Counted from the first letter of the stretch, positions 1 to 64,000 are shown. The stretch is DNA of 64,000 nucleotides from Malaciobacter mytili LMG 24559 (GCF_003346775.1 NZ_CP031219.1:496001-560000), one strand, 5' to 3'. Numbers and translations: made by a program. Notes: a model not told the origin generated them from the letters alone.

Positions 1-1030
1 CTGTATCTCTTTTTTTATTTATTCCCTCTCCAACTTTTCTAAAACTAAGTTCTCTTAATCTTCCTAACTCTTTTAAAACAATAGAGTCTTCACTATAGTC
101 ATACAAATAGATTTTTTTGCCATCTTTTGTTTCACCTATTAGTTCAGATTTTTTAAGCTCAGCAATTAAATCTTTTCTATTTTGAGGATGTGCAATTGCT
201 TTTTGAGTTATAAAAAAAGATTTTTTTGTTTTTTTCAAAGAATATAGGTGCTTTTTATATAAATTAATAAGATATTTTTTATCAATACCTTTTGGTTTAA
301 TATGCTCATTTGAGATAAGTTCACCTATTTTAATATTAATATTTTTTGATTTTTTCTTAAACATTTCATGGGATAAAAGTAAAGTTGAAAAAGTTTTATT
401 AATCACAGAAATAGTATAGAAAATTTTTGAATTTTTTCCATCAATAAAAATGGGTAGAATAGGAGCATTTGAATTTACTGCAAAGTTTAAAAAACCTTTA
501 TTCCAAATAGGGTCTTTTATTCCTTTTGCACTTGCTCGGCTAACTTCACCAGCTGGAAAAATAATAATTGCTTCATCATTATTTAATGCTTCATAAACTG
601 CTTTAATATCATTTTTTGATTGCCTATTTTTAAAGTTATCAATAGGAATCATTAAAGTTTTTAAAGCCTCAAATCCTACTAAAAAATCATTTGCAACAAT
701 CTTTACATCTTGTCTAATACTTCCAATTAATTTTAATAAACATAAGGCATCAAGACCACCTAATGGATGATTTGCAATAATTACAACTTTCCCTGATGTG
801 GGTATATTTTGTAAGTCGTTGCTTGAAACTGTATAGTCAAAATCAAAGTAATCTAAAACTGCATCTACAAATTCAAAACCTTTTAAATGAGAATTTTTAA
901 TTAAAAAATCATTTATATGTTCTTCATGAACTATTTTTTTTGCAATATTTAAAATTGATTTGCTTAAAAAATTGCCTTTTTCTTTAATTTTAGGGAATTT
1001 TTTTATAATCTCTTCTTCTACATTTATCAT
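1..1030 (-). CDS. Two-domain acyltransferase (PlsC-like plus OlsB-like GNAT), 3' end cut by window edge
   Basis: My own translation from ATG at 1030 gives about 343 residues before the window edge, so the C-terminus is missing. RBS AAGGAT lies a few bases upstream. Near residue 90 the motif NHPLGGLDAL matches the HX4D acyl-transfer motif of PlsC/lysophospholipid acyltransferases, and FPAGEVSRAS near residue 190 matches the acceptor-binding FPEG motif. The last visible residues (LREISFRKVGEG) resemble the start of the OlsB-like N-acyltransferase domain. This order recalls bifunctional ornithine-lipid synthases such as OlsF, or 'hemolysin' family acyltransferases. It probably acylates a membrane lipid precursor at the inner membrane. 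The domain class is firm, the substrate is inference. Confidence 0.75.
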   Translation of the reverse strand, partial: MINVEEEIIKKFPKIKEKGNFLSKSILNIAKKIVHEEHINDFLIKNSHLKGFEFVDAVLDYFDFDYTVSSNDLQNIPTSGKVVIIANHPLGGLDALCLLKLIGSIRQDVKIVANDFLVGFEALKTLMIPIDNFKNRQSKNDIKAVYEALNNDEAIIIFPAGEVSRASAKGIKDPIWNKGFLNFAVNSNAPILPIFIDGKNSKIFYTISVINKTFSTLLLSHEMFKKKSKNINIKIGELISNEHIKPKGIDKKYLINLYKKHLYSLKKTKKSFFITQKAIAHPQNRKDLIAELKKSELIGETKDGKKIYLYDYSEDSIVLKELGRLRELSFRKVGEGINKKRDT

Positions 1031-1145
1031 TACAATCCTTTTTTTTAAGTTTAATAAATCATAGTTACAACTAAGTTACAAAAGGTTACTTTTCATTCTT
1101 TGATAAAACTTATGGTAAAATCCCAAAAAATATTAAGGAAGGTTT

Positions 1146-1856
1146 ATGAATAAGTCTTTTATTTCAAATTTTTTAGCTGTTTTACTAATATTAATAGGGT
1201 TCTTTGCTAACAATGAGATTTTACTTATGATTGGCCTTTTTGCATTTAGTGGAGCAATAACAAATGCTATTGCAATACATATGCTATTTGAGAGAGTACC
1301 CTTTTTATATGGAAGTGGCGTAGTTGAGAGTAGATTTGAAGAGTTTAAAAAAGGAATCTACTCTTTAATGATGAATGAGTTTTTTACAAAAGAGAATTTA
1401 AATAGATTTTTTCAAGAAGAAATTGGAAGTAAAAAAACACATTTTGACCTATCAAATATTTTAGAAAAAACTGATTTTACTCCTGCTTTTGACTCCCTAA
1501 AAGAAGCTGTTATGAATTCTTCTTTTGGTGGAATGTTAAATATGTTTGGAGGAGTACAAGCCTTAGAACCATTAAAAGAGCCATTTGTTGAAAAACTTCA
1601 AAGTGCAATTGTAAATATCTCTAAAAATGAAAGCTTTCAAGAAGCACTTCATAGTTCACTTTCAAGTAAAGATGTAAGTGATGATATTTATGAAAAAGTA
1701 AGTAATATTGTTAATAAAAGATTAGATGAATTAACACCTAAAATGGTAAAAGAAATAGTTCAAAAGATGATTAAAGAACATCTTGGTTGGTTAGTTGTTT
1801 GGGGTGCAGTATTTGGTGGACTTATAGGATTTATTACAACTATTTTAGTAGGATAA
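1146..1856 (+). CDS. DUF445 family membrane protein
   Basis: 236 residues. A hydrophobic N-terminus (residues 8-45) contains the DUF445-type stretch GAITNAIAIHMLFER. A C-terminal transmembrane segment follows (about 213-235, LVVWGAVFGGLIGFITTIL), with an amphipathic helical middle between them. This is the usual DUF445/YheB layout: both ends in the membrane and a helical soluble core. The biochemical function of the family is not established. The RBS AAGGAAGG just precedes the ATG. The stop is 3 bases from the next gene, so it heads a likely operon with the small gene and mfd. Confidence 0.8.
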   Translation: MNKSFISNFLAVLLILIGFFANNEILLMIGLFAFSGAITNAIAIHMLFERVPFLYGSGVVESRFEEFKKGIYSLMMNEFFTKENLNRFFQEEIGSKKTHFDLSNILEKTDFTPAFDSLKEAVMNSSFGGMLNMFGGVQALEPLKEPFVEKLQSAIVNISKNESFQEALHSSLSSKDVSDDIYEKVSNIVNKRLDELTPKMVKEIVQKMIKEHLGWLVVWGAVFGGLIGFITTILVG

Positions 1857-1859
1857 GAA

Positions 1860-2165
1860 ATGGAAGAATTAAAAGAATTAGAAGTATTAGTAGTTTTAGA
1901 AGTAACAGGATTACAAAATAAAGAAAAGCTTGAAAAACATGTAAAAAAAGAGGGTTTTTTAATAGTTGAAGGCGAAGAATTTGCTTATTCAGGAAAAAGT
2001 ACAACAACAACATTTTCTACAAAAGCATATATTTTAGAAGTATTTAGAAAAGGTTTAGAAAAAGCTGGATTTGAAGAGTGTAATATGATTTTTCAAATTG
2101 GTGAATTACCTTGGCAAGCTTATAAATTTGATAAAAATACAAATGATTTTGAACAAGTAAAATAG
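1860..2165 (+). CDS. Small conserved-looking protein upstream of mfd, function unknown
   Basis: 101 residues, acidic, no signal peptide or membrane segment. I do not recognise a named domain. The pattern of alternating strands and helices (VLVVLEVTG, FSTKAYILEVFRKGLEKAGF) suggests a small alpha/beta fold. It sits 3 bases after the DUF445 gene and its stop directly abuts the mfd ATG, so translation of the three genes is probably coupled. Codon use matches its neighbours, so it is very likely a real gene. Confidence 0.7.
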   Translation: MEELKELEVLVVLEVTGLQNKEKLEKHVKKEGFLIVEGEEFAYSGKSTTTTFSTKAYILEVFRKGLEKAGFEECNMIFQIGELPWQAYKFDKNTNDFEQVK

Positions 2166-5135
2166 ATGAATAATATCTATGAGTTTTTATCACAAAAAAA
2201 CAATTGTGAATTACTAATTGTAAATGATGATAAACAAGCACAAATTGCTTATGATATTGCCTCTTATTTAGGTTATGAACCTTTTGTTTTATCTGATTTT
2301 AGAGCAAATTTTGGAGATGATTTATTATCTTTTAATGAAGAATTACAAGAAATAACAAAAGCTTTAAATGGTTTTTATAGTTATAAAAAACAAAATAAAA
2401 TACTTATTTCACCTATTAGAACTATAACTTATCCTATGCCAAAGGCTAAATGTTTTGATAATTTTACAATAAATTTTGCAGATACTTTAAATTTAGAAGA
2501 GTTTAAATCAAAACTTTATAATTGGGGTTACTATTTTGTTGATATTGTAACTTCTGAAGCTGAGGTTTCTATAAGAGGGGATATTATTGATATTTGTCCT
2601 TTAGGAAGCCAAACAGGATATAGAATTTCTTTATTTGATGATGAAATAGAAAGTATTAGAAAGTTTGATATTGAAGATCAAAAATCATTTAAAGAAGAAA
2701 TAGAGAGTTTTACCATAACGCCTGCTTTTTTAGCCTTAGATGATTTAACTTTTCAAGAGATAAATGAAGAAGTTCAAAAGGTTGAATCAGATGCATTTAT
2801 AAAAGATATACACTCCCTTGGATTTTGGTATTTAAATGATTTAGGGGAGTATTTACCTTCAAATATGAATAGTTTTATAACTTATGAAGCATTAGATGAA
2901 CTTGAAGAAGTTTATGTATTTGAAGAAAAAAGAATAAACAAAGATAAATTTTTATCTCTTCCTCTAGTTGCTAAATCACAAGAATATAAAAATATAGAAG
3001 TTGCAAATGTAAAAGAATTTATTACTTTTCATGAGGGCAAAAAAATCACTATTATCTCTTCTAGTGAAGCAAAGATAAAAGGTTTTGATTTAGAGCTTAG
3101 TAATAAAAATATAAATTATGTAATAAAACCTTATATTATTAATTTAGTAAGCAATGAAGAAGTAATTATCTCTTTAAATAAGCAAATAAAAAAGAAAAGA
3201 AAGAAAAAAGTACGACTTGTTTTAGATGAGTTACAAGTTGGAGATTTTGTAGTTCATGAAAAACATGGTATTGGTAAATATTTAGGAATAGAACCTGTTA
3301 CGGTTATGGGTGCAAAAAGAGATTTTGTAGTTGTAATGTATGCAGGTGATGATAAGCTATTAATTCCTGTTGAAAATATAGATTTAATAGATAGATATGT
3401 AGCTGATGGAAGCTCTTATGCAGTAGTTGATAAATTAGGCAAAGGAAGTTTTGCTAAATTAAAAGAAAAAGTTAAAGATAAACTTTTTGCAATTGCAAAT
3501 GATATTATAAAATTAGCTGCAAGTAGAGAGCTTATAAATGGTATTAAAATAGATACAAATAAACAAATTTTAAATGAGTTTCAAACTAAAGCAGGCTTTG
3601 ATTATACAAAAGATCAAGTAAGAAGTGTAAGAGAAATTTTTGAAGATTTAAGTAGTGGAAAAGTAATGGATAGGCTACTATCTGGTGATGTGGGATTTGG
3701 TAAAACTGAAGTTGCAATGAATGCTCTTTTAGCCACAATTTTAGATGGTTATCAAGCTATTTTTGTTTGTCCTACTACTTTACTTGCAACTCAACATTAT
3801 CATGGAATTGCTAAAAGATTTAAAGAGTATGGTATTGTAATTGCAAAACTTGATGGTAAAACAACTGCAAAAGAGAAAACGCATATTAAAAAAGGTTTAC
3901 AAAGTGGTGAAATACAACTTGTAATAGGAACTCACTCTTTACTTGAAGTAAAAACAAAAAATTTAGCTCTTGTTGTAATTGATGAAGAGCATAAATTTGG
4001 AGTAAAACAAAAAGAGAAATTAAAAGCTTTAAGGGAAGATGTACATATTTTCTCTATGAGTGCAACCCCAATTCCAAGAACTTTAAATTTAGCCTTAAGT
4101 AAACTAAAGGGTATGAGTAGCTTATTAACTCCACCAAGTGAAAGATTAGGGGTTAGAACTTATGTTAAAGAGTATAGTGAGAAATTAATAAAAGAGATAA
4201 TTTTAAGAGAAAAAAGAAGGGGTGGACAACTTTTTTATGTGCATAATAATATCTCTTCAATGGAAGCTAAAAAAGCTGATATAGAAGCTATAGTTCCAAA
4301 TATTAAAGTTCAAATTATTCACTCACAAGTAAAACCAACAGAAGCTGAAAAGATAATAGATGCTTTTGAAGCCAAAGAGTTTGATGTTTTATTAGCTACT
4401 TCTATTGTGGAGTCTGGACTTCATTTACCTAATGCAAACTCTATTATTATTGATGGTGCAGATAGATTTGGAATTGCAGATTTACATCAATTAAGAGGAA
4501 GAGTTGGTAGAAGTAATAAAGAGGGGTTTTGTTATTATGTGGTTGAAGATAAAAAAACAATTACAAGTGATGCTATTAAAAGACTTCTTGCTTTAGAGAC
4601 TAATTCATATTTAGGCAGTGGTACAGCTTTAGCCCATCAAGATTTAGAAATAAGAGGTGGTGGTAATATTATAGGTGAAGCTCAAAGTGGGCATATTAAA
4701 CAAATTGGATATGGTTTATATTTAAAAATGCTAGAAGATGCTTTAGCAACTCTAAGTGGAGAGATTAAACAAGAAAATAAATCTGTTGATATTAAACTTG
4801 CAATAAGTGCTTATATTTCAAGTGATTATATAGTTGAAGATAGGGTAAGGTTAGAGCTATATAGAAGACTTAGTAAAGCTCATTCAAAAGAGGAAGTTTA
4901 TACAATAGAAGAAGAGATGGAAGATAGATTTGGAAAACCTGATATTCCAACAAAACAGTTTTTAGAACTAATTTTAATAAAAATTTATGCTTTAGGTTTA
5001 AATATTAAAACTATTAGCTCTTATGAGATGAATATTACTTTTATAAAAGAGGACGAGACTAAAGTAAGTATAAAATCTCCTTCAAAAGATGATGATGACA
5101 TTATTGCTACAACTTTAAAATATTTAAGAAAATAA
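2166..5135 (+). CDS. mfd: Transcription-repair coupling factor Mfd
   Basis: 989 residues, short compared with about 1150 in E. coli but normal for Campylobacterota. Mfd displaces RNA polymerase stalled at lesions and recruits UvrA. Order: a degenerate UvrB-like N-terminal region (residues 1-330), a CarD-like RNA-polymerase-interaction domain (about 350-420, VGDFVVHEKHGIGKYLG), then RecG-like helicase lobes. Walker A reads GDVGFGKTEVA (about 506-516), the DEEH box DEEHKFG, motif III MSATPIPRTL and motif VI HQLRGRVGR. A C-terminal domain follows that normally binds UvrA. The ATG directly abuts the previous stop. Confidence 0.97.
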   Translation: MNNIYEFLSQKNNCELLIVNDDKQAQIAYDIASYLGYEPFVLSDFRANFGDDLLSFNEELQEITKALNGFYSYKKQNKILISPIRTITYPMPKAKCFDNFTINFADTLNLEEFKSKLYNWGYYFVDIVTSEAEVSIRGDIIDICPLGSQTGYRISLFDDEIESIRKFDIEDQKSFKEEIESFTITPAFLALDDLTFQEINEEVQKVESDAFIKDIHSLGFWYLNDLGEYLPSNMNSFITYEALDELEEVYVFEEKRINKDKFLSLPLVAKSQEYKNIEVANVKEFITFHEGKKITIISSSEAKIKGFDLELSNKNINYVIKPYIINLVSNEEVIISLNKQIKKKRKKKVRLVLDELQVGDFVVHEKHGIGKYLGIEPVTVMGAKRDFVVVMYAGDDKLLIPVENIDLIDRYVADGSSYAVVDKLGKGSFAKLKEKVKDKLFAIANDIIKLAASRELINGIKIDTNKQILNEFQTKAGFDYTKDQVRSVREIFEDLSSGKVMDRLLSGDVGFGKTEVAMNALLATILDGYQAIFVCPTTLLATQHYHGIAKRFKEYGIVIAKLDGKTTAKEKTHIKKGLQSGEIQLVIGTHSLLEVKTKNLALVVIDEEHKFGVKQKEKLKALREDVHIFSMSATPIPRTLNLALSKLKGMSSLLTPPSERLGVRTYVKEYSEKLIKEIILREKRRGGQLFYVHNNISSMEAKKADIEAIVPNIKVQIIHSQVKPTEAEKIIDAFEAKEFDVLLATSIVESGLHLPNANSIIIDGADRFGIADLHQLRGRVGRSNKEGFCYYVVEDKKTITSDAIKRLLALETNSYLGSGTALAHQDLEIRGGGNIIGEAQSGHIKQIGYGLYLKMLEDALATLSGEIKQENKSVDIKLAISAYISSDYIVEDRVRLELYRRLSKAHSKEEVYTIEEEMEDRFGKPDIPTKQFLELILIKIYALGLNIKTISSYEMNITFIKEDETKVSIKSPSKDDDDIIATTLKYLRK

Positions 5136-5157
5136 AAAGGCCTTTTAAGGCCTTTTT
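5134..5157. terminator. Bidirectional intrinsic terminator between mfd and the HAL-like gene
   Basis: Perfect inverted repeat AAAAAGGCCTT / AAGGCCTTTTT with a 2-base centre, flanked by A and T tracts on both sides. It lies between two convergent genes and overlaps the mfd stop codon, so it can end transcripts from both strands. Confidence 0.85.
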
Positions 5158-5162
5158 ACTCT

Positions 5163-6803
5163 TTAGTTATACTCTTTTAAAAATTTTGCTGCATTTTTAA
5201 AATCATTTGTTAAAGGTCTATCATATTGTAAAAATTTTACAACTTTTCTAAAGTCATTATATAATTTTTCAGTTTTTGCTGATAGTTTTAAATTAGGATT
5301 TTCTTGTAATCTTAAATCAATAGCTTGTGCTGCAATTAATAACTCCATTCCATAAATATGGTATAAATTATCAATTTGAGTTCTAACTCTATTTAATACT
5401 TCAGGTGCATTTGTTGCAATATCTTCAATATCTCCTGCAACTGGTACATAATTTAAAGATACAGGGTTAGCTAAAACTTGGTTTTTAGAAGCAAGTGAAA
5501 CATATGGTTTTTGCATAGCTCCAAAAGCATGTACAGTATTTTTAGTTCCTAAAAATCTTGATAATTTTGTAAATTTAGGGTCTAATAATTTATTTGATCT
5601 TTGTGCAGAAGCTAATGAATTATGTGCTAATACAATAGCATTTGCTTCAAATTCAACTACCCAAGGCATAGGCTCAAAGTTTGCTGTTGGTACAACTGCA
5701 CCTTTTAATACATCAGTTTTTACATATACTTTTTTCTCTTGAAATCTATTTGTTTTTGATTCAACATCTATTGCAATGCCTGGATTATCATCTGATGAAT
5801 TCCATTGAATTTGCATTAAATTATCTAATTTTTTAATTGAAGTATCAAGTGTTCCTAAGATATATGCTGCATCTCTATAACTTAGTGGATCTTGTAAAGC
5901 TCTTGATGAATCTTCTTCCCAAAGGTAACTACCATCTAAGATTTTAGTGATTTGTGTTGCTGCTTCTACATAACCAGGAAAAGGTCTTAATTTTCTAGTT
6001 TCTGTATGCATAGGTGCAATATTTCCATTTAAAGCTTCTAAACTTAAAGCATAAACATATTTAGATACTTTTGCTAATTGTTTCATCTCTTCAAGTGCAA
6101 GTCCAGCTAAAGCTCCTGAATAAGCATTTGAGCTAATAATTGATAAAGCATCTTTTCCAAATAATGAGATTTTTTTAACATTTGCTTTTTCAAATGCCTC
6201 TTTTGTTGGCATTTTTACACCATTATAATATACTTCACCCTCTCCAATCATAGCAAGACCAATATGTCCTAAAATAGTAATATCTGCCTCACCCATTGAA
6301 CCTTTTGAAGGAATAGCTGGAATAATATTTTTATTTAAAAAAGTTTTATACATATCTACAACTTTAGATTGTACCCCTGTTCCACCAACTAAAATATTAT
6401 TTAATCTAGTTACTAATACAGCTCTTGCTTCTTTAATTGGTAAATCTTCTCCAACTCCACCACAATGTGCATGGATTAAACCTTTGTTAAAGTTTGTAGA
6501 AGCTTCTATAACTTCTTTACTTAATTTACCTTTTGCATCAACCATTTTTTTATCTTTATTTAACCCAACTCCAACTGTAAGTCCATAGATTTTGTGTCCA
6601 TTTTCGGCAGCTTGAATTAAAACATTATGCGAAGTTTGTACTTTTTTAATAGCATCATTACTAATTTTAATCTCTTCACCATTTGCTACTTGTAAAATTT
6701 TATCACTTGACATATGTTTACCATCTAGTAAAACTGGGGCTGCAAAAGCATTTATCATTCCAAATGCAATTAAACTTGTTTTTAATAAAATTATTTTAGA
6801 CAT
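5163..6803 (-). CDS. Exported HAL/PAL-family (aromatic amino acid lyase-like) protein lacking the MIO triad
   Basis: 546 residues, about 30 more than cytoplasmic histidine ammonia-lyase; the extra length is a Sec-type signal peptide (hydrophobic 4-20, likely cut after AFA). The fold is clear: the Tyr-containing loop YGLTVGVG (73-80), GSMG at 168, an Asn loop (ISSNAYSG), QDPLSYRDA with the carboxylate-binding Arg, SDDNPG, and ANFEPMP in place of GNFHGQP. However, where the family reads GSVG-ASG-DLAPL, this protein reads GSMG-EA-DITIL, so the Ala-Ser-Gly that cyclises to the MIO cofactor is missing, one residue short. Last gene of an operon with a flavoprotein and two tetraheme cytochromes; all four products are outside the cytoplasm. 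It may deaminate, isomerise or bind an amino acid; activity is unproven. Confidence 0.85.
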   Translation of the reverse strand: MSKIILLKTSLIAFGMINAFAAPVLLDGKHMSSDKILQVANGEEIKISNDAIKKVQTSHNVLIQAAENGHKIYGLTVGVGLNKDKKMVDAKGKLSKEVIEASTNFNKGLIHAHCGGVGEDLPIKEARAVLVTRLNNILVGGTGVQSKVVDMYKTFLNKNIIPAIPSKGSMGEADITILGHIGLAMIGEGEVYYNGVKMPTKEAFEKANVKKISLFGKDALSIISSNAYSGALAGLALEEMKQLAKVSKYVYALSLEALNGNIAPMHTETRKLRPFPGYVEAATQITKILDGSYLWEEDSSRALQDPLSYRDAAYILGTLDTSIKKLDNLMQIQWNSSDDNPGIAIDVESKTNRFQEKKVYVKTDVLKGAVVPTANFEPMPWVVEFEANAIVLAHNSLASAQRSNKLLDPKFTKLSRFLGTKNTVHAFGAMQKPYVSLASKNQVLANPVSLNYVPVAGDIEDIATNAPEVLNRVRTQIDNLYHIYGMELLIAAQAIDLRLQENPNLKLSAKTEKLYNDFRKVVKFLQYDRPLTNDFKNAAKFLKEYN

Positions 6804-6827
6804 TGTTTATCCTTTTTTTAAAGTTTG

Positions 6828-7421
6828 TTATTTTAAATCTTCTTCCCATTCCCCAACTGGTTCATGAGTTCTATCATATAATACTTTACTTAAATCTTCA
6901 TGCCCCACATTTTTATGGCAACTTGTACATTTAAGTGGGTCTTTATCTGCATTTTTATATTTAGTATATAAATTATGCATTTTTGTTGCTGCTGTGCTTT
7001 GACTTTCTGTCTCTTCTATATTTTTATGACAATTTAGGCAACCACTATCATATACAAAAGATTCTCTATTTTTTCTATGCTCTTGCCAATTCATTTTATT
7101 TGGGTCTTTTGTTAGTGCTGAGGTAACCTCAACAACACCATTTACCCCTTTTGTAAATAAATAGCTTGCTAAACTGCTATGAGGAAGGTGACAAGAAACA
7201 CATGTTGTTTTAATTCCATATTGGTTTTTACCTCCATGTTTATCATCTAAATAAGTATCCACCATAGGTTGCATCCATGTATGACATGATACGCAAAACT
7301 TATCATCACTTGTTGCTTTAATTGCACTATGTCCAGTAAAAGTAAAAATTAATCCAAATACTATACTGCTTGCAATTATTGTTAATAATATTTTTTTATT
7401 TTTTAAAAAATCAAATTTCAT
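6828..7421 (-). CDS. NapC/NirT/NrfH-type membrane-anchored tetraheme cytochrome c (FccC-like)
   Basis: 197 residues. One N-terminal transmembrane anchor (about 9-30), then four CXXCH haem-binding motifs: CVSCH, CVSCH, CLNCH and CTSCH. This architecture belongs to the NapC/NrfH family, which takes electrons from menaquinol in the inner membrane and passes them to periplasmic reductases. It lies 12 bases downstream of the small cytochrome gene and 24 bases before the HAL-like gene. Order and content match the Wolinella fccA-fccB-fccC cluster, where FccC is the quinol-facing partner. The electron-donor role here is by family and context. Confidence 0.9.
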   Translation of the reverse strand: MKFDFLKNKKILLTIIASSIVFGLIFTFTGHSAIKATSDDKFCVSCHTWMQPMVDTYLDDKHGGKNQYGIKTTCVSCHLPHSSLASYLFTKGVNGVVEVTSALTKDPNKMNWQEHRKNRESFVYDSGCLNCHKNIEETESQSTAATKMHNLYTKYKNADKDPLKCTSCHKNVGHEDLSKVLYDRTHEPVGEWEEDLK

Positions 7422-7433
7422 CTCATCTACTCC

Positions 7434-7859
7434 TTATGGTACTAATAATTTTTTCATAGAGTCTTGAGAATGGCACATTACACAATAATTTTGTGTTGAT
7501 TTATGTGATGAGTGACATAAATTACAATCCATTTTTGGATAATGAGGTGATGCGTGAATATTATCATCATATCCTAAAAACTGTGTTCTTTTTGCTAAAG
7601 TTTTATAATCTTTATGACATTCTAAACAGTTTTTAGTTGTTAATTCTTTATAAGACTCTTTTGGTCCATCTCCATGACAATCAGCACATTGAAACCTTAA
7701 TTTCTCATGGTGTGCTTTAATAGGATAATTTTTTTTAGAGTATTTACTATTATCATCTTGGATTTTTGTAGCAATATTTGAATCTGTACTATTTGCAGAT
7801 ACAACTATTGCAAAAAATGCAAGCATAGTAATAGTTGCTGTTAAGATAATTTTTTTCAT
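7434..7859 (-). CDS. Periplasmic tetraheme cytochrome c (FccB-like)
   Basis: 141 residues with a signal peptide (hydrophobic 4-21, cut near SANS). Four CXXCH motifs follow: CADCH, CLECH, CNLCH and CVMCH. Size and haem spacing resemble the cytochrome domain of Shewanella flavocytochrome c fumarate reductase, encoded here as a separate protein as in Wolinella FccB. It most likely carries electrons from the NapC-type anchor to the flavoprotein. It begins 8 bases after the flavoprotein stop with a good RBS (AGGAGA), so the genes are co-transcribed. Confidence 0.9.
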   Translation of the reverse strand: MKKIILTATITMLAFFAIVVSANSTDSNIATKIQDDNSKYSKKNYPIKAHHEKLRFQCADCHGDGPKESYKELTTKNCLECHKDYKTLAKRTQFLGYDDNIHASPHYPKMDCNLCHSSHKSTQNYCVMCHSQDSMKKLLVP

Positions 7860-7867
7860 TTCTTCTC

Positions 7868-9427
7868 CTATACTTTTAATAATTCAACTGCACTTTGAGC
7901 TGCAATTCTTCCAAATACCAAACAATCTGGAATTGCACAACTTCCAAGCCGACTTGCACCATGAGGACCTCCAACAGCTTCACCTGCAGCAAATAATCCC
8001 TCAATTGGATTTTCATTTTTATCAAGTACCCTTGCTTTTGTATCAATAGCAACTCCTCCCATAGTATGGTGTACTTTAGGAATAGCTCTAAAGGCATAAT
8101 AAGGAGGTTTAGAAATATCTGGAACAAATTTATTTCTTAATTTAAAAAATGGTTTATTCATCTCTTCATCTTTTCCATTTTTTACATATCTATTATAATC
8201 TTCAACAGTTTTCTTTAAACTCTCAACAGGAATATTATAAAATTCTGCCAAATCTTCTAATGTATCAAATTTATGAATAACTTTTTTATGAATACCTCTA
8301 TAAACATTCTCTTTTCTAGTTCCTGTTGCCCCTACGCTATCACAAAAAACAATTGGATGAGTTAAACTTCCATCTGCATTTTTATGGATTTTTAAAATAG
8401 CTTCAGCTCTAATTTTTCTATCTGCTAATTCATTAACAAATCTTTTTCCAGTTCTTGCATCAACCATAACTCCATAAGCAAAAGCAGGAATTGCAAAAAC
8501 AGGAGCAATACCAAAACCTTTTTCATCTGGTGAGCCCCAAGGTCCCATTTGTATCCAAGCTAGATCTTTAGTTTTTACATTATGTTTCATCATCATTTTT
8601 AAAGAGTATGCTGTTGCCCCATAATGGTTTGTACAGTCTAAATCTGGTGTTAATTGTGAATCAAGTTTTTGTCTAAAATTAACATCATAAGAAAACCCAC
8701 CAGTTGCCATAACAACTCCACCATTTATTTTGTAGTACTTAGTAACCCCAGTTTTATTATTTTCTTCATTGAAATTAGGATCAAACTTAAATTTGTAATT
8801 TTCTCTTACTTTTATTCCAATTACTTTTTTACCTTTTTTATCAAAGATTAAATCATCTAAAATCACTTTAGTTCTAATAGTTGCTCCTTTTTTAAGAGCA
8901 TACTCTTGTAAAGGAATTGTAATTTTTCCACCTGAGTTAATTGTTGGCCAAATTGTTCTTGGAACAGAGTGTCCTCCAAAGTGTCCTAAGTTATCTCTAT
9001 AAATCACACCTCTTTGTGTTGTAAATTTATATGCTTCAAATCCATTTTTTGCAATAACTTCAACTAACTCTTTTTGATTTAATCCAAGTCCTGCTTTATA
9101 GATATCTTTTACATATAATTCATAAGAGTCTTCTATTCCTCTTTCTTGTTGTTGAGGTGAACCAACTATTGCAAAGGCACCTCCATTAATAGCTGAGTTT
9201 CCACCAAGTACTGGCATCTTATCAATCATTAATGTTTTTGCTTGTAATTCAATGCCTTGGCATAAAGCAGCTGAACCGGCAAAACCAGAACCCACAACTA
9301 CAATATCCCACTCCTCATCCCATTTGATACTCTCTTCTTGTGCGAATAAATTAGTATTTATTCCCATAAAAGTAATACCTCCTAGAACAGTAGCATTTTT
9401 AACAAATTCTCTTCTAGTAATTTTCAA
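7868..9427 (-). CDS. Tat-exported FAD-dependent reductase of the fumarate/urocanate reductase family (FccA-like)
   Basis: 519 residues. The Tat signal TRREFVKNATVLGG sits at 4-17. FAD-binding motifs are VVVGSGFAGSAA (43-54) and GGNSAINGGAF (75-85), with GLFAAGEAVGG near the C-terminus. Catalytic-type residues are kept: GKRFVNELADR (327-337, putative proton-donor Arg), HHTMGGV and GASRLGS. The C4-carboxylate pocket differs: IQMGPW (292-297) stands where Shewanella fumarate reductase has IQAHP, so the His is replaced by Gly. The substrate is therefore probably an unsaturated acid other than fumarate, as in urocanate or cinnamate reductases. There is no haem or covalent-FMN domain; electrons must come from the downstream cytochromes. 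The start is TTG at 9427 with AAGGAG upstream. Confidence 0.88.
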   Translation of the reverse strand: MKITRREFVKNATVLGGITFMGINTNLFAQEESIKWDEEWDIVVVGSGFAGSAALCQGIELQAKTLMIDKMPVLGGNSAINGGAFAIVGSPQQQERGIEDSYELYVKDIYKAGLGLNQKELVEVIAKNGFEAYKFTTQRGVIYRDNLGHFGGHSVPRTIWPTINSGGKITIPLQEYALKKGATIRTKVILDDLIFDKKGKKVIGIKVRENYKFKFDPNFNEENNKTGVTKYYKINGGVVMATGGFSYDVNFRQKLDSQLTPDLDCTNHYGATAYSLKMMMKHNVKTKDLAWIQMGPWGSPDEKGFGIAPVFAIPAFAYGVMVDARTGKRFVNELADRKIRAEAILKIHKNADGSLTHPIVFCDSVGATGTRKENVYRGIHKKVIHKFDTLEDLAEFYNIPVESLKKTVEDYNRYVKNGKDEEMNKPFFKLRNKFVPDISKPPYYAFRAIPKVHHTMGGVAIDTKARVLDKNENPIEGLFAAGEAVGGPHGASRLGSCAIPDCLVFGRIAAQSAVELLKV

Positions 9428-9458
9428 AATGAACTCCTTCTATGGTTTGTTAAATCAA

Positions 9459-9464
9459 ATTATA
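9459..9464 (-). promoter_or_regulatory. Candidate -10 element of the flavoprotein-cytochrome-HAL operon
   Basis: On the minus strand this reads TATAAT, about 32 bases before the TTG start of the flavoprotein gene, in the 130-base divergent gap. No clear -35 is seen, which is usual for Campylobacterota sigma-70 promoters. Confidence 0.5.
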
Positions 9465-9475
9465 AATAAAGTAGT

Positions 9476-9507
9476 GGGTCTAAATAATAACCAAAAAGTT
9501 CAGTCCC
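9476..9507. promoter_or_regulatory. Candidate operator: imperfect inverted repeat in the divergent promoter region
   Basis: GGGTCTAAA, 14 bases, then TTCAGTCCC: 7 of 9 positions pair. It lies just upstream of the minus-strand -10 element, where an activator would bind, between the respiratory operon and its divergent sensor kinase/regulator pair. Binding by that regulator is inference. Confidence 0.35.
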
Positions 9508-9562
9508 ATATAAAAGTAAAAGGGATATAATTTAAAATAAAATATTAGAAAAAGAATAGTTG

Positions 9563-11575
9563 ATGAGAAAACCTTTTTATAAAAATACTAAAATATTTTT
9601 TAGTTTTAGTCTTATATTTTTTTTACTTATTTTAAGTAACTATATTATTAATTTACATATCCTTCAAAGTATGATTTCTGACCAGCAAACAAATACTATA
9701 AAAGGTGCTTCAAAAAGAATTAGTAAGTGGCTTAATCAAAAAATAAATAGTATGGAAGTTATTAAGAATTTTATTAAAGATATAGACCATACAAAACATG
9801 CAAAAGATATAGAAAATATACTTTTACAAAGTAAAGAAGTTGCCAGTTTTGCAAATGTTTATGTGGGATATGAAGATGATACTACTTTATCTGGGCTTAG
9901 TTGGAATAAACCTGATAATTATATTACAACAGCTAGACCTTGGTATATAAAAACTCAAGTAAATAAACAAACTACTATTACAGACCCTTATTTTGATGTA
10001 GGTTTTAAAAAAGTAGTTGTTGCAATATGTACTCCTTTTCTTGAAGAAAATAAAAAACAAGGAGTAATTTGTGGAATACTTCCTTTAAATGATATAAGAA
10101 ATGAAATATTAGATATTCCCTTACCTTATGATGGAATAGCTTTTTTAATTGATAGTTATGGAAGAATACTGCTTCATCCTGATGAAAAACAGCAATTAAA
10201 AAACTCTTTTTACAGCTTTCCAACAGAAAATAAAATGACAAAAGTTAATAATGAATTTGATAGTTATATTTTTTCCCATGACCATATAAATCAATCAAAT
10301 TGGTTTATTATTGCCCAATTAAATAAAAGTAGTGTATATAAGAAAATAAACCTTCAATTATTGATAAATTTAACCATATATGCTATTAGTGTTTTAGTTT
10401 TTATTATTTTAAATGTAATTTATCAAAATAGACAAAATATAAGTGATGAAAAACTAAAAAAAACTGAAACTTTATTAAATCACTTTATTGATTTTGCTGA
10501 TAGGGGGATTTTAATAGCCGATTCAACAAATAAGATTTTATTTTTTAACACTTCTTTTACTGAGTATTTAAAAATAGATAAAAAAGATGTGGAAGATACT
10601 TTTTTAAACTATGAAAATAATCTTTTTAAGATTTTTCCATTGGAGTTTAGTATTGAAATTTATAATAAGATTAAAGAAGTAAAAGCTTTAAAACAGACTG
10701 TTGAAGTTGATATAATGCATAAAGAGAGTGAGAAATACTTTCATATTACAATTTTACCTGTATTAAGTAGTGATAAAACTTATCAAGGTTTAATATTATT
10801 TTTTCAAGATGTTACTTTAAAAGAAAAAGGAAAAATTTATAAAAAAGAGCAAGAAGATATTCTTTTTCAACAGGCAAAAATGGCTGATTTAGGAGAGATG
10901 ATAGCTGCAATTTCTCATCAATGGAGACAACCGTTAAACTCTTTATCTATAATGGTTGGAAACCTACTTCAATTTAAACAAATGGGGCATTTAACTGATG
11001 AGATATTTGAAGAAAATTTAAAACATAGTATGGTTAATATTCACTATTTAGCAGATACTATTGAAACTTTTAGAAATTTTTATAAAACAAGTAAAAAAGC
11101 TGAAAGCTTTGAAATAGATAAGGCAATTAATGAAGTATTTTATATACTTTCACCTCATTTTAAAAATCTTGGAATAGAGCTTGAAATTAAAGTGTTTGAA
11201 GCTGAAACTTTAGAGTGCTTAAATTATAAAAATGAATTTCAACAAGTTATTGCAAACTTAATACATAATTCAAAAGATGCAATTATTGATTGTAAAAAAT
11301 GTCCTAAAAAGATTATAATTGAAATTTTTTTAAAAAAAGAGATTTTTTATATAAGAGTTAAAGATTATGGAAATGGAATTTCTTTTAAAATTAGAAATAA
11401 TCTATTTCAAGCCTTTCAAACAACTAAAAAGCAAAAAGGAACGGGAAAAGGTTTATATCTTTCTCGTTTAATTGCTAAGAAAAAACTTGATGGAAGTTTA
11501 TCTATAAGTAATTATGAAAATCCAACAGAGTTTTTATTAACGCTACCTTTAAAAAGGAAAGAAGAAAATGATTGA
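9563..11575 (+). CDS. Membrane sensor histidine kinase with Cache-type periplasmic domain and PAS
   Basis: About 670 residues from ATG at 9563 (a TTG one codon upstream is possible). Transmembrane helices lie at about 12-34 and 268-288. The periplasmic loop of about 230 residues looks like a dCache small-molecule sensor (RPWYIKTQVNKQTTITDPYF, then GIAFLIDSYGRILLHPD). A PAS-like domain (about 305-425), an H-box AAISHQWRQPLNSLS and an intact ATP-binding domain follow (NLIHNSKDAI, DYGNGIS, GTGKGLYLSR). Divergent from the FccABC/HAL operon and overlapping the next gene by 8 bases. Position suggests it senses the substrate of the operon. Confidence 0.9.
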   Translation: MRKPFYKNTKIFFSFSLIFFLLILSNYIINLHILQSMISDQQTNTIKGASKRISKWLNQKINSMEVIKNFIKDIDHTKHAKDIENILLQSKEVASFANVYVGYEDDTTLSGLSWNKPDNYITTARPWYIKTQVNKQTTITDPYFDVGFKKVVVAICTPFLEENKKQGVICGILPLNDIRNEILDIPLPYDGIAFLIDSYGRILLHPDEKQQLKNSFYSFPTENKMTKVNNEFDSYIFSHDHINQSNWFIIAQLNKSSVYKKINLQLLINLTIYAISVLVFIILNVIYQNRQNISDEKLKKTETLLNHFIDFADRGILIADSTNKILFFNTSFTEYLKIDKKDVEDTFLNYENNLFKIFPLEFSIEIYNKIKEVKALKQTVEVDIMHKESEKYFHITILPVLSSDKTYQGLILFFQDVTLKEKGKIYKKEQEDILFQQAKMADLGEMIAAISHQWRQPLNSLSIMVGNLLQFKQMGHLTDEIFEENLKHSMVNIHYLADTIETFRNFYKTSKKAESFEIDKAINEVFYILSPHFKNLGIELEIKVFEAETLECLNYKNEFQQVIANLIHNSKDAIIDCKKCPKKIIIEIFLKKEIFYIRVKDYGNGISFKIRNNLFQAFQTTKKQKGTGKGLYLSRLIAKKKLDGSLSISNYENPTEFLLTLPLKRKEEND

Positions 11576-12257
11576 TGCAAAAGTATTAAGAAAGTTATCA
11601 AATATACATGTTTTAATTGTAGAAGATGATGAAATGACTGCTTATGTTATAAAACAGTCTTTAAGTTTTCACTGTAAAAAAGTTGATATTGCCAATAATG
11701 GAATAGAGGGGTTTGAAATGTATGAAAGCAAAAAACCTGATGTTGTTATTGCTGATATTAATATGCCAGAGATGAATGGCTTAGAAATGGTAAAAGCTTT
11801 ACATGAAATCTCTCCTCATTTACCAGTTATTATTATGACTTCTTATGATAATTCAGAAAATATGCTAGAGAGTATTAATCAAGGTGCTTATAGTTATTTA
11901 AGAAAACCTATAAAAATTGAAGAACTTCAAACAGCTCTTTTAATGGCAACAAAAGATATTTATAATTCAAATATTGAGTTAGAAGAGAACTTTCATTATG
12001 AGTGTAATACAAAAACTTTATTTAAAGAACATAGACCAGTAAAATTAACAAAAACACAAAAAGAGCTTGTACATCTTCTTATGTCAAATATTAATAAAGT
12101 TGTTGATTTTACTACAATTGAGAGTTATGTTTGGCAAGAAAAAAGTATGAGTATTGAAGCTTTAAGAATGTGTATTAAAAAAATTAGGACAAAAACTTAT
12201 TTAAAATTAATTGAGAGTGTACCTGGTTCTGGATATATAATAAATTCAAAAAAATAG
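11568..12257 (+). CDS. OmpR-type response regulator (receiver plus winged helix)
   Basis: 229 residues. The receiver domain (about 12-130) has acidic residues EDDE, the phosphorylation site in IADINMPEMNG, the conserved Thr/Ser region IIMTS and Lys in LRKP. The C-terminal winged-helix domain (about 145-227: VKLTKTQKELVHLLM, AGCTID-like end VPGSGYII) is OmpR/PhoB type. It overlaps the kinase gene by 8 bases, so the two form a cognate pair. The most likely target is the divergent minus-strand operon, whose upstream region has an imperfect inverted repeat. The target assignment is inference. Confidence 0.92.
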   Translation: MIDAKVLRKLSNIHVLIVEDDEMTAYVIKQSLSFHCKKVDIANNGIEGFEMYESKKPDVVIADINMPEMNGLEMVKALHEISPHLPVIIMTSYDNSENMLESINQGAYSYLRKPIKIEELQTALLMATKDIYNSNIELEENFHYECNTKTLFKEHRPVKLTKTQKELVHLLMSNINKVVDFTTIESYVWQEKSMSIEALRMCIKKIRTKTYLKLIESVPGSGYIINSKK

Positions 12258-12277
12258 ACCTTTTAAAGGTCTATTTT
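12252..12277 (+). terminator. Intrinsic terminator after the response regulator
   Basis: AAATAGACCTTT, one T, AAAGGTCTATTT followed by more T. The perfect 12-base arms include the regulator's TAG stop. Confidence 0.8.
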
Positions 12278-12322
12278 ACTTTTACTTTCTAAAAAATTTA
12301 ATAGTTTAATAATATATATTTT

Positions 12323-12459
12323 AGATAGAGGAGAGTTTTTCTTATCTAAATTTAATCTTTTAGAATATCAGAAGTTAAAAAACTTCTGATAGGTTATGGA
12401 ATAATAATGTTAAAACATTAATATTTGAAAAAAAGAAAGAGGGAAGACTTTCTTTTTTT
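12323..12459 (+). ncRNA. Candidate structured small RNA
   Basis: The roughly 320-base gap between the regulator and the rhodanese gene has no plausible gene but carries ordered structure. A -10-like TATATT lies at 12315-12320. Hairpins follow at 12323-12347 (AGATA/TATCT), 12367-12390 (perfect 10-bp ATCAGAAGTT / AACTTCTGAT, AAAA loop) and 12405-12420 (TAATGT/ACATTA). A terminator-like hairpin with a T run ends at 12459. Promoter, hairpins and terminator in this order suggest a free RNA of about 135 nt. I do not recognise a known family. Beyond it, another small hairpin (GCAAATA 12481-12487 / TATTTGC 12497-12503) is unexplained. Confidence 0.45.
12428..12459 (+). terminator. Intrinsic terminator ending the candidate small RNA
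   Basis: An A-run then GAAAG, an 8-base loop, CTTTC and seven T. The A and T runs can extend the stem. Confidence 0.6.
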
Positions 12460-12580
12460 ACCAAGGAGTGTTAAAAGGAAGCAAATATTTGAGTCCTATT
12501 TGCCTTTTCAAATCAAATTATATGCAACACAAGTGTATAAAAAGTGGGTTTTTTATACTTTTTATAAAATATTTTAAAAT

Positions 12581-13258
12581 TTACTCTTTTGGTTTTATAA
12601 TAGTAAAAGACATCGAGTTCCAGCTATGAATACCTCCCCTATACCAAAATAGTTTTTCTTGAGGATAGCCCATTTCAATAAGTCTATCTAAAGCAACATG
12701 GGATTGCTTACACCAAGCCCCATTACAAAAAACAATTATGGTTTTTGCATTATCAAAGTTATAAGTATCTTTTTGTTTTTTTATTCCAAGTTTTTTTAAA
12801 TTTTCTAAATATAAATCCATAAATAGTTCATCTTCTTCCAATTCATCAAAAGGAATATTAATAGCAGTTGGAATAGTACCTGTTTCATACCAGCTTTTTG
12901 GTCTTGTATCCACTAAAGCATAATTATTTACAGATTTATTGTATTTTGTTTTTATAAACTCTAAAACTTCAAGTTCTCCTACTGTTTTTACTTTATCATT
13001 ATAATTTATTGGTTGTACCATTCCTTTTGAAGTAATAAAAGTTTTTTTACAATTATTAGAAACTTCTTTTTTTGCAAAATCTTCACCCCAAAATAGTTCT
13101 GGTTCCATTGCAAATTTTATGCAATCACTATGAATTTCCCTTTGTATTAGAACTTCTTCATTTTCAACTTGTGCTTTTACTCCTGAAAGTTGAAGTATAG
13201 TTAGTTCTGAAGTAAAGGCAAAATTTAAAATTATAGGTAAAAGCAAAATTTTTTTCAT
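12581..13258 (-). CDS. Exported rhodanese-like protein
   Basis: 225 residues with a short signal peptide (MKKILLLPIILNFAFTSE). A rhodanese domain spans about 95-220: VDTRPKSWYETGTIPTAINIP is the CDC25/rhodanese N-terminal signature, and IVFCNGAWCKQS is the active-site loop with two cysteines five positions apart, the first expected to carry the persulfide. A Trp-rich end (FWYRGGIHSW) completes the fold. The N-terminal 90 residues contain two more Cys (HSDC, NNC). It probably handles sulfane sulfur in the periplasm or has a structural redox role. It stands alone on the minus strand; an inverted repeat TATAAAAAGT/ACTTTTTATA (12536-12566) lies beyond its stop without a clear T run. Confidence 0.85.
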   Translation of the reverse strand: MKKILLLPIILNFAFTSELTILQLSGVKAQVENEEVLIQREIHSDCIKFAMEPELFWGEDFAKKEVSNNCKKTFITSKGMVQPINYNDKVKTVGELEVLEFIKTKYNKSVNNYALVDTRPKSWYETGTIPTAINIPFDELEEDELFMDLYLENLKKLGIKKQKDTYNFDNAKTIIVFCNGAWCKQSHVALDRLIEMGYPQEKLFWYRGGIHSWNSMSFTIIKPKE

Positions 13259-13370
13259 ATGAATTCCTTTAAAGTTTATTTAATATCATAACAAATTAAA
13301 CACACTATTATTAAAAATTTGTTAAAAGACCTTTGGTAAAATATTATATCTTACTTTTAAAAGGATATTT

Positions 13371-13628
13371 ATGAAATGCCCAATTTGTAAAGATATAGAT
13401 TTAGTGATAAGTGAAAGACAAAGTGTTGAAATTGACTATTGTCCTTCATGTAGAGGTGTTTGGCTAGATAGGGGAGAACTTGATAAAATAATACAAAGAA
13501 GTAGTGTTTCTTCATCTCAATACAATGATTATAGAAATTCTTCTTCAAGTAAATATGACTCTTATAAGCATAAACAAAATGGAAATTATAAAAGAAAAAG
13601 TTTTTTATCAGAGCTTTTTGATTTTTAA
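13371..13628 (+). CDS. TFIIB-type zinc-ribbon protein
   Basis: 85 residues. MKCPICKD, then YCPSCRGVWLDRGELDKI with the CXXC pairs about 20 residues apart, is the zf-TFIIB family signature. A Ser/Tyr/Lys-rich low-complexity tail follows and the protein ends SELFDF. The biochemical role of the family is unknown; it is common in bacteria as a small stand-alone protein. RBS AAGGAT precedes the ATG. The exchanger gene follows after 10 bases. Confidence 0.85.
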   Translation: MKCPICKDIDLVISERQSVEIDYCPSCRGVWLDRGELDKIIQRSSVSSSQYNDYRNSSSSKYDSYKHKQNGNYKRKSFLSELFDF

Positions 13629-13638
13629 AAGGTAGTTA

Positions 13639-14619
13639 ATGATTTTATATTCTTTAGCAATTATTGCTGGATTTGCACTTTTAGTATGGAGTGCAGATAA
13701 ATTTGTAGAAGGTGCTGCTTCAACTGCTAAACATTTAGGTATGCCTACACTTTTAATTGGTATTTTAATTGTAGGATTTGGTACAAGTGCACCTGAAATG
13801 GTTGTTTCAGCAATTGCAGCATATGAAGGAAATCCAGCTTTAGCTTTAGGAAATGCAATTGGTTCTAATATTGTAAATATTGCTTTAATTTTAGGTATAA
13901 CAGCCTTAGTAGCTCCAATTGCTGTTCATTCAAAAATTATAAAAAAAGAGTTACCTCTTTTATTAGTAATTGTTTTATTTAGTGGATATTTACTTTATGA
14001 TGGTTCTTTAACTTTTATAGAGGGAATTATTTTATTAGTAGGTTTTTTTAGTTTAATTGCTTGGTCAGTATTTTCTGCACTAAAAACTAAAAGTGATAAT
14101 TTTGCTAATGAGATGAATGATGAACTTGAAGAGATAAAAATGAGTTTAAAACAAGGAATTTTTTGGTTAGTTTTAGGTTTAGTTTTATTAATTGCAAGTT
14201 CAAGAGTTTTAGTTTGGGGAGCAGTTGGTATTGCCCATGAGTTTGGAGTAAGTGATTTAATTATAGGTCTTACAATTGTTGCTTTAGGAACTTCATTACC
14301 TGAATTAGCAGCTTCTGTTATTGCAGCTAAAAAGGGTGAACATGATATTGCAATAGGAAATGTAGTTGGATCAAATATGTTTAATATTTTAGCAGTTATT
14401 GGAATAGCAATTGTTATTACTCCTATGCAAACAATTTCAAGTGAAGTTTTAAATAGAGATTGGATTGTAATGCTTTTATTAACTCTTGCTTTATTTGTAA
14501 TGGCTTATGGATTTAGAGCAAAACAAGGAAAAATTAATAGAATAGAAGGTTTTATTTTAGTTCTAGTTTATATTGCTTACAATAGTTATTTAGGATATTT
14601 TCTAACTACTACAATCTAA
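13639..14619 (+). CDS. Na+/Ca2+ exchanger family protein (YrbG-like)
   Basis: 326 residues, about ten transmembrane helices, with the two inverted alpha repeats of the CaCA superfamily: GFGTSAPEMVVS (about 47-58) with GNAIGSNIVNI, and ALGTSLPELAAS (about 214-225) with GNVVGSNMFNI. The Glu in each repeat is the ion-binding residue. Inner-membrane cation exchange, normally Ca2+ out against Na+ or H+ in. It is 10 bases after the zinc-ribbon gene and probably co-transcribed. Confidence 0.93.
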   Translation: MILYSLAIIAGFALLVWSADKFVEGAASTAKHLGMPTLLIGILIVGFGTSAPEMVVSAIAAYEGNPALALGNAIGSNIVNIALILGITALVAPIAVHSKIIKKELPLLLVIVLFSGYLLYDGSLTFIEGIILLVGFFSLIAWSVFSALKTKSDNFANEMNDELEEIKMSLKQGIFWLVLGLVLLIASSRVLVWGAVGIAHEFGVSDLIIGLTIVALGTSLPELAASVIAAKKGEHDIAIGNVVGSNMFNILAVIGIAIVITPMQTISSEVLNRDWIVMLLLTLALFVMAYGFRAKQGKINRIEGFILVLVYIAYNSYLGYFLTTTI

Positions 14620-14620
14620 A

Positions 14621-14648
14621 ATATTTTAGGATTTAATTCCTAAAATAT
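14621..14648. terminator. Bidirectional intrinsic terminator
   Basis: Inverted repeat ATATTTTAGGA / TCCTAAAATAT with a TTTAAT centre, between the convergent exchanger and flavoprotein genes. It overlaps the end of the minus-strand gene. Confidence 0.65.
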
Positions 14649-15927
14649 CTTCAATTAAACCAAAATACCACCCTTGTGCTGCTATTGCTATATCTTCTTG
14701 GATTTTTGAAGTAAAGCTATTTGCTTTAAAAGTATCTTTATACTCATATAAATGAGAAATAGAGACAGCTTTATTATCTGTAATCATAGAATAACAAATA
14801 TTTCCAGGTAAATTTTCTTTATAATTAAACTTTTTATTGTTTATTCTATCAATTAACTCTTGCGCAACTAAATAAGCAGTTGAATTTGCCATTTGTGCTG
14901 ATTTTGGAAAGGCATATTCTCCTTGTGAATCTCCTATTATATAAACATCTTCTGAAGAAATAGATCTAAATGTAGGCTGTCTAAGTTTTGCCCAGCCATT
15001 TTCATATGTAGCAAGATTTGCTTTTTTTATAAGTTCATTTGCTTTATTTGGTGGAATTATATTTGCTTCTTCAAACTCTAAACTTAAAGTTAGATATTCA
15101 AGTTTTTCTTTATTAAACTCTTCATATACAATTTTTTTTGTTTTAAAATCTATATCTTTAAAGTTAGAATAGGGTTTATAAACTATTATATCTTTATAAA
15201 AAGTTTCAAAAGCTTCTAAGAATTTTTTAGGTTTTGCTGCTGGTTTTTCTCTTGGGTCCAAAACTATAACTTTTGCTTTGATATTATGCTTTTTAAAGTA
15301 GTTTGCAATCATACAAGCTCTTTCATAAGGGGCAGGGGGACATTTATAAGTTCCATTTGGAATAGAAATTACAAAGTTCCCACCCTTAAAGTTTTTAATC
15401 ATTCTTTTTAAAGCTAAGTGTTCACTTCCTGGTTTTAATCCTGCTGGGGCTTTTAATTTGCACTCTTTAATTTTATTTATATCTTTAAAAAGTTTTTCAT
15501 AATCATAATCTATTCCCACAGCCATAATTAAATACTCATATTCAATTATATGGTTTGAAGTTATAATTTGTTTTTTATCTTTATTGATTTTTTCGATAGT
15601 TTCATTAATAAAATTATAATTATATTTTAAAATTGCACTATTAAAATCATAATTTAAATCTTCATAACTAATATTTAAAGCTTCACCCAACCAAGCATTT
15701 GATAAGGGGCAAGAAGAAAAATTTGCTCTTTTTTCTATTACAGTTACATCTAAATCTTTATTTAATTCTTTTAAATGTTTTGCACATGATAATCCTGCAA
15801 AGCCACCTCCACATATTGCAACTTTTGTTTTTATAGTAGATGTATTTATCTGTTTTGCATTTATATTTGAAGTTGTTAAAAGTGCAGCACTAACAAAAGA
15901 GTATTTAAAAAAATCTCTTCTAATCAT
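14626..15927 (-). CDS. Tat-exported sulfide dehydrogenase (FCSD/SoxF-like) flavoprotein
   Basis: 433 residues. A Tat signal (RRDFFKYSFVSAALL) at 3-17, then an FAD-binding GGGFAGLSCAKHL (about 40-52). FSSCPLSNAWLG near residue 70 resembles the flavin-proximal Cys segment of flavocytochrome c sulfide dehydrogenase, and YKCPPAPYERACMIA near 193 is a hallmark of that family. The second nucleotide motif ends IIGDSQGEYAFPKSAQMANS, also typical. Function by family: periplasmic oxidation of sulfide to sulfur or polysulfide. The usual small cytochrome c subunit is not next to it, so the electron acceptor is open. It could instead be a SoxF-type or unspecialised member. Confidence 0.82.
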   Translation of the reverse strand: MIRRDFFKYSFVSAALLTTSNINAKQINTSTIKTKVAICGGGFAGLSCAKHLKELNKDLDVTVIEKRANFSSCPLSNAWLGEALNISYEDLNYDFNSAILKYNYNFINETIEKINKDKKQIITSNHIIEYEYLIMAVGIDYDYEKLFKDINKIKECKLKAPAGLKPGSEHLALKRMIKNFKGGNFVISIPNGTYKCPPAPYERACMIANYFKKHNIKAKVIVLDPREKPAAKPKKFLEAFETFYKDIIVYKPYSNFKDIDFKTKKIVYEEFNKEKLEYLTLSLEFEEANIIPPNKANELIKKANLATYENGWAKLRQPTFRSISSEDVYIIGDSQGEYAFPKSAQMANSTAYLVAQELIDRINNKKFNYKENLPGNICYSMITDNKAVSISHLYEYKDTFKANSFTSKIQEDIAIAAQGWYFGLIEDILGIKS

Positions 15928-16045
15928 AATCTCTCCAAAAATTTTAATTAAGTTATCTTAACAAAAAAACATATAGAAATTAAATAAATATTATATTTAT
16001 AATAAGAAATTTTTATTTAACATAATTATGAGTTATTTTGTAACT

Positions 16046-16083
16046 ATTAATAAATTGTTAATTTAAAGTTAAATTCTTGTTAA
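16046..16083 (+). promoter_or_regulatory. Four 11-bp-phased (A/G)TTAA repeats upstream of the Spy-like/ArsRS-like operon
   Basis: ATTAA at 16046, GTTAA at 16057, 16068 and 16079: exact 11-base spacing. OmpR/PhoB-family regulators bind such head-to-tail repeats. The last copy lies 11 bases before the -10 hexamer, as expected for an activator site. An OmpR-family regulator is encoded in the same operon. Confidence 0.5.
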
Positions 16084-16094
16084 AAGCATAAGCT

Positions 16095-16100
16095 TATAAT
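16095..16100 (+). promoter_or_regulatory. -10 element of the Spy-like operon
   Basis: A consensus TATAAT about 30 bases before the Spy-like ATG, following the phased repeats. RBS AAGGAT is at about 16121. Confidence 0.65.
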
Positions 16101-16130
16101 TTCAATATAGAAAATATAAAAGGATAAAAA

Positions 16131-16598
16131 ATGAAAAAGACAGTTTTAGCAAGTTTATTAATAGGTTCTGTATTAACAACATCAGCTTTTGCCTATAATG
16201 GTAAATGCAATCAAGGTAATATGGCTCAAAATTGTAATATGATGAAAGATACAAACTCTTTTAATTGTAAGGCCAAACAAGGAGTGATGAAACATAAAAG
16301 AGATGGTTCACATGCTTTTTATAAAGCTTTATATCAGTTAAATTTAGATGATTCACAAAGAACAAAAATAAAAGAAATCTTCCAATCTAATAAAACTAAG
16401 ATGAAAGGAATTAATGAAGCTTTTAGTTCTTCTTCATTTGATAAAGATAAATTTGTAGAAATTGTATCTTCTAAAAGAGAGAATATGATAAAATTAAAAG
16501 CTCAAACAATAGAAGACATTTATAAAATCTTAACATCTAAGCAAAAAGAGCAATTAAAAGTATTATTAGATTTAAAAGCTGATAGATTTAAAGGATAA
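16131..16598 (+). CDS. Spy/CpxP-like periplasmic protein
   Basis: 155 residues with a clear signal peptide (VLASLLIGSVLTTSAFA). The mature part is helical and basic and has two LTXXQ-like repeats: LNLDDSQRTKIKEIF (about 74-88) and ILTSKQKEQLK (about 136-146), the Spy/CpxP hallmark. A Cys- and Met-rich stretch (NGKCNQGNMAQNCNMMKD, then NCKAK) at the N-terminus could bind metal. The family acts as periplasmic chaperones and as feedback inhibitors of envelope-stress kinases. The gene is 3 bases upstream of a response regulator and kinase, which supports a CpxP-like feedback role. Confidence 0.82.
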   Translation: MKKTVLASLLIGSVLTTSAFAYNGKCNQGNMAQNCNMMKDTNSFNCKAKQGVMKHKRDGSHAFYKALYQLNLDDSQRTKIKEIFQSNKTKMKGINEAFSSSSFDKDKFVEIVSSKRENMIKLKAQTIEDIYKILTSKQKEQLKVLLDLKADRFKG

Positions 16599-16601
16599 AT
16601 T

Positions 16602-17282
16602 TTGATTAAAATTGCAATGGTAGAGGATGATGTTCAACTAGCAGAACTTCTAACTGAATACCTAAAACAGTTTAATATTGAGGTTACAAATTTTGAAGAG
16701 CCATTTTTGGCTCTTTCAAGTTTAAATATTTATAAATATGATTTACTTATTTTAGATTTAACTCTTCCTGGAATGGATGGGTTAGATGTTTGTAAAGAAG
16801 TAGTAAGTAAACATAAAATACCTATAATAATCTCAAGTGCTAGAAGTGATATTACCGATAAAGTTACAGCTTTACAACTTGGTGCTGATGACTACTTACC
16901 AAAACCTTATGACCCAAGAGAACTTGAAGTTCGCATTAAAACTATTTTAAGAAGATATAATCAAAATAATGAAGATGTAAAAGAGAATAAAAAAGGTATT
17001 TTTAAACTAGATAGTGATAAAAGAGAGATTACAAAAAAAGGGCAGTATATTAAACTTACGGCAGCTGAGTATGAAGTTTTATCCCTTTTAATAAAAAGAG
17101 AAGGTTTTATTGTAACAAGAGAGGAGATTTTTGATAATTCTGATTTATTAAATCATGATTATGAAAGTTCTGGCTCACTTGCTGTTATAATTAATAGAAT
17201 TAGACAAAAAATAGAAGATAATCCAAAAGAACCAAAACATCTACAAACTATAAGAGGAATGGGGTATAAATTTTTACAATGA
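16602..17282 (+). CDS. OmpR-family response regulator (ArsR/CpxR-like)
   Basis: 226 residues from a TTG start (MIKIAMVEDD), 3 bases after the Spy-like stop. The receiver has VEDD, phospho-acceptor LILDLTLPGMDG and LPKPYDPREL. The C-terminal winged helix (IKLTAAEYEVLSLL, IRGMGYKFL) is OmpR type. Pairing with an ArsS-like kinase resembles the Helicobacter/Campylobacter acid-responsive ArsRS system; the Spy-like gene resembles the cpxP-cpxRA arrangement. The phased repeats at 16046-16083 are probable self-targets. Confidence 0.9.
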   Translation: MIKIAMVEDDVQLAELLTEYLKQFNIEVTNFEEPFLALSSLNIYKYDLLILDLTLPGMDGLDVCKEVVSKHKIPIIISSARSDITDKVTALQLGADDYLPKPYDPRELEVRIKTILRRYNQNNEDVKENKKGIFKLDSDKREITKKGQYIKLTAAEYEVLSLLIKREGFIVTREEIFDNSDLLNHDYESSGSLAVIINRIRQKIEDNPKEPKHLQTIRGMGYKFLQ

Positions 17283-18535
17283 ATAGAGAATCAATTTTTT
17301 TTACAATAACAGTAAGTTTTATAATATCTATAATTTTAGTAATTGCTAGTTTTACGATTTTAATGACACATAATTTTAAAAATAAAGAAGAACATCTTAT
17401 TGAGAAATATGTTCCAATTATTAAAATGGTTGTAAGACAGTATCATAGAGGTGGTGTTGATAATGATTTTTTAAAGACACTAGAAGAGATAAACTATACA
17501 ATGTTTACTAAAAGAAAAGATATAAATAATATTACATATAATCCAAAAACTGTTATTTTAGTAGAAAAAAAGGATCCAAGTGTAAGAACAAGCCTTTTAA
17601 GAGTTCTTGAATTAAATGGAAAAAATTATATTTACATGAAAAAAAGAGGTGAAACGATTTTAATTAGGGATAATATTACTCATAATAACTTAACTCATTT
17701 ATATATTATTTTAGTATTTGCAATAGTTATTATAACAATTATTTTAATGTATTTAATTACCCTAAGAAAATTAATGCCTCTTAAAATTTTAAAAGACAAA
17801 GTTAAAAATCTAGGTGATGAAAACTTTGATTTTGAGTGTTGTGATACAAATAGAAAAGATGAAGTATCTTTACTTGCTTTAGAGTTTAAAAATACAGCTT
17901 CAAAACTAAAAAGTATTAAAGAAGCAAGAAATGTTTTTATTAGAAATATAATGCATGAATTAAAAACTCCTATTACAAAGGGTAAATTCTTAGTAGAGAT
18001 TGAAAATAGTGAACAAAATGATGAAAAATTAAGAGAAGTTTTTAATAGACTAGAATCTTTAATTAACGAATTTGCTTCAATAGAAGAACTTATCTCTTCT
18101 GCTAATAATATAGAAAAAAACAATTACTATTTAGATGATATTGTTGATAATGCAAAAGATATTCTAATGATTGAAGATGAAGATGTAATTTGTAAATATG
18201 ATAATAAAAAACTTAATATAAATTTTAAACTTTTTTCAATTGCTGTTAAAAACTTAATAGATAATGCAATTAAATACTCTTCAAATAAAAAAGTAGTAAT
18301 AAAAACACAAGATGAAGATATTATTTTTGAAAATCAAGGTGAAATTTTAAAGTATGATTTAAAAGCTTATTATGAGCCATTTTTTGCTTCTGAAGAGAAG
18401 ACTACAAACTCTTTTGGTTTAGGAATATATATTGTACATAATATTTTAAAAGCAAATGGTTATACACTTGATTATGAGCATAAAGATGGAATAAATATTT
18501 TTAAATGTATTAAGGATAAATCATCTACGAAATAG
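17279..18535 (+). CDS. ArsS-family sensor histidine kinase
   Basis: 418 residues; the ATG overlaps the regulator stop (ATGA). Two transmembrane helices (about 8-30 and 140-162) flank a periplasmic loop of about 110 residues. A HAMP-like linker follows, then H-box IRNIMHELKTPITKGKF (about 221-237) and N-box IAVKNLIDNAIKYS. The ATP lid is unusual (FENQGEIL instead of DNGXGI) but the G2 box is kept (SFGLGIYIVHNIL). This degenerate G1 is, as I recall, a feature of the ArsS family. Likely senses periplasmic pH or envelope stress together with the Spy-like protein. Confidence 0.88.
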   Translation: MNRESIFFTITVSFIISIILVIASFTILMTHNFKNKEEHLIEKYVPIIKMVVRQYHRGGVDNDFLKTLEEINYTMFTKRKDINNITYNPKTVILVEKKDPSVRTSLLRVLELNGKNYIYMKKRGETILIRDNITHNNLTHLYIILVFAIVIITIILMYLITLRKLMPLKILKDKVKNLGDENFDFECCDTNRKDEVSLLALEFKNTASKLKSIKEARNVFIRNIMHELKTPITKGKFLVEIENSEQNDEKLREVFNRLESLINEFASIEELISSANNIEKNNYYLDDIVDNAKDILMIEDEDVICKYDNKKLNINFKLFSIAVKNLIDNAIKYSSNKKVVIKTQDEDIIFENQGEILKYDLKAYYEPFFASEEKTTNSFGLGIYIVHNILKANGYTLDYEHKDGINIFKCIKDKSSTK

Positions 18536-19656
18536 CAATTATTGGGGCAGGAGCAAGTGGTTTGATGCTTGCAAGCCATATTAAAAATAAAAGCGTTTGT
18601 CTTATTGATAGTAATAAGAAAATAGGACAAAAGATAAAAGTTAGTGGTGGAGCTAAATGTAATATTACTAATAATGTGGTTAGTTGTGATAACTACTTAG
18701 GTGATAAAGAGTTTGTAAAAAAAGTTTTAAAAAACTATACAAATAATGATTTATTAGAGTTTTTAAATGCTAATAATGTGCAGCCAAAGATTAATCCTAA
18801 ACTTATAAAAGGAACATACTTTTGTAGAAGCTCACAAGATGTAATTGATATGTTTACAAGATTAACAACCCATGTTAAAAAATATTTAGATACAAAAGTT
18901 TTAGATGTTGAGCATAAAGATGAACTTTTTATTATAAAAACTTCAAAAGGCGAAATCAAAGCAAAAAAACTTGTAGTTGCAAGTGGAGGATTATCTTATA
19001 GTACTTTAGGTGCCTCTAGTATAGCTTTTGATATTGCTAAAAAGTTTAATCACACCATAACAAAACTAGAACCAGCTTTAGTAGGTTTTACAGTGCAAAA
19101 AGAGCAGTTTTGGTTTAAACAGCTAAGTGGTTTATCAATTATTGCTAAAGCAAAAGTAGAAAATAAATCTTTTTATGGTTCACTACTTTTTGCCCATAAA
19201 GGTTGCTCTGGACCTATTATTTTAAATAGTTCTTTATATTGGAAAAAAGGAAAAATAAGTTTTGATTTTTTACCAAAAGAAAAAATAGAAAAACTTTTAA
19301 AAGGTAATGCTTTAATAAGTTCAAAACTTCCTTTACCAAAAAGATTTGTTCAAGAATTTTTAGACTCAATTGAAATTAAAGATAAACCTTGTTCTTTAGT
19401 AACAAATGATGAGTTAAAAAAACTACAGCTTATTCATAATTATGAACTTTCTCCAGCTGGAAATTTTGGTTATACAAAAGCTGAAGTTACAAAAGGTGGA
19501 GTTGATACTTCACAAATTGATGTAAATAGTATGCAAAGTTTAAAACAGAAAAATTTATATTTTTTAGGGGAATGTTTGGATATAACAGGTGAACTTGGGG
19601 GATATAATTTTCAGTTTGCCTTTTCAAGTGCTATGACTTGTTCTTATAAAATATAA
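18523..19656 (+). CDS. HI0933/YhiN-family flavoprotein with non-canonical start
   Basis: The reading frame contains the full FAD motif IAIIGAGASGLMLASH, but the first ATG/TTG/GTG in frame (TTG 18562) lies after the Gly-rich loop. Upstream, a stop at 18517 leaves only ATC ATC TAC GAA ATA before it, with RBS AAGGAT at 18512-18517. The best candidate start is ATC at 18523, in place of an expected ATG, which would give about 377 residues and a 13-base overlap with the kinase gene. Other family motifs are intact: SGGAKCNITNN, ASGGLSYSTLG, AKGGVDTSQI-like KGGVDTSQID and GELGGYNFQFAFSSA at the C-terminus. Physiological role of this family is not settled. Confidence 0.8.
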   Translation: MYEIAIIGAGASGLMLASHIKNKSVCLIDSNKKIGQKIKVSGGAKCNITNNVVSCDNYLGDKEFVKKVLKNYTNNDLLEFLNANNVQPKINPKLIKGTYFCRSSQDVIDMFTRLTTHVKKYLDTKVLDVEHKDELFIIKTSKGEIKAKKLVVASGGLSYSTLGASSIAFDIAKKFNHTITKLEPALVGFTVQKEQFWFKQLSGLSIIAKAKVENKSFYGSLLFAHKGCSGPIILNSSLYWKKGKISFDFLPKEKIEKLLKGNALISSKLPLPKRFVQEFLDSIEIKDKPCSLVTNDELKKLQLIHNYELSPAGNFGYTKAEVTKGGVDTSQIDVNSMQSLKQKNLYFLGECLDITGELGGYNFQFAFSSAMTCSYKI

Positions 19657-19769
19657 CAAATAGTTATATAAAGTACTTACTTTCAAATAAATAATAATTA
19701 TTTTTATACTTCATTTATGATTTTTTAGGTAAAATGTAATAGTATAAGTAAATAATAAGGTATAAAATA

Positions 19770-21167
19770 ATGTTTTTCTCAAATAAGAAATCACTTGAGC
19801 AAATCGCTTTTTTAGAAGAAGAGGTTAGGAGTTTAAAAAATAGGCTTCAACAAAAAGATGAAGAGATAAACTCTTTAAATGCTAAACTTGAAAAAGCACC
19901 AAAAAGTTCAGATTTTGATACTTTTAAATTTGAAATATCTTTATTTCATAAAATTGCTGCTACTTCACAAGAAGAGGGTTTAGTTGTTTTTACATCAAAA
20001 GATGAATTATATTTTGCAAATGACTTAGCAAAAGCTAATATAAAAGATTTTTCTATAGTATTAAATGCAATTAAGCATGGTAATGATAGATTAATTATGG
20101 ATGATTGTGAAGCTAAAATAGTAACTAAAAACTATGAAGGTTTTATAATTGTGTCTTTAAAAAGAACATCTATTCATGATAATAAAGAGGGTGGTTTATT
20201 AGAAAGACATAATAAAAATATGACTAATTCTTTAAACAACACTCAAACTACATATCTTTCATTACTTGAAGAGTTACAGTCTATGATGAAAGAATCAAAA
20301 GAGACTGCAACTGGTTCAACTGAAGGATTAAATCTTGCAAAAGAGATATTAAGTGATACAGATAACTTAAAAACTCAAATTGATATAGAAAATGAAGTTG
20401 TAGGTTCTCTTGTATCAAAAAGTAAAGATATTTCGCAAGTAATTACTTTAATTCAAGAAATTGCATTTCAAACTAATATTCTTTCATTAAATGCAGCAGT
20501 TGAGGCAGCAACAGCAGGAGAGGCTGGAAAAGGCTTTGCAGTTGTTGCTCAAGAGGTGCGAAATCTTGCCACAAGAAGTGCAGATGCAGCAACTCAAATA
20601 AAAGCAGTAGTAGATTCAATTCAAGTGGAAACAGGAAGAATTAAAAATAGTTCTGAAGTTGTTTCAAATGTTGTAAATCAAACAAAAGATAGGGTTGATA
20701 TTTTAAATAAATTAATGAATACTTTCCAAAAAAATTCAAATAGATCAGTATATGAAGTTGAAAGTATTTCTAATAAAATCTTTATTAACCTAGCAAAACT
20801 TGACCATGTTATTTATAAAAATAATCTATACCAATTAATCTTTGGTGGTGAACATAACTTTAAAGCAGTTGATCATCATAATTGTAGACTTGGAAAGTGG
20901 TATGATACTGGTTTAGGAAAAGAAGAGTTTAGTTTTGTTCCTTCATATAGATATTTAGAAAAACATCACCATACAGTTCATCATGAAGCAAATTTACTTG
21001 CAAAAGAGTGTTCAGGTAATAGTATTGCTTGTTCTAAACAATTAATTGAAGATAAGATAGCTTTAGTTGAAGAGGGAAGTGAAAAAGTATTTTATTACTT
21101 AGATAAAATTTTAGAAGAAAAAAATGAAGCTGTTATGAAAGAAGCAGCTAGAGAGTTATTTAAATAA
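19770..21167 (+). CDS. Cytoplasmic chemoreceptor with CZB zinc-binding domain (TlpD-like)
   Basis: 465 residues without a membrane segment. An N-terminal coiled coil (about 8-50), a small sensory or linker region (50-140), then the MCP signalling hairpin with the highly conserved tip [20 protein letters not shown] (about 229-248) and [15 protein letters not shown]. The C-terminal CZB domain (about 345-440) has [14 protein letters not shown] and HHTVHHEA, supplying the Cys and His ligands for zinc. In Helicobacter TlpD this domain is tied to oxidant or pH responses. It leads a run of signalling genes (receiver, two kinases). Confidence 0.92.
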
Positions 21168-21179
21168 GGATAAATTATT

Positions 21180-21557
21180 ATGGAAAATAGAGTTTTTAAA
21201 ATTGCAATAGTTGATGATGAAACAGAAATTTTAAATATGTTAAGTAGATTTTTAAATAGAAGTGGAAAATATAGTGTATCTACTTTTTCAAATCCAGTTG
21301 TAGCTTTAAATAGTATAAAAACTGAGAATTATGATGTAATTTTACTTGATATTATGATGCCTCAAATGAATGGGCTTGATGCTTTAGAAAAAATAATGGA
21401 AATAAAAGAATCACAAAAAGTTATTATGATGACTGCATATTCTACATTGGATAAAGTGTTAAAATCACATAAACAAGGTGCTACAAATTATGTGATGAAA
21501 CCTTTTGATTCTCTTCAAGCCTTAGAAAATAAAATAATAGAAGTATTAAAGTCTTAA
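21180..21557 (+). CDS. Single-domain response regulator (CheY-like receiver)
   Basis: 125 residues, a receiver domain only. VDDE acidic pocket, phospho-acceptor in VILLDIMMPQMNG (Asp near 58), conserved Thr in MMTAYS and Lys in VMKPFD. No output domain, so it must act by protein contact, either on the flagellar motor or as a phosphorelay element. It lies 12 bases after the CZB chemoreceptor and 3 bases before a sensor kinase, suggesting it is phosphorylated by one or both following kinases. Confidence 0.93.
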   Translation: MENRVFKIAIVDDETEILNMLSRFLNRSGKYSVSTFSNPVVALNSIKTENYDVILLDIMMPQMNGLDALEKIMEIKESQKVIMMTAYSTLDKVLKSHKQGATNYVMKPFDSLQALENKIIEVLKS

Positions 21558-21560
21558 TAT

Positions 21561-23732
21561 ATGAAAAAAGTAAATCTGTTTTTTAGAGTAAGTGCAATAA
21601 TACTTTTATGTATTATTGCTATAACAGGTTTACTAGCTTCATATTATAAAAATAAAGAAGTAAAGCAGTTACTTAAAAAAGATATAGAAAAAATTAAATT
21701 AAATTTTAACAATGTTTATGAAGAGAATAAAAAACTTTCTGAATTAATATTTTTTAATAATCTTTTATATGATCAAAAGATTATTAAATTATATAAACAA
21801 ATTTCTACTGATAAAAAAAAATCAAGAGAAGAACTTTTTTTATATTTAAAAGAGAGATTTTATTATTTTAAATCTTTTGGTGTAAAGCAAATCAATTTTT
21901 ATCTTCCAAATAATGAGACTTTTTTAAGAATGGGAAAAAAAGATATTTATTCTGATGTGGCTAAAAATAGAGAGACTTTATTATATGTTAATTCTATTTT
22001 AAAAGAGATTGATAGTGTAGAAATAGCCCAACTTAACCCCTCTTTTAGATTTTTAAAACCTCTTTTAGATGAAAAATTAAACCATCTAGGCTCTATTGAA
22101 ATAGAGTTTGATTTTGATTATATAGCAAATTTAATCCAAAAAAATATGGGATATAAAGTTTTTTTTGTTTTTAATAAACAATTAATTAAAAAAAATCTTT
22201 TTCATTCAGAATATAAAAGATTTGCAGATTTTATTTTAAATGACAATTATCAAATTGAAGAGACTATTTTTAAGCTTTTTAAATATGAAGAAGAGGTTTT
22301 TAAAAAAATTAAAGAAAATAATGAAGAACTAATTAAATTTCATATGAAAAATAGTGATGAGTTTGCTTTTGATATAGAATTAAATAAAAAAAGAGTACCT
22401 GTTGCTTTTATACCTTTAAAAAACTCTCTAACAAATGAAGTAAATAGTTATTTAGTTGCTTATGATTTAACAAATGAAGAGATTTTAAAAAGTGGTTTAA
22501 TTTATAATAATATTTTGATTTTTATCTTTATAATCTATTTATTTTTAGCTTTTTTAATTATTAAAATATCTATGCTTCAATATAAAAAAGATTTAATATA
22601 TACTAAATATGATGATTTATTAAAAGCCATAGATAAATATGTAGTAATGGTTGAGACAAATAAAAGTGCTTTTATTACAAATGTAACTCAAGCTTTTTGT
22701 GATATTTCAGGCTACTCTAAAAGTGAATTATTGGGTAAAAATATTAATATTTTAAGACATCCTGATATTTCTAAAAACTTTTTTGAACAAATTTGGCAAA
22801 AATTAAATAATGGTCTTTCTTGGGAAGGTGAAATAAAAAATATTGATAAAAATGGAAATTCTTATTGGGTTAAAGGTACAATTTTTCCTAAATATGATGA
22901 AAAAAATAAGCTTATTGGATATACCTCAATTAGGGTTGATATAACTGATACTAAGCAACTTATAAAAATAAATAATCTTTTAAAAGAGGATCTTTCAAAT
23001 AGACTTAATGAAATAAGAATAAAAGATGAAAATCTTATGGATAAAACAAAAATCTCATTAATGGGTAAAGTTTTAGATACAGTAGCCCACCAGTGGAAAA
23101 ATCCTATTTCAAATATTACTATACAACTTGCTTCTTTAAATGCTAGGATTTTAAAAAATACTTTTGAAAAAGAAGAGCTAAAAAAAATACATGATGAAAT
23201 TGAATACCAATTAAAAACTTTATCAATAACTTTAAATGAGTTTAAAACTCTTTTTAATAAAAATACACAAAATGATAAATATAATTTATTTCAAGTATTA
23301 AGTGACTCTAAAAATATCGTAAAAATGGAGTGTTTATTACATAAAATAAAAATAACTTTAAATGCAAAAAAAGAGATATATTGTTTTGGAGTATATAATG
23401 AAATTAAATTAATAATTACTAATTTATTTAAAAACTCTATTGAGGAAAATATAAAAATAAAACAAAATAATGCTGAGATTAAAATTGATGTTATTGAAGA
23501 CGATAATAAAGATATAATTATTAGAATAATTGATTCCATACCATACAATAATAAAATCAAAGAATTTTTTGAAAATGATGAAGCAAAAGATGAAGAAGAT
23601 TTAAATCTTCATATTGCAAAGCTTCTTATTAAAAAAACAGGCTCTTCAATCTGGTTTGATAAAAATGAACAAAGCAGGGTTATTTACTTAAAACTTATCT
23701 CTAAAGATAGACGAAAGAAGGAAAGAAAATGA
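21561..23732 (+). CDS. Sensor histidine kinase-like protein, Cache plus PAS, with degenerate ATP-binding domain
   Basis: 723 residues. Transmembrane helices at about 8-28 and 313-335 flank a large periplasmic Cache-like domain. A PAS domain follows (about 350-475; DISGYSKSELLGKN, LRHPDIS), then H-box LDTVAHQWKNPISN. The N-box is recognisable (NLFKNSIEEN) but the G1 box reads IIDSIPYNNK, with no DXGXG, and the G2 box has no GXGLGL (EEDLNLHIAKLL). ATP binding is therefore doubtful, although the phospho-accepting His remains. It may be phosphorylated by, or form heterodimers with, the intact kinase encoded immediately downstream, whose start overlaps by 4 bases. Confidence 0.85.
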   Translation: MKKVNLFFRVSAIILLCIIAITGLLASYYKNKEVKQLLKKDIEKIKLNFNNVYEENKKLSELIFFNNLLYDQKIIKLYKQISTDKKKSREELFLYLKERFYYFKSFGVKQINFYLPNNETFLRMGKKDIYSDVAKNRETLLYVNSILKEIDSVEIAQLNPSFRFLKPLLDEKLNHLGSIEIEFDFDYIANLIQKNMGYKVFFVFNKQLIKKNLFHSEYKRFADFILNDNYQIEETIFKLFKYEEEVFKKIKENNEELIKFHMKNSDEFAFDIELNKKRVPVAFIPLKNSLTNEVNSYLVAYDLTNEEILKSGLIYNNILIFIFIIYLFLAFLIIKISMLQYKKDLIYTKYDDLLKAIDKYVVMVETNKSAFITNVTQAFCDISGYSKSELLGKNINILRHPDISKNFFEQIWQKLNNGLSWEGEIKNIDKNGNSYWVKGTIFPKYDEKNKLIGYTSIRVDITDTKQLIKINNLLKEDLSNRLNEIRIKDENLMDKTKISLMGKVLDTVAHQWKNPISNITIQLASLNARILKNTFEKEELKKIHDEIEYQLKTLSITLNEFKTLFNKNTQNDKYNLFQVLSDSKNIVKMECLLHKIKITLNAKKEIYCFGVYNEIKLIITNLFKNSIEENIKIKQNNAEIKIDVIEDDNKDIIIRIIDSIPYNNKIKEFFENDEAKDEEDLNLHIAKLLIKKTGSSIWFDKNEQSRVIYLKLISKDRRKKERK

Positions 23733-26290
23733 AAAGCATTCCTTTTTACTTAAAAATATTTTTTGCTTTTATTCTTTTTTCTTCTATTTTATTGGCACTT
23801 TTTATTTTCTTATTTAAAAACTTTTATGAAGCTGATTTACAAAAAAGAGAAATTTTTGAGGTTAAAAAAACTTTAGAATATAAAGAAAAACTTTTAACAG
23901 ATTATATTAAAAAAGTAAATAATAAACTTCAAGCTTTAAATAATACGCATATTTTTAAAGAGTTTAGTTTAGATAAAAAAAATAAAACTGATGTGGAAGA
24001 TTTGTTTAAATTAATTATGTCAAGCAATAATGATATTTTACAAATTAAATATATGAATTTTTTAGGTAAAGAATTAATTAGAGTAGATTTAAAAAACAAA
24101 GTGCTAACTCCTATTAAAATCAATGAACTTCAAAATAGTAATATAAGTGAATATTTTAAAGATATAAGAATATTAAAAGATAGTGAAATTTGGCATTCTA
24201 AAATTGAAATTTTTAAAGATAAAGGTGAAATAATAAAGCCTTTAAAATATATATTAAGAGTTGTTTTAAGAGTAGAAAATGGTTTTTTATCTATTGTTTT
24301 AGATGTAAATAATCTTTTAAATGAAATTCAAAATATTTCAAAAGATAGTTCTTTTATTATAGATGAAGAGGGATATTTTTTAATAGGAAATGAAGCTAAG
24401 TATAATTGGTCAAGATATTTTAATTCAAGTTTGAAAGTAGATAAACTTTATGCAAATTCTTCAAATTTAATTTTAGAAAAAAACTATTTTGAGTCAAAAA
24501 GTTTTATTTCTAAAAGAGTGTATTTAAACTATAAAGATTATATTATTCTTTTAACACAATTGAAAAATTTTGAAAATAGTAGTTTGGAAAATTTTAAACA
24601 GTATTTATATACGATTTTTACAGTAGGTTTAATAATTACGATTATTCTTTCATTAATCTTTTCAGAACCAATTGCAAAACTAAATAAAAAAACAGAAGAT
24701 GAAAATAAAGATTTAGACCTTTATATTAAAAAAAGTTCAGAGGAACTCGAAGAAAGTTCAAAAATTATTGATAAATATGTAATGTTTGTTAAACTTAATA
24801 GTGAAGGTATAATTGAAAATGTTAGTTCTGCTTTATGTAATGCTTCTGGATTTTTAAAAGTAGAATTAATAGGACATCACCATAAAATTTTAATTCATTC
24901 AGATATGTCTGATAAAAATTATAATTCCATTTGGGATAGTTTAAAAAAAGGAAATACTTTTACTGCTGAAATAAAAGCAAGTAAAAAAGATGGAAATTTC
25001 TTTTGGGTAGAGTCTTTTACTGAGCCAATTTTTAATCAAAACCATGAAATAGTAGGTTTTAGTATTATAAGAAATAATATTACTGATAAAAAAATAATTC
25101 ATGAACTATACAATGATATAAACTATAAAATGCAACAATATAATGCAATTTTTGAAAATGCAAACAGTGGTATAGGACTTGTGGATTTAGATGGAAACTT
25201 TAAAAAAGTAAACTTTATGTTTTCAAAAATTTTAGGTTTTTCCAATGAAGAACTTTTAAATATGAGTTGCTTTGATATTATTTTAAAAAACTCAAAAAAA
25301 ATATTAAGAAAAATTTTTGAAGAGGCAAAAGAAATAGGTTTTATTTCAAATATTGAAAAAGTTTTTATTCATAAAGATAATTCATATATTCATCTTGAAA
25401 TGTCATTAAATTTACTTCCAGATAGGAAAAATTTTGTATTAGTTGTTAATTCACTTCAAGATAAAAGAAAGCTACAAGAGTTAAATCAAAATCTTGAACA
25501 AAGAATTAAAGAAGAAGTTGAAAAAAGTCGTCAAAAAGATAAAATACACCAAGAAGAACAAATAAAAAGTATTAAACTTTCTTCAATAGGTTCACTAGCA
25601 GCTGGTATTACACATGAAATTAATACTCCATTAACTTATATTAAAGGTAATTTTGAAATGATGGGGTATGATATTGAGGATTTACCTAATAGTGAAATTA
25701 AAACTAGAATGAAAGAAGACTCTCAAAAAATTAATGAAGGACTAAATAGAATAGCAAATATTATTGAATCAATGAGAGAAATTTCTCAAAGCTCTTCTGA
25801 AATAAAAGAAGAAGTAAATATTTATTCTACTTTAATTACTTCTTTAACAATGGCTTATAACAGGTCAAAACAAATATGTAAAATATATTTAAATAATAAA
25901 TTATTTACTATTGATAATATAAATAAAGATGAATATACTTTTTTATCAAAAGTTCAAAAACAAAGAGTAGAGCAAGTTTGGATTGTAATAATTAATAATG
26001 CTTTAGATGAATTATCAAAAATTGAAGATTATGAAAAAAGAGTTTTAAATATTAATATACAAGAAGATAATAAAAATATAATTGTTTATTTTGAAGATAA
26101 TGCAGGAGGAATTAATGAAGAGATACTTGATACTATTTTTGAACCTTTTGTCTCTTCTAAAACTCATGGTGGTATGGGAGTAGGGCTTAATATTTCTAAA
26201 AAAATTATAGAACAACAAAATGGAGAGATAATTGCTTACAATAAAAATAATGGTGCTGTTTTTGAAGTAAGATTAAAAAAGCTTAGTTAG
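23729..26290 (+). CDS. Multi-PAS membrane sensor histidine kinase
   Basis: 853 residues. Transmembrane helices at about 9-30 and 293-313 enclose a periplasmic Cache-type domain (MNFLGKELIRVDLKNK resembles the dCache ligand region). Two PAS domains follow: about 340-460 (SGFLKVELIGHH) and 465-580 (LGFSNEELLNMS). Then a coiled coil, H-box SLAAGITHEINTPLTYIKG and an intact ATPase domain (NNALDEL, DNAGGIN, GGMGVGLNISKKI). It overlaps the degenerate kinase by 4 bases and closes the receiver-kinase-kinase operon. A perfect inverted repeat lies at its stop. Confidence 0.92.
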   Translation: MKSIPFYLKIFFAFILFSSILLALFIFLFKNFYEADLQKREIFEVKKTLEYKEKLLTDYIKKVNNKLQALNNTHIFKEFSLDKKNKTDVEDLFKLIMSSNNDILQIKYMNFLGKELIRVDLKNKVLTPIKINELQNSNISEYFKDIRILKDSEIWHSKIEIFKDKGEIIKPLKYILRVVLRVENGFLSIVLDVNNLLNEIQNISKDSSFIIDEEGYFLIGNEAKYNWSRYFNSSLKVDKLYANSSNLILEKNYFESKSFISKRVYLNYKDYIILLTQLKNFENSSLENFKQYLYTIFTVGLIITIILSLIFSEPIAKLNKKTEDENKDLDLYIKKSSEELEESSKIIDKYVMFVKLNSEGIIENVSSALCNASGFLKVELIGHHHKILIHSDMSDKNYNSIWDSLKKGNTFTAEIKASKKDGNFFWVESFTEPIFNQNHEIVGFSIIRNNITDKKIIHELYNDINYKMQQYNAIFENANSGIGLVDLDGNFKKVNFMFSKILGFSNEELLNMSCFDIILKNSKKILRKIFEEAKEIGFISNIEKVFIHKDNSYIHLEMSLNLLPDRKNFVLVVNSLQDKRKLQELNQNLEQRIKEEVEKSRQKDKIHQEEQIKSIKLSSIGSLAAGITHEINTPLTYIKGNFEMMGYDIEDLPNSEIKTRMKEDSQKINEGLNRIANIIESMREISQSSSEIKEEVNIYSTLITSLTMAYNRSKQICKIYLNNKLFTIDNINKDEYTFLSKVQKQRVEQVWIVIINNALDELSKIEDYEKRVLNINIQEDNKNIIVYFEDNAGGINEEILDTIFEPFVSSKTHGGMGVGLNISKKIIEQQNGEIIAYNKNNGAVFEVRLKKLS

Positions 26291-26311
26291 TAACAAAAGT
26301 TACTAACTAAG
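26282..26311. terminator. Intrinsic terminator between convergent kinase and BCCT genes
   Basis: Perfect 13-base arms CTTAGTTAGTAAC / GTTACTAACTAAG around an AAAA loop. The T run follows on the minus-strand side, so it chiefly ends the BCCT transcript; it overlaps both stop codons. Confidence 0.8.
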
Positions 26312-28282
26312 TAGATGAATAAAGTGCATATGTTTTTGGTAGTGATCAACTATATCATTTCTAACACCTTCTTTTGACCAACCCATAATATCATAATCTT
26401 GCCCACCTTCTATTAGGTGAACTTCTGCACAATAGTATAACTCTTCTTCTTGTTTTAAAGAGTTTTCTTTTTCATCTTGAGCAAAATTTGGTTTTGTTCT
26501 TTCAACTAATCTTACTTCATAAATAAAGTTTTTATTTTCTCCAAAATTTCCCTCTTCTCCTATATTTACAATTAAAGTGATTTTTTCATTTTTATCATCT
26601 TCTTTTATTGTGGCATCTAAATCATGTTTTCTTAACTGTGTCTCAATATCAATAAATGCAGGTTTTGCAATAGTTTGTATAAACTTTTTTACATTTGTTT
26701 TTGATGGATATTTTATTATATTACTTAATCTAGTATCCCAATTATCCTTAGTTTGACTAGGGGTAAATGGAGTAACATTGTATTGTAAGCTCTCTTTTTT
26801 AGCTATATCAACCCTTAATGCTTTTATAAGACCATATGTGGCTACTAATAAAATAATAGAAAAAGGTAAAGCACTTGCTATTGTCATTGTTTGTAAGGCT
26901 GCTAAGCCTCCAGCTATTATTAAAATAGAAGCTATAACTCCCTCTCCAACAGCCCAATATACCCTTTGCCAAATAGGAGTATTATTATTTCCATTTGAAC
27001 AAAGCATATCTATTACCATAGAACCAGAATCAGCTGAAGTTACAAAAAATATAATTACCATTATAGTTGCAAAAAATGAAGTTATACCACTAAAACTAAA
27101 ATTTTCTAAAAATGCAAAAAGTGCAATTGTTACATCATTTGATACGGTACTTCCTAAAGCTGTAATACCTTCATTTAAAATTAAATTAATAGCAGAATTT
27201 CCAAAAAAAGTCATCCACATTAAAGTAAATCCTGTTGGGACTAATAAAACACCTAATGTAAACTCTCTAATTGTTCTACCTCTTGAGATTCTTGCAATGA
27301 AAAGCCCCACAAAAGGTGACCATGAAATCCACCATGCCCAATATAAAATTGTCCAACCCCCAATCCAATCAGTTTTTTCATAAGCATATAAATTAAAAGT
27401 ACTATTTAGTAAGTTTGAAGCATAAGCTCCTATATTTTGAACATATGCTTTAAGTAAAAAAATAGTAGGACCTACAAGTAAGATAAATACAAGTAAAATT
27501 ACTGCTAATAAGATATTTAGCTCAGATAACTTTTTTATTCCTTTATCAAGTCCTGTTGTTACTGAAATAGTCGCAAGTGCTGTTATACCTATGATTAATA
27601 CCACTTGTGAAGTTGTATTAACAGGAATATCCCAAAGATAATTAAGTCCTGTATTTACTTGTAAAACTCCATATCCAAGTGAAGTTGCTACTCCAAAAAG
27701 TGTTCCAATTACTGCAAAAATATCAACAGTATGTCCTATTGGGCCATATATTTTATCTCCAATTATGGGATATAAAGCAGACCTTAGAGTAAGAGGAAGA
27801 TTGTGTCTATAACTAAAAAAAGCTAAGATTATAGCTACTATTGCATAAATAGCCCAAGCATGTAATCCCCAGTGAAAGAAAGTGATTTTCATAGCTTCTC
27901 TTGCTGCTTCAACTGTTTTTCCATCACCAACTGGAGGATTTAAAAAGTGCATAACAGGTTCAGCCACCCCAAAAAACATAAGACCAATTCCCATTCCAGC
28001 AGAAAAAAGCATAGCAAACCAAGATAGATATGAATAATCAGCAGTTGAATGATCAGGGCCTAATTTTATATCCCCATATTTTGAAAAGGCTAAATAAGCA
28101 ACAGTAATTAAAATAATAGCAACAGTTAAAACATAAAACCAACTTCCATTTTCTACAATAATATTTTGTAGTTTTTGAAAAAAATCATTGGCATTACTTG
28201 GAAATATTGAAGCAAAAAGTGCCAATGCCAAAATAAGTCCAGATGAAATAAAAAATACATTTTTATTTAATTTTTTTTCCAT
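26303..28282 (-). CDS. BCCT-family transporter (glycine betaine/choline type)
   Basis: 659 residues, twelve transmembrane helices and a cytoplasmic C-terminal domain of about 150 residues. Family signatures are visible: GMGIGLMFFGVAEPVMHF (about 95-112) and the Trp-rich WAWWISWSPFVGLFIARISRG (about 318-338) that forms the trimethylammonium-binding box. FVTSADSGS is also typical. The long C-terminus resembles BetT, where it regulates osmotic activation. It would take up betaine, choline or carnitine for osmoprotection. It stands alone between convergent and divergent neighbours. Confidence 0.94.
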   Translation of the reverse strand: MEKKLNKNVFFISSGLILALALFASIFPSNANDFFQKLQNIIVENGSWFYVLTVAIILITVAYLAFSKYGDIKLGPDHSTADYSYLSWFAMLFSAGMGIGLMFFGVAEPVMHFLNPPVGDGKTVEAAREAMKITFFHWGLHAWAIYAIVAIILAFFSYRHNLPLTLRSALYPIIGDKIYGPIGHTVDIFAVIGTLFGVATSLGYGVLQVNTGLNYLWDIPVNTTSQVVLIIGITALATISVTTGLDKGIKKLSELNILLAVILLVFILLVGPTIFLLKAYVQNIGAYASNLLNSTFNLYAYEKTDWIGGWTILYWAWWISWSPFVGLFIARISRGRTIREFTLGVLLVPTGFTLMWMTFFGNSAINLILNEGITALGSTVSNDVTIALFAFLENFSFSGITSFFATIMVIIFFVTSADSGSMVIDMLCSNGNNNTPIWQRVYWAVGEGVIASILIIAGGLAALQTMTIASALPFSIILLVATYGLIKALRVDIAKKESLQYNVTPFTPSQTKDNWDTRLSNIIKYPSKTNVKKFIQTIAKPAFIDIETQLRKHDLDATIKEDDKNEKITLIVNIGEEGNFGENKNFIYEVRLVERTKPNFAQDEKENSLKQEEELYYCAEVHLIEGGQDYDIMGWSKEGVRNDIVDHYQKHMHFIHLLS

Positions 28283-28472
28283 TAATCTCCTTTATTTATA
28301 CAATTGATAAATTTAATACAAATAAAAGACTTACAAATTGTATAATTGCTTTCTATTCTAACATTTAAAACTTAGAGCTTTATTAACACTATTTAAATTA
28401 AACCTTGTCTAATTGGTAATAAATCAAGATTTAAATACAATTTGAAAAAAATTAAAAAGAAGAATTTTATAA

Positions 28473-29285
28473 ATGAGAATAGCTTTTATTGGAGATATAG
28501 TAGGAAGACCTGGACGAAAAATAATAAAAGAGAATCTTCAAAAAATTAAAAATGAATTTTCTATTGATTTTATTATTGCAAATGCTGAAAATGCTTCCCA
28601 TGGATTTGGATTAACTATAAAAAATTGTGATGAATTATTAAAATGTGGAGTTAATATAATAACAGGAGGGAATCACTCTTTTGATAAAAGAGCTGATATG
28701 ATGACACTTCTTGAAACTAAACCAGTTCTAAGACCTGATAATTACCCTAAAGGTTTAATAGGAAGTGGAGTAAGAGTTGCTGAGGTAAATGGTGAAAAAT
28801 TAGCAGTAATAAATCTAATGGGACAGTTTGCAATGCCAACTGTTGAAAATCCTTTTAATTGGGCAACTCAATTAATAGACTCACTGCATAATGAAGGTAT
28901 AAAAAATATTTTTATTGATTTTCATGCAGAAGCTACAAGTGAAAAAAGAGTTCTTTTTATGATGCTAAAAAATAAAGTAAGTGCTATTTGTGGTACACAT
29001 ACTCATGTGGGAACAGATGATTTACAAATTAGTGATAACACAGCATATTTAACAGATATTGGATTAACAGGTTGTAGGGATAATGTAATAGGAATGGATA
29101 AAAAAATACCTATTTTAAAAGCTACAACAGGACTTGGAGGACATTTTGAAATACCTTCAACTTGTAAAACAATTTTGCAAATAATGGTTGTGGATATACA
29201 AGAAGGTAAAGCAATTAATGCTTTTAAGATTAAAAAATTATGTAATAAGCAAGAATTGATTCTTACAAATGCAATCATTGACTAA
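28473..29285 (+). CDS. YmdB/TIGR00282-family metallophosphoesterase
   Basis: 270 residues. Metal-binding motifs of the family are present: GDIVGRPGR (6-14), NAENASHGFG, GGNHSFDKRADM (about 63-74), DFHAEATSEK and GTHTHVGTDD (about 176-185). Bacillus YmdB has 2',3'-cyclic nucleotide phosphodiesterase activity and affects RNA turnover. The stop overlaps the start of the following glycosylase gene by 17 bases. The preceding 190-base gap holds the divergent promoters for this gene and the BCCT gene; I see no conserved regulatory structure there. Confidence 0.93.
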   Translation: MRIAFIGDIVGRPGRKIIKENLQKIKNEFSIDFIIANAENASHGFGLTIKNCDELLKCGVNIITGGNHSFDKRADMMTLLETKPVLRPDNYPKGLIGSGVRVAEVNGEKLAVINLMGQFAMPTVENPFNWATQLIDSLHNEGIKNIFIDFHAEATSEKRVLFMMLKNKVSAICGTHTHVGTDDLQISDNTAYLTDIGLTGCRDNVIGMDKKIPILKATTGLGGHFEIPSTCKTILQIMVVDIQEGKAINAFKIKKLCNKQELILTNAIID

Positions 29286-29910
29286 CTCTTATGAACTTTT
29301 AGTTTTTCTAAAAGAGCAAAATTTACTAGAAAACTCTCCTAAATTTTGGTGGCCTAGTAGTGATGATTTTGAAATTTTAGTAGGAGCTATATTAACTCAA
29401 AATACAAAATGGATAAATGTAGAAAAATCTTTACAAAACCTAAAAAAATTAGAACTTCTATCTTTAGAAACTTTAGCAAATGCAGATATTAATCTTCTTA
29501 TAAATGCAATTGCCCCAAGTGGTTTTAAAAATCAAAAAGCAAGTAGATTAAAGCTTTTATGTAAAAATATAATAAAGACTTTTGAAACTTTTGAAACTTT
29601 TCAAAAAAGTGTTACTTCTTCTTGGTTATTAAAACAAAAAGGAATTGGATTAGAGACAAAAGATGCAATTTTATGTTATTGTTGCCATCAAGAGTATATG
29701 GTTGTGGACAAATATACAGCAAAGTTATTGTTAAGATTTGGGTATGAATTTGATACATATGAGGATATACAGACATGGTTGGTATATGGAATTAATGAAA
29801 ATTACGATAAAATAGTCAAGCTTTATGGCTATGAAATATCTCTAAATGAGATTTATTGTAAATTTCATGGCAAAATTGTTGAATTTATGAAACGAAATCC
29901 AAAGGATTAA
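29269..29910 (+). CDS. MagIII-like 3-methyladenine DNA glycosylase (endonuclease III fold)
   Basis: 213 residues. FWWPSSDDFEILVGAILTQNT near the N-terminus and the helix-hairpin-helix LLKQKGIGLETKDAILCY (about 123-140) followed by MVVDKYTAKLLLR, with the catalytic Asp, are characteristic. There is no C-terminal 4Fe-4S Cys cluster, unlike endonuclease III, which fits Helicobacter MagIII. It removes alkylated purines in base excision repair. Start is ATG 29269, overlapping the upstream gene. Confidence 0.87.
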   Translation: MQSLTNSYELLVFLKEQNLLENSPKFWWPSSDDFEILVGAILTQNTKWINVEKSLQNLKKLELLSLETLANADINLLINAIAPSGFKNQKASRLKLLCKNIIKTFETFETFQKSVTSSWLLKQKGIGLETKDAILCYCCHQEYMVVDKYTAKLLLRFGYEFDTYEDIQTWLVYGINENYDKIVKLYGYEISLNEIYCKFHGKIVEFMKRNPKD

Positions 29911-29913
29911 TTG

Positions 29914-30705
29914 ATGATTATAATTCCACAGACAAAGGGTGGTGTAGGAAAATCAACTGTTGCTATGCAAGTTATTGCACCATATCTTTATAAAAAACAT
30001 GGTAAGAAAATTACTTATATAGAAATAGATGATGAAAACAATGATAGTAAGTCTTTTACAAGAACTGAAATTGTTGATAAAAGAATGTTAGGAACAAATA
30101 AACTAACTGAATTAGATGAACTAATTTTAATGGATGATAATCATGAGATTATTGTTGATGTTGGTGGAAATAAGACATCATCTTTAGTATTAGAAGAGAT
30201 TAAAAAAGTTGGTTCTTTTGGAAATGTAAAATGGATTATTCCCTTAGGTGATGGTGAGCTAGATGGGAAAAATGCAATTGCAACTATGAAAAAAATTAAA
30301 AAAATTGAAAGCAATCCAGAAGAAAATATGATATTTGCACTAAATAGAGCAGTATCTATGGAACCTGATTATATTGAAGAACAATATATTAATTTTTTTG
30401 GACATAAATATTTAGATAGTAACTCAGTATTATGTGATTTTGTAAAAAATCCAAAATATTTCCCTGTTAAAAATGATAAGATAATTACTATGAGTAGGTA
30501 TCTTGGAAGTACAGTATGGGAAATGGCTTATAACAATACAGATTTTGCTGCTAAAGCTATAAAAGCAAAAGAATTAGGGGATATAGAAGGTGCTAGAAAA
30601 TATCTTTTCTTTAGAAGAATTCAAACAGAAGCAAAAGATTATGTACTTGGTGTATTAAATAGAATTTTTCTTGATTTAGATAGATGGATAGACATTAAAA
30701 AATGA
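29914..30705 (+). CDS. ParA/MinD-like ATPase of unknown cargo
   Basis: 263 residues from ATG 29914 (TTG 29911 is possible, but spacing to RBS AAGGA favours ATG). The deviant Walker A QTKGGVGKST (6-15) has the signature first Lys of ParA/MinD ATPases, followed by YIEIDDENNDS and the Walker B-like IIVDVGGNK (about 82-90). The C-terminal half is unfamiliar. It is not beside parB or origin genes. Instead it overlaps by 4 bases a small coiled-coil tail-anchored membrane protein, probably its partner. Could position a membrane or polar structure; cargo unknown. Confidence 0.78.
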   Translation: MIIIPQTKGGVGKSTVAMQVIAPYLYKKHGKKITYIEIDDENNDSKSFTRTEIVDKRMLGTNKLTELDELILMDDNHEIIVDVGGNKTSSLVLEEIKKVGSFGNVKWIIPLGDGELDGKNAIATMKKIKKIESNPEENMIFALNRAVSMEPDYIEEQYINFFGHKYLDSNSVLCDFVKNPKYFPVKNDKIITMSRYLGSTVWEMAYNNTDFAAKAIKAKELGDIEGARKYLFFRRIQTEAKDYVLGVLNRIFLDLDRWIDIKK

Positions 30706-30971
30706 GTGAAATGAGTTTTAAGCAAGCAAAAGAGATAGTTGAAAAACTAGAATTCTCTGAACTTGCATTAAGAAAATCTTTTAAAGATATAAACACTTCA
30801 TCTAAAGTGCTTAATGAGACAACAAAAGAGCTTGAAAAGTCTTTAGAAAAACAAAAACTAGTATTAACACAATTGCCAACAATGAATAAAAAAATAAATG
30901 TTTTAAGGTCATTAATTATGATAAATATAGGATTTATTTTAGGATTATTTGTTGGAAAATATTTATTATGA
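30702..30971 (+). CDS. Small tail-anchored coiled-coil protein paired with the ParA-like ATPase
   Basis: 89 residues. A charged heptad-like coiled coil spans about 5-60 and a single C-terminal transmembrane helix spans about 68-88 (IMINIGFILGLFVGKYLL) with almost no residues after it, so it should be anchored by its tail with the coil in the cytoplasm. I recognise no named domain. ATGA-type overlap with the ATPase gene implies coupled translation and a joint function, possibly as a membrane receptor for the ATPase. Confidence 0.72.
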   Translation: MSEMSFKQAKEIVEKLEFSELALRKSFKDINTSSKVLNETTKELEKSLEKQKLVLTQLPTMNKKINVLRSLIMINIGFILGLFVGKYLL

Positions 30972-30986
30972 TTTAGGATTATTTAT

Positions 30987-31697
30987 ATGAGCAAACAAGA
31001 AAAAATTGTATCAATGTTTAATGATATTGCTGGAACTTATGATATTACAAATAGAGTTCTTAGTATGGGAATTGATAAAACTTGGAGAAATAAAGCTTGT
31101 AGATTAGCTTTTGATTTTTATGGAAAAAATGAAATAGAAAAAATTGTTGATGTTGCTTGTGGAACAGGTGATATGATAGATTATTGGATAAAAATAGCAA
31201 AAGATAATAGAATTAAACTTGATAATATTGTTGGTGTTGATCCAAGTGTTGGGATGATGGATGTTGCAAAGAAAAAACTTCCAGAAGTGCAGTTTATTGA
31301 AGCTGGTGCTGCTTCTATGCCTTTAGAAGATTCAATTGCAGATATTATTTCTATTTCTTATGGGATTAGAAATGTTGTTCAAAGACAAGAGGCTTTTTTT
31401 GAATTTGCTAGAGTTTTAAAGCAAAATGGATTAGTGGTAATTTGTGAATTTACAAAAAATGAAAAGAAAAATCCAATAGATTATATAACTGATTTTTATA
31501 TAAATAAAATTTTACCTACAATTGGTGGATTAATCTCTAAAAATAAAGAGGCTTACACATATCTTCCAAATTCAATTGATGAGTTTTTAACAACTGAAAA
31601 TTTATGTAAAGAGCTAAAAATTGCAGGTTTAGAACCAATTTATGCAAAAGCTTTTTCTATGAATATTTCAACTTTAATCATAGCTAGAAAAATATAA
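30987..31697 (+). CDS. ubiE: Demethylmenaquinone methyltransferase UbiE/MenG
   Basis: 236 residues. MFNDIAGTYDITNRVLSMGID (about 9-29) and the SAM-binding VDVACGTGDM (about 55-64) are the UbiE/COQ5 signatures, followed by SYGIRNVVQRQEAF and the ICEFTKNE segment. It methylates demethylmenaquinol, giving menaquinone, the quinone of this group. It lies 15 bases after the small membrane protein gene. Confidence 0.95.
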   Translation: MSKQEKIVSMFNDIAGTYDITNRVLSMGIDKTWRNKACRLAFDFYGKNEIEKIVDVACGTGDMIDYWIKIAKDNRIKLDNIVGVDPSVGMMDVAKKKLPEVQFIEAGAASMPLEDSIADIISISYGIRNVVQRQEAFFEFARVLKQNGLVVICEFTKNEKKNPIDYITDFYINKILPTIGGLISKNKEAYTYLPNSIDEFLTTENLCKELKIAGLEPIYAKAFSMNISTLIIARKI

Positions 31698-31703
31698 CTC
31701 AAA

Positions 31704-31721
31704 GAGGATTATTATATCCTC
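31704..31721 (+). terminator. Weak hairpin between ubiE and xseA
   Basis: GAGGAT, loop TATTAT, ATCCTC, followed after a few bases by an A run rather than T. Possibly an attenuator or RNA-processing hairpin; a real terminator is doubtful. Confidence 0.3.
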
Positions 31722-31742
31722 CTTGTAAAAAAAGAAGGAAAA

Positions 31743-32930
31743 ATGAACGCACCTCTTAGTGTAACTGCTTTAAATACTCAAATAAAATCCCTTTTAGAAA
31801 CCACTTTTTTAGATGTATATGTTGAAGGGGAAGTTTCAAATTTAACTTATCATAACTCTGGACATATATATTTTTCTATAAAAGATGAAAATTCAACCAT
31901 TTCATGTGTTATGTTTAAAGGTAATACAAAATATTTAAAGTTTCAATTGGAAGTAGGATTAAAAATCTTAATTAGAGGAAATATTACTGCATATACTCCA
32001 AGGGGAAGCTATCAGTTATTATGCACAAGAATAGATCCTTCTGGACAAGGGGCTTTAGCTTTGGCTTTTGAGCAATTAAGAAATAAGCTTCAAGCTTTAG
32101 GATATTTTAATCCTGAAAATAAAAAATCTCTTCCAAAATATCCTAAAAAAATAGCTATTGTAACCTCTCCCACAGGTGCAGCAATTGAGGATATGAAAAA
32201 AGTAGCAACAAATAGATGGCCATTGGTTGAATTTATTTTAGTTCCTAGTTTAGTTCAAGGAGTTGAAGCAAAGTTTGATATTGCCACATCAATAAAATAT
32301 GCAGATAGTTTAAATTGTGATATTATGATTGTTGGACGAGGTGGGGGAAGTATAGAAGATTTATGGGCTTTTAATGAAGAAATAGTTGCAATGGCAATAT
32401 ATGAAGCAAAAACTCCTGTTATTTCAGCTGTTGGTCATGAAGTTGATTTTTTAATTAGTGATTTTATTGCTGATGTAAGAGCTGCTACTCCTTCAAATGC
32501 AATTGAAATAGCCCTTCCTGATATAAATGAACATAGAATTTATATGGATAATTTGGAATATGAATTTAATAATAAGTTTAAAAATATTTTATATTCAAAA
32601 GAACAAAATATAATATATTTAAAAAGAATGTATGAACAAAATTCTCTTGAAACAAGATTTAATCTTATTGCTTCTGAGATAAAAATGTTAAATTTAAGTT
32701 TTGATAATAGTTTTAAAAATATTATAAGTTCTTATCAAAATAGTTTAAATTTATTAAAAAATTCATATGATTTAAGTAATCCTAAAAATAAAGAAAAAAA
32801 AGGTTTTGTTCAACTAAGTAAGGATGAAAAAATAATAGATTTGGATGAAGTAAAAGTAAATGATATTGTATCTTTACAAACACCAAATTATATAGCTTTT
32901 GCTAAAATTGAAAATATTAAAAAACAATAA
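31743..32930 (+). CDS. xseA: Exodeoxyribonuclease VII large subunit
   Basis: 395 residues. N-terminal OB-fold (about 1-100: VEGEVSNLTYHNSGHIYFS) and a catalytic domain with IAIVTSPTGAAIEDM, IVGRGGGSIEDLWAFNEE and SAVGHEVDFLISDFIADVRA, all XseA hallmarks. The C-terminal coiled-coil is shorter than in E. coli (about 455 residues). It forms the nuclease with XseB, which is not in this window. RBS AAGGAA precedes the ATG. Confidence 0.95.
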   Translation: MNAPLSVTALNTQIKSLLETTFLDVYVEGEVSNLTYHNSGHIYFSIKDENSTISCVMFKGNTKYLKFQLEVGLKILIRGNITAYTPRGSYQLLCTRIDPSGQGALALAFEQLRNKLQALGYFNPENKKSLPKYPKKIAIVTSPTGAAIEDMKKVATNRWPLVEFILVPSLVQGVEAKFDIATSIKYADSLNCDIMIVGRGGGSIEDLWAFNEEIVAMAIYEAKTPVISAVGHEVDFLISDFIADVRAATPSNAIEIALPDINEHRIYMDNLEYEFNNKFKNILYSKEQNIIYLKRMYEQNSLETRFNLIASEIKMLNLSFDNSFKNIISSYQNSLNLLKNSYDLSNPKNKEKKGFVQLSKDEKIIDLDEVKVNDIVSLQTPNYIAFAKIENIKKQ

Positions 32931-32982
32931 AGTATTAAGTTTATAATAGATAAAATAAATAAAACTTGAAAGAAGGTTCGGT

Positions 32983-34215
32983 ATGTTCGGTTCTGTTTCT
33001 AAAAAAGAATTAGAAATTATTGATAAATATTTTGAGCAATTCGTAAAATTTGTACAATATAAACAAAATAGTTTTAATTATATTCACTCTACGGGTAATA
33101 AAAGTATTGATGAGATGTTTGTAAAGTGGAATAAATTAATTTGTGATACAGATAAACAAATAAAAGATGATATTAAAGTTATTGGAGAGATTGTTTTAAC
33201 TACAGATAAAGTAGAACAAGGTATTTTTAGATGTAGAGTAAAAGCAGATACTAAAAATCCTATGGTTTTTACTTTAAAAGATACAGTAAATAAAATGCTT
33301 GATACTTTAGAAACTCATATGAAAAATCTAGAATCAACACTACAAAGCTACGCAAATAATGATTTTACAAAACAAATAGAAATATCACCAACACTAAAAG
33401 CAAGAATGTTGTCAGTAATGCAAGGAGTAAATGCTTTAGGAAAAGCATTAGCAACAGGAGCAAAAAATAACCTAGAAAATGGACAAATGCTAGAAAGAAA
33501 CTCAAATACAATGAAAGCATCAATGAATAATCTAGCAGCAAAAGCAAATGAACAAGCAGCGTCACTAGAAGAAACAGCAGCAGCAGTAGAAGAGATAACA
33601 TCAATAACAAGAAATAATGCAGAAAATGCAAATAAAATGGCACAACTAAGTACAACAGTAAGAGGCTCAGTAACAAATGGACAAGAATTAGCAAGTAAAA
33701 CAGCCCTATCAATGGATGAAATAAATCAACAAGTAACTTCAATAAATGAAGCAATAACAGTAATAGATCAAATAGCCTTTCAAACAAATATCTTAAGTTT
33801 AAATGCAGCAGTAGAAGCAGCAACAGCAGGAGAAGCAGGGAAAGGATTTGCAGTAGTAGCACAAGAAGTAAGAAACTTAGCAAATAGAAGTGCTCAAGCA
33901 GCAAAAGAGATAAAAGATTTAGTAGAGAATGCAACAAATAAAGCAAATGAAGGGAAAGTAATATCTGATAATATGATAAAAGGATATGAAGAGCTAAATG
34001 TGCATATAAATGAGACAATACATATAATAGAGAATGTAAGTGCAGCATCAAAAGAACAGATGACAGGAATAGAACAAATAAATGATACAATCACAATGTT
34101 AGATAGAGTAACACAAGAGAATGCAAATGAAGCAACACAAATATCAAATATAGCCTCAGATGTATCATATATGGCAAAAGAGTTAGTAGATGATGCAAAA
34201 AGTAAGAAGTTTTAA
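32983..34215 (+). CDS. Cytoplasmic methyl-accepting chemotaxis protein
   Basis: 410 residues without a transmembrane helix or recognisable periplasmic domain. The N-terminal ~100 residues are a soluble sensory or linker region; a HAMP-like stretch (about 95-150) leads into the signalling hairpin with [20 protein letters not shown] (about 263-282) and [19 protein letters not shown]. There is no CheR-binding pentapeptide. From about 33330 the codon use changes sharply to A-ending codons and stays so into the next gene. The PAS protein just downstream is probably its sensory partner, as in the bipartite CetA/CetB energy taxis receptor. Confidence 0.92.
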
Positions 34216-34227
34216 AGGAGGTGAGAT

Positions 34228-34626
34228 ATGGCAGCAGGACAAGAGACAGTATTAGATGAATATGCATTTTTAGTAAGTGAGACAGATTCAAAAGGGATAA
34301 TATCATTTGCAAATGATGATTTTTGTAAAATAGCGGAATATAATTTAGAAGAATTAATGGGGCAGCCACATAATATGGTAAGACACCCAGATATGCCAAA
34401 GAAAGCCTTTAAAAGTTTATGGGATAGTGTACAAAAAGGTGAGATATGGACAGGATATGTAAAGAATGCGACAAAATCAGGGGGATATTACTGGGTATTT
34501 GCAACAGTATATCCATTTGAGAGTTGTGATGGTTCAAAAGGGTATTTATCATGCAGAAGAAGAGCTTCTGAAGATGAAATTAAAGCCTCTGAAGAACTTT
34601 ATAGAAAATGGAAATTAGAAGAATAA
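34228..34626 (+). CDS. Stand-alone PAS protein, Aer/CetB-like
   Basis: 132 residues, almost entirely one PAS domain: DSKGIISFANDDFCKIAEY, LMGQPHNMVRHPDMPKKAF, then GYYWVFATVYPF. RHPDMP and the Trp/Tyr-rich strand are typical of FAD-binding PAS domains in Aer and CetB. It probably senses redox state and signals through the membrane-free chemoreceptor 12 bases upstream. The first ~110 residues share the A-ending codon bias of that gene, whereas the last ~20 return to normal. Confidence 0.87.
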   Translation: MAAGQETVLDEYAFLVSETDSKGIISFANDDFCKIAEYNLEELMGQPHNMVRHPDMPKKAFKSLWDSVQKGEIWTGYVKNATKSGGYYWVFATVYPFESCDGSKGYLSCRRRASEDEIKASEELYRKWKLEE

Positions 34627-34644
34627 CTTTTATAAGGAGATAAC

Positions 34645-35142
34645 ATGGAAAATAATTCAACAACAAATGTAGAAGAAAAAGAGATTATAGATTATGCTAA
34701 TACTAGCGAATATATGACATTTGAATTAGGTGCAATGAAATATGCAATAGAGTTACCTAAAATTAGAGAGATTTTAACTTATCCTGATATTATCACACCC
34801 TTACCAAATACGGAAGATTGGGTAAAAGGACTTATAAACTTAAGAGGGGAAGTTGTTCCAATTTTGGATATTAGAATTAAATTTAATACGGGAAAACCTG
34901 TTTATAATTCAAATACAGCAGTAATTGCAGTAATTACTAAAGATAAAAGAATGATAGGAATAGTTGTAGATAAAGTAGATGATGTTCAAAGACTAGATAC
35001 TTCTGCTCTTGCTCCTGTTTCAGATATGGGTTCTGCAATTCCTTCTAAGTATTTAAAAGGTTTTGTAAGATTACAAAATAATCAAATGCTTGTTATTATG
35101 GATATTGAAGCAGTTGTACATAAAGATGAACTAAAAGATTAA
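34645..35142 (+). CDS. cheW: Chemotaxis coupling protein CheW
   Basis: 165 residues. CheW-like beta-barrel signatures: YMTFELGAMKYAIELPKIREIL, LPNTEDWVKGLINLRGEVVPILDIR (the conserved NLRG and PVIDL-like segments) and IGIVVDKVDDV. It bridges receptors to CheA at the receptor array. No CheA gene is in the window. It lies between the PAS protein and a receiver gene in the same operon. Confidence 0.96.
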   Translation: MENNSTTNVEEKEIIDYANTSEYMTFELGAMKYAIELPKIREILTYPDIITPLPNTEDWVKGLINLRGEVVPILDIRIKFNTGKPVYNSNTAVIAVITKDKRMIGIVVDKVDDVQRLDTSALAPVSDMGSAIPSKYLKGFVRLQNNQMLVIMDIEAVVHKDELKD

Positions 35143-35144
35143 AA

Positions 35145-35546
35145 ATGCAAGAAAAAATAGTTGAGTTAAGGAAATTAAAACTTCTTTTTGTTGAGGATGA
35201 AGATGATTTAATAAATATAATTACAGATACTTTAACAAAACTTCAAGCAAATTTTTTAACAGCACAAAATGGTCAAGATGCTTTAAAAATAGTTGAAGAG
35301 AATCCTGATATTGATGCTGTAATAACAGATATAAATATGCCAATTATGAATGGCTTAGAGATGATTAAAATCTTAAAAGAAAAAAATCCTTCAATCCCAG
35401 TTGTGATTATGTCTGCACATACTGAAATAGAATATATTGATAAAGCAAAAGAGTTTGGAGTAGAAAATTATCTACTTAAACCTTTTGATTTTATTAAATT
35501 TATTGAGTTGATTACAACAATGGAAATAAAAAAACATGGCATTTGA
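35145..35546 (+). CDS. Single-domain response regulator
   Basis: 133 residues, receiver domain only: VEDEDD, phospho-site VITDINMPIMNG, IMSAHT and LLKPFDF. Without output domain it may act in the chemotaxis phosphorelay. It starts 2 bases after cheW and overlaps the next gene by 11 bases. Confidence 0.92.
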   Translation: MQEKIVELRKLKLLFVEDEDDLINIITDTLTKLQANFLTAQNGQDALKIVEENPDIDAVITDINMPIMNGLEMIKILKEKNPSIPVVIMSAHTEIEYIDKAKEFGVENYLLKPFDFIKFIELITTMEIKKHGI

Positions 35547-36915
35547 TAAAGAAGTTTTAAAAAGATTAAGAGCATTATATGTGGAAGATGATGATAATAT
35601 AAGAAATGAATTATCTTCCTTATTATCTAATTTCTTTGGAAAAATCTATGTGGCTAAAGATGGGAAAGAAGGTCTTGAAACCTATTTAGAAAACAAAGAA
35701 AATATTGATGTAATAATTTCAGATATAAATATGCCTTATCTAACTGGTATAGAAATGATAAAAAAAATTAGAGAAACCAATAAAGATATTTCTGTGATTT
35801 TTACCACTGCATATTCTGATACTGCCTACTTAGCTGATGCAATTAAATTAAAAGTATATGAGTATATTGTAAAACCTATTGATATTAGAAATTTACTAGT
35901 AGTGCTTAATGAATTAGCAACAATTCTTTATCAAAATGATTTAATTGCAAAACAAAATATTGAGTTAGAAAAATATAAAGATGTTATTGATGCAAATAAT
36001 ATTGTTATTAAAACTAATGAAAATATGCAAATAACTTATGTAAATGAACTTTTTTGTAAAACTACAGGTTTTTCTAAAGAAGAGCTTTTAGGTAAAGAGT
36101 TAAATTTTTTAAAGCACCCTGATACTGATCCTCAAATCTATAAAGATATTTACTCTAGTATTTTAAATAGTAATAAAGAGTGGAAAGGTAGAATTAAAAA
36201 TATTACTAAAGAAAATGGTTATTATGTAAGTGATACTTATGTAATTACTACTACAAATGATAATGGCACAATTACAGGCTCTTTTTGTGTTCAAAATGAT
36301 ATTACTGAAGAGTTAAATAAAAAAAGAGAAGTTCAATTGGCTCTTATGAAAGATAAGGGTGATATTTTTATTAAAAGTAAAGCAGGTTCTGCTGAACAAA
36401 CTGTAATTATAAATAATTTAAAAGCAGATATAAATGAACTAGAAAGAGAACTAGTTAATCTAAGAGTTGAAAGAGATAATTATTTATATAAAGTTGAAAA
36501 ATTAAGTAAAGATAATAAAAAATTAAGATCTGATTTAAGTTATTATATAAGTAGTTCTGAGAAAAATAAAAGTGTAAGTAATTTAACACTTAAAACAAAT
36601 AAAGAAAATGCTGATCTAAAAATAAAAGTTAAAAAATTAAATGCTAAACTTGAAGATACAATTGAATATTATGAAAAAAAATGTAAACAAATTGAAGTTA
36701 ATTCACAAATAGAAATTGATGAATTAGAACAAGAATTACATGATATAAAAAGTAAACTTGGTAAGATTGAAAATGCAGAAGTTTTAACTCAAAAAATTGA
36801 ATACTGGAAAGAAAAAGCTAAAAGTGAAGCTAAAAAGATTGAAAAACTTGAAAGAGAAATTATGAGGTCTTCTGATAAAGGTTTAATAGATAAGCTTTTT
36901 GGAATGGCAAAATAA
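35536..36915 (+). CDS. Response regulator with PAS domain and long coiled coil
   Basis: 459 residues. Receiver (about 8-125: VEDDDN, IISDINMPYLTG, KPID), PAS (about 145-265: KTTGFSKEELLGKE, LKHPDTD), then about 180 residues of strongly charged coiled coil (280-450) ending KGLIDKLFGMAK. No DNA-binding, GGDEF, EAL or kinase domain is present. The coil suggests a scaffold or localisation output in the chemotaxis cluster. It overlaps the preceding receiver by 11 bases and ends in a strong palindrome. Confidence 0.88.
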   Translation: MAFDKEVLKRLRALYVEDDDNIRNELSSLLSNFFGKIYVAKDGKEGLETYLENKENIDVIISDINMPYLTGIEMIKKIRETNKDISVIFTTAYSDTAYLADAIKLKVYEYIVKPIDIRNLLVVLNELATILYQNDLIAKQNIELEKYKDVIDANNIVIKTNENMQITYVNELFCKTTGFSKEELLGKELNFLKHPDTDPQIYKDIYSSILNSNKEWKGRIKNITKENGYYVSDTYVITTTNDNGTITGSFCVQNDITEELNKKREVQLALMKDKGDIFIKSKAGSAEQTVIINNLKADINELERELVNLRVERDNYLYKVEKLSKDNKKLRSDLSYYISSSEKNKSVSNLTLKTNKENADLKIKVKKLNAKLEDTIEYYEKKCKQIEVNSQIEIDELEQELHDIKSKLGKIENAEVLTQKIEYWKEKAKSEAKKIEKLEREIMRSSDKGLIDKLFGMAK

Positions 36916-36937
36916 AGTAGAAATTTCTACTTTATTT
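36910..36937. terminator. Loopless palindromic bidirectional terminator
   Basis: AAATAAAGTAGAAA directly followed by its reverse complement TTTCTACTTTATTT. Lies between convergent genes and includes both stop codons. Confidence 0.75.
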
Positions 36938-37457
36938 CAATAGAGATTATTTTTTGTTCAACTAAAGGTCTATTTCCTTGATATTGTCCATTTGTTGGAG
37001 TATTTTCTATTTTTCTAAGAACATCCATTCCTTTAGTTACATATCCAAATATTGTATGCTTTCCATTTAGCCAATATGCTGGAACTGTAGTAATGAAAAA
37101 TTGACTTCCATTTGTATTAGCTCCTGCATTTGCCATTGCTAAAATCCCTGGTTTGTCAAATACTGCATTTGGTGCGAACTCATCTTCAAAAGGTTTTTGC
37201 CAAATTGACTCTCCACCTCTTCCTGTACCAGTTGGGTCTCCACCTTGAATCATAAAGTTTTTAATTACCCTATGAAAAATTTGACCATTATAATAACCAT
37301 TTTTTGCATGTGTTGAAAAATTTTCAACTGCTTTTGGTGCCAAATCAGCCCTTAATTCAATTTCAATATCTCCCTTTGAAGTTTTAATTATTGCTGTTTG
37401 GGCATAAACTTGCATAGATAAAAATAGAGTTATTGTAAGAAAAAAAAGTTTTTTCAT
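36927..37457 (-). CDS. Exported cyclophilin-type peptidyl-prolyl cis-trans isomerase
   Basis: 176 residues with a signal peptide (LFFLTITLFLSMQVYAQ). The cyclophilin core is complete: FHRVIKNFMIQGGDPTGTGRGG (about 60-81), ILAMANAGANTNGSQFFIT and LNGKHTIFGYV. It catalyses prolyl isomerisation during periplasmic protein folding. Convergent with the chemotaxis operon. Confidence 0.94.
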   Translation of the reverse strand: MKKLFFLTITLFLSMQVYAQTAIIKTSKGDIEIELRADLAPKAVENFSTHAKNGYYNGQIFHRVIKNFMIQGGDPTGTGRGGESIWQKPFEDEFAPNAVFDKPGILAMANAGANTNGSQFFITTVPAYWLNGKHTIFGYVTKGMDVLRKIENTPTNGQYQGNRPLVEQKIISIEIK

Positions 37458-37587
37458 TATATCCCTTTGAATAAATTTTTTTTAGTATATTATTTATGGT
37501 TTTAATCTATTATTAAAAAGGATATTTTAGAATAATTTAATAATTGTTTGTTAAAATTCAAACAAGAATAAGCTATAAGGAAAAATT

Positions 37588-37950
37588 ATGCAAATGCCAT
37601 CAATGCCACAACCAACATTTTATATTTTTAAATGTGAACAAAGTGCACCTCCTGGGATGCCAAAACCTTCATGTGTTAATCAACAAACACAAGAATTATT
37701 TAACCACCTTGCACAAACACTTATGCAAAAGGGAGTTTTTGGACCAGTTCAGGCTATTAGAACTTCATGTTTAGGTAGATGCCAAATGGGTCCTGTTATG
37801 CTAGTTGAGCCTGGTCACTATATGTATAGCCATTTATCTAAGGAAAAAATAGATAAAATAGTAGAACAACATATATTAGGTGGAGAACCAGTAATTGAAT
37901 ATCTAATCCCAGAACAATTTTGGGGTGAACCAGTTAGTTTAGGAAAATAA
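37588..37950 (+). CDS. Thioredoxin-like [2Fe-2S] ferredoxin domain protein
   Basis: 120 residues. Four cysteines arranged as FKCEQ (16), KPSCVN (29), then TSCLGRC (62 and 66) fit the thioredoxin-like [2Fe-2S] ferredoxin family, with GPVMLVEPGHYMYSHL after the second pair. Cytoplasmic, no signal. Its redox partner is unknown. Followed after 10 bases by panD. A purine-rich AAGGAAAA serves as RBS. Confidence 0.87.
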   Translation: MQMPSMPQPTFYIFKCEQSAPPGMPKPSCVNQQTQELFNHLAQTLMQKGVFGPVQAIRTSCLGRCQMGPVMLVEPGHYMYSHLSKEKIDKIVEQHILGGEPVIEYLIPEQFWGEPVSLGK

Positions 37951-37960
37951 AGGGTTATAA

Positions 37961-38344
37961 ATGACATTTGATATGTTATATAGTAAGATACATAGAGCAA
38001 CAGTAACAGATGCAAATTTAAATTATGTAGGTTCAATTACTATTGATGAAGAGTTAATGAATGCTGCAAAACTTAGAGTTGGACAAAAAGTAGAAATTGT
38101 AAATGTTAATAATGGTGAAAGATTTGCAACTTATGTAATAAAAGGAAAAGCAGGTAGCAAAGATATGTGTTTAAATGGTGCTGCAGCTAGAAAAGTTGAA
38201 ATTGGTGATAAGATTATTGTAATTTCTTATGCTTCTTATTCAGAAGAAGAGTTAAAATCATATAAACCAACAGTAGTAATTGTTGATGAAAAAAACAATA
38301 TAGACACAATAACAAATGAACTTGTAGGAAGTAAAGATGTTTGA
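37961..38344 (+). CDS. panD: Aspartate 1-decarboxylase
   Basis: 127 residues. [21 protein letters not shown] shows the self-cleavage site Gly-Ser (24-25), where Ser becomes the pyruvoyl cofactor; [15 protein letters not shown] and LNGAAAR are also PanD signatures. It makes beta-alanine for pantothenate/CoA. It overlaps ybaB by 8 bases. Confidence 0.96.
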
Positions 38345-38657
38345 TGGAATGGATTTTAGTAAATTAAATCTAAATGATATGATGAACCAAGTTCAAGATA
38401 TGGCAAGTAAAGCTAAAGAGGAAAATGCTTCTAAAATCTTTACAGCAAAAGCTGGTGGAGGTATGGTAGAAATCTCTATAAATGGAAATAGTGAAGTTAT
38501 TGATTTACAAATAGATGATTCTTTACTTGAAGATAAAGATTCATTACAAATATTACTTATTTCGTGTATGAATGATGTAATAAAACAATCTGATGAAAAT
38601 AAAAAAATGATGGCCATGAGCATGTTAGGCGGAATGGGTTCATTTGGACAAAAATAA
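38337..38657 (+). CDS. YbaB/EbfC family nucleoid-associated protein
   Basis: 106 residues. Tweezer-like fold with [24 protein letters not shown] (the central conserved strands, about 37-60) and a Met-rich C-terminus. Binds DNA without strong sequence preference in studied homologues. Overlaps panD by 8 bases and is 3 bases before ispA. Confidence 0.9.
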
Positions 38658-38660
38658 AAA

Positions 38661-39524
38661 ATGAAAGAATTATTAGTTAAATTTGAAGATTATTTATTAA
38701 ATAATCTTCCCTCTTCAAATACCTTTCATCCTCACTTTGAAAATGCCTTAGCTGATATGTTAAAAGCAGGTGGTAAAAGATTTAGACCTATGCTTTTATT
38801 ATCTATTGTTAAAGCATATAAAAGTTTATTGCTAAGTAACTCTATGCCAGTTGCTTTAGGTTTAGAGTATTTACATACTTATTCACTTGTGCATGATGAT
38901 TTGCCAGCAATGGATAATGCAGATTTAAGAAGAGGTTTTCAAACTTTACATAAAAAATATGATGAAGTAACAGCAATTTTAGTTGGTGATGCTTTAAATA
39001 CACATAGCTTTAATCTTATTGCAAATGCTTCATTAAGCAATGATATTAAAGTTGATTTAATTAAAACATTATCAAGTGATGGTGGAATTGATGGTATGAT
39101 TATTGGGCAAGCAATAGATTGCCATTATGAAAATCATAAATTAGAACTAAATCAATTGGAGTTTTTACATCTTCATAAAACAGCAAAATTAATAGCTGCT
39201 TCTCTTAAAATGGGAGCAATTATTTGTGAACTTGATTTAGCATTACAAGAGAGATTGTATAAATTTGGATTGGATATAGGTTTACTATTTCAAATACAAG
39301 ATGATATTATTGATGAGACGCAAACTGAAGAAGAAGCTGGAAAAACAACACAAAATGATATTGCTAAAAACTCTTTTGTAAACCTTTTAGGTTTGGAAGG
39401 TGCAATAAGTGCAGCTAATAAACTTGCATTTAAGTGTGAAGAGGAATTAAACTCTTTTGATACTAACTTACAAGATGCTTTAAAAGAGCTACTTTCAAAA
39501 TATCTACATAGACATAAAAAATAG
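38661..39524 (+). CDS. ispA: Farnesyl diphosphate synthase-type polyprenyl synthetase
   Basis: 287 residues. First Asp-rich motif DDLPAMDNADLRRG (about 79-92), GKRFRPML near 37-44, and the second motif QDDIIDET (about 214-221). The spacing with two extra residues in the first Asp motif is typical of bacterial short-chain synthases (IspA). It condenses IPP with DMAPP/GPP to farnesyl diphosphate for quinone and undecaprenyl synthesis. The gene precedes the groESL promoter. Confidence 0.93.
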   Translation: MKELLVKFEDYLLNNLPSSNTFHPHFENALADMLKAGGKRFRPMLLLSIVKAYKSLLLSNSMPVALGLEYLHTYSLVHDDLPAMDNADLRRGFQTLHKKYDEVTAILVGDALNTHSFNLIANASLSNDIKVDLIKTLSSDGGIDGMIIGQAIDCHYENHKLELNQLEFLHLHKTAKLIAASLKMGAIICELDLALQERLYKFGLDIGLLFQIQDDIIDETQTEEEAGKTTQNDIAKNSFVNLLGLEGAISAANKLAFKCEEELNSFDTNLQDALKELLSKYLHRHKK

Positions 39525-39557
39525 TGAAAAACTTTTAGTCAAATATGCTCAAACTAC

Positions 39558-39584
39558 TTGACAAAAAAAGAAAAATTTTATAAA
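39558..39584 (+). promoter_or_regulatory. groESL promoter
   Basis: TTGACA at 39558-39563 and TATAAA at 39579-39584, spaced 15 bases. The CIRCE operator begins 3 bases later, so the transcription start lies within it. Confidence 0.6.
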
Positions 39585-39586
39585 AT

Positions 39587-39613
39587 TTAGCACTCAAAAA
39601 AATAGAGTGCTAA
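39587..39613. promoter_or_regulatory. CIRCE operator (HrcA binding site)
   Basis: TTAGCACTC, 9 bases, GAGTGCTAA: an exact match to the CIRCE consensus. It sits at the expected transcription start of groES-groEL. HrcA represses heat-shock operons through this element; hrcA itself is not in the window. Confidence 0.97.
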
Positions 39614-39645
39614 TTTAATTTAAAAACTTGATAGGAGATACTATA

Positions 39646-39903
39646 ATGAATTTTAAACCATTAGGGGAAAGAGTTCTTGTGAAAAGAACTGAAGTTGAAA
39701 ATAAAACAGCAAGTGGAATTTATATTCCTGATAATGCAAAAGAAAAACCTCATACTGCAGTTGTAAAAGCAGTTGGTTCAAAAGTTGAAGATGTTAAAGT
39801 TGGAGACACTGTAGTATTTGAGCAATATAGAGGTACTGAATTTACTCTTGAGGGTGAAGAATATTTAGTATTAAATCTTGAAAATATTATTGGAGTAATG
39901 TAA
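39646..39903 (+). CDS. groES: Co-chaperonin GroES
   Basis: 85 residues from ATG 39646 (MNFKPLGERVLVKR); an in-frame TTG at 39628 would put the RBS AGGAGA inside the gene, so ATG is preferred. The mobile-loop region ENKTASGIYIPDNAKEKP and C-terminal LVLNLENIIGVM are standard. Caps the GroEL cavity. Controlled by the CIRCE site upstream. Confidence 0.97.
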   Translation: MNFKPLGERVLVKRTEVENKTASGIYIPDNAKEKPHTAVVKAVGSKVEDVKVGDTVVFEQYRGTEFTLEGEEYLVLNLENIIGVM

Positions 39904-39946
39904 GATAAGTTGCAAAGCAATTTATTTACAAAAAATATTTATATAA

Positions 39947-41590
<1,644 letters not shown>

Positions 41591-41605
41591 TAGATGTCTA
41601 TATCT

Positions 41606-41634
41606 GTCATTGTATCCTTTATGGATACAATGAC
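41606..41634 (+). terminator. Terminator hairpin after groEL
   Basis: GTCATTGTATCC, loop TTTAT, GGATACAATGAC: twelve perfect base pairs 15 bases after the stop, followed by a TATATTT stretch. Confidence 0.75.
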
Positions 41635-41655
41635 TATATTTCTAACCACCACAGT

Positions 41656-41674
41656 TGTCTAATTTTGACTAAGT
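41656..41674 (+). repeat. Left copy of a 19-bp direct repeat flanking the DHFR-family remnant
   Basis: TGTCTAATTTTGACTAAGT. Matches the copy at 42028-42046 at 17 of 19 positions. The copies bracket a decayed gene. Confidence 0.6.
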
Positions 41675-41742
41675 TCATTGTGGGAATATAATTTCTAATT
41701 TTATATTCATTTATAATCAATAAAAAGAAGTGAAAGATTTTT

Positions 41743-42010
41743 TTGTCAAATAAAGTATATATAGCGGTTAGTTAAGATGGATATATTGCGGATAAAAATG
41801 GTAGTGTTGATGATTAAGTATCGTACCAATAGACGGAGAAACTCAAACTAATTTTTTAAATTTTATTGATACTATTGATAGTTTAATTATGGGTAAAAAT
41901 TTAAAGGTTTTGGTGGAGAATGGCCATATAATAAAAAAGTATTTGAGATAGTAGATACTAAAATAGTTTTAGAGCTATTTATACAAACGCATTATGAAAG
42001 AAAAAAGTAA
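41743..42010 (+). pseudogene. Decayed dihydrofolate reductase/RibD C-terminal family gene
   Basis: Conceptual translation gives SNKVYIAVS-stop-DGYIADKNGSVDD, then after a frameshift LSIVPIDGETQTNFLNFID and TIDSLIMGKN, then after a second frameshift FKGFGGEWPYNKKVFEIVDT, ending at TAA 42010. VAVSLDGYIADXXGSVDW and the GGEWPY-like segment are typical of DHFR-family (RibD_C) proteins, so one TTA-to-TAA type stop and at least two frameshifts have broken it. The C-terminal half of the usual ~170 residues is missing or unrecognisable. The rest of the 720-base gap after groEL (to 42310) holds the terminator, the two direct repeats and AT-rich DNA in which I see no other gene. Confidence 0.7.
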
Positions 42011-42027
42011 TATTATCAAAATTAAGG

Positions 42028-42046
42028 TGTCTAAATTTGTCTAAGT
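42028..42046 (+). repeat. Right copy of the 19-bp direct repeat
   Basis: TGTCTAAATTTGTCTAAGT, followed directly by a further partial unit AGTCTAAAAAAG. Pairs with 41656-41674. Confidence 0.6.
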
Positions 42047-42310
42047 AAGTCTAAAAAAGTTACCCCCAAAAATTAATAAAGCATTTTTCCCCAACTCATT
42101 TCCTATCAAAAATTATTTTAATTTCTATATCTCATATGAATTGTTTTGAAATTTTAAAATGGGTAAAACAGCCAATTTCAAATATCTATAATAATATTAA
42201 AGATTAATTATACTTATATATATAGTTAGCTAAAATCATCATCAATTTTCATATCCTTTATAATATATTTTTATTTATGAGTGGTAGTTTAGTTTATCAC
42301 AGGAGAGATT

Positions 42311-43783
42311 GTGCTTTTTAATTCATATGAATTTATTTTTGCTTTTTTACCATTTACATTTTTTATATATTTTTATCTTAATAAAAAGAGATTAACTAAA
42401 GCTTCAAATTTTTTTTTAGTTGCCTCATCACTTTTCTTTTACAGTTGGTGGAATCCAATTTATTTACCTCTTATATTAATCTCAATGATATTTAACTATG
42501 TAATTGGAACATCTCTGACAAAAAATAAAGAATATAGGAAAGTTTCAAAGAAACAATTACTTACTATAGCAATAGTAGCCAATATTGCTTTATTGGGATA
42601 TTTTAAATATTCAGATTTTTTTATTTCAAATGTAAACTTTGTTTTAGGAACAGAAATAGCACTGTTATGTTTAGCATTACCATTAGCTATTTCATTTTTT
42701 ACATTTCAACAAATAGCATATTTAGTTGATAGTTATAGAGGTAAAATAAAAGAGTATGATTTTATGAATTATGCAATATTCGTTACATTCTTTCCTCAAT
42801 TAATAGCTGGCCCGATTGTTCATCATAAAGAAATGATGCCTCAATTTGCTAATGTAAGAAATAAAGTAATCAATTATAAAAATATTGCTTTTGGTTTGTT
42901 TATCTTTTCAATTGGATTATTTAAAAAAGTTGTAATGGCTGATACTTTTGCGGTATGGGCTACAGCAGGTTTTGATGAGGCAACTACTTTAAGTTTATTT
43001 GAAGCATGGGCAACTTCTTTATCGTATACATTTCAGTTATATTTCGATTTTAGTGGCTATACAGATATGGCTATTGGAGCAGCACTTTTATTTAACATTA
43101 AGTTACCAATCAATTTTAATTCCCCATATAAAGCTACTGATATACAAGACTTTTGGAGAAGGTGGCATATTACTTTAACTAGATTTTTAAGAGAGTATAT
43201 TTATATCCCTTTAGGTGGTAATAGAAAAGGAAACTTTCGAACATATATCAACCTTATGGCTATATTTATTATTGGTGGATTTTGGCATGGAGCTGGTTGG
43301 ACATTTATATTTTGGGGATTCTTACATGGATTTGCTTTGGTACTTCATAGAGCTTGGAGTAGTTTAGGATTTAAATTATACACTTGGCTTGCTTGGTTAG
43401 TTACTTTTAACTTTGTAAACATTGCTTGGGTCTTTTTTAGAGCTAAAGAATGGGATGATGCTCTTAAAGTATTAAGTGGAATGCTTGGCTTAAGTGGAAT
43501 AAATTTACCAAATATATTATCTGGTAAATTGGCATTTCTAAATCACTATGGAATTGAATTTGGTAATTTTGTTATAAATATAAAAGGTGATAATTTCACT
43601 CCCCTTTGGTTACTTTTTGGATTTATATTAATACTAGTATTTAGAAATACAAATCAAAGAATAAATAGATTTAGACTCTCTAAAGATAATATTATATTTT
43701 ATGGTGTTTTATGTGGAGTGTTTTTATTTGTAGGTGTTATGTTTATTGGTTCAGAAAGTGAATTTCTATATTTCAATTTTTAG
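42311..43783 (+). CDS. MBOAT-family O-acyltransferase (AlgI-like)
   Basis: 490 residues from a GTG start with RBS AGGAGAG. Polytopic membrane protein with AlgI/DltB signatures: FFPQLIAGPIVHHKEM (about 156-171), YFDFSGYTDMAIG, DFWRRWHITLTRFLREYIYIP split over about 280-300, and the catalytic-His segment GGFWHGAGWTFIFWG (about 320-334). These proteins pass acyl groups, usually acetyl, across the membrane to modify extracytoplasmic polysaccharide. The next gene is an SGNH-type partner, as in alginate or cell-wall acetylation systems. The glycan substrate is unknown; no polysaccharide genes are near. Confidence 0.93.
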   Translation: MLFNSYEFIFAFLPFTFFIYFYLNKKRLTKASNFFLVASSLFFYSWWNPIYLPLILISMIFNYVIGTSLTKNKEYRKVSKKQLLTIAIVANIALLGYFKYSDFFISNVNFVLGTEIALLCLALPLAISFFTFQQIAYLVDSYRGKIKEYDFMNYAIFVTFFPQLIAGPIVHHKEMMPQFANVRNKVINYKNIAFGLFIFSIGLFKKVVMADTFAVWATAGFDEATTLSLFEAWATSLSYTFQLYFDFSGYTDMAIGAALLFNIKLPINFNSPYKATDIQDFWRRWHITLTRFLREYIYIPLGGNRKGNFRTYINLMAIFIIGGFWHGAGWTFIFWGFLHGFALVLHRAWSSLGFKLYTWLAWLVTFNFVNIAWVFFRAKEWDDALKVLSGMLGLSGINLPNILSGKLAFLNHYGIEFGNFVINIKGDNFTPLWLLFGFILILVFRNTNQRINRFRLSKDNIIFYGVLCGVFLFVGVMFIGSESEFLYFNF

Positions 43784-43791
43784 GAAATTAT

Positions 43792-44739
43792 ATGTACAAA
43801 AGATTTATTTCTATTTTGATTATAACTATGTTTTTTTGTTTTTGTATTTTTACTTATGTAACATATAAAGAAAAAAAATTCTTTCTTTCAAAAGATTATC
43901 CTATGAGAGTATTTGTAATGAATACAGTATTGAATAAGCAAAATATTAAATATAGTACCATTGTACTTGGTGATTCTAGAGTTCAATCAGGTTTTATTCC
44001 CAAAGCATATCAAAATCCATTAAATGCTATAAATTTGTCAATGAGTGGAAGTACACCTATAGAAGGTTATTTCATTTTAAAAAAGTATCTTCTTAATAAC
44101 ATAAAGCCTGATAATATTATATTAAGTTATGCTCCCTTTCACCTTACAAAACAAGATTCTTATTGGAAATATACTGTAAAACATCAACTTTTCACAAATG
44201 AGGAATATGAAGAAGTTGAAAATAATGCTAATTTGTTAAAAGATGATATTACCTTAGGTACAAAAAGAACATTTAAAGATTATAGAAATCTATTTCTTTA
44301 TTCAGAAAATTTTATAAAAGGTATTTTAAGTTTGAGATTTCTTTATTATACAAAAATAATTGATGAAATGAATTATAATCTTGGTCATCATTATCATGGA
44401 AAAAATAATGGGAATAGTGGTCTAAATGAAGAAATAGAAAATACTGATTTTAAATACTCACCACTTATTGATATGTATATGAGAAAGTTAATAAGTCTTG
44501 CTAAAGAAAATAACATTAAAATATTCTATTATACAATGCCATTTAATGAATCATCATATAAAAAAGTTACAAAAGATTATAAAAGAAATTACTCATTTTA
44601 TGTGGAAAGTTTAAATATTAATGTATGTAATAAAATTTTCTACATGAATGATTCAATGTTTGGAGATCCTTCTCATTTATATAAAGGAAGTATTGAATCA
44701 ACTATGCTAATTAATAAATGTATTTTAAATTCAAAATAA
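43792..44739 (+). CDS. Membrane-anchored SGNH-hydrolase-like protein, partner of the MBOAT acyltransferase
   Basis: 315 residues. One N-terminal transmembrane helix (about 5-25), then an extracytoplasmic domain with STIVLGDSRVQSGF (Ser of the GDS motif, about 59) and MFGDPSHLYKGS near the C-terminus (the DXXH pair). This arrangement resembles AlgJ/AlgX/DltD-like proteins that finish transfer of the acyl group delivered by MBOAT proteins. It starts 8 bases after the MBOAT gene. Sequence between motifs is not otherwise familiar. Confidence 0.8.
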   Translation: MYKRFISILIITMFFCFCIFTYVTYKEKKFFLSKDYPMRVFVMNTVLNKQNIKYSTIVLGDSRVQSGFIPKAYQNPLNAINLSMSGSTPIEGYFILKKYLLNNIKPDNIILSYAPFHLTKQDSYWKYTVKHQLFTNEEYEEVENNANLLKDDITLGTKRTFKDYRNLFLYSENFIKGILSLRFLYYTKIIDEMNYNLGHHYHGKNNGNSGLNEEIENTDFKYSPLIDMYMRKLISLAKENNIKIFYYTMPFNESSYKKVTKDYKRNYSFYVESLNINVCNKIFYMNDSMFGDPSHLYKGSIESTMLINKCILNSK

Positions 44740-44811
44740 TACTATTTAAAAAGATGTGCCTTTTTTATAAAAAATTTAAATAGATATATTAGAACAAAAA
44801 AAAGTATCTAA

Positions 44812-44999
44812 AATAAAAAAGGGGAAAAAGATAACTATCTTTTTCCCCTTTTCTTTTCATAAATGTTAGAGAAAATTAAACTCTTCTCCCAAGTCTTTAC
44901 TAATGACTTACATTATGTTTTTTTTGTAACAGTGATAAGTTTTTTAAATATTCTATCTATTTAAAACTCCTATTTTAAGTACCTCCGTTACTTTTGGAT
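44812..44999 (-). ncRNA. Candidate structured small RNA on the minus strand
   Basis: The 309-base gap between the SGNH gene and the GNAT gene contains no plausible gene. On the minus strand a -10-like TATACT (45006-45011) is followed by a hairpin AAGTA-loop-TACTT (44977-44993) that exposes GGAGG, an AT-rich middle with a GAGAA/TTCTC hairpin and, at the end, the strong hairpin at 44821-44848 with a TTTTTTATTTT tail. That gives an RNA of about 185-190 nt. I do not recognise its family. Confidence 0.4.
44821..44848. terminator. Strong bidirectional intrinsic terminator
   Basis: GGGGAAAAAGAT, loop AACT, ATCTTTTTCCCC, with TTTTCTTTT on the plus side and a long A run on the other (T run for the minus strand). 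It ends the acylation operon and possibly the minus-strand small RNA. Confidence 0.88.
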
Positions 45000-45048
45000 A
45001 AAGTAAGTATAGCACTTTATATACTTAAAAGTAAATTAATTTTTAATA

Positions 45049-45381
45049 TTAAATTACTTTTAGCATAAGATTTGCATTTGAGTTATCTAAAGATTGAATT
45101 TCATTAAAATCAAATTTTTTATAAAAAGTTTTTAATTTCTCTAAAGGTGGAGAAAAAGAGTCCAAAGGAAGAGCATTTAAATAGATTTGTTTAAAGCCTT
45201 TTGTTTTTAAATATTCAATAGATTTTTCCATCATATTTGAAGCTACTTTTTTATTTCTATATTTATATTCAACTTTCAATAATTCAATAAAAATAGTATT
45301 TTCATCAATAATATTTGCATTTAAATAGGCTTTATCTTCATCTTTTATATAAATTTTATTATTTAAAAATTTTGCTTTCAA
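45049..45381 (-). CDS. GNAT-family N-acetyltransferase-like protein
   Basis: 110 residues, shorter than most GNATs (about 150). The acetyl-CoA-binding region is visible: IELLKVEYKYRNKKVASNMMEKSIEYLKTKGF, split over about 32-63, with the RXXXXA pyrophosphate loop as RNKKVAS, followed by IYLNAL and FYKKFDFNEI. It may be a minimal acetyltransferase; substrate unknown. Confidence 0.75.
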   Translation of the reverse strand: MKAKFLNNKIYIKDEDKAYLNANIIDENTIFIELLKVEYKYRNKKVASNMMEKSIEYLKTKGFKQIYLNALPLDSFSPPLEKLKTFYKKFDFNEIQSLDNSNANLMLKVI

Positions 45382-45446
45382 AGTACCTCATTAAATAAAG
45401 TACAAAATTTTGCCAAAAAAAAGAAACAAAAAAGTGTCAATAATAA

Positions 45447-46037
45447 TTATAAGTAGTAACTATCTAAATTTTTTAAAGATTGAAGATGTAACTTTATAAA
45501 TTTGTTATTAAAATCCTCTTTAAATTTATAAAAATCTATTGCTTTTAAAGTTATAGCTTTAGTTAAGTTTTCTTTTTTATTAAAGTTTTCAAAATTAAAG
45601 TGTGTTTTTATATAGTTTTCTTGATATTCTTCAAATTTATAAGTATTGAAATCCTTATTTAAAATACCATTTTTAAAAACTATTTTACCCTTATCTCCTA
45701 ATGCAGGACAAGTAGTATCTAAATAAATATGATTATCTAAGTGGGCACTTAAAGGATAGTTTCTACATATTGAGGGTCTATTTTCATAAATTGAGCATTT
45801 TAAATCTTTTATATATTTACAAAAATCTTTTCCATTTGATAATAAAATCACAGGCTTTAAGTATCCTAGCTCTCCAAACATAAATAAAATAGGAAAATAT
45901 TTACTACATTTTTCAAAATCTTCTAAAATAATTTGTGCATATAAGCTTCCCATTTTACCACTACAGCACTGGGCTTCACAATTTTCACAAGAACTAAAAT
46001 ATATAGTTTCATTTTCAACTTTTTTAAAAGACTTCAT
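45447..46037 (-). CDS. YkgJ-family cysteine cluster protein
   Basis: 196 residues. CENCEAQCCSGKMG (18-31), then CKYIKDLKCSIYENRPSICRNYP near 85-107 match the Cys-rich zinc- or iron-chelating YkgJ signature (CXXC...CC, then CXXY..RPXXCRXYP). Enzymatic role is not established. Its start abuts the stop of the HD-GYP gene upstream in transcription, so they form a two-gene unit. Confidence 0.87.
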   Translation of the reverse strand: MKSFKKVENETIYFSSCENCEAQCCSGKMGSLYAQIILEDFEKCSKYFPILFMFGELGYLKPVILLSNGKDFCKYIKDLKCSIYENRPSICRNYPLSAHLDNHIYLDTTCPALGDKGKIVFKNGILNKDFNTYKFEEYQENYIKTHFNFENFNKKENLTKAITLKAIDFYKFKEDFNNKFIKLHLQSLKNLDSYYL

Positions 46038-47476
46038 TAATATATATCTTTTAATGATTTTCTAATTTTTAGAATTTCATCTAAATTTTCAAAGAAACAG
46101 TCAATAATTTTAGGGTCAAAGTGTTTACCTTTTTCTTCTTTAAATAGCTTAAAAATCTTCTCATCTTCCCAAGCTTTTTTATAAATTCTATCACTTCCTA
46201 AAGCATCAAATACATCTGCAACTGCTGTAATTCTTCCATATATATGTATATCTTCTTTTTTTAAAGCATTTGGATATCCTGTCCCATCCCATTTTTCATG
46301 GTGCATTAAAGAGACAATAGCTGCAGCTTTTAAAATAGGTTTATTTGAATGTTTTAGCATTTCAAATCCAAGTTGTGCATGGGTTTTCATTATCTCAAAC
46401 TCTTCAAAAGTTAATTTTCCAGGTTTATTTAAAATAGAATCAGCAATGGCTATTTTTCCAATATCATGCATAGGAGAGGCTTGTTTTAGTAATTCGGCTT
46501 CTTCTTTAGGTAAGCCAAGCTTTAAAGCTAAAAGTTTTGAGTATTCAGCAACCCTTTTTACATGAAACCCTGTCTCTTTACTTCTTGTTTCAGCAATTTC
46601 CCCCATAGTATAAATAATCTCTTTTTGAGTATTTATAATCTCTTCATTTAAATCCTCAATTTTACAAATTCCTTGTTTTATTGAAGCTGACATCTCTTTA
46701 ATAGCATAAGAAATTTCCCCTAATTCATCAGGTCTATTTATAGTTTTTGTATTTAAATACTCTTTATTTTTTACATTTTTTATATTATTTATAATGATTT
46801 TTGTATCTTCTTTTAAAACTTTTGCAAAAATGATAGCTAAAATAATTGCAGAAATTAACATTAAAGAACCCACATAAAAAAGCTCTAACGTTACATGTTC
46901 ATCAACTACTCCATCAAGATTAAATCTTCTTACAATTAAAAGTAAAGTTATTATTGGAGCAACAGTAAAAATTAAAAAAGTTTCAATTATTCTTCTTGAT
47001 AATTTTTCATTAAAAATTGTATATTGTATATCTTTTGATATTTCTTTATATCTTTTTTCAAAAATTATATATTCAAGTTGGCATAATATTGCTGCACCTA
47101 AAGTTATATAACTTGAAAAGATTTTCAAATGACTTGAAATAGGGAAATTGGGATATAAATAATTGTGTAAAATAAAAGCACTAATCCCTGCTAAAACCCA
47201 TGAAATAATACTTAGAAAATAAGCTTGTCTTGGTAAAGATAAATTTTTAATATTTTCTTTAAATATATAGTATAAAAGTTCTCTATATAATAGATGTAAG
47301 ATAAATATTATAAATAAGTTTCTTAAAAGTTGTAAGGGTTGAAGACCATCTATAAAGGGGCAAATATTAGTACAAAAAGTTTGTAAAAAGACTATGGAAC
47401 TAAGGGAAAAAAGATATAAAATTACTCTAGTTTTAAAATTTAGTAAGTCTTGTATGGTATATTTAGTTGCTTGCAA
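46037..47476 (-). CDS. Membrane HD-GYP phosphodiesterase-like protein
   Basis: 479 residues. Several transmembrane helices in the first ~215 residues, a HAMP-like linker (about 215-275), then an HD-GYP domain (about 285-475): ETGFHVKRVAEYS, SPMHDIGKIAIADSILNKPGKL (the HD pair), MHHEKWDGTGYP (the GYP) and ITAVADVFDALGSDR. HD-GYP proteins hydrolyse cyclic di-GMP or related dinucleotides. All key residues are present, so it should be active. The periplasmic or membrane signal is unknown. Confidence 0.92.
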   Translation of the reverse strand: MQATKYTIQDLLNFKTRVILYLFSLSSIVFLQTFCTNICPFIDGLQPLQLLRNLFIIFILHLLYRELLYYIFKENIKNLSLPRQAYFLSIISWVLAGISAFILHNYLYPNFPISSHLKIFSSYITLGAAILCQLEYIIFEKRYKEISKDIQYTIFNEKLSRRIIETFLIFTVAPIITLLLIVRRFNLDGVVDEHVTLELFYVGSLMLISAIILAIIFAKVLKEDTKIIINNIKNVKNKEYLNTKTINRPDELGEISYAIKEMSASIKQGICKIEDLNEEIINTQKEIIYTMGEIAETRSKETGFHVKRVAEYSKLLALKLGLPKEEAELLKQASPMHDIGKIAIADSILNKPGKLTFEEFEIMKTHAQLGFEMLKHSNKPILKAAAIVSLMHHEKWDGTGYPNALKKEDIHIYGRITAVADVFDALGSDRIYKKAWEDEKIFKLFKEEKGKHFDPKIIDCFFENLDEILKIRKSLKDIY

Positions 47477-47558
47477 TCTCTATCCTATAATTTTTTTAAA
47501 TTTTATCATAAGAATTATTTAGTATTATTAATACTTTAAAGAAAAGATTGGTGGTAAA

Positions 47559-48326
47559 ATGAAAAAAGAGTTAATTAAAATAATAAAAGAAGCAGCAAAG
47601 ATATTAAAAGAGGGATACTATAAAAATAAAAAAGTATCTTTTAAAGCAAAAAAAGATTTAGTTACAAAATATGATGTTGCTGTTGAAGAGTATTTAAAAA
47701 GAGAATTTTCAAAAACTTTTAAAGAGTTTAATATAATAGCAGAAGAGTCTGATAATAGTAATTTAGAATTTAATAATTCAATTATTATAGACCCTATTGA
47801 TGGAACTACAAATTTTGTAAATGGTGTACCTCATACTGCAATATCAGTTGGAGTTTATAAAAATAAAAAGCCTTTTATAGGTGTGGTATATAATCCAATT
47901 TTAGATGAGTTATATTATGCAAAAGTTGGAAAAGGTGCATATTTAAATGGAAAAAAGATAAAGGTTTCAACACAAAAAGAGTTTCAAAAAGCTTTAATTT
48001 CTACAGGTTTTCCTTATACAAGTGGAACTAATAAAAAAGATTTAAATTTAGTGGTGACACAAATTAAGTCAATTCTTCCTGCTTGTCAAGATATAAGACG
48101 ACTAGGTTCAGCTTCTTTGGATTTATGTTATGTGGCAAAAGGTGTGTATGAAGGTTATTATGAAATGAATTTAAAAGCTTGGGATGTAAGTGCTGGAATA
48201 ATTATTCTAACAGAAGCTGGTGGAAAAGTAAGTAATGAAAAAGCAGAAGAATATACTTTATTTAAAGATAAATATATAGTTGCTACAAATGGAAAAATTC
48301 ATAAAAAATTATTAAAGCATTTTTAG
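47559..48326 (+). CDS. suhB: Inositol monophosphatase family protein (SuhB/CysQ type)
   Basis: 255 residues. Metal-binding motifs: AEESDN (about 66-71), IIDPIDGTTNFVNGVP (about 80-95) and the C-terminal NLKAWDVSAGIIILTEAGG (about 204-222). It is an Mg2+-dependent phosphatase of inositol phosphate or related sugar phosphates; SuhB also affects ribosome biogenesis in E. coli. RBS is weak (GGTGG). glmS follows after 80 bases. Confidence 0.9.
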   Translation: MKKELIKIIKEAAKILKEGYYKNKKVSFKAKKDLVTKYDVAVEEYLKREFSKTFKEFNIIAEESDNSNLEFNNSIIIDPIDGTTNFVNGVPHTAISVGVYKNKKPFIGVVYNPILDELYYAKVGKGAYLNGKKIKVSTQKEFQKALISTGFPYTSGTNKKDLNLVVTQIKSILPACQDIRRLGSASLDLCYVAKGVYEGYYEMNLKAWDVSAGIIILTEAGGKVSNEKAEEYTLFKDKYIVATNGKIHKKLLKHF

Positions 48327-48407
48327 TAAAAAAGTAACATAAAAGAAGAAACTTAGATACTTTTTTGTAAAATTATAGCTTCAAATTAAAACTAAGGTCA
48401 AATTTTA

Positions 48408-50210
48408 ATGTGCGGAATTGTTGGTTATATTGGTAAAAAGAAAACAACAAAAGTTTTATTAGATGGACTAAAAGAACTTGAGTATAGAGGGTATGACTCT
48501 GCTGGAGTTGCCTTATTAGACTGTGAAAATATAGAAGTTTATAAAGCTTTAGGAAAATTAGAAAATCTTAAAGAAAAAACTAAAAATATTTTAGAAAATG
48601 ATTATAATCTTGGTATTGGACATACTAGATGGGCAACACATGGGAAACCAACTGAATTAAATGCACACCCACATTTAGGAGAATATTCTTATGTGGTTCA
48701 CAATGGAATTATTGAAAACTATAAAGAATTAAAAGATGACTTGATAAAAAAAGGACATAAATTTATCTCTCAAACTGATACAGAGGTAATAGTTCACTTA
48801 TTTGAAAATATTAATAATAAAATCAATGATACAACACAAGCTTTTAAAGATACAATTTCACAATTAGAAGGAGCTTTTTCTATTCTTCTAATTACAAAAG
48901 CAAATCCAGATAAAATCTACTTTTTTAAACATGGAAGCCCCTTAATTGTTGCTAAAGGAAATGAAGAAAAAGAAGTTTTATTTGCTTCTTCAGATGCTCC
49001 ACTTATAGGTTTAGCTAAAAAAGTAGTTTATCTTGAAGATAAAGTTGGTGGAGTTGCTAGTGCTGAAAATATAGAGTTTTTTACAGATGAATTTTCTTGG
49101 AGCACTTTACCTGAATCTAAACAGTTTGCTCAAAAAAATGGTTTTAGATTTTTTATGGAAAAAGAAATTTATGAGCAAAGTGATGTTGTAAGTGATTGTA
49201 TGCTTGGAAGAATCCAAGATAATACTGTAACTTTTGATGAAATTGAGCCTTCTATTATTGAAGGTATAAATGAGATAAAAATTTGTGCTTGTGGTACAAG
49301 TTACCATGCAGGGATGACATCTTCTTACTTTTTTGAAAGATTAAGTAAAATTAAATGTCATGTGGAAATTGCTAGTGAGTTTAGATATAAAGAGCCTTTA
49401 TTATCAAAAGATACGCTTTTTATAGTAATTTCTCAAAGTGGTGAAACAGCTGATACCTTAGAAGCACTTAAAATGGCTAAAAAAGCAGGTTTAAAAACTT
49501 TAGTTATTTGTAATGTTGATAACTCTTCTATGACTAGACTTGCTGATTTTACTATTTTAACAAGAGCAGGTATTGAAAAAGGTGTTGCTTCAACAAAAGC
49601 TTTTTCAACTCAAACTATTGTTTTATGGCTATTATCATTATATTTTGCAAAAATTAGAAATAGTATTTCAAGTGAAAAGATGCAAAAAGAATTATTAGCT
49701 TTAAGAGAAGTTCCTAAAGCTTTAATAATTAGTGATAAAATTCATGAAAAAACTAAAAGATTATCTAAAAGGTACCTACATGGTCATGGCTTCTTCTTTA
49801 TTGGAAGGGATGTTTTTTATCCTTTAGCTTTAGAAGGAGCTTTAAAGCTTAAAGAGATTTCATATTTACATGCGGAAGGTTATCCCGCAGGTGAGATGAA
49901 GCATGGTCCAATTGCTTTAGCTGATCCAGAGCTATTTACAATTGCACTTATGCCAAAAAATCTTCTTTATGATAAAGTTAAATCAAATGTTGAAGAATTA
50001 AGTGCTAGAGATAGTACAATTTGCTCAATATCTCCACTTGACTTTGAATTAAGTGATGATTTTATAAAAATAAATGAAACAGAACATTATATGTTAGAAT
50101 TTTTTGAAATGTTAGTTGTATTACAACTTTTATCAATGGAAATATCTATTAGATTAGGAAATGATGTTGATATGCCGAGGAATTTAGCAAAATCTGTTAC
50201 TGTTGAGTAG
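48408..50210 (+). CDS. glmS: Glutamine-fructose-6-phosphate aminotransferase
   Basis: 600 residues. N-terminal glutaminase with catalytic Cys after the initiator (MCGIVGYIG) and IGHTRWATHG, then two SIS domains (CACGTSYHAGM, VISQSGETADTLEAL, GVASTKAFSTQT) and the C-terminal PRNLAKSVTVE. It makes glucosamine-6-phosphate for peptidoglycan and lipopolysaccharide. No glmS ribozyme signature is evident upstream. Confidence 0.98.
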   Translation: MCGIVGYIGKKKTTKVLLDGLKELEYRGYDSAGVALLDCENIEVYKALGKLENLKEKTKNILENDYNLGIGHTRWATHGKPTELNAHPHLGEYSYVVHNGIIENYKELKDDLIKKGHKFISQTDTEVIVHLFENINNKINDTTQAFKDTISQLEGAFSILLITKANPDKIYFFKHGSPLIVAKGNEEKEVLFASSDAPLIGLAKKVVYLEDKVGGVASAENIEFFTDEFSWSTLPESKQFAQKNGFRFFMEKEIYEQSDVVSDCMLGRIQDNTVTFDEIEPSIIEGINEIKICACGTSYHAGMTSSYFFERLSKIKCHVEIASEFRYKEPLLSKDTLFIVISQSGETADTLEALKMAKKAGLKTLVICNVDNSSMTRLADFTILTRAGIEKGVASTKAFSTQTIVLWLLSLYFAKIRNSISSEKMQKELLALREVPKALIISDKIHEKTKRLSKRYLHGHGFFFIGRDVFYPLALEGALKLKEISYLHAEGYPAGEMKHGPIALADPELFTIALMPKNLLYDKVKSNVEELSARDSTICSISPLDFELSDDFIKINETEHYMLEFFEMLVVLQLLSMEISIRLGNDVDMPRNLAKSVTVE

Positions 50211-50220
50211 ATATTTCAAC

Positions 50221-50253
50221 TTGCTGCCATATTTATTATTTTTTGGGCAGCAA
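50221..50253 (+). promoter_or_regulatory. Hairpin in the metK leader
   Basis: TTGCTGCC, a 17-base AT-rich loop, GGCAGCAA: eight perfect pairs, GC-rich for this genome, between the glmS stop and metK. There is a T run inside the loop but not after the stem, so it is not a classical terminator. It may be a leader regulatory or processing element. Confidence 0.4.
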
Positions 50254-50311
50254 TAAGGTGCAATTAAAAATAATGGAAAACAAAAATGGAAAACCTACGA
50301 GGAAAACAAAG

Positions 50312-51529
50312 ATGGAAAACAAAAAACAGACACAATATTTATTCACTTCAGAAGTTGTAAGTCCAGGACACCCTGATAAGTGTGCTGATATAATTGCAGA
50401 TAGTATAGTTGATAAATTATTAATAGAAGATAGCAATAGTAGAGTTGCTTCAGAGGTATTTGTTGCAGGTAAGCATGTAGTAATTGGTGGTGAAGTTAAA
50501 TCAACTTGCCAATTAACACAAACTGATTATGAAAAATTAGTTAAAGACGCCCTTGCAAAAATTGGTTATGATGGAAATGCATCATTTACAAAAGAACAAT
50601 GTTTACATCCAGATGATGTGAAAGTTCAAGTGCTTTTAAATCAACAAAGTCCTGATATTAATCAAGGTGTTGATCAAGAATCTGGAGAGATTGGAGCAGG
50701 TGACCAAGGAATTATGTTTGGTTTTGCCTCAACTGAAACAGCAGATTTAATGCCAGCAGCAATAACTTATGCTAGAATGTTATGTGATAAAGTGTATAAT
50801 TATGCTTTAAATCATAAACATAAACTTGGTGTTGATATTAAAACACAAGTTACTGTTGATTATGGTACAAAAGAGAATTTTGAAAATTGTAAACCACAAA
50901 AAATTCATACTATAGTTGTAAGTGCACCTTCTGTTGAAGGTATGCCAATTGAAGAAGTAAGAGAGTTAATTCAAGGTTTAATTGATGATACTGGACTTCC
51001 TACAAATATGTATGATAAAAATAGTACAATTATTCATATTAACCCAACAGGAAGATATGTATCTCACTCATCATTACATGATAGTGGATTAACAGGAAGA
51101 AAACTTATTGTTGATTCATTTGGTGGATATGCACCTATTGGTGGTGGAGCACAAAGTTCAAAAGATTATACAAAAGTTGATAGAAGTGGTTTATATGCTG
51201 CTAGATGGGTTGCAAAACAAATTGTTGCAGCAGGACTTGCAAAAAAAGCAATTGTACAAATTTCTTATGCAATTGGAGTTGCAAAGCCAACATCTGTAGC
51301 TGTTGATACAATGGGAACATTTACAAAAATTGATGATGATAAATTATCTGAATTTGTAATGGAAAATTTCCCTTTAACACCAAGATGGATTACTGAAAAA
51401 TTTGGATTAGATAAACCTTCTGCTGAAACATTTTTATATGCAGATGTGGCAAGTAGAGGACAAGTTGGACAAAGTGATTATCCTTGGGAAAAACTTGACG
51501 CAGTAGAAATATTTAAAAATTTAAAATAA
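50312..51529 (+). CDS. metK: S-adenosylmethionine synthetase
   Basis: 405 residues from ATG 50312 (MENKKQTQYLFTSEVVSPGHPDK), with GAGGAAAA upstream; an in-frame ATG at 50273 and further codons upstream exist but would add residues not expected in the family. Signatures GHPDK, IGAGDQGIMFGFA (the hexapeptide-like ATP motif) and DSFGGYAPIGGGAQSSKD are all intact. Makes SAM from methionine and ATP. Three copies of ATGGAAAAC lie in the leader. Confidence 0.97.
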   Translation: MENKKQTQYLFTSEVVSPGHPDKCADIIADSIVDKLLIEDSNSRVASEVFVAGKHVVIGGEVKSTCQLTQTDYEKLVKDALAKIGYDGNASFTKEQCLHPDDVKVQVLLNQQSPDINQGVDQESGEIGAGDQGIMFGFASTETADLMPAAITYARMLCDKVYNYALNHKHKLGVDIKTQVTVDYGTKENFENCKPQKIHTIVVSAPSVEGMPIEEVRELIQGLIDDTGLPTNMYDKNSTIIHINPTGRYVSHSSLHDSGLTGRKLIVDSFGGYAPIGGGAQSSKDYTKVDRSGLYAARWVAKQIVAAGLAKKAIVQISYAIGVAKPTSVAVDTMGTFTKIDDDKLSEFVMENFPLTPRWITEKFGLDKPSAETFLYADVASRGQVGQSDYPWEKLDAVEIFKNLK

Positions 51530-51548
51530 AAGTTTAAAAGGATTATAA

Positions 51549-52415
51549 ATGGATTTAAAGAACTTATTTAGCAAAATATCATTTGATAGAAAAAAAGAGC
51601 AACCCTCAATGAAAGATGCTCCTTCACACTGGATTAAATGTCCAGAATGTAATGCTTTAATGTTTTTTAAAGAGGTAGAGAATCAAGAAAATATTTGCCC
51701 AAAATGTAATTTTCATATGAGAATTGGTGCGAAAAGAAGAATAGAAATTCTAGCAGATAAGGACTCTTTTGTAGAATATGATGCTGATTTAAGGCCTGTA
51801 GATCCATTAAACTTTGTTGATAAAAAATCTTATAAAAAGAAGATTGAGGAAGCTGAAAGTAAAACAGGTAGAACTTCTGCTGTTATAAGTGGAGAATGTA
51901 CAATTAACTCAAAACCAGTTCAAATTGTAGTATTTGATTTTGCTTTTATGGGTGGAAGTTTAGGTTCTGTTGAAGGTGAAAAAATTGTAAGAGCTGTAAA
52001 TAGAGCTATGGAAAAGCATCAAGGATTAATTATTATTTCTGCTTCTGGTGGAGCTAGAATGCAAGAATCAACTTTTTCTTTAATGCAAATGGCAAAAACA
52101 TCAGCAGCCCTTAAAAAAATGGATGCTTTAGGACTTCCATATATCTCAGTTTTAACTGACCCTACTATGGGAGGAGTATCTGCTTCTTTTGCTTTCTTAG
52201 GTGATATAATTATTGCAGAACCTGGAGCACTTATAGGATTTGCTGGACAAAGAGTTATTAAACAAACTATTGGTGCAGATTTACCAGAAGGATTCCAAAG
52301 AGCTGAATTCTTACTTGAAAAAGGTTCAATTGATATGGTTGTTAATAGAACAAAATTAAAACAAACACTTGGTGATTTATTAACTATGTTCTATAAAAAC
52401 GACCAAGTTAGCTAA
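51549..52415 (+). CDS. accD: Acetyl-CoA carboxylase carboxyltransferase beta subunit
   Basis: 288 residues. N-terminal zinc ribbon CPECNAL and CPKCNFHM (about 30-55), then the crotonase-like carboxyltransferase core: VFDFAFMGGSLGSVEGEK, SASGGARMQES and DPTMGGVSASFAFLGDI. Makes malonyl-CoA together with AccA and biotinylated AccB/AccC elsewhere. The stop overlaps thiE by one base. Confidence 0.97.
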   Translation: MDLKNLFSKISFDRKKEQPSMKDAPSHWIKCPECNALMFFKEVENQENICPKCNFHMRIGAKRRIEILADKDSFVEYDADLRPVDPLNFVDKKSYKKKIEEAESKTGRTSAVISGECTINSKPVQIVVFDFAFMGGSLGSVEGEKIVRAVNRAMEKHQGLIIISASGGARMQESTFSLMQMAKTSAALKKMDALGLPYISVLTDPTMGGVSASFAFLGDIIIAEPGALIGFAGQRVIKQTIGADLPEGFQRAEFLLEKGSIDMVVNRTKLKQTLGDLLTMFYKNDQVS

Positions 52416-53020
52416 TGAAAACTAAATTAAAAGAGCTTTTATCTTTAAAAGACTCTTTTAATAACTTATATGCATTATGTGATTTTCAAACTCTTCAAAA
52501 TAAAAATATAAGCTTAGATGATTTTATACAAATTTGTATAAAGAAAAATGCAAAAATTGTGCAATATAGAGATAAAATAAATAGTGATTCTATTCAAATA
52601 CAAAACCTTAAATATTTAAAAACTAAGTTAGATATACCAATTATTATAAATGATAAAATTGATTTAATACAGTATGCAGATGGTTTACACTTAGGACAAG
52701 AAGATTTTTTAAAATTTCATACAAATAAAAAAATAGCTATAAAATTAATAAGAACAAAAATAAAAGATAAACTTTTAGGTTTATCAACTCATAATGAAGT
52801 TGAAATACTTGAATCAAATGAACTTGATTTGGATATGATAGGGCTTGGTGCATATAAAGGAACAAATACAAAAGATGTTTCCACTATTTTAGGAGATAAA
52901 ATTTCATATTTAGCAAAAATTTCAAAACATCCTGTTTGTGCCATAGGTGGCGTTAAGTGTGAAGATAAAATTAGTAATGTAAGATTTAATGTGGTAGGAA
53001 GTGCTTTATATGAAGATTAA
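52415..53020 (+). CDS. thiE: Thiamine-phosphate synthase family protein (ThiE/TenI)
   Basis: 201 residues. YALCDF at the N-terminus, VQYRDK (about 50-55), IIINDKIDLIQYADGLHLGQED (about 76-97) and CAIGGV near the C-terminus are ThiE/TenI features. The core TSTK-like segment appears as GAYKGTNTKD. It could be the true synthase or a TenI-type paralogue. Translationally coupled to accD. Confidence 0.83.
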   Translation: MKTKLKELLSLKDSFNNLYALCDFQTLQNKNISLDDFIQICIKKNAKIVQYRDKINSDSIQIQNLKYLKTKLDIPIIINDKIDLIQYADGLHLGQEDFLKFHTNKKIAIKLIRTKIKDKLLGLSTHNEVEILESNELDLDMIGLGAYKGTNTKDVSTILGDKISYLAKISKHPVCAIGGVKCEDKISNVRFNVVGSALYED

Positions 53021-53471
53021 TGTTTATTCCATAATGAAACCTTCAAATGATGAATTTGAAACTTTAGCAAAAGAATTTATAAAAATGAGTTCAAAATATG
53101 CTAAAGTAGAGATGCACTATATTTTTAATAAAAAAATAGCTAAAGCACAAACAGTAAATGAAATAGAAGCACAAAAATCATATAGTGAGACTTATGAAGC
53201 ATTTATTAAACCTACTTCTTATAATATAGCATTGGATGTTTTAGGTAAAAAAGTAGATAGCTTTAAATTTGCCAAATATTTTGATAATAGTGCAGAAGTT
53301 AATTTTTTTATTGGTGGAGCTTATGGCTTTGAGCGAGAGTTTTTAAAAAAATGTGATGCAATTTTAAGTTTAAGTGAACTAACAATGGCTCATAAAGTAG
53401 CCAATATAGTTCTATTAGAACAGATTTTTAGAGGCCTATGCATAAAAAACAATCACCCTTATCATAAATAA
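53010..53471 (+). CDS. rlmH: 23S rRNA (pseudouridine1915-N3)-methyltransferase RlmH
   Basis: 153 residues from ATG 53010 (MKINVYSIMKPSNDEF), overlapping thiE by 11 bases; GTG 53001 is possible but less well spaced from AGGAA. SPOUT-fold signatures: FFIGGAYGFEREFLKKCDAILSLSELTMAHKVA in the last third, with the SAM knot. Methylates helix 69 of the ribosome. Confidence 0.95.
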   Translation: MKINVYSIMKPSNDEFETLAKEFIKMSSKYAKVEMHYIFNKKIAKAQTVNEIEAQKSYSETYEAFIKPTSYNIALDVLGKKVDSFKFAKYFDNSAEVNFFIGGAYGFEREFLKKCDAILSLSELTMAHKVANIVLLEQIFRGLCIKNNHPYHK

Positions 53472-53519
53472 TTTATTAAAAATTTTGTATAATATTCAAA
53501 TTTTTAATAAGGGATGAGA

Positions 53520-53876
53520 GTGGCTAACGCAAAACAAATTGAAGAATTAAAAGAGGCTTTAGTTGTAAGAAAAGCACTTATTACAAAAAATATTGAGGGT
53601 AGTAGAGAGAGTATTGATTCTTTAAAAAATTCTGAGTGCAAAGATGATTATGATTTTGCAGAGGTTTCAAGTGATAGTTTTAAAGAAGGGATTATCGCTA
53701 ATCAACAAATTAAAGAGTTAAAAGAGATTGAAGACGCCTTAAAAAGAATAGAAAAAGGTAAATATGGTATTTGTGAAATGTGTGATGAGTCTATTGCTAT
53801 AGGAAGACTTAGAGCAAAACCTTTCGCAAAGTTTTGTACACCTTGTAGAGAAATATATGAGGTAGAACAACAATAA
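53520..53876 (+). CDS. dksA: DksA/TraR-family zinc-finger protein
   Basis: 118 residues from GTG 53520 (VANAKQIEEL); AAGGG lies 7 bases upstream, whereas ATG 53514 would touch it. A coiled-coil N-terminus (5-70) is followed by ALKRIEKGKYGICEMCDESIAIGRL and CTPCREI, the four-Cys zinc finger of DksA. Binds the RNA-polymerase secondary channel to modulate stringent-response promoters. The order dksA, membrane protein, dus matches what I remember from Campylobacter. Confidence 0.92.
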   Translation: MANAKQIEELKEALVVRKALITKNIEGSRESIDSLKNSECKDDYDFAEVSSDSFKEGIIANQQIKELKEIEDALKRIEKGKYGICEMCDESIAIGRLRAKPFAKFCTPCREIYEVEQQ

Positions 53877-53886
53877 AGGATAAGTT

Positions 53887-54903
53887 GTGGGACTTAAAAA
53901 ATATATATTATTTTCAATTTTATTAATAGTTTTAGTTTTTGGTTATGTTTTTAGTATTGAAGCAGGTGAATATAAGGTTACTGTTTTAGATATTTCAATT
54001 ACACTACCAGTTGCAATATGGGTTATTTTACCATTATTAATACTTTTTATTGGAAGTGTAGCTCATATAATGTTTTATGGTTTTAAAAGTTATTTAAAAT
54101 ATAGATCAATAACTAAAGATGAAGAGAATATTTCTGAGAGTATTAAATCATATCTTTTACAAAAAAGTGATAAAACTACTTATAAAACTAAAGCGTTTAA
54201 AGATATTTCAAATATTTTATCTCAAATTAATTTTGATGTAAAAGATAATGCTTTTACAACTTCAAATGAAGAGATAAATAAAATAGTTTCACAAATCAAA
54301 GATATTAAATCAGGTATTTATGTACAAGATAAGAGTTTAAAACTAGAACCAAATTCTTCATTAGCTCACAAAAACCTATTAAATAGATTAAATAGTGAAA
54401 TAGACTTTTGTTTAGAAGTTATAAAAAAACCAATGAATTATTCAAGTGATGCATTAAAATTAGCTTTTTTAAATATTGTTGAACAAAAAAGTATGACAAC
54501 TGTTAAAAAACTTTATGAAAATGTATCTTTAGATAAAGAAATGGCAGAAAAACTTTTTGAAAAAAGTGCTAAAAACCCTGAATTTTCGCTTTCAAATGAA
54601 GAAATTATTAAGATTACTAAGAATTTAGATTATGATAAATTAGATTATATTAATTTAGCAAAATTATTTAAAAATAGTTTTACTCCTGATGATTTAATTT
54701 CACTATTTGAAGAACTTTCAAAAGAAGTAGAAAGTAGTGTTGATGCTTATTTTTATATTCTTTTTGAATTTGAAATGATTGATAGAATTAGAGAATTATT
54801 AACTACTTATACAAATGATGATTTTCCAGCATTTAGAGCACTAATCCAGTTAAAAGATTCTGGAAAACACTACTCTTTAGAAAGTCTTTGTTACAAAAAC
54901 TAA
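53887..54903 (+). CDS. Two-helix membrane protein with large cytoplasmic domain, function unknown
   Basis: 338 residues from GTG 53887. Two transmembrane helices (about 5-23 and 41-65) and a long helical cytoplasmic region (80-338) without recognisable catalytic motifs. It corresponds by position to the uncharacterised membrane protein between dksA and dus in Campylobacter. The stop overlaps the dus ATG by one base (TAATG), so expression is coupled. Confidence 0.8.
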   Translation: MGLKKYILFSILLIVLVFGYVFSIEAGEYKVTVLDISITLPVAIWVILPLLILFIGSVAHIMFYGFKSYLKYRSITKDEENISESIKSYLLQKSDKTTYKTKAFKDISNILSQINFDVKDNAFTTSNEEINKIVSQIKDIKSGIYVQDKSLKLEPNSSLAHKNLLNRLNSEIDFCLEVIKKPMNYSSDALKLAFLNIVEQKSMTTVKKLYENVSLDKEMAEKLFEKSAKNPEFSLSNEEIIKITKNLDYDKLDYINLAKLFKNSFTPDDLISLFEELSKEVESSVDAYFYILFEFEMIDRIRELLTTYTNDDFPAFRALIQLKDSGKHYSLESLCYKN

Positions 54904-55835
54904 TGGAAAAAAAGATTGATTTTAGCCAACCCTTAATGGTGTTGGCTCCCCTTGCTGGATACACTGATTTACCTTTTAGAAGTGTTGTTAAAAAATTTGG
55001 TGCTGATATAACAATTTCTGAAATGATTTCTTCAAATGCTTTAGTATATAAGTCTGAAAAGACTTTAAAAATGATTGAAAAATCGCCTAGTGAAGATCCC
55101 TATATTGTTCAAATTGCTGGAAATAAACCTGAACTTGTAAGAGATGCAGTTTTAATTTTAAATGAAATAGATGGAATTGATGGGATTGATTTAAACTGTG
55201 GATGTCCTGCTCCAAAAGTTTTTAATCATGGTTCAGGTTCTAATTTACTCGGGGATTTAAAAAAACTTGAAGAGATTTTAAGTACAGTAAAAAAATATAA
55301 TAAAAAGCAATATACAACTGCAAAAGTTAGGCTTGGAGTTAATGAAAAAATTCCAGTTGAAATTGGAAAGGCAGTTGAAGCTTGTGGAGTTGATTTTGTT
55401 TCTGTTCATGGAAGAACAAGAGCAGGAAAATATAAAGCTCCTGTTGATTATGATGCTATTAAATTAATGAAAGAATCTATTAAAATTCCTGTTATTGCAA
55501 ATGGTGATATTAAAGACTATGCTAAAGCAAAAGAGGTTTTAGAATATACTAAAGCAAATGGAGTTATGATAGGTAGAGGTGCTATTGGTAAACCTTGGGT
55601 TTTCTATCAATTAAAACATGGGGTAGAAGATATAAGTGAAGAGATAAAAAAAGAGATTATTTTAGAACATTATGATGCTGTTATTAGATTTCATGGAGAA
55701 CATGGCGCAGTTATGTTTAGAAAATTACTTCATTCTTACTCTAAAGGCTACAGAGGTGCTAATGAATTTAGAGATGTGGTTAATAGAGTTTCTGATATAC
55801 ATATTATGAGAGATTTAATCGAAAGCTTTTTTTAA
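54903..55835 (+). CDS. dus: tRNA-dihydrouridine synthase
   Basis: 310 residues from ATG 54903 (MEKKIDFSQPLMVLAPLAGY); an in-frame TTG at 54888 is less likely given the TAATG overlap. FMN-binding barrel signatures: LAPLAGYTDLPFR, the catalytic-Cys region DLNCGCPAPKVFNHGSGSNL (about 98-117), VSVHGRTRAGKY and MIGRGAIGKPW. Reduces uridines in the tRNA D-loop. DusB-like by motif. Confidence 0.95.
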   Translation: MEKKIDFSQPLMVLAPLAGYTDLPFRSVVKKFGADITISEMISSNALVYKSEKTLKMIEKSPSEDPYIVQIAGNKPELVRDAVLILNEIDGIDGIDLNCGCPAPKVFNHGSGSNLLGDLKKLEEILSTVKKYNKKQYTTAKVRLGVNEKIPVEIGKAVEACGVDFVSVHGRTRAGKYKAPVDYDAIKLMKESIKIPVIANGDIKDYAKAKEVLEYTKANGVMIGRGAIGKPWVFYQLKHGVEDISEEIKKEIILEHYDAVIRFHGEHGAVMFRKLLHSYSKGYRGANEFRDVVNRVSDIHIMRDLIESFF

Positions 55836-55890
55836 TGAATTTTAAACAGATATTTAGATAAAATATTTTACTTTTAGAAAAAGGAAATAT

Positions 55891-56700
55891 TTGTCTGAAT
55901 ATTATTATGAATTAACAATTAATCCCCAAAATAATTATGAACTATTTTTAGAACTATTATCAGCTTTAACAAATGAAGCTATTGAAGAGTGTGAAGATGG
56001 CACTTTAATAGCAAGAAGTGAAGAGGATTTAAGTGATGTTGAATTTGGTATTTTAGAATTTGCTAAAAGATTAAATATAAACTGCACTACTACTTGTATA
56101 AAAAAAGAAAATCAAGACTGGATTGAAAATTATAAAAAAAGTGTAAAATCAGTAGAGGTTGGAAGCTTTTTTATTAGACCTTCATGGGAAGAAAAAAAAG
56201 AAGATAAAATTGATATTATTATTGATCCTGCTTTATCTTTTGGTTCTGGTCACCATGAAACAACTTCTTCTTGTATATTAGCAATTGATCAATTTGTAAA
56301 AAAAGATAATGAAGTTCTAGATGTTGGGTGTGGAAGTGGTATTTTATCAATAGCTGCTGCTAAACTTGGTTGTGGTGTTGATATTTGTGATACAGACGAA
56401 GTTTGTATAAATGATACAATAGAAAATTTTAAATTAAATAATGCTACTTTTAATAATAGCTGGATTGGCTCAGCAAATAAAGCAACAAAACAGTATGATG
56501 TGGTAATTGCAAATATTGTTGCTGATGTTTTAGTAATGATTCATAAAGATTTAAAAAAATGCTTAAAAGATGGTGGTATTTTAATAGTATCAGGAATTTT
56601 AGATAAACATCTTGATAGGGTATTATCAAAATTTAAAGATTTAAAAGAGTTGGAAGTTATTCATAAAAATGAATGGGTAACTGTAGTATTCTCTAAATAA
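55891..56700 (+). CDS. prmA: Ribosomal protein L11 methyltransferase
   Basis: 269 residues from a TTG start with AAGGAAA 5 bases upstream. An N-terminal substrate-recognition domain (1-100), then a SAM-dependent methyltransferase core: DPALSFGSGHHETTSSCI (about 113-130), VLDVGCGSGILSIAAAKLG and VIANIVADVLVMI with the NIL-like motif. Trimethylates L11. Followed 17 bases later by ftsH, an order shared with Campylobacter. Confidence 0.95.
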   Translation: MSEYYYELTINPQNNYELFLELLSALTNEAIEECEDGTLIARSEEDLSDVEFGILEFAKRLNINCTTTCIKKENQDWIENYKKSVKSVEVGSFFIRPSWEEKKEDKIDIIIDPALSFGSGHHETTSSCILAIDQFVKKDNEVLDVGCGSGILSIAAAKLGCGVDICDTDEVCINDTIENFKLNNATFNNSWIGSANKATKQYDVVIANIVADVLVMIHKDLKKCLKDGGILIVSGILDKHLDRVLSKFKDLKELEVIHKNEWVTVVFSK

Positions 56701-56717
56701 TAAAGGAGTTTTATTTT

Positions 56718-58778
56718 ATGTCAAAGAAACAACAGAATAACAATGATAATGGAAAAGGTAATAACTTTTTTAATAATAATCCATTATTAGTTTTTGTTCT
56801 ATTTTCTGTAATTACAATTTTTGCTTTTAAAGCAATCTTTCCTGAAGGAGAGATGGGAAGTAGTTCAAATTCTAATATCGCAGCTTATGGGAAAACAAAA
56901 AATAAAACAGTTGCATATTCTGAATTAAAACAATTAATTGCAAATGCACAGATTGAATATGTAGGTATTGGAAATACTCAAATAAAAGCTGTTTCAAAAG
57001 CATCAAGTGGTGAAATTACTACTTATACTGCAAGAAGAGTAATTCCTGATGATACACTAATTCCTCTTTTAGAAAAAAGTAAAATTGGTTATGGTGGAAT
57101 TAATGAAGAAAATCTTTTAGCAGATATTCTTTTTGGATGGGTTTTACCTATTTTTATCTTTTTTGCAATTTGGATGTTCCTAGCTAGAAGAATGTCAAAG
57201 TCTATGGGTGGAGGTTCAGGAGGTATTCTTGGAATAGGAAGCTCTAAAAAGATGATTAATTCTGAAAAGCCAAAAGTTAAATTTGATGATATGGCTGGAA
57301 ATAAGGAAGCAAAAGAAGAAGTTCAAGAAGTAGTTGATTTTTTAAGTAATCCTGATAGATATGTAAAACTTGGAGCTCAAATTCCAAAAGGTGTTTTATT
57401 AGTAGGACCTCCAGGTACAGGTAAAACTTTACTTGCAAAAGCAGTTGCTGGTGAAGCAGATGTTCAGTTCTTATCAGTTTCTGGTTCATCTTTTATTGAG
57501 ATGTTTGTGGGAGTAGGTGCTAGTAGAGTAAGAGACTTATTTGAACAAGCAAAAAAAGTAGCTCCTGCTATTATTTTTATTGATGAGATTGATGCAATTG
57601 GAAAAAGTAGAGCAAGTGGTGGACCAATGGGTGGTAATGATGAAAGGGAACAAACTTTAAATCAATTACTTGCTGAAATGGATGGTTTCTCAACTGAAGC
57701 AGCACCTGTTATTGTTTTAGCTGCAACAAATAGACCAGAAGTTCTAGACCCAGCACTACTAAGACCAGGAAGATTTGATAGACAAGTTTTAGTTGATAAA
57801 CCAGATTTTGAAGGTAGAGTTGAAATCTTAAAAGTTCATATTAAAGATGTAAAACTTGCAAAAGATGTTGATTTAGAAGAAGTTGCTAGAATGACTGCTG
57901 GACTTGCAGGGGCTGATTTAGCAAATATTGTAAATGAAGCAGCATTACTTGCTGGAAGGGCAAGTAAAGAGGAAGTTCAAGCTTGTGATTTTAAAGAATC
58001 AGTTGAAAGACAAATTGCTGGTTTAGAGAAAAAATCAAGAAGAATTTCACCAAAAGAGCGAAAAATTGTTGCTTATCATGAATCTGGACATGCTTTAATT
58101 GCTGAAATTACAAAAGGTGCTAAAAAAGTAAATAAAGTATCTATTGTTCCAAGAGGACTTGCTGCTTTAGGATATACTTTAAATACGCCAGAAGAAAATA
58201 AATATTTAATGCAAAAGCATGAATTAATAGCAGAAGTTGATACATTATTAGGTGGAAGAGCTGCTGAAGAGGTATTTATTGGTGAAATTAGTACTGGTGC
58301 AGGAAATGACCTAGAAAGAGCAACTGATATTGTAAAAGCTATGGCTTCTATGTATGGTATGAGTGATATTGCTGGTCTTATGGTTTTAGAAAGAAGACAA
58401 AATCAATTTTTAGGTGGACAAACACATAAAGATTTTTCTGATGAGATGGCTAAAAATTTAGATGAACATGTTAAAAAAGTTCTAAATGAAAGATATGAAG
58501 TTGTAAAACAAGCTTTAAAAGATAATAATGATGCAATTGAAAAAATGACTGCTGAGTTATTGGAAATAGAAGTTATCACTGGTCAAAGAGTTAGAGAAAT
58601 TATTATTGAAAATGGTGGAAAAGTATTTGAAGAAGAAGATTTACATTCAGATGCAATTAAACCAGAAGATAAGACAACTACTCCAGTAGAAACTAGTGAA
58701 GACAACACTACTGAAGAAGAGAGTTTAGAAACAAATACTAATGAAACTTCTGAAGTTAAAGAAGAAAAAAGAGACTAA
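56718..58778 (+). CDS. ftsH: ATP-dependent zinc metalloprotease FtsH
   Basis: 686 residues. Transmembrane helices at about 24-42 and 140-160, a small periplasmic domain between them. AAA core: Walker A GPPGTGKTLLAKA, Walker B IIFIDEIDAIG, second region of homology ATNRPEVLDPALLRPGRFD. The protease motif HESGH (about 453-457) is a normal variant of HEXXH. The C-terminal ~40 residues are an acidic Thr/Glu-rich tail. Degrades membrane and regulatory proteins. Confidence 0.98.
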   Translation: MSKKQQNNNDNGKGNNFFNNNPLLVFVLFSVITIFAFKAIFPEGEMGSSSNSNIAAYGKTKNKTVAYSELKQLIANAQIEYVGIGNTQIKAVSKASSGEITTYTARRVIPDDTLIPLLEKSKIGYGGINEENLLADILFGWVLPIFIFFAIWMFLARRMSKSMGGGSGGILGIGSSKKMINSEKPKVKFDDMAGNKEAKEEVQEVVDFLSNPDRYVKLGAQIPKGVLLVGPPGTGKTLLAKAVAGEADVQFLSVSGSSFIEMFVGVGASRVRDLFEQAKKVAPAIIFIDEIDAIGKSRASGGPMGGNDEREQTLNQLLAEMDGFSTEAAPVIVLAATNRPEVLDPALLRPGRFDRQVLVDKPDFEGRVEILKVHIKDVKLAKDVDLEEVARMTAGLAGADLANIVNEAALLAGRASKEEVQACDFKESVERQIAGLEKKSRRISPKERKIVAYHESGHALIAEITKGAKKVNKVSIVPRGLAALGYTLNTPEENKYLMQKHELIAEVDTLLGGRAAEEVFIGEISTGAGNDLERATDIVKAMASMYGMSDIAGLMVLERRQNQFLGGQTHKDFSDEMAKNLDEHVKKVLNERYEVVKQALKDNNDAIEKMTAELLEIEVITGQRVREIIIENGGKVFEEEDLHSDAIKPEDKTTTPVETSEDNTTEEESLETNTNETSEVKEEKRD

Positions 58779-58780
58779 AA

Positions 58781-59365
58781 ATGTTTGATAAATATATATT
58801 AAAGCAGGGGCAAAAAGTGGTTTTTTCACTTTTTGCTTTTGCTATTTTTTTTGGGTTAATTGATTTTGAATTTATTTCAACACTTCTTTTTTTGATTTTT
58901 ATTTTATCTTTATATATTTTTAGAAATAAAAAAATTAAAGTTGATAATGATGCTTTATTTATCTCACCTGTTAGTGGAAGAATTGAAGCAATAGATTTTA
59001 ATGATACTCACAAATTTATATATATTAATGTCTCTTTATTTGATGAGTCTTTTTTTATCTCTCCTGAAACCTCACAAATAGAAGTTATTGAACATAGAAA
59101 GGGACTAAATCTCTCTTTTGATGATAGAAAATCAAAAGATTTAAATGAAAAACTACATTTAAAAACTGAAAATTCACAACTTGAATTAATCTCATCTTTT
59201 TCTACAAATAATATTTCTACTTTACCACAAAAGAATTACCAAATTGGTCAATTTATCACTTTATTTACTCAAGGTGAAGTAATTATAAAAATAAAAAAAG
59301 ATTTTAATTTAGATTTAAAAATAGCAGATCGCCTAAAAATAGGACAAGTTTTACTAAAAAAATAA
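58781..59365 (+). CDS. Phosphatidylserine decarboxylase-like protein lacking the pyruvoyl-forming site
   Basis: 194 residues. Two N-terminal transmembrane helices (about 14-50), then a Psd-like beta domain: FISPVSGRIEAIDF, FIYINVSLFDESFFISPE and QIGQFITLFTQGEVIIKIKK. The C-terminal LGST/GGST motif, whose Ser becomes the pyruvoyl group in active Psd, is absent, and the end reads VIIKIKKDF. It is thus unlikely to be a decarboxylase by the usual mechanism. It follows ftsH by 2 bases, as the Psd-related gene does in Campylobacter. Confidence 0.75.
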   Translation: MFDKYILKQGQKVVFSLFAFAIFFGLIDFEFISTLLFLIFILSLYIFRNKKIKVDNDALFISPVSGRIEAIDFNDTHKFIYINVSLFDESFFISPETSQIEVIEHRKGLNLSFDDRKSKDLNEKLHLKTENSQLELISSFSTNNISTLPQKNYQIGQFITLFTQGEVIIKIKKDFNLDLKIADRLKIGQVLLKK

Positions 59366-59397
59366 ATAAAAAAATAATATATATTATTTTTTTATTT
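59364..59397. terminator. 17-base-arm all-A/T palindrome
   Basis: AAATAAAAAAATAATAT immediately followed by its exact reverse complement, just after the Psd-like stop. It could act as a bidirectional terminator or cruciform; low GC makes it a weak hairpin. Confidence 0.5.
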
Positions 59398-59443
59398 TTA
59401 TTTGTATATAATTCCTTAATAAAAAAAAAGGCATTATATATCT

Positions 59444-60880
59444 ATGAAAAAAATATTATTATTCTTAATCTTAAATTACTGTTTACTTTTTTCAAATTCA
59501 ATTATATTGAACTTAGATACGGCAATAGATATTGCACTAAAAAATAATGAACAAAAAAAGATTTCAAAACTAGCTTTTGAAATTGCTAATGCACAATATA
59601 ATCAAGCTTTAAGTGCCAATTATCCCACTTTAGATTTAGATTTTATAGCAACTAGAAGAGATGAAGCTATTAATATGAATATAAAAGGAGAAATTCCTTT
59701 ATCTGATGAAATTTCAAAAGGTATAATTTTTTCAAATGCTTTAAATCAAACAGGTAATGTAGCAATGGCTCAAAATATAGCAAATTCTGCATCTTTAAAT
59801 CAAAGTTTATCAATAGATTCAAATTTTGAACTAATAAATAGAGATAATTCTTTAATAAAATTAGAATTAAAATATCCAATTTATACGGGTGGAAAAATCC
59901 AATCTATAATAAATCAAGCAAAATTAAATAAACAAATAAAATCTCAAGAGATAAATTTACAAGATGATGAAATAATATTTTTAGTTAAACAGATATATTA
60001 TGGACATATTTTAGCAAAGCAGATTTATAAAACTATGCAAAACTCTTATATAAAAATGTTAGCTATAAAAGATTTAACAAAAAGACTTTATAAAAATGAA
60101 TCTTTAAATATTAAAAAAACAGATTTTTTAAAGACAAATATTACAGTTACTTTAATGAAAGTAAAACTTGAAGAATATAAATCAAATATACAACTAACTA
60201 AAAATGCTTTAAAAAATATTTTAGCAATTGATTATACAGATGATATAAAAATTATTGAAGATAGTCTTAGTATAGACAATTTAGATAATTATTTAAATAA
60301 AGATATAAATAGTTTATATAAAGAAGCTTTATTAAGTAATCCAATAACAAATAAAATAAATTTGGCTTTAAAAGTTCAAAATGAAAAAATACAAGAAGTA
60401 AAAAGTCAATATTTTCCTACTATTGCACTTTTTGCAAGTACTACAAAAATAAAAAGTAGTGAAACAAATGGTTTATATACTGATGAAAATAAAAATAATT
60501 GGTTAGTGGGAATAAATGCAAATATAAATATCTTTAGTGGTTTTAAAAATGAATATGAGATTTTAGAGCAAAAATTAAATAAAAAGAAGATGCAATCAAC
60601 TAAAAAACTTATTAATGACTCTATTATTTTAAATTTGCAAAATGCATTGGTTAAAAGTAATGAAATCTTTACTAGTATAAATAATTATAAACAAGCAAAC
60701 TTTGAAGCAATAACTCATAGAGATTTAAATTTAAAAGCTTATAAAATAGATATGGTTGATACTAAAGAGATGATTGAATCTCAAGTTATTCAAACAAAAA
60801 CTGAAGTATTATATTATAATTCATTATATGATTATATTATTTCAGAAGCTTTAATTGATAAATTACTAAGTAGAAAATAA
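59444..60880 (+). CDS. TolC-family outer-membrane channel protein
   Basis: 478 residues with a signal peptide (LFLILNYCLLFSNS). Two long helical repeats typical of outer-membrane efflux proteins: LNLDTAIDIALKNNEQ (about 22-37) and LKYPIYTGGKIQSIINQAKL, and the second-half NINIFSGFKNEYEILEQKL. Usually exports drugs, toxins or proteins with an inner-membrane pump, but no pump genes adjoin it here. Instead, a PhnD-like binding protein follows after one base. Confidence 0.88.
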   Translation: MKKILLFLILNYCLLFSNSIILNLDTAIDIALKNNEQKKISKLAFEIANAQYNQALSANYPTLDLDFIATRRDEAINMNIKGEIPLSDEISKGIIFSNALNQTGNVAMAQNIANSASLNQSLSIDSNFELINRDNSLIKLELKYPIYTGGKIQSIINQAKLNKQIKSQEINLQDDEIIFLVKQIYYGHILAKQIYKTMQNSYIKMLAIKDLTKRLYKNESLNIKKTDFLKTNITVTLMKVKLEEYKSNIQLTKNALKNILAIDYTDDIKIIEDSLSIDNLDNYLNKDINSLYKEALLSNPITNKINLALKVQNEKIQEVKSQYFPTIALFASTTKIKSSETNGLYTDENKNNWLVGINANINIFSGFKNEYEILEQKLNKKKMQSTKKLINDSIILNLQNALVKSNEIFTSINNYKQANFEAITHRDLNLKAYKIDMVDTKEMIESQVIQTKTEVLYYNSLYDYIISEALIDKLLSRK

Positions 60881-60881
60881 A

Positions 60882-61775
60882 ATGAAAAAATTAATAATTC
60901 TCTGTATATTGATACTTTGCTTAAATGCAAAAGAATATAGACATATCTCAACTTTTGGATTTCTTTCAAATGGAACTTCATTGCAAAACTTTAAAGATGG
61001 ACAAGTTGCTTTTTCTTTATGGATTGAAGAGTTAGCTTCTTTATATGATAGTAAATTAGATGTTGAGTATTATACAGATAAAAATGATATTCTTCATGAA
61101 TTTACAACTAAAAATTTTTTAGATATGATTGTAATTCCTGTACCTTTTTATTTTGAAAATAAAAAACAAATTGATGAAATTTCAGATGACTTTTGGTCTG
61201 TTTCTATAAATGATAAAAAATATATTAAATATATTTTAATTGCTAGAAAAGAATTAAATGCAAAAAGTTTTAAAGATTTAAAAGATAAAAAGATTATTCT
61301 TAATGAAGAAAATAATATTTCTGAAACTTGGTTAGATAAACAAAGTATTATTTATAATAATAAAAGATATAAAGATGTGGTAAGAGAAGAGTTTTATGAA
61401 AAAAAAGAATCAACTATTCTTTTAAGGGTATTTTTTGGAAAAAGTGATTTTGGTGTAATTAGTGAAAATGTCTGGGATACTATGCTTGAATTAAATCCTG
61501 CTATAAAAAATAGAGTTGATATAGTTGCAAGTTCTAAAAAAGAGCATTTCCCTTTTATAGGTTTTTTTAAAAAAGAATCTAATAAAGATATACGTGAAAT
61601 TTTTTTTAATATTGCTTCAGATTTAAAGCAATTTCCAAAAAGTGAACAAATAATGGATCTTTTAAAATTTGATGCAGTTTTTAAAATAGAAAAAGATAGC
61701 TTACAGAATTTAGAAAAGTTTTATAATGAGTATTATGATTTAAGAAAAAGAGTAGATAATGTTAATTCTTTTTAA
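60882..61775 (+). CDS. PhnD-like periplasmic substrate-binding protein
   Basis: 297 residues with a signal peptide (LIILCILILCLNA). The fold pattern matches phosphate/phosphonate-type (PhnD) type-II binding proteins: substrate loop near FKDGQVAFSLWIEELA, hinge strands IVIPVPFYF and LIARKELNAKSFKDLKDKKI, and the typical second-lobe region LRVFFGKSDFGVISENVWDTM. No ABC transporter genes follow. It overlaps a histidine kinase gene by 17 bases, suggesting it reports ligand to that kinase rather than feeding transport. Confidence 0.82.
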   Translation: MKKLIILCILILCLNAKEYRHISTFGFLSNGTSLQNFKDGQVAFSLWIEELASLYDSKLDVEYYTDKNDILHEFTTKNFLDMIVIPVPFYFENKKQIDEISDDFWSVSINDKKYIKYILIARKELNAKSFKDLKDKKIILNEENNISETWLDKQSIIYNNKRYKDVVREEFYEKKESTILLRVFFGKSDFGVISENVWDTMLELNPAIKNRVDIVASSKKEHFPFIGFFKKESNKDIREIFFNIASDLKQFPKSEQIMDLLKFDAVFKIEKDSLQNLEKFYNEYYDLRKRVDNVNSF

Positions 61776-63363
61776 AAATAAAATATTTGGAAAAATCTTT
61801 TTTTTACTCTTTTCTTCTATACTTTTTGTATTATGTATTTTTTTTATATTAACCTTAAATCTTCAGAAAAAATCAATTTTGGATTCTTTACTATCAAAAG
61901 CAAAAACAATGGCAGAAGCTATAGTTTTTGTAAAGAAAGACTCTTTTATTGTGGATGATGAAGCAACAATTTTAGAGTTTGTTTATTCTTTTGTAAATAA
62001 AAATGATAAAGTGAAAACTTTAATTATTACAAAAAGCAATAATTCAAGCTTAGTTGTTAGTAATAAAAACTGGGAAGTGATTAATAAGTTGCCTTCTTCT
62101 TATAAACAACTTCAAAAAGAAGAAAACCCATATGCAATAGCCACTTCTTTATTTATTAAACAAAAAGTTTTTATGTATAACTATACTATTTCTTTTTCAG
62201 GTATTACTTGGGGAAATTTACATTTGGAATTATCTTTAAATGACTATAATAATAAAATTGCTTTTATGTATAAACAGTTTTTATACTTAATAATTTTATT
62301 CTTATTTTCAACTATCGCTATTTCTTTTTTTATTGCAAAACTTTTTTCAAGACCTATTATAAAACTAAATAATGTTTCTAAAGAAATAGCAAAAGGAAAT
62401 TTATTTGCCAGAAGTGATATAATAGGTAATGATGAAATAGGTACTTTATCAAAAACCTTTAATAAAATGATTGAGAATTTACAACTTTCACAAAAGCAAT
62501 TAAAAGAATCTCACGAAGAGTTAGAACAAAGAGTAATACAAAGAACCCAAGAGTTAAATAAAGTAAATAAATCTTTACAATTAAAATCAATACAATTAAA
62601 AGAATTAAATGATAACTTAGAAGATAGAGTAAAAGAAGAAATTTTAAAACAAAAAGAACAAGAGCAGATATTAATTCAGCAATCAAGGCTTGCAGCAATG
62701 GGTGAAATGATAGGAAATATTGCCCATCAATGGAGACAACCTTTAAATGCTTTAAGCTTACTAATCCAAAATATATATTTTTCATATAAGATGGAAAGTT
62801 TAGATGATGAATTTATGCAAAGGTCATTAGATAAAGCCAATTTATTAACAAAAAATATGTCAAAAACAATTGATGATTTTAGAAATTTTTTCAGACCAAA
62901 TAAATCAAAAGAACTTTTTGAAGTTAATAGTTTTATTTTAAAAAGTATTTATTTAGTAGAGTCCTCTTTTGAACATAATAATATTCAAATTGATTTTATT
63001 CAATCTAATCCTATTCAAATAGAGGGCTTTCCAAATGAATTTTCTCAAGTTGTTTTAAATATTTTATCAAATGCAAAAGATGCTTTGATTGAAAAGAAAA
63101 TTGCAAATGCAAAAGTTATTATAAAAATAGTTTTACAAAATGAATTAATAAATGTTATAATTGAAAATAATGCAGGTCAAATACCTGAGGAAATTTTAGA
63201 AAAAATTTATGAGCCTTATTTTACCACTAAAGAAGAGGGTAAAGGAACAGGTATTGGTCTTTATATGTCTAAGACAATTATAGAAAATAATATGAATGGT
63301 AAATTATTTTCTAAAAATATTGATGATGGAGTACAATTTATAATTCAAATACCAAAAGCTTAA
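61759..63363 (+). CDS. HAMP-containing sensor histidine kinase
   Basis: 534 residues. Transmembrane helices at about 11-31 and 173-193 enclose a periplasmic domain of about 140 residues. HAMP (about 193-245: FSRPIIKLNNVSKEIAKGN), a long coiled coil (250-300), H-box IGNIAHQWRQPLNALSLL and an intact ATPase domain: LNILSNAKDAL, NNAGQIPEEI, GTGIGLYMSKTII. Probably interacts with the PhnD-like protein encoded upstream and phosphorylates the receiver protein encoded 20 bases downstream. Confidence 0.92.
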   Translation: MLILFKNKIFGKIFFLLFSSILFVLCIFFILTLNLQKKSILDSLLSKAKTMAEAIVFVKKDSFIVDDEATILEFVYSFVNKNDKVKTLIITKSNNSSLVVSNKNWEVINKLPSSYKQLQKEENPYAIATSLFIKQKVFMYNYTISFSGITWGNLHLELSLNDYNNKIAFMYKQFLYLIILFLFSTIAISFFIAKLFSRPIIKLNNVSKEIAKGNLFARSDIIGNDEIGTLSKTFNKMIENLQLSQKQLKESHEELEQRVIQRTQELNKVNKSLQLKSIQLKELNDNLEDRVKEEILKQKEQEQILIQQSRLAAMGEMIGNIAHQWRQPLNALSLLIQNIYFSYKMESLDDEFMQRSLDKANLLTKNMSKTIDDFRNFFRPNKSKELFEVNSFILKSIYLVESSFEHNNIQIDFIQSNPIQIEGFPNEFSQVVLNILSNAKDALIEKKIANAKVIIKIVLQNELINVIIENNAGQIPEEILEKIYEPYFTTKEEGKGTGIGLYMSKTIIENNMNGKLFSKNIDDGVQFIIQIPKA

Positions 63364-63383
63364 TAATTAATCAAGGATTAAAA

Positions 63384-64000
63384 ATGAATTTTGAAAATTT
63401 ATTAAAAATCAAAGTTTTATATGTGGAAGATGATAAAAACACAAGAGAAGAAATAAAATATTTTTTAGAAAAAAGAGTTGAAAAATTATATTTAGCAGAA
63501 AATGGAGAAGAAGGATTTAACCTTTATAAAGAAGTTAATCCAGATATAATTATTACTGATTTACAAATGCCAAAGCTTTCTGGTATAGAAATGTCGAAAT
63601 TAATAAGAAAAGAAAATAGCAATATACCTATTATTATAACAACTGCATTTAATGATTTAAATTATCTTTTTGAAGGGATAAATATTGGTGTTACTAGTTA
63701 TTTAACAAAACCTTTAAATCTTAAACTTTTAATTGAAAGTCTTATTTCTATTTCCAAAAATATCTTTTTAGAAATAGAAAATAAAGAGATTTTTAATACT
63801 TTAAAACAGTATAAAGATATAGTTGATGAAAGTGCAATTGTTTCAAAAACTAACTTAGAAGGAATTATTACTTATATAAATGAACCTTTTGAAAAGATTT
63901 CTGGATATAAAAAAGAAGAACTAATAGGCCAATCTCATAATATTATAAGACATCCAGATGTTGAAAAAAGTTTTTTTACAAATATTTGGCACTTAATAAA
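63384..64000 (+). CDS. Response regulator with receiver and PAS domains, 3' end cut by window edge
   Basis: My translation from ATG 63384 (MNFENLLKIKVLYVEDDKN) is open to the window end, 205 residues. Receiver (about 8-125): VEDDK, phospho-site IITDLQMPKLSG, TTAF and LTKPLN. A PAS domain begins near 145 (ISGYKKEELIGQSHNIIRHPD) and is incomplete. The output domain lies outside the window; GGDEF or a chemotaxis-type module would be usual in this group. Pairs with the kinase 20 bases upstream; RBS AAGGAT. Confidence 0.85.
   Translation, partial: MNFENLLKIKVLYVEDDKNTREEIKYFLEKRVEKLYLAENGEEGFNLYKEVNPDIIITDLQMPKLSGIEMSKLIRKENSNIPIIITTAFNDLNYLFEGINIGVTSYLTKPLNLKLLIESLISISKNIFLEIENKEIFNTLKQYKDIVDESAIVSKTNLEGIITYINEPFEKISGYKKEELIGQSHNIIRHPDVEKSFFTNIWHLI

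Follow-up and report, generated by a model that had tools for sequence, protein, structure and literature searches.

Malaciobacter mytili LMG 24559 is a member of the Campylobacterota with a genome of 3.04 Mb. An operon in this genome is probably a regulated periplasmic module for ergothioneine respiration, a reading drawn from sequence comparison to which we give a probability of roughly 0.7. The operon lies in a window of 64,000 nucleotides, which is the whole stretch of DNA analyzed. Ergothioneine is a diet-derived mushroom antioxidant that animals absorb via a dedicated transporter. An exported lyase that lacks MIO, a predicted ergothionase, would eliminate trimethylamine from ergothioneine and generate thiourocanate in the periplasm. 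A Tat-exported flavoprotein would then reduce the enoate double bond of thiourocanate, yielding 3-(2-thioxo-imidazol-4-yl)propionate. By analogy with the FccABC architecture, electrons would pass from menaquinol to a NapC-type tetrahaem protein, to a soluble tetrahaem cytochrome, and on to FAD. A Cache kinase may sense the substrate or, more likely, periplasmic thiourocanate, and its regulator would switch on the divergent operon. The acceptor and its products could all stay outside the cytoplasm, and trimethylamine and the propionate would be released.

All six genes described in an earlier, sequence-only reading of this DNA were recovered at the same positions. Its minus-strand operon and divergent kinase and regulator agree with the coordinates and domain matches (Table 1). 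The operon is made up of four genes with intergenic gaps of just 8, 12, and 24 bases. It contains an exported flavoprotein, a separate tetrahaem cytochrome, and a NapC-type quinol dehydrogenase and is thus an FccABC-type respiratory operon. The flavoprotein gene has a TTG start behind GGAG and encodes the twin-arginine motif TRREFVK. The kinase starts at ATG 9563, or at TTG 9560 in the ORF listing, and its gene overlaps that of the regulator. Promoter-like sites in the region are no commoner than in shuffled sequence and none is claimed; no convincing regulator repeat was found in the intergenic stretch 9420-9570. The window also encodes a BCCT family betaine/carnitine/choline transporter (26303-28282, minus strand), with no evidence linking it to the module, and a flavocytochrome c sulfide dehydrogenase-like flavoprotein (FCSD; 14626-15927, minus strand).

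Table 1. Features of the module, in window coordinates. Terminator-like hairpins are no more numerous in the region than in shuffled sequence.
Feature	Position	Strand	Evidence
Tat-exported FAD flavoprotein, predicted thiourocanate reductase (UrdA/FccA fold)	7868..9427	-	TIGR01813, 6t85, 6t86
Soluble periplasmic tetrahaem cytochrome, c3-like electron shuttle	7434..7859	-	PF14537 9.8e-17; 4 CXXCH; signal peptide
NapC/NrfH-type tetrahaem quinol dehydrogenase, membrane-anchored	6828..7421	-	PF03264 1.8e-28; 4 CXXCH; N-terminal membrane anchor
Exported MIO-less HAL-fold lyase, predicted ergothionase (ergothioneine trimethylamine-lyase)	5163..6803	-	PF00221, 407 bits; signal peptide; MSKIILLKTSLIAFGMINAFA
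GSMGEADIT at the MIO-triad site of the lyase	6276..6302	-	Alignments
dCache-PAS histidine kinase, predicted ligand sensor	9563..11575	+	PF02743, HisKA, HATPase_c
dCache ligand-pocket motif in the kinase	9917..10078	+	Y121-R126-W128-Y129 at 9917-9946; Y144 kept; D173 replaced by Ile at 10076-10078
OmpR-type response regulator, predicted activator of the divergent operon	11568..12257	+	PF00072, PF00486
Palindromic terminator-like hairpin between mfd and the operon end	5133..5158	.	
Palindromic terminator-like hairpin after the kinase/regulator pair	12251..12277	.	

The lyase is strongly inferred to belong to the ergothionase family, and its activity is a prediction from that placement. Its closest PDB sequence match is the Treponema denticola ergothionase 6s7j (E 1.4e-96), followed at a distance by the best histidine ammonia-lyase (HAL), 7tqr (2.8e-48). 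The structures 6s7j/6s7q are reportedly those of Maurer et al. 2019. The AlphaFold model of the lyase (pLDDT 89.8) also has 6s7j as its top structural match (Z 43.0, rmsd 2.4, 487 residues aligned), and the HAL 7tqr is next at Z 41.1. Fold comparison alone would not decide the identity of the lyase; the sequence and the missing MIO do. MIO enzymes carry GSVG-ASG-D at the triad site, where the lyase reads GSMG-EA-D and the segment is one residue shorter. The T. denticola enzyme aligns there as SSIGEGDIT and is likewise one residue shorter. The label "HAL family" in the sequence-only reading therefore holds for the fold and fails for the enzyme.

MIO turns the amino group of a free amino acid into a leaving group. 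Ergothionase needs no MIO because trimethylamine leaves easily. Since the closest solved relative of the lyase is an ergothionase, trimethylamine is the expected leaving group and the betaine ergothioneine the expected substrate. The sequence-only reading had proposed an exported histidine or aromatic amino acid ammonia-lyase that supplies urocanate or cinnamate to the reductase. The PF00221 fold is consistent with such an enzyme, and a urocanate reductase is the nearest match of the flavoprotein. However, the MIO triad is absent from the window lyase and from all its relatives, and the score against the curated HutH model is 277 bits, about half the cut-off of 539. Ammonia-lyase membership was rejected on these two grounds. 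The flavoprotein also lacks the UrdA residues Tyr373/Asp388 and the sensor has lost Asp173, and amino acid deamination as the source of the acceptor is highly improbable.

The curated NCBIfam collection has no ergothionase model that the lyase matches, so its identity rests on the PDB match, the residues, the tree, and the genomic context. The residues were compared in an alignment of 83 MIO-less sequences that takes in the T. denticola ergothionase. N82-K83-D84, D218, S224, D338, and G457 are invariant in all 83, unlike in the MIO enzymes compared. Y73 (T. denticola Y53) and E460 (T. denticola E411), which are common to the MIO enzymes compared, are also invariant in 83/83. In T. denticola numbering, the positions Y53, N62-K63-D64, R280, D308, and E411 are all invariant across the MIO-less set. 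In a tree made by a quick method and with some long branches, the lyase falls in a clade with the T. denticola ergothionase (support 100), apart from the MIO enzymes.

The host genome offers an internal contrast to the lyase. Its second PF00221 protein (L001:1411-2943; G000:C1:229015-230409) is a cytosolic MIO enzyme, in which the motif GSVGASGDL is intact and a signal peptide is lacking. The gene adjoins a FabG-type reductase and an acyltransferase-like protein, and its surroundings resemble an aryl-polyene/flexirubin cluster.

Relatives of the lyase were collected by a scan of one genome per species, which gave 256, of which the best 80 were kept. With the window and the same-order loci added, 82 genes were scored for context. 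A flavoprotein is located within 6 kb of the lyase at 40 of these 82 loci, and thiourocanate hydratase or thiohydantoin desulfurase stands beside it at 22. Neither context is present at 20 loci, and the two never occur together (0/82). These mutually exclusive contexts divide the genomes with a MIO-less lyase into some where the family is linked to ergothioneine and others where it is linked to respiration. At roughly half of the MIO-less loci sampled, the lyase is thus connected to a respiratory reductase. The signal-peptide test is passed by 75 of the 82 relatives, including 22/22 in assimilatory ergothioneine operons. An exported lyase unique to the window locus was therefore rejected, and export is not in itself what is novel here.

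The assimilatory context is also present in the order of the window. One genome of this order (G352, locus L009) encodes an exported relative that is 35% identical to the window lyase. Its neighbor scores 536 bits as a thiohydantoin desulfurase (curated cut-off 440), a name that comes from NCBIfam, and a PDB search gave no match for it. The hydratase at this locus scores 911 bits as thiourocanate hydratase, for which the cut-off is 930, and 660 as HutU. In the M. mytili genome, no urocanase and no S-Me-THD-type thiohydantoin desulfurase were found; this genome thus lacks the route by which thiourocanate is known to be assimilated.

The ergothionases of T. denticola and of Burkholderia/Cupriavidus share with the window lyase the MIO-less HAL fold and the same conserved active-site positions, at 39-54% identity. 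The Burkholderia-type relatives carry signal peptides, as the window lyase does, whereas the T. denticola ergothionase does not. The Burkholderia-type genes examined mostly feed assimilatory thiourocanate hydratase/desulfurase, whereas the partner of the window lyase is a respiratory reductase.

By the same mechanism, the lyase could act on another betaine, e.g., hercynine or tyrosine/tryptophan betaine, and the flavoprotein could reduce the matching enoate (urocanate, cinnamate/indole acrylate). The chemistry needs just a trimethylammonium leaving group, and the Tyr/Asp pair of UrdA is missing from the window flavoprotein. Substrate variants probably exist, given a second Shewanella lyase group, described below, that is found with UrdA-type flavoproteins in which this pair is kept. 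Against this, the window lyase groups next to relatives whose loci carry the thiourocanate-specific hydratase and desulfurase. It is also closer to the T. denticola ergothionase than is the Cupriavidus neocaledonicus member, whose match is weaker (2.1e-77). A different betaine is therefore unlikely, and ergothioneine is the preferred substrate.

Members of the exported MIO-less family occur in Campylobacterota, Shewanella, Ferrimonas, Enterobacterales (Citrobacter, Leminorella, and a species of Escherichia), the gut genera Parasutterella and Turicimonas, and a spirochaete. An old report is said to describe ergothionase in E. coli. The cassette of Escherichia sp. MOD1-EC7003 (L084) has no close DNA match in complete E. 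coli genomes by a near-match search. MIO-less lyases of cyanobacteria (L029, L033, L037, L040) and of Legionella gratiana (L085) have neither context nearby. MIO-less HAL-fold lyases also occur on Sinorhizobium meliloti megaplasmids.

The flavoprotein scores 434 bits against TIGR01813 (cut-off 285). Its best PDB match is the urocanate reductase 6t85 (E 5e-71), and its model (pLDDT 84.9) has 6t86 as the top structural match (Z 44.8). UrdA from Shewanella oneidensis (6t85-6t88; Nat Commun 2021, PMC7921117) has the same FAD/clamp fold and is a periplasmic enoate reductase, as is predicted for the window protein. In UrdA, Arg411, His520, and Arg560 serve in substrate carboxylate binding and proton donation (PMC7921117), and the equivalents of all three are kept in the window protein. 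The specificity residues Tyr373/Asp388 are absent, with Gly and Ile/Pro in their place and an insertion in the alignment at this point. His365/Thr377 of Fcc3, which bind the second carboxylate of fumarate, are replaced by Gly/Ile. No FMN_bind match was found in the window flavoprotein, and the N-terminal covalent-FMN domain is present in the proteins of L080, L051, and L136. Membership of either the UrdA or the fumarate reductase class was ruled out by the specificity residues and the missing FMN domain, with catalytic residues and fold matching. Unlike in UrdA, separate haem proteins would deliver the electrons and the acceptor would be made in the periplasm. The pocket fits an enoate that would be neither fumarate nor plain urocanate, and does not alone point to thiourocanate; that substrate is suggested by the partner gene rather than by the pocket. 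The motif QxGPWxSPDExGFG of the window flavoprotein also occurs in non-linked flavoproteins.

Operons of the FccABC/methacrylate type in Campylobacterota also combine a flavoprotein, a separate tetrahaem cytochrome, and a NapC-type quinol dehydrogenase, some with a homologous Cache kinase. They differ from the window operon in having no lyase, and their flavoproteins are only 36-49% identical and fall in separate clades. Four loci (L124-L127; genomes G070, G373, G271, and G065) have related FccABC-type flavoproteins and no lyase, near a homologous Cache kinase in which Arg126 is lost. These are probably sister modules for other acceptors.

The lyase might instead serve mainly in nitrogen/carbon supply or antioxidant removal, with the flavoprotein acting on an unrelated acceptor (fumarate, methacrylate) and only regulation being shared. 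FccABC-type enzymes use fumarate or methacrylate, and the existence of lyase-free FccABC-type flavoproteins near a homologous kinase agrees with this. However, the fumarate-binding His365/Thr377 pair is not conserved, the assimilatory enzymes are absent from the host genome, and the lyase and flavoprotein co-occur perfectly in Shewanella, are exclusive to the same genomes within the order, and are paired again with unrelated flavoprotein clades. Such a split of functions is quite improbable, and lyase and reductase acting in sequence on ergothioneine is preferred.

Within the order, 399 genomes were compared. A close lyase (63-100% identity) occurs in three only, and the same three are the only genomes with the flavoprotein at 70-100%; the next flavoproteins reach at most ~49% over partial length. 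Of the named relatives, a Halarcobacter MAG is the nearest at this site, with a lyase 79% identical to that of the window. Four Campylobacter loci (L007, L008, L012, and L013) and one Halarcobacter locus (L011) encode the lyase, flavoprotein, tetrahaem cytochrome, NapC-type protein, kinase, and regulator. Gene orders at these five loci differ from that of the window, and an Opr-type porin, absent at the window locus, is usually present. The arrangement is not due to chance, as the genes come together again, in varying order, at these five loci. In the Halarcobacter locus, a TMAO reductase of the TorA type and a protein resembling the TorC C-terminus directly adjoin the cassette (L011:11986-15034), as though trimethylamine chemistry had been grouped there. 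In a Campylobacter sp. MAG (L012) and in Campylobacter gastrosuis (L013), the linked flavoprotein comes out as two ORFs, with an in-frame TAA inside it in the latter; this is either a pseudogene or a sequencing error.

The lyase and flavoprotein pair recurs in Gammaproteobacteria, Sutterellaceae, and a spirochaete. In Shewanella, a lyase orthologue (at least 75% identity) occurs in 41 of 117 genomes, and a flavoprotein orthologue is present, adjacent, in exactly those 41; these genomes are related to each other, and the counts are not independent events. One strain with the pair is Shewanella sp. ANA-3 (L072). In three further Shewanella genomes, the diverged second lyase group is the only one present. 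The patchy presence in Shewanella shows that the pair is gained and lost as a unit. Random co-occurrence, named beforehand in the sequence-only reading as the outcome that would count against it, clearly fails across the 399 genomes of the order, the 117 Shewanella genomes, and the wider loci. The same co-occurrence supports its proposal that a periplasmic lyase is coupled to an FccABC-type reductase and that the lyase product would be the electron acceptor.

The linked flavoproteins form at least three well-separated clades in a tree with long branches. One is made up of Campylobacterota proteins, one of Gammaproteobacteria and Turicimonas proteins, and one of the UrdA-like FMN proteins of Parasutterella and Brevinema. 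Electron input also differs, with a NapC-type protein in Campylobacterota and a seven-haem protein fused to cytochrome b561 in Enterobacterales. The pairing of exported lyase and respiratory reductase seems to have been assembled several times. Such recurrent construction out of different components provides the strongest case for lyase and reductase acting in sequence. The three flavoprotein clades also fit several substrates.

The kinase is predicted to be a dedicated sensor, as the sequence-only reading had proposed; the amino acid ligand suggested there is disfavored. The dCache domains described as amino acid sensors bind the ligand carboxylate through Arg126 and touch its amine at the Asp173 position (PMC10104139). 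Tyr121, Arg126, Trp128, Tyr129, and Tyr144 are conserved in each of the six lyase-linked kinases, and in all six Asp173 is replaced by Ile or Val. Within the dCache_1AA motif (Y121/R126/W128/Y129/D173), D173 alone is missing in each. Asp173 is kept in other kinases of the family, i.e., the second kinase of L011 and those of L131, L133, and L134. With Arg126 kept and Asp173 lost, the pocket is expected to take a carboxylate that has no free amine, which argues against a free amino acid. Thiourocanate would fit, and we infer it as the likely ligand. The lost Asp173 offers a testable rule for Cache domains that bind such carboxylates.

Ergothionase, FccABC chains, and UrdA are all known. Cross-feeding on thiourocanate between Clostridium symbiosum and Bacteroides xylanisolvens is described as supporting anaerobic growth and ATP synthesis of gut bacteria (Zhou et al. 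2025, as related in PMC13405746). As far as that account goes, conversion of ergothioneine to thiourocanate supports anaerobic energy metabolism there, as proposed for the window. The cross-feeding involves two species, whereas the window places both steps, the electron chain, and the sensor in one operon of one cell. The open-access literature contains no report of a single operon making thiourocanate in the periplasm and respiring it, nor of the distribution of such an operon; subscription papers were outside the scope of the search. What is new is a regulated, periplasmic form within a single operon, together with how widely it is spread and its repeated assembly. A 2026 survey found ergothionase limited to a few genera, and itself pointed out that divergent homologues could escape notice, as searches return HAL/PAL (PMC13405746). 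The two-gene signature of a GE[AG]DIT lyase and a flavoprotein allows prediction from any genome. If the proposed role is correct, ergothioneine would be the precursor of a terminal electron acceptor and not only a nitrogen source, as well as a source of trimethylamine.

A wider class of lyase-primed periplasmic respiration is a tentative proposal that falls somewhat short of even odds. Exported MIO-less lyases would expel trimethylamine from extracellular histidine-like betaines, each paired with an enoate reductase. As a joint part of this proposal, advanced with the same reserve, three or more lineages may have supplied the reductases independently: one FccA-like in Campylobacterota, one a gammaproteobacterial/Sutterellaceae clade, and one UrdA-like with FMN. 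Bacteria of this class would themselves produce their terminal electron acceptor, and would do so outside the cytoplasm. One idea is that the second Shewanella group does the same with another substrate, e.g., hercynine to urocanate.

This second, diverged MIO-less HAL-fold group has the motifs GVGKNKDT and GSVGLSDI. Its members are found at L136:7026-10575 (G449), L137:8913-12502 (G514), L138:3561-10348 (G423), and L135:8068-9648 (G432), the last with a contig end near the lyase gene. Except at L135, these lyases adjoin flavoproteins of the UrdA type, in which the urocanate signature Tyr373/Asp388 is retained.
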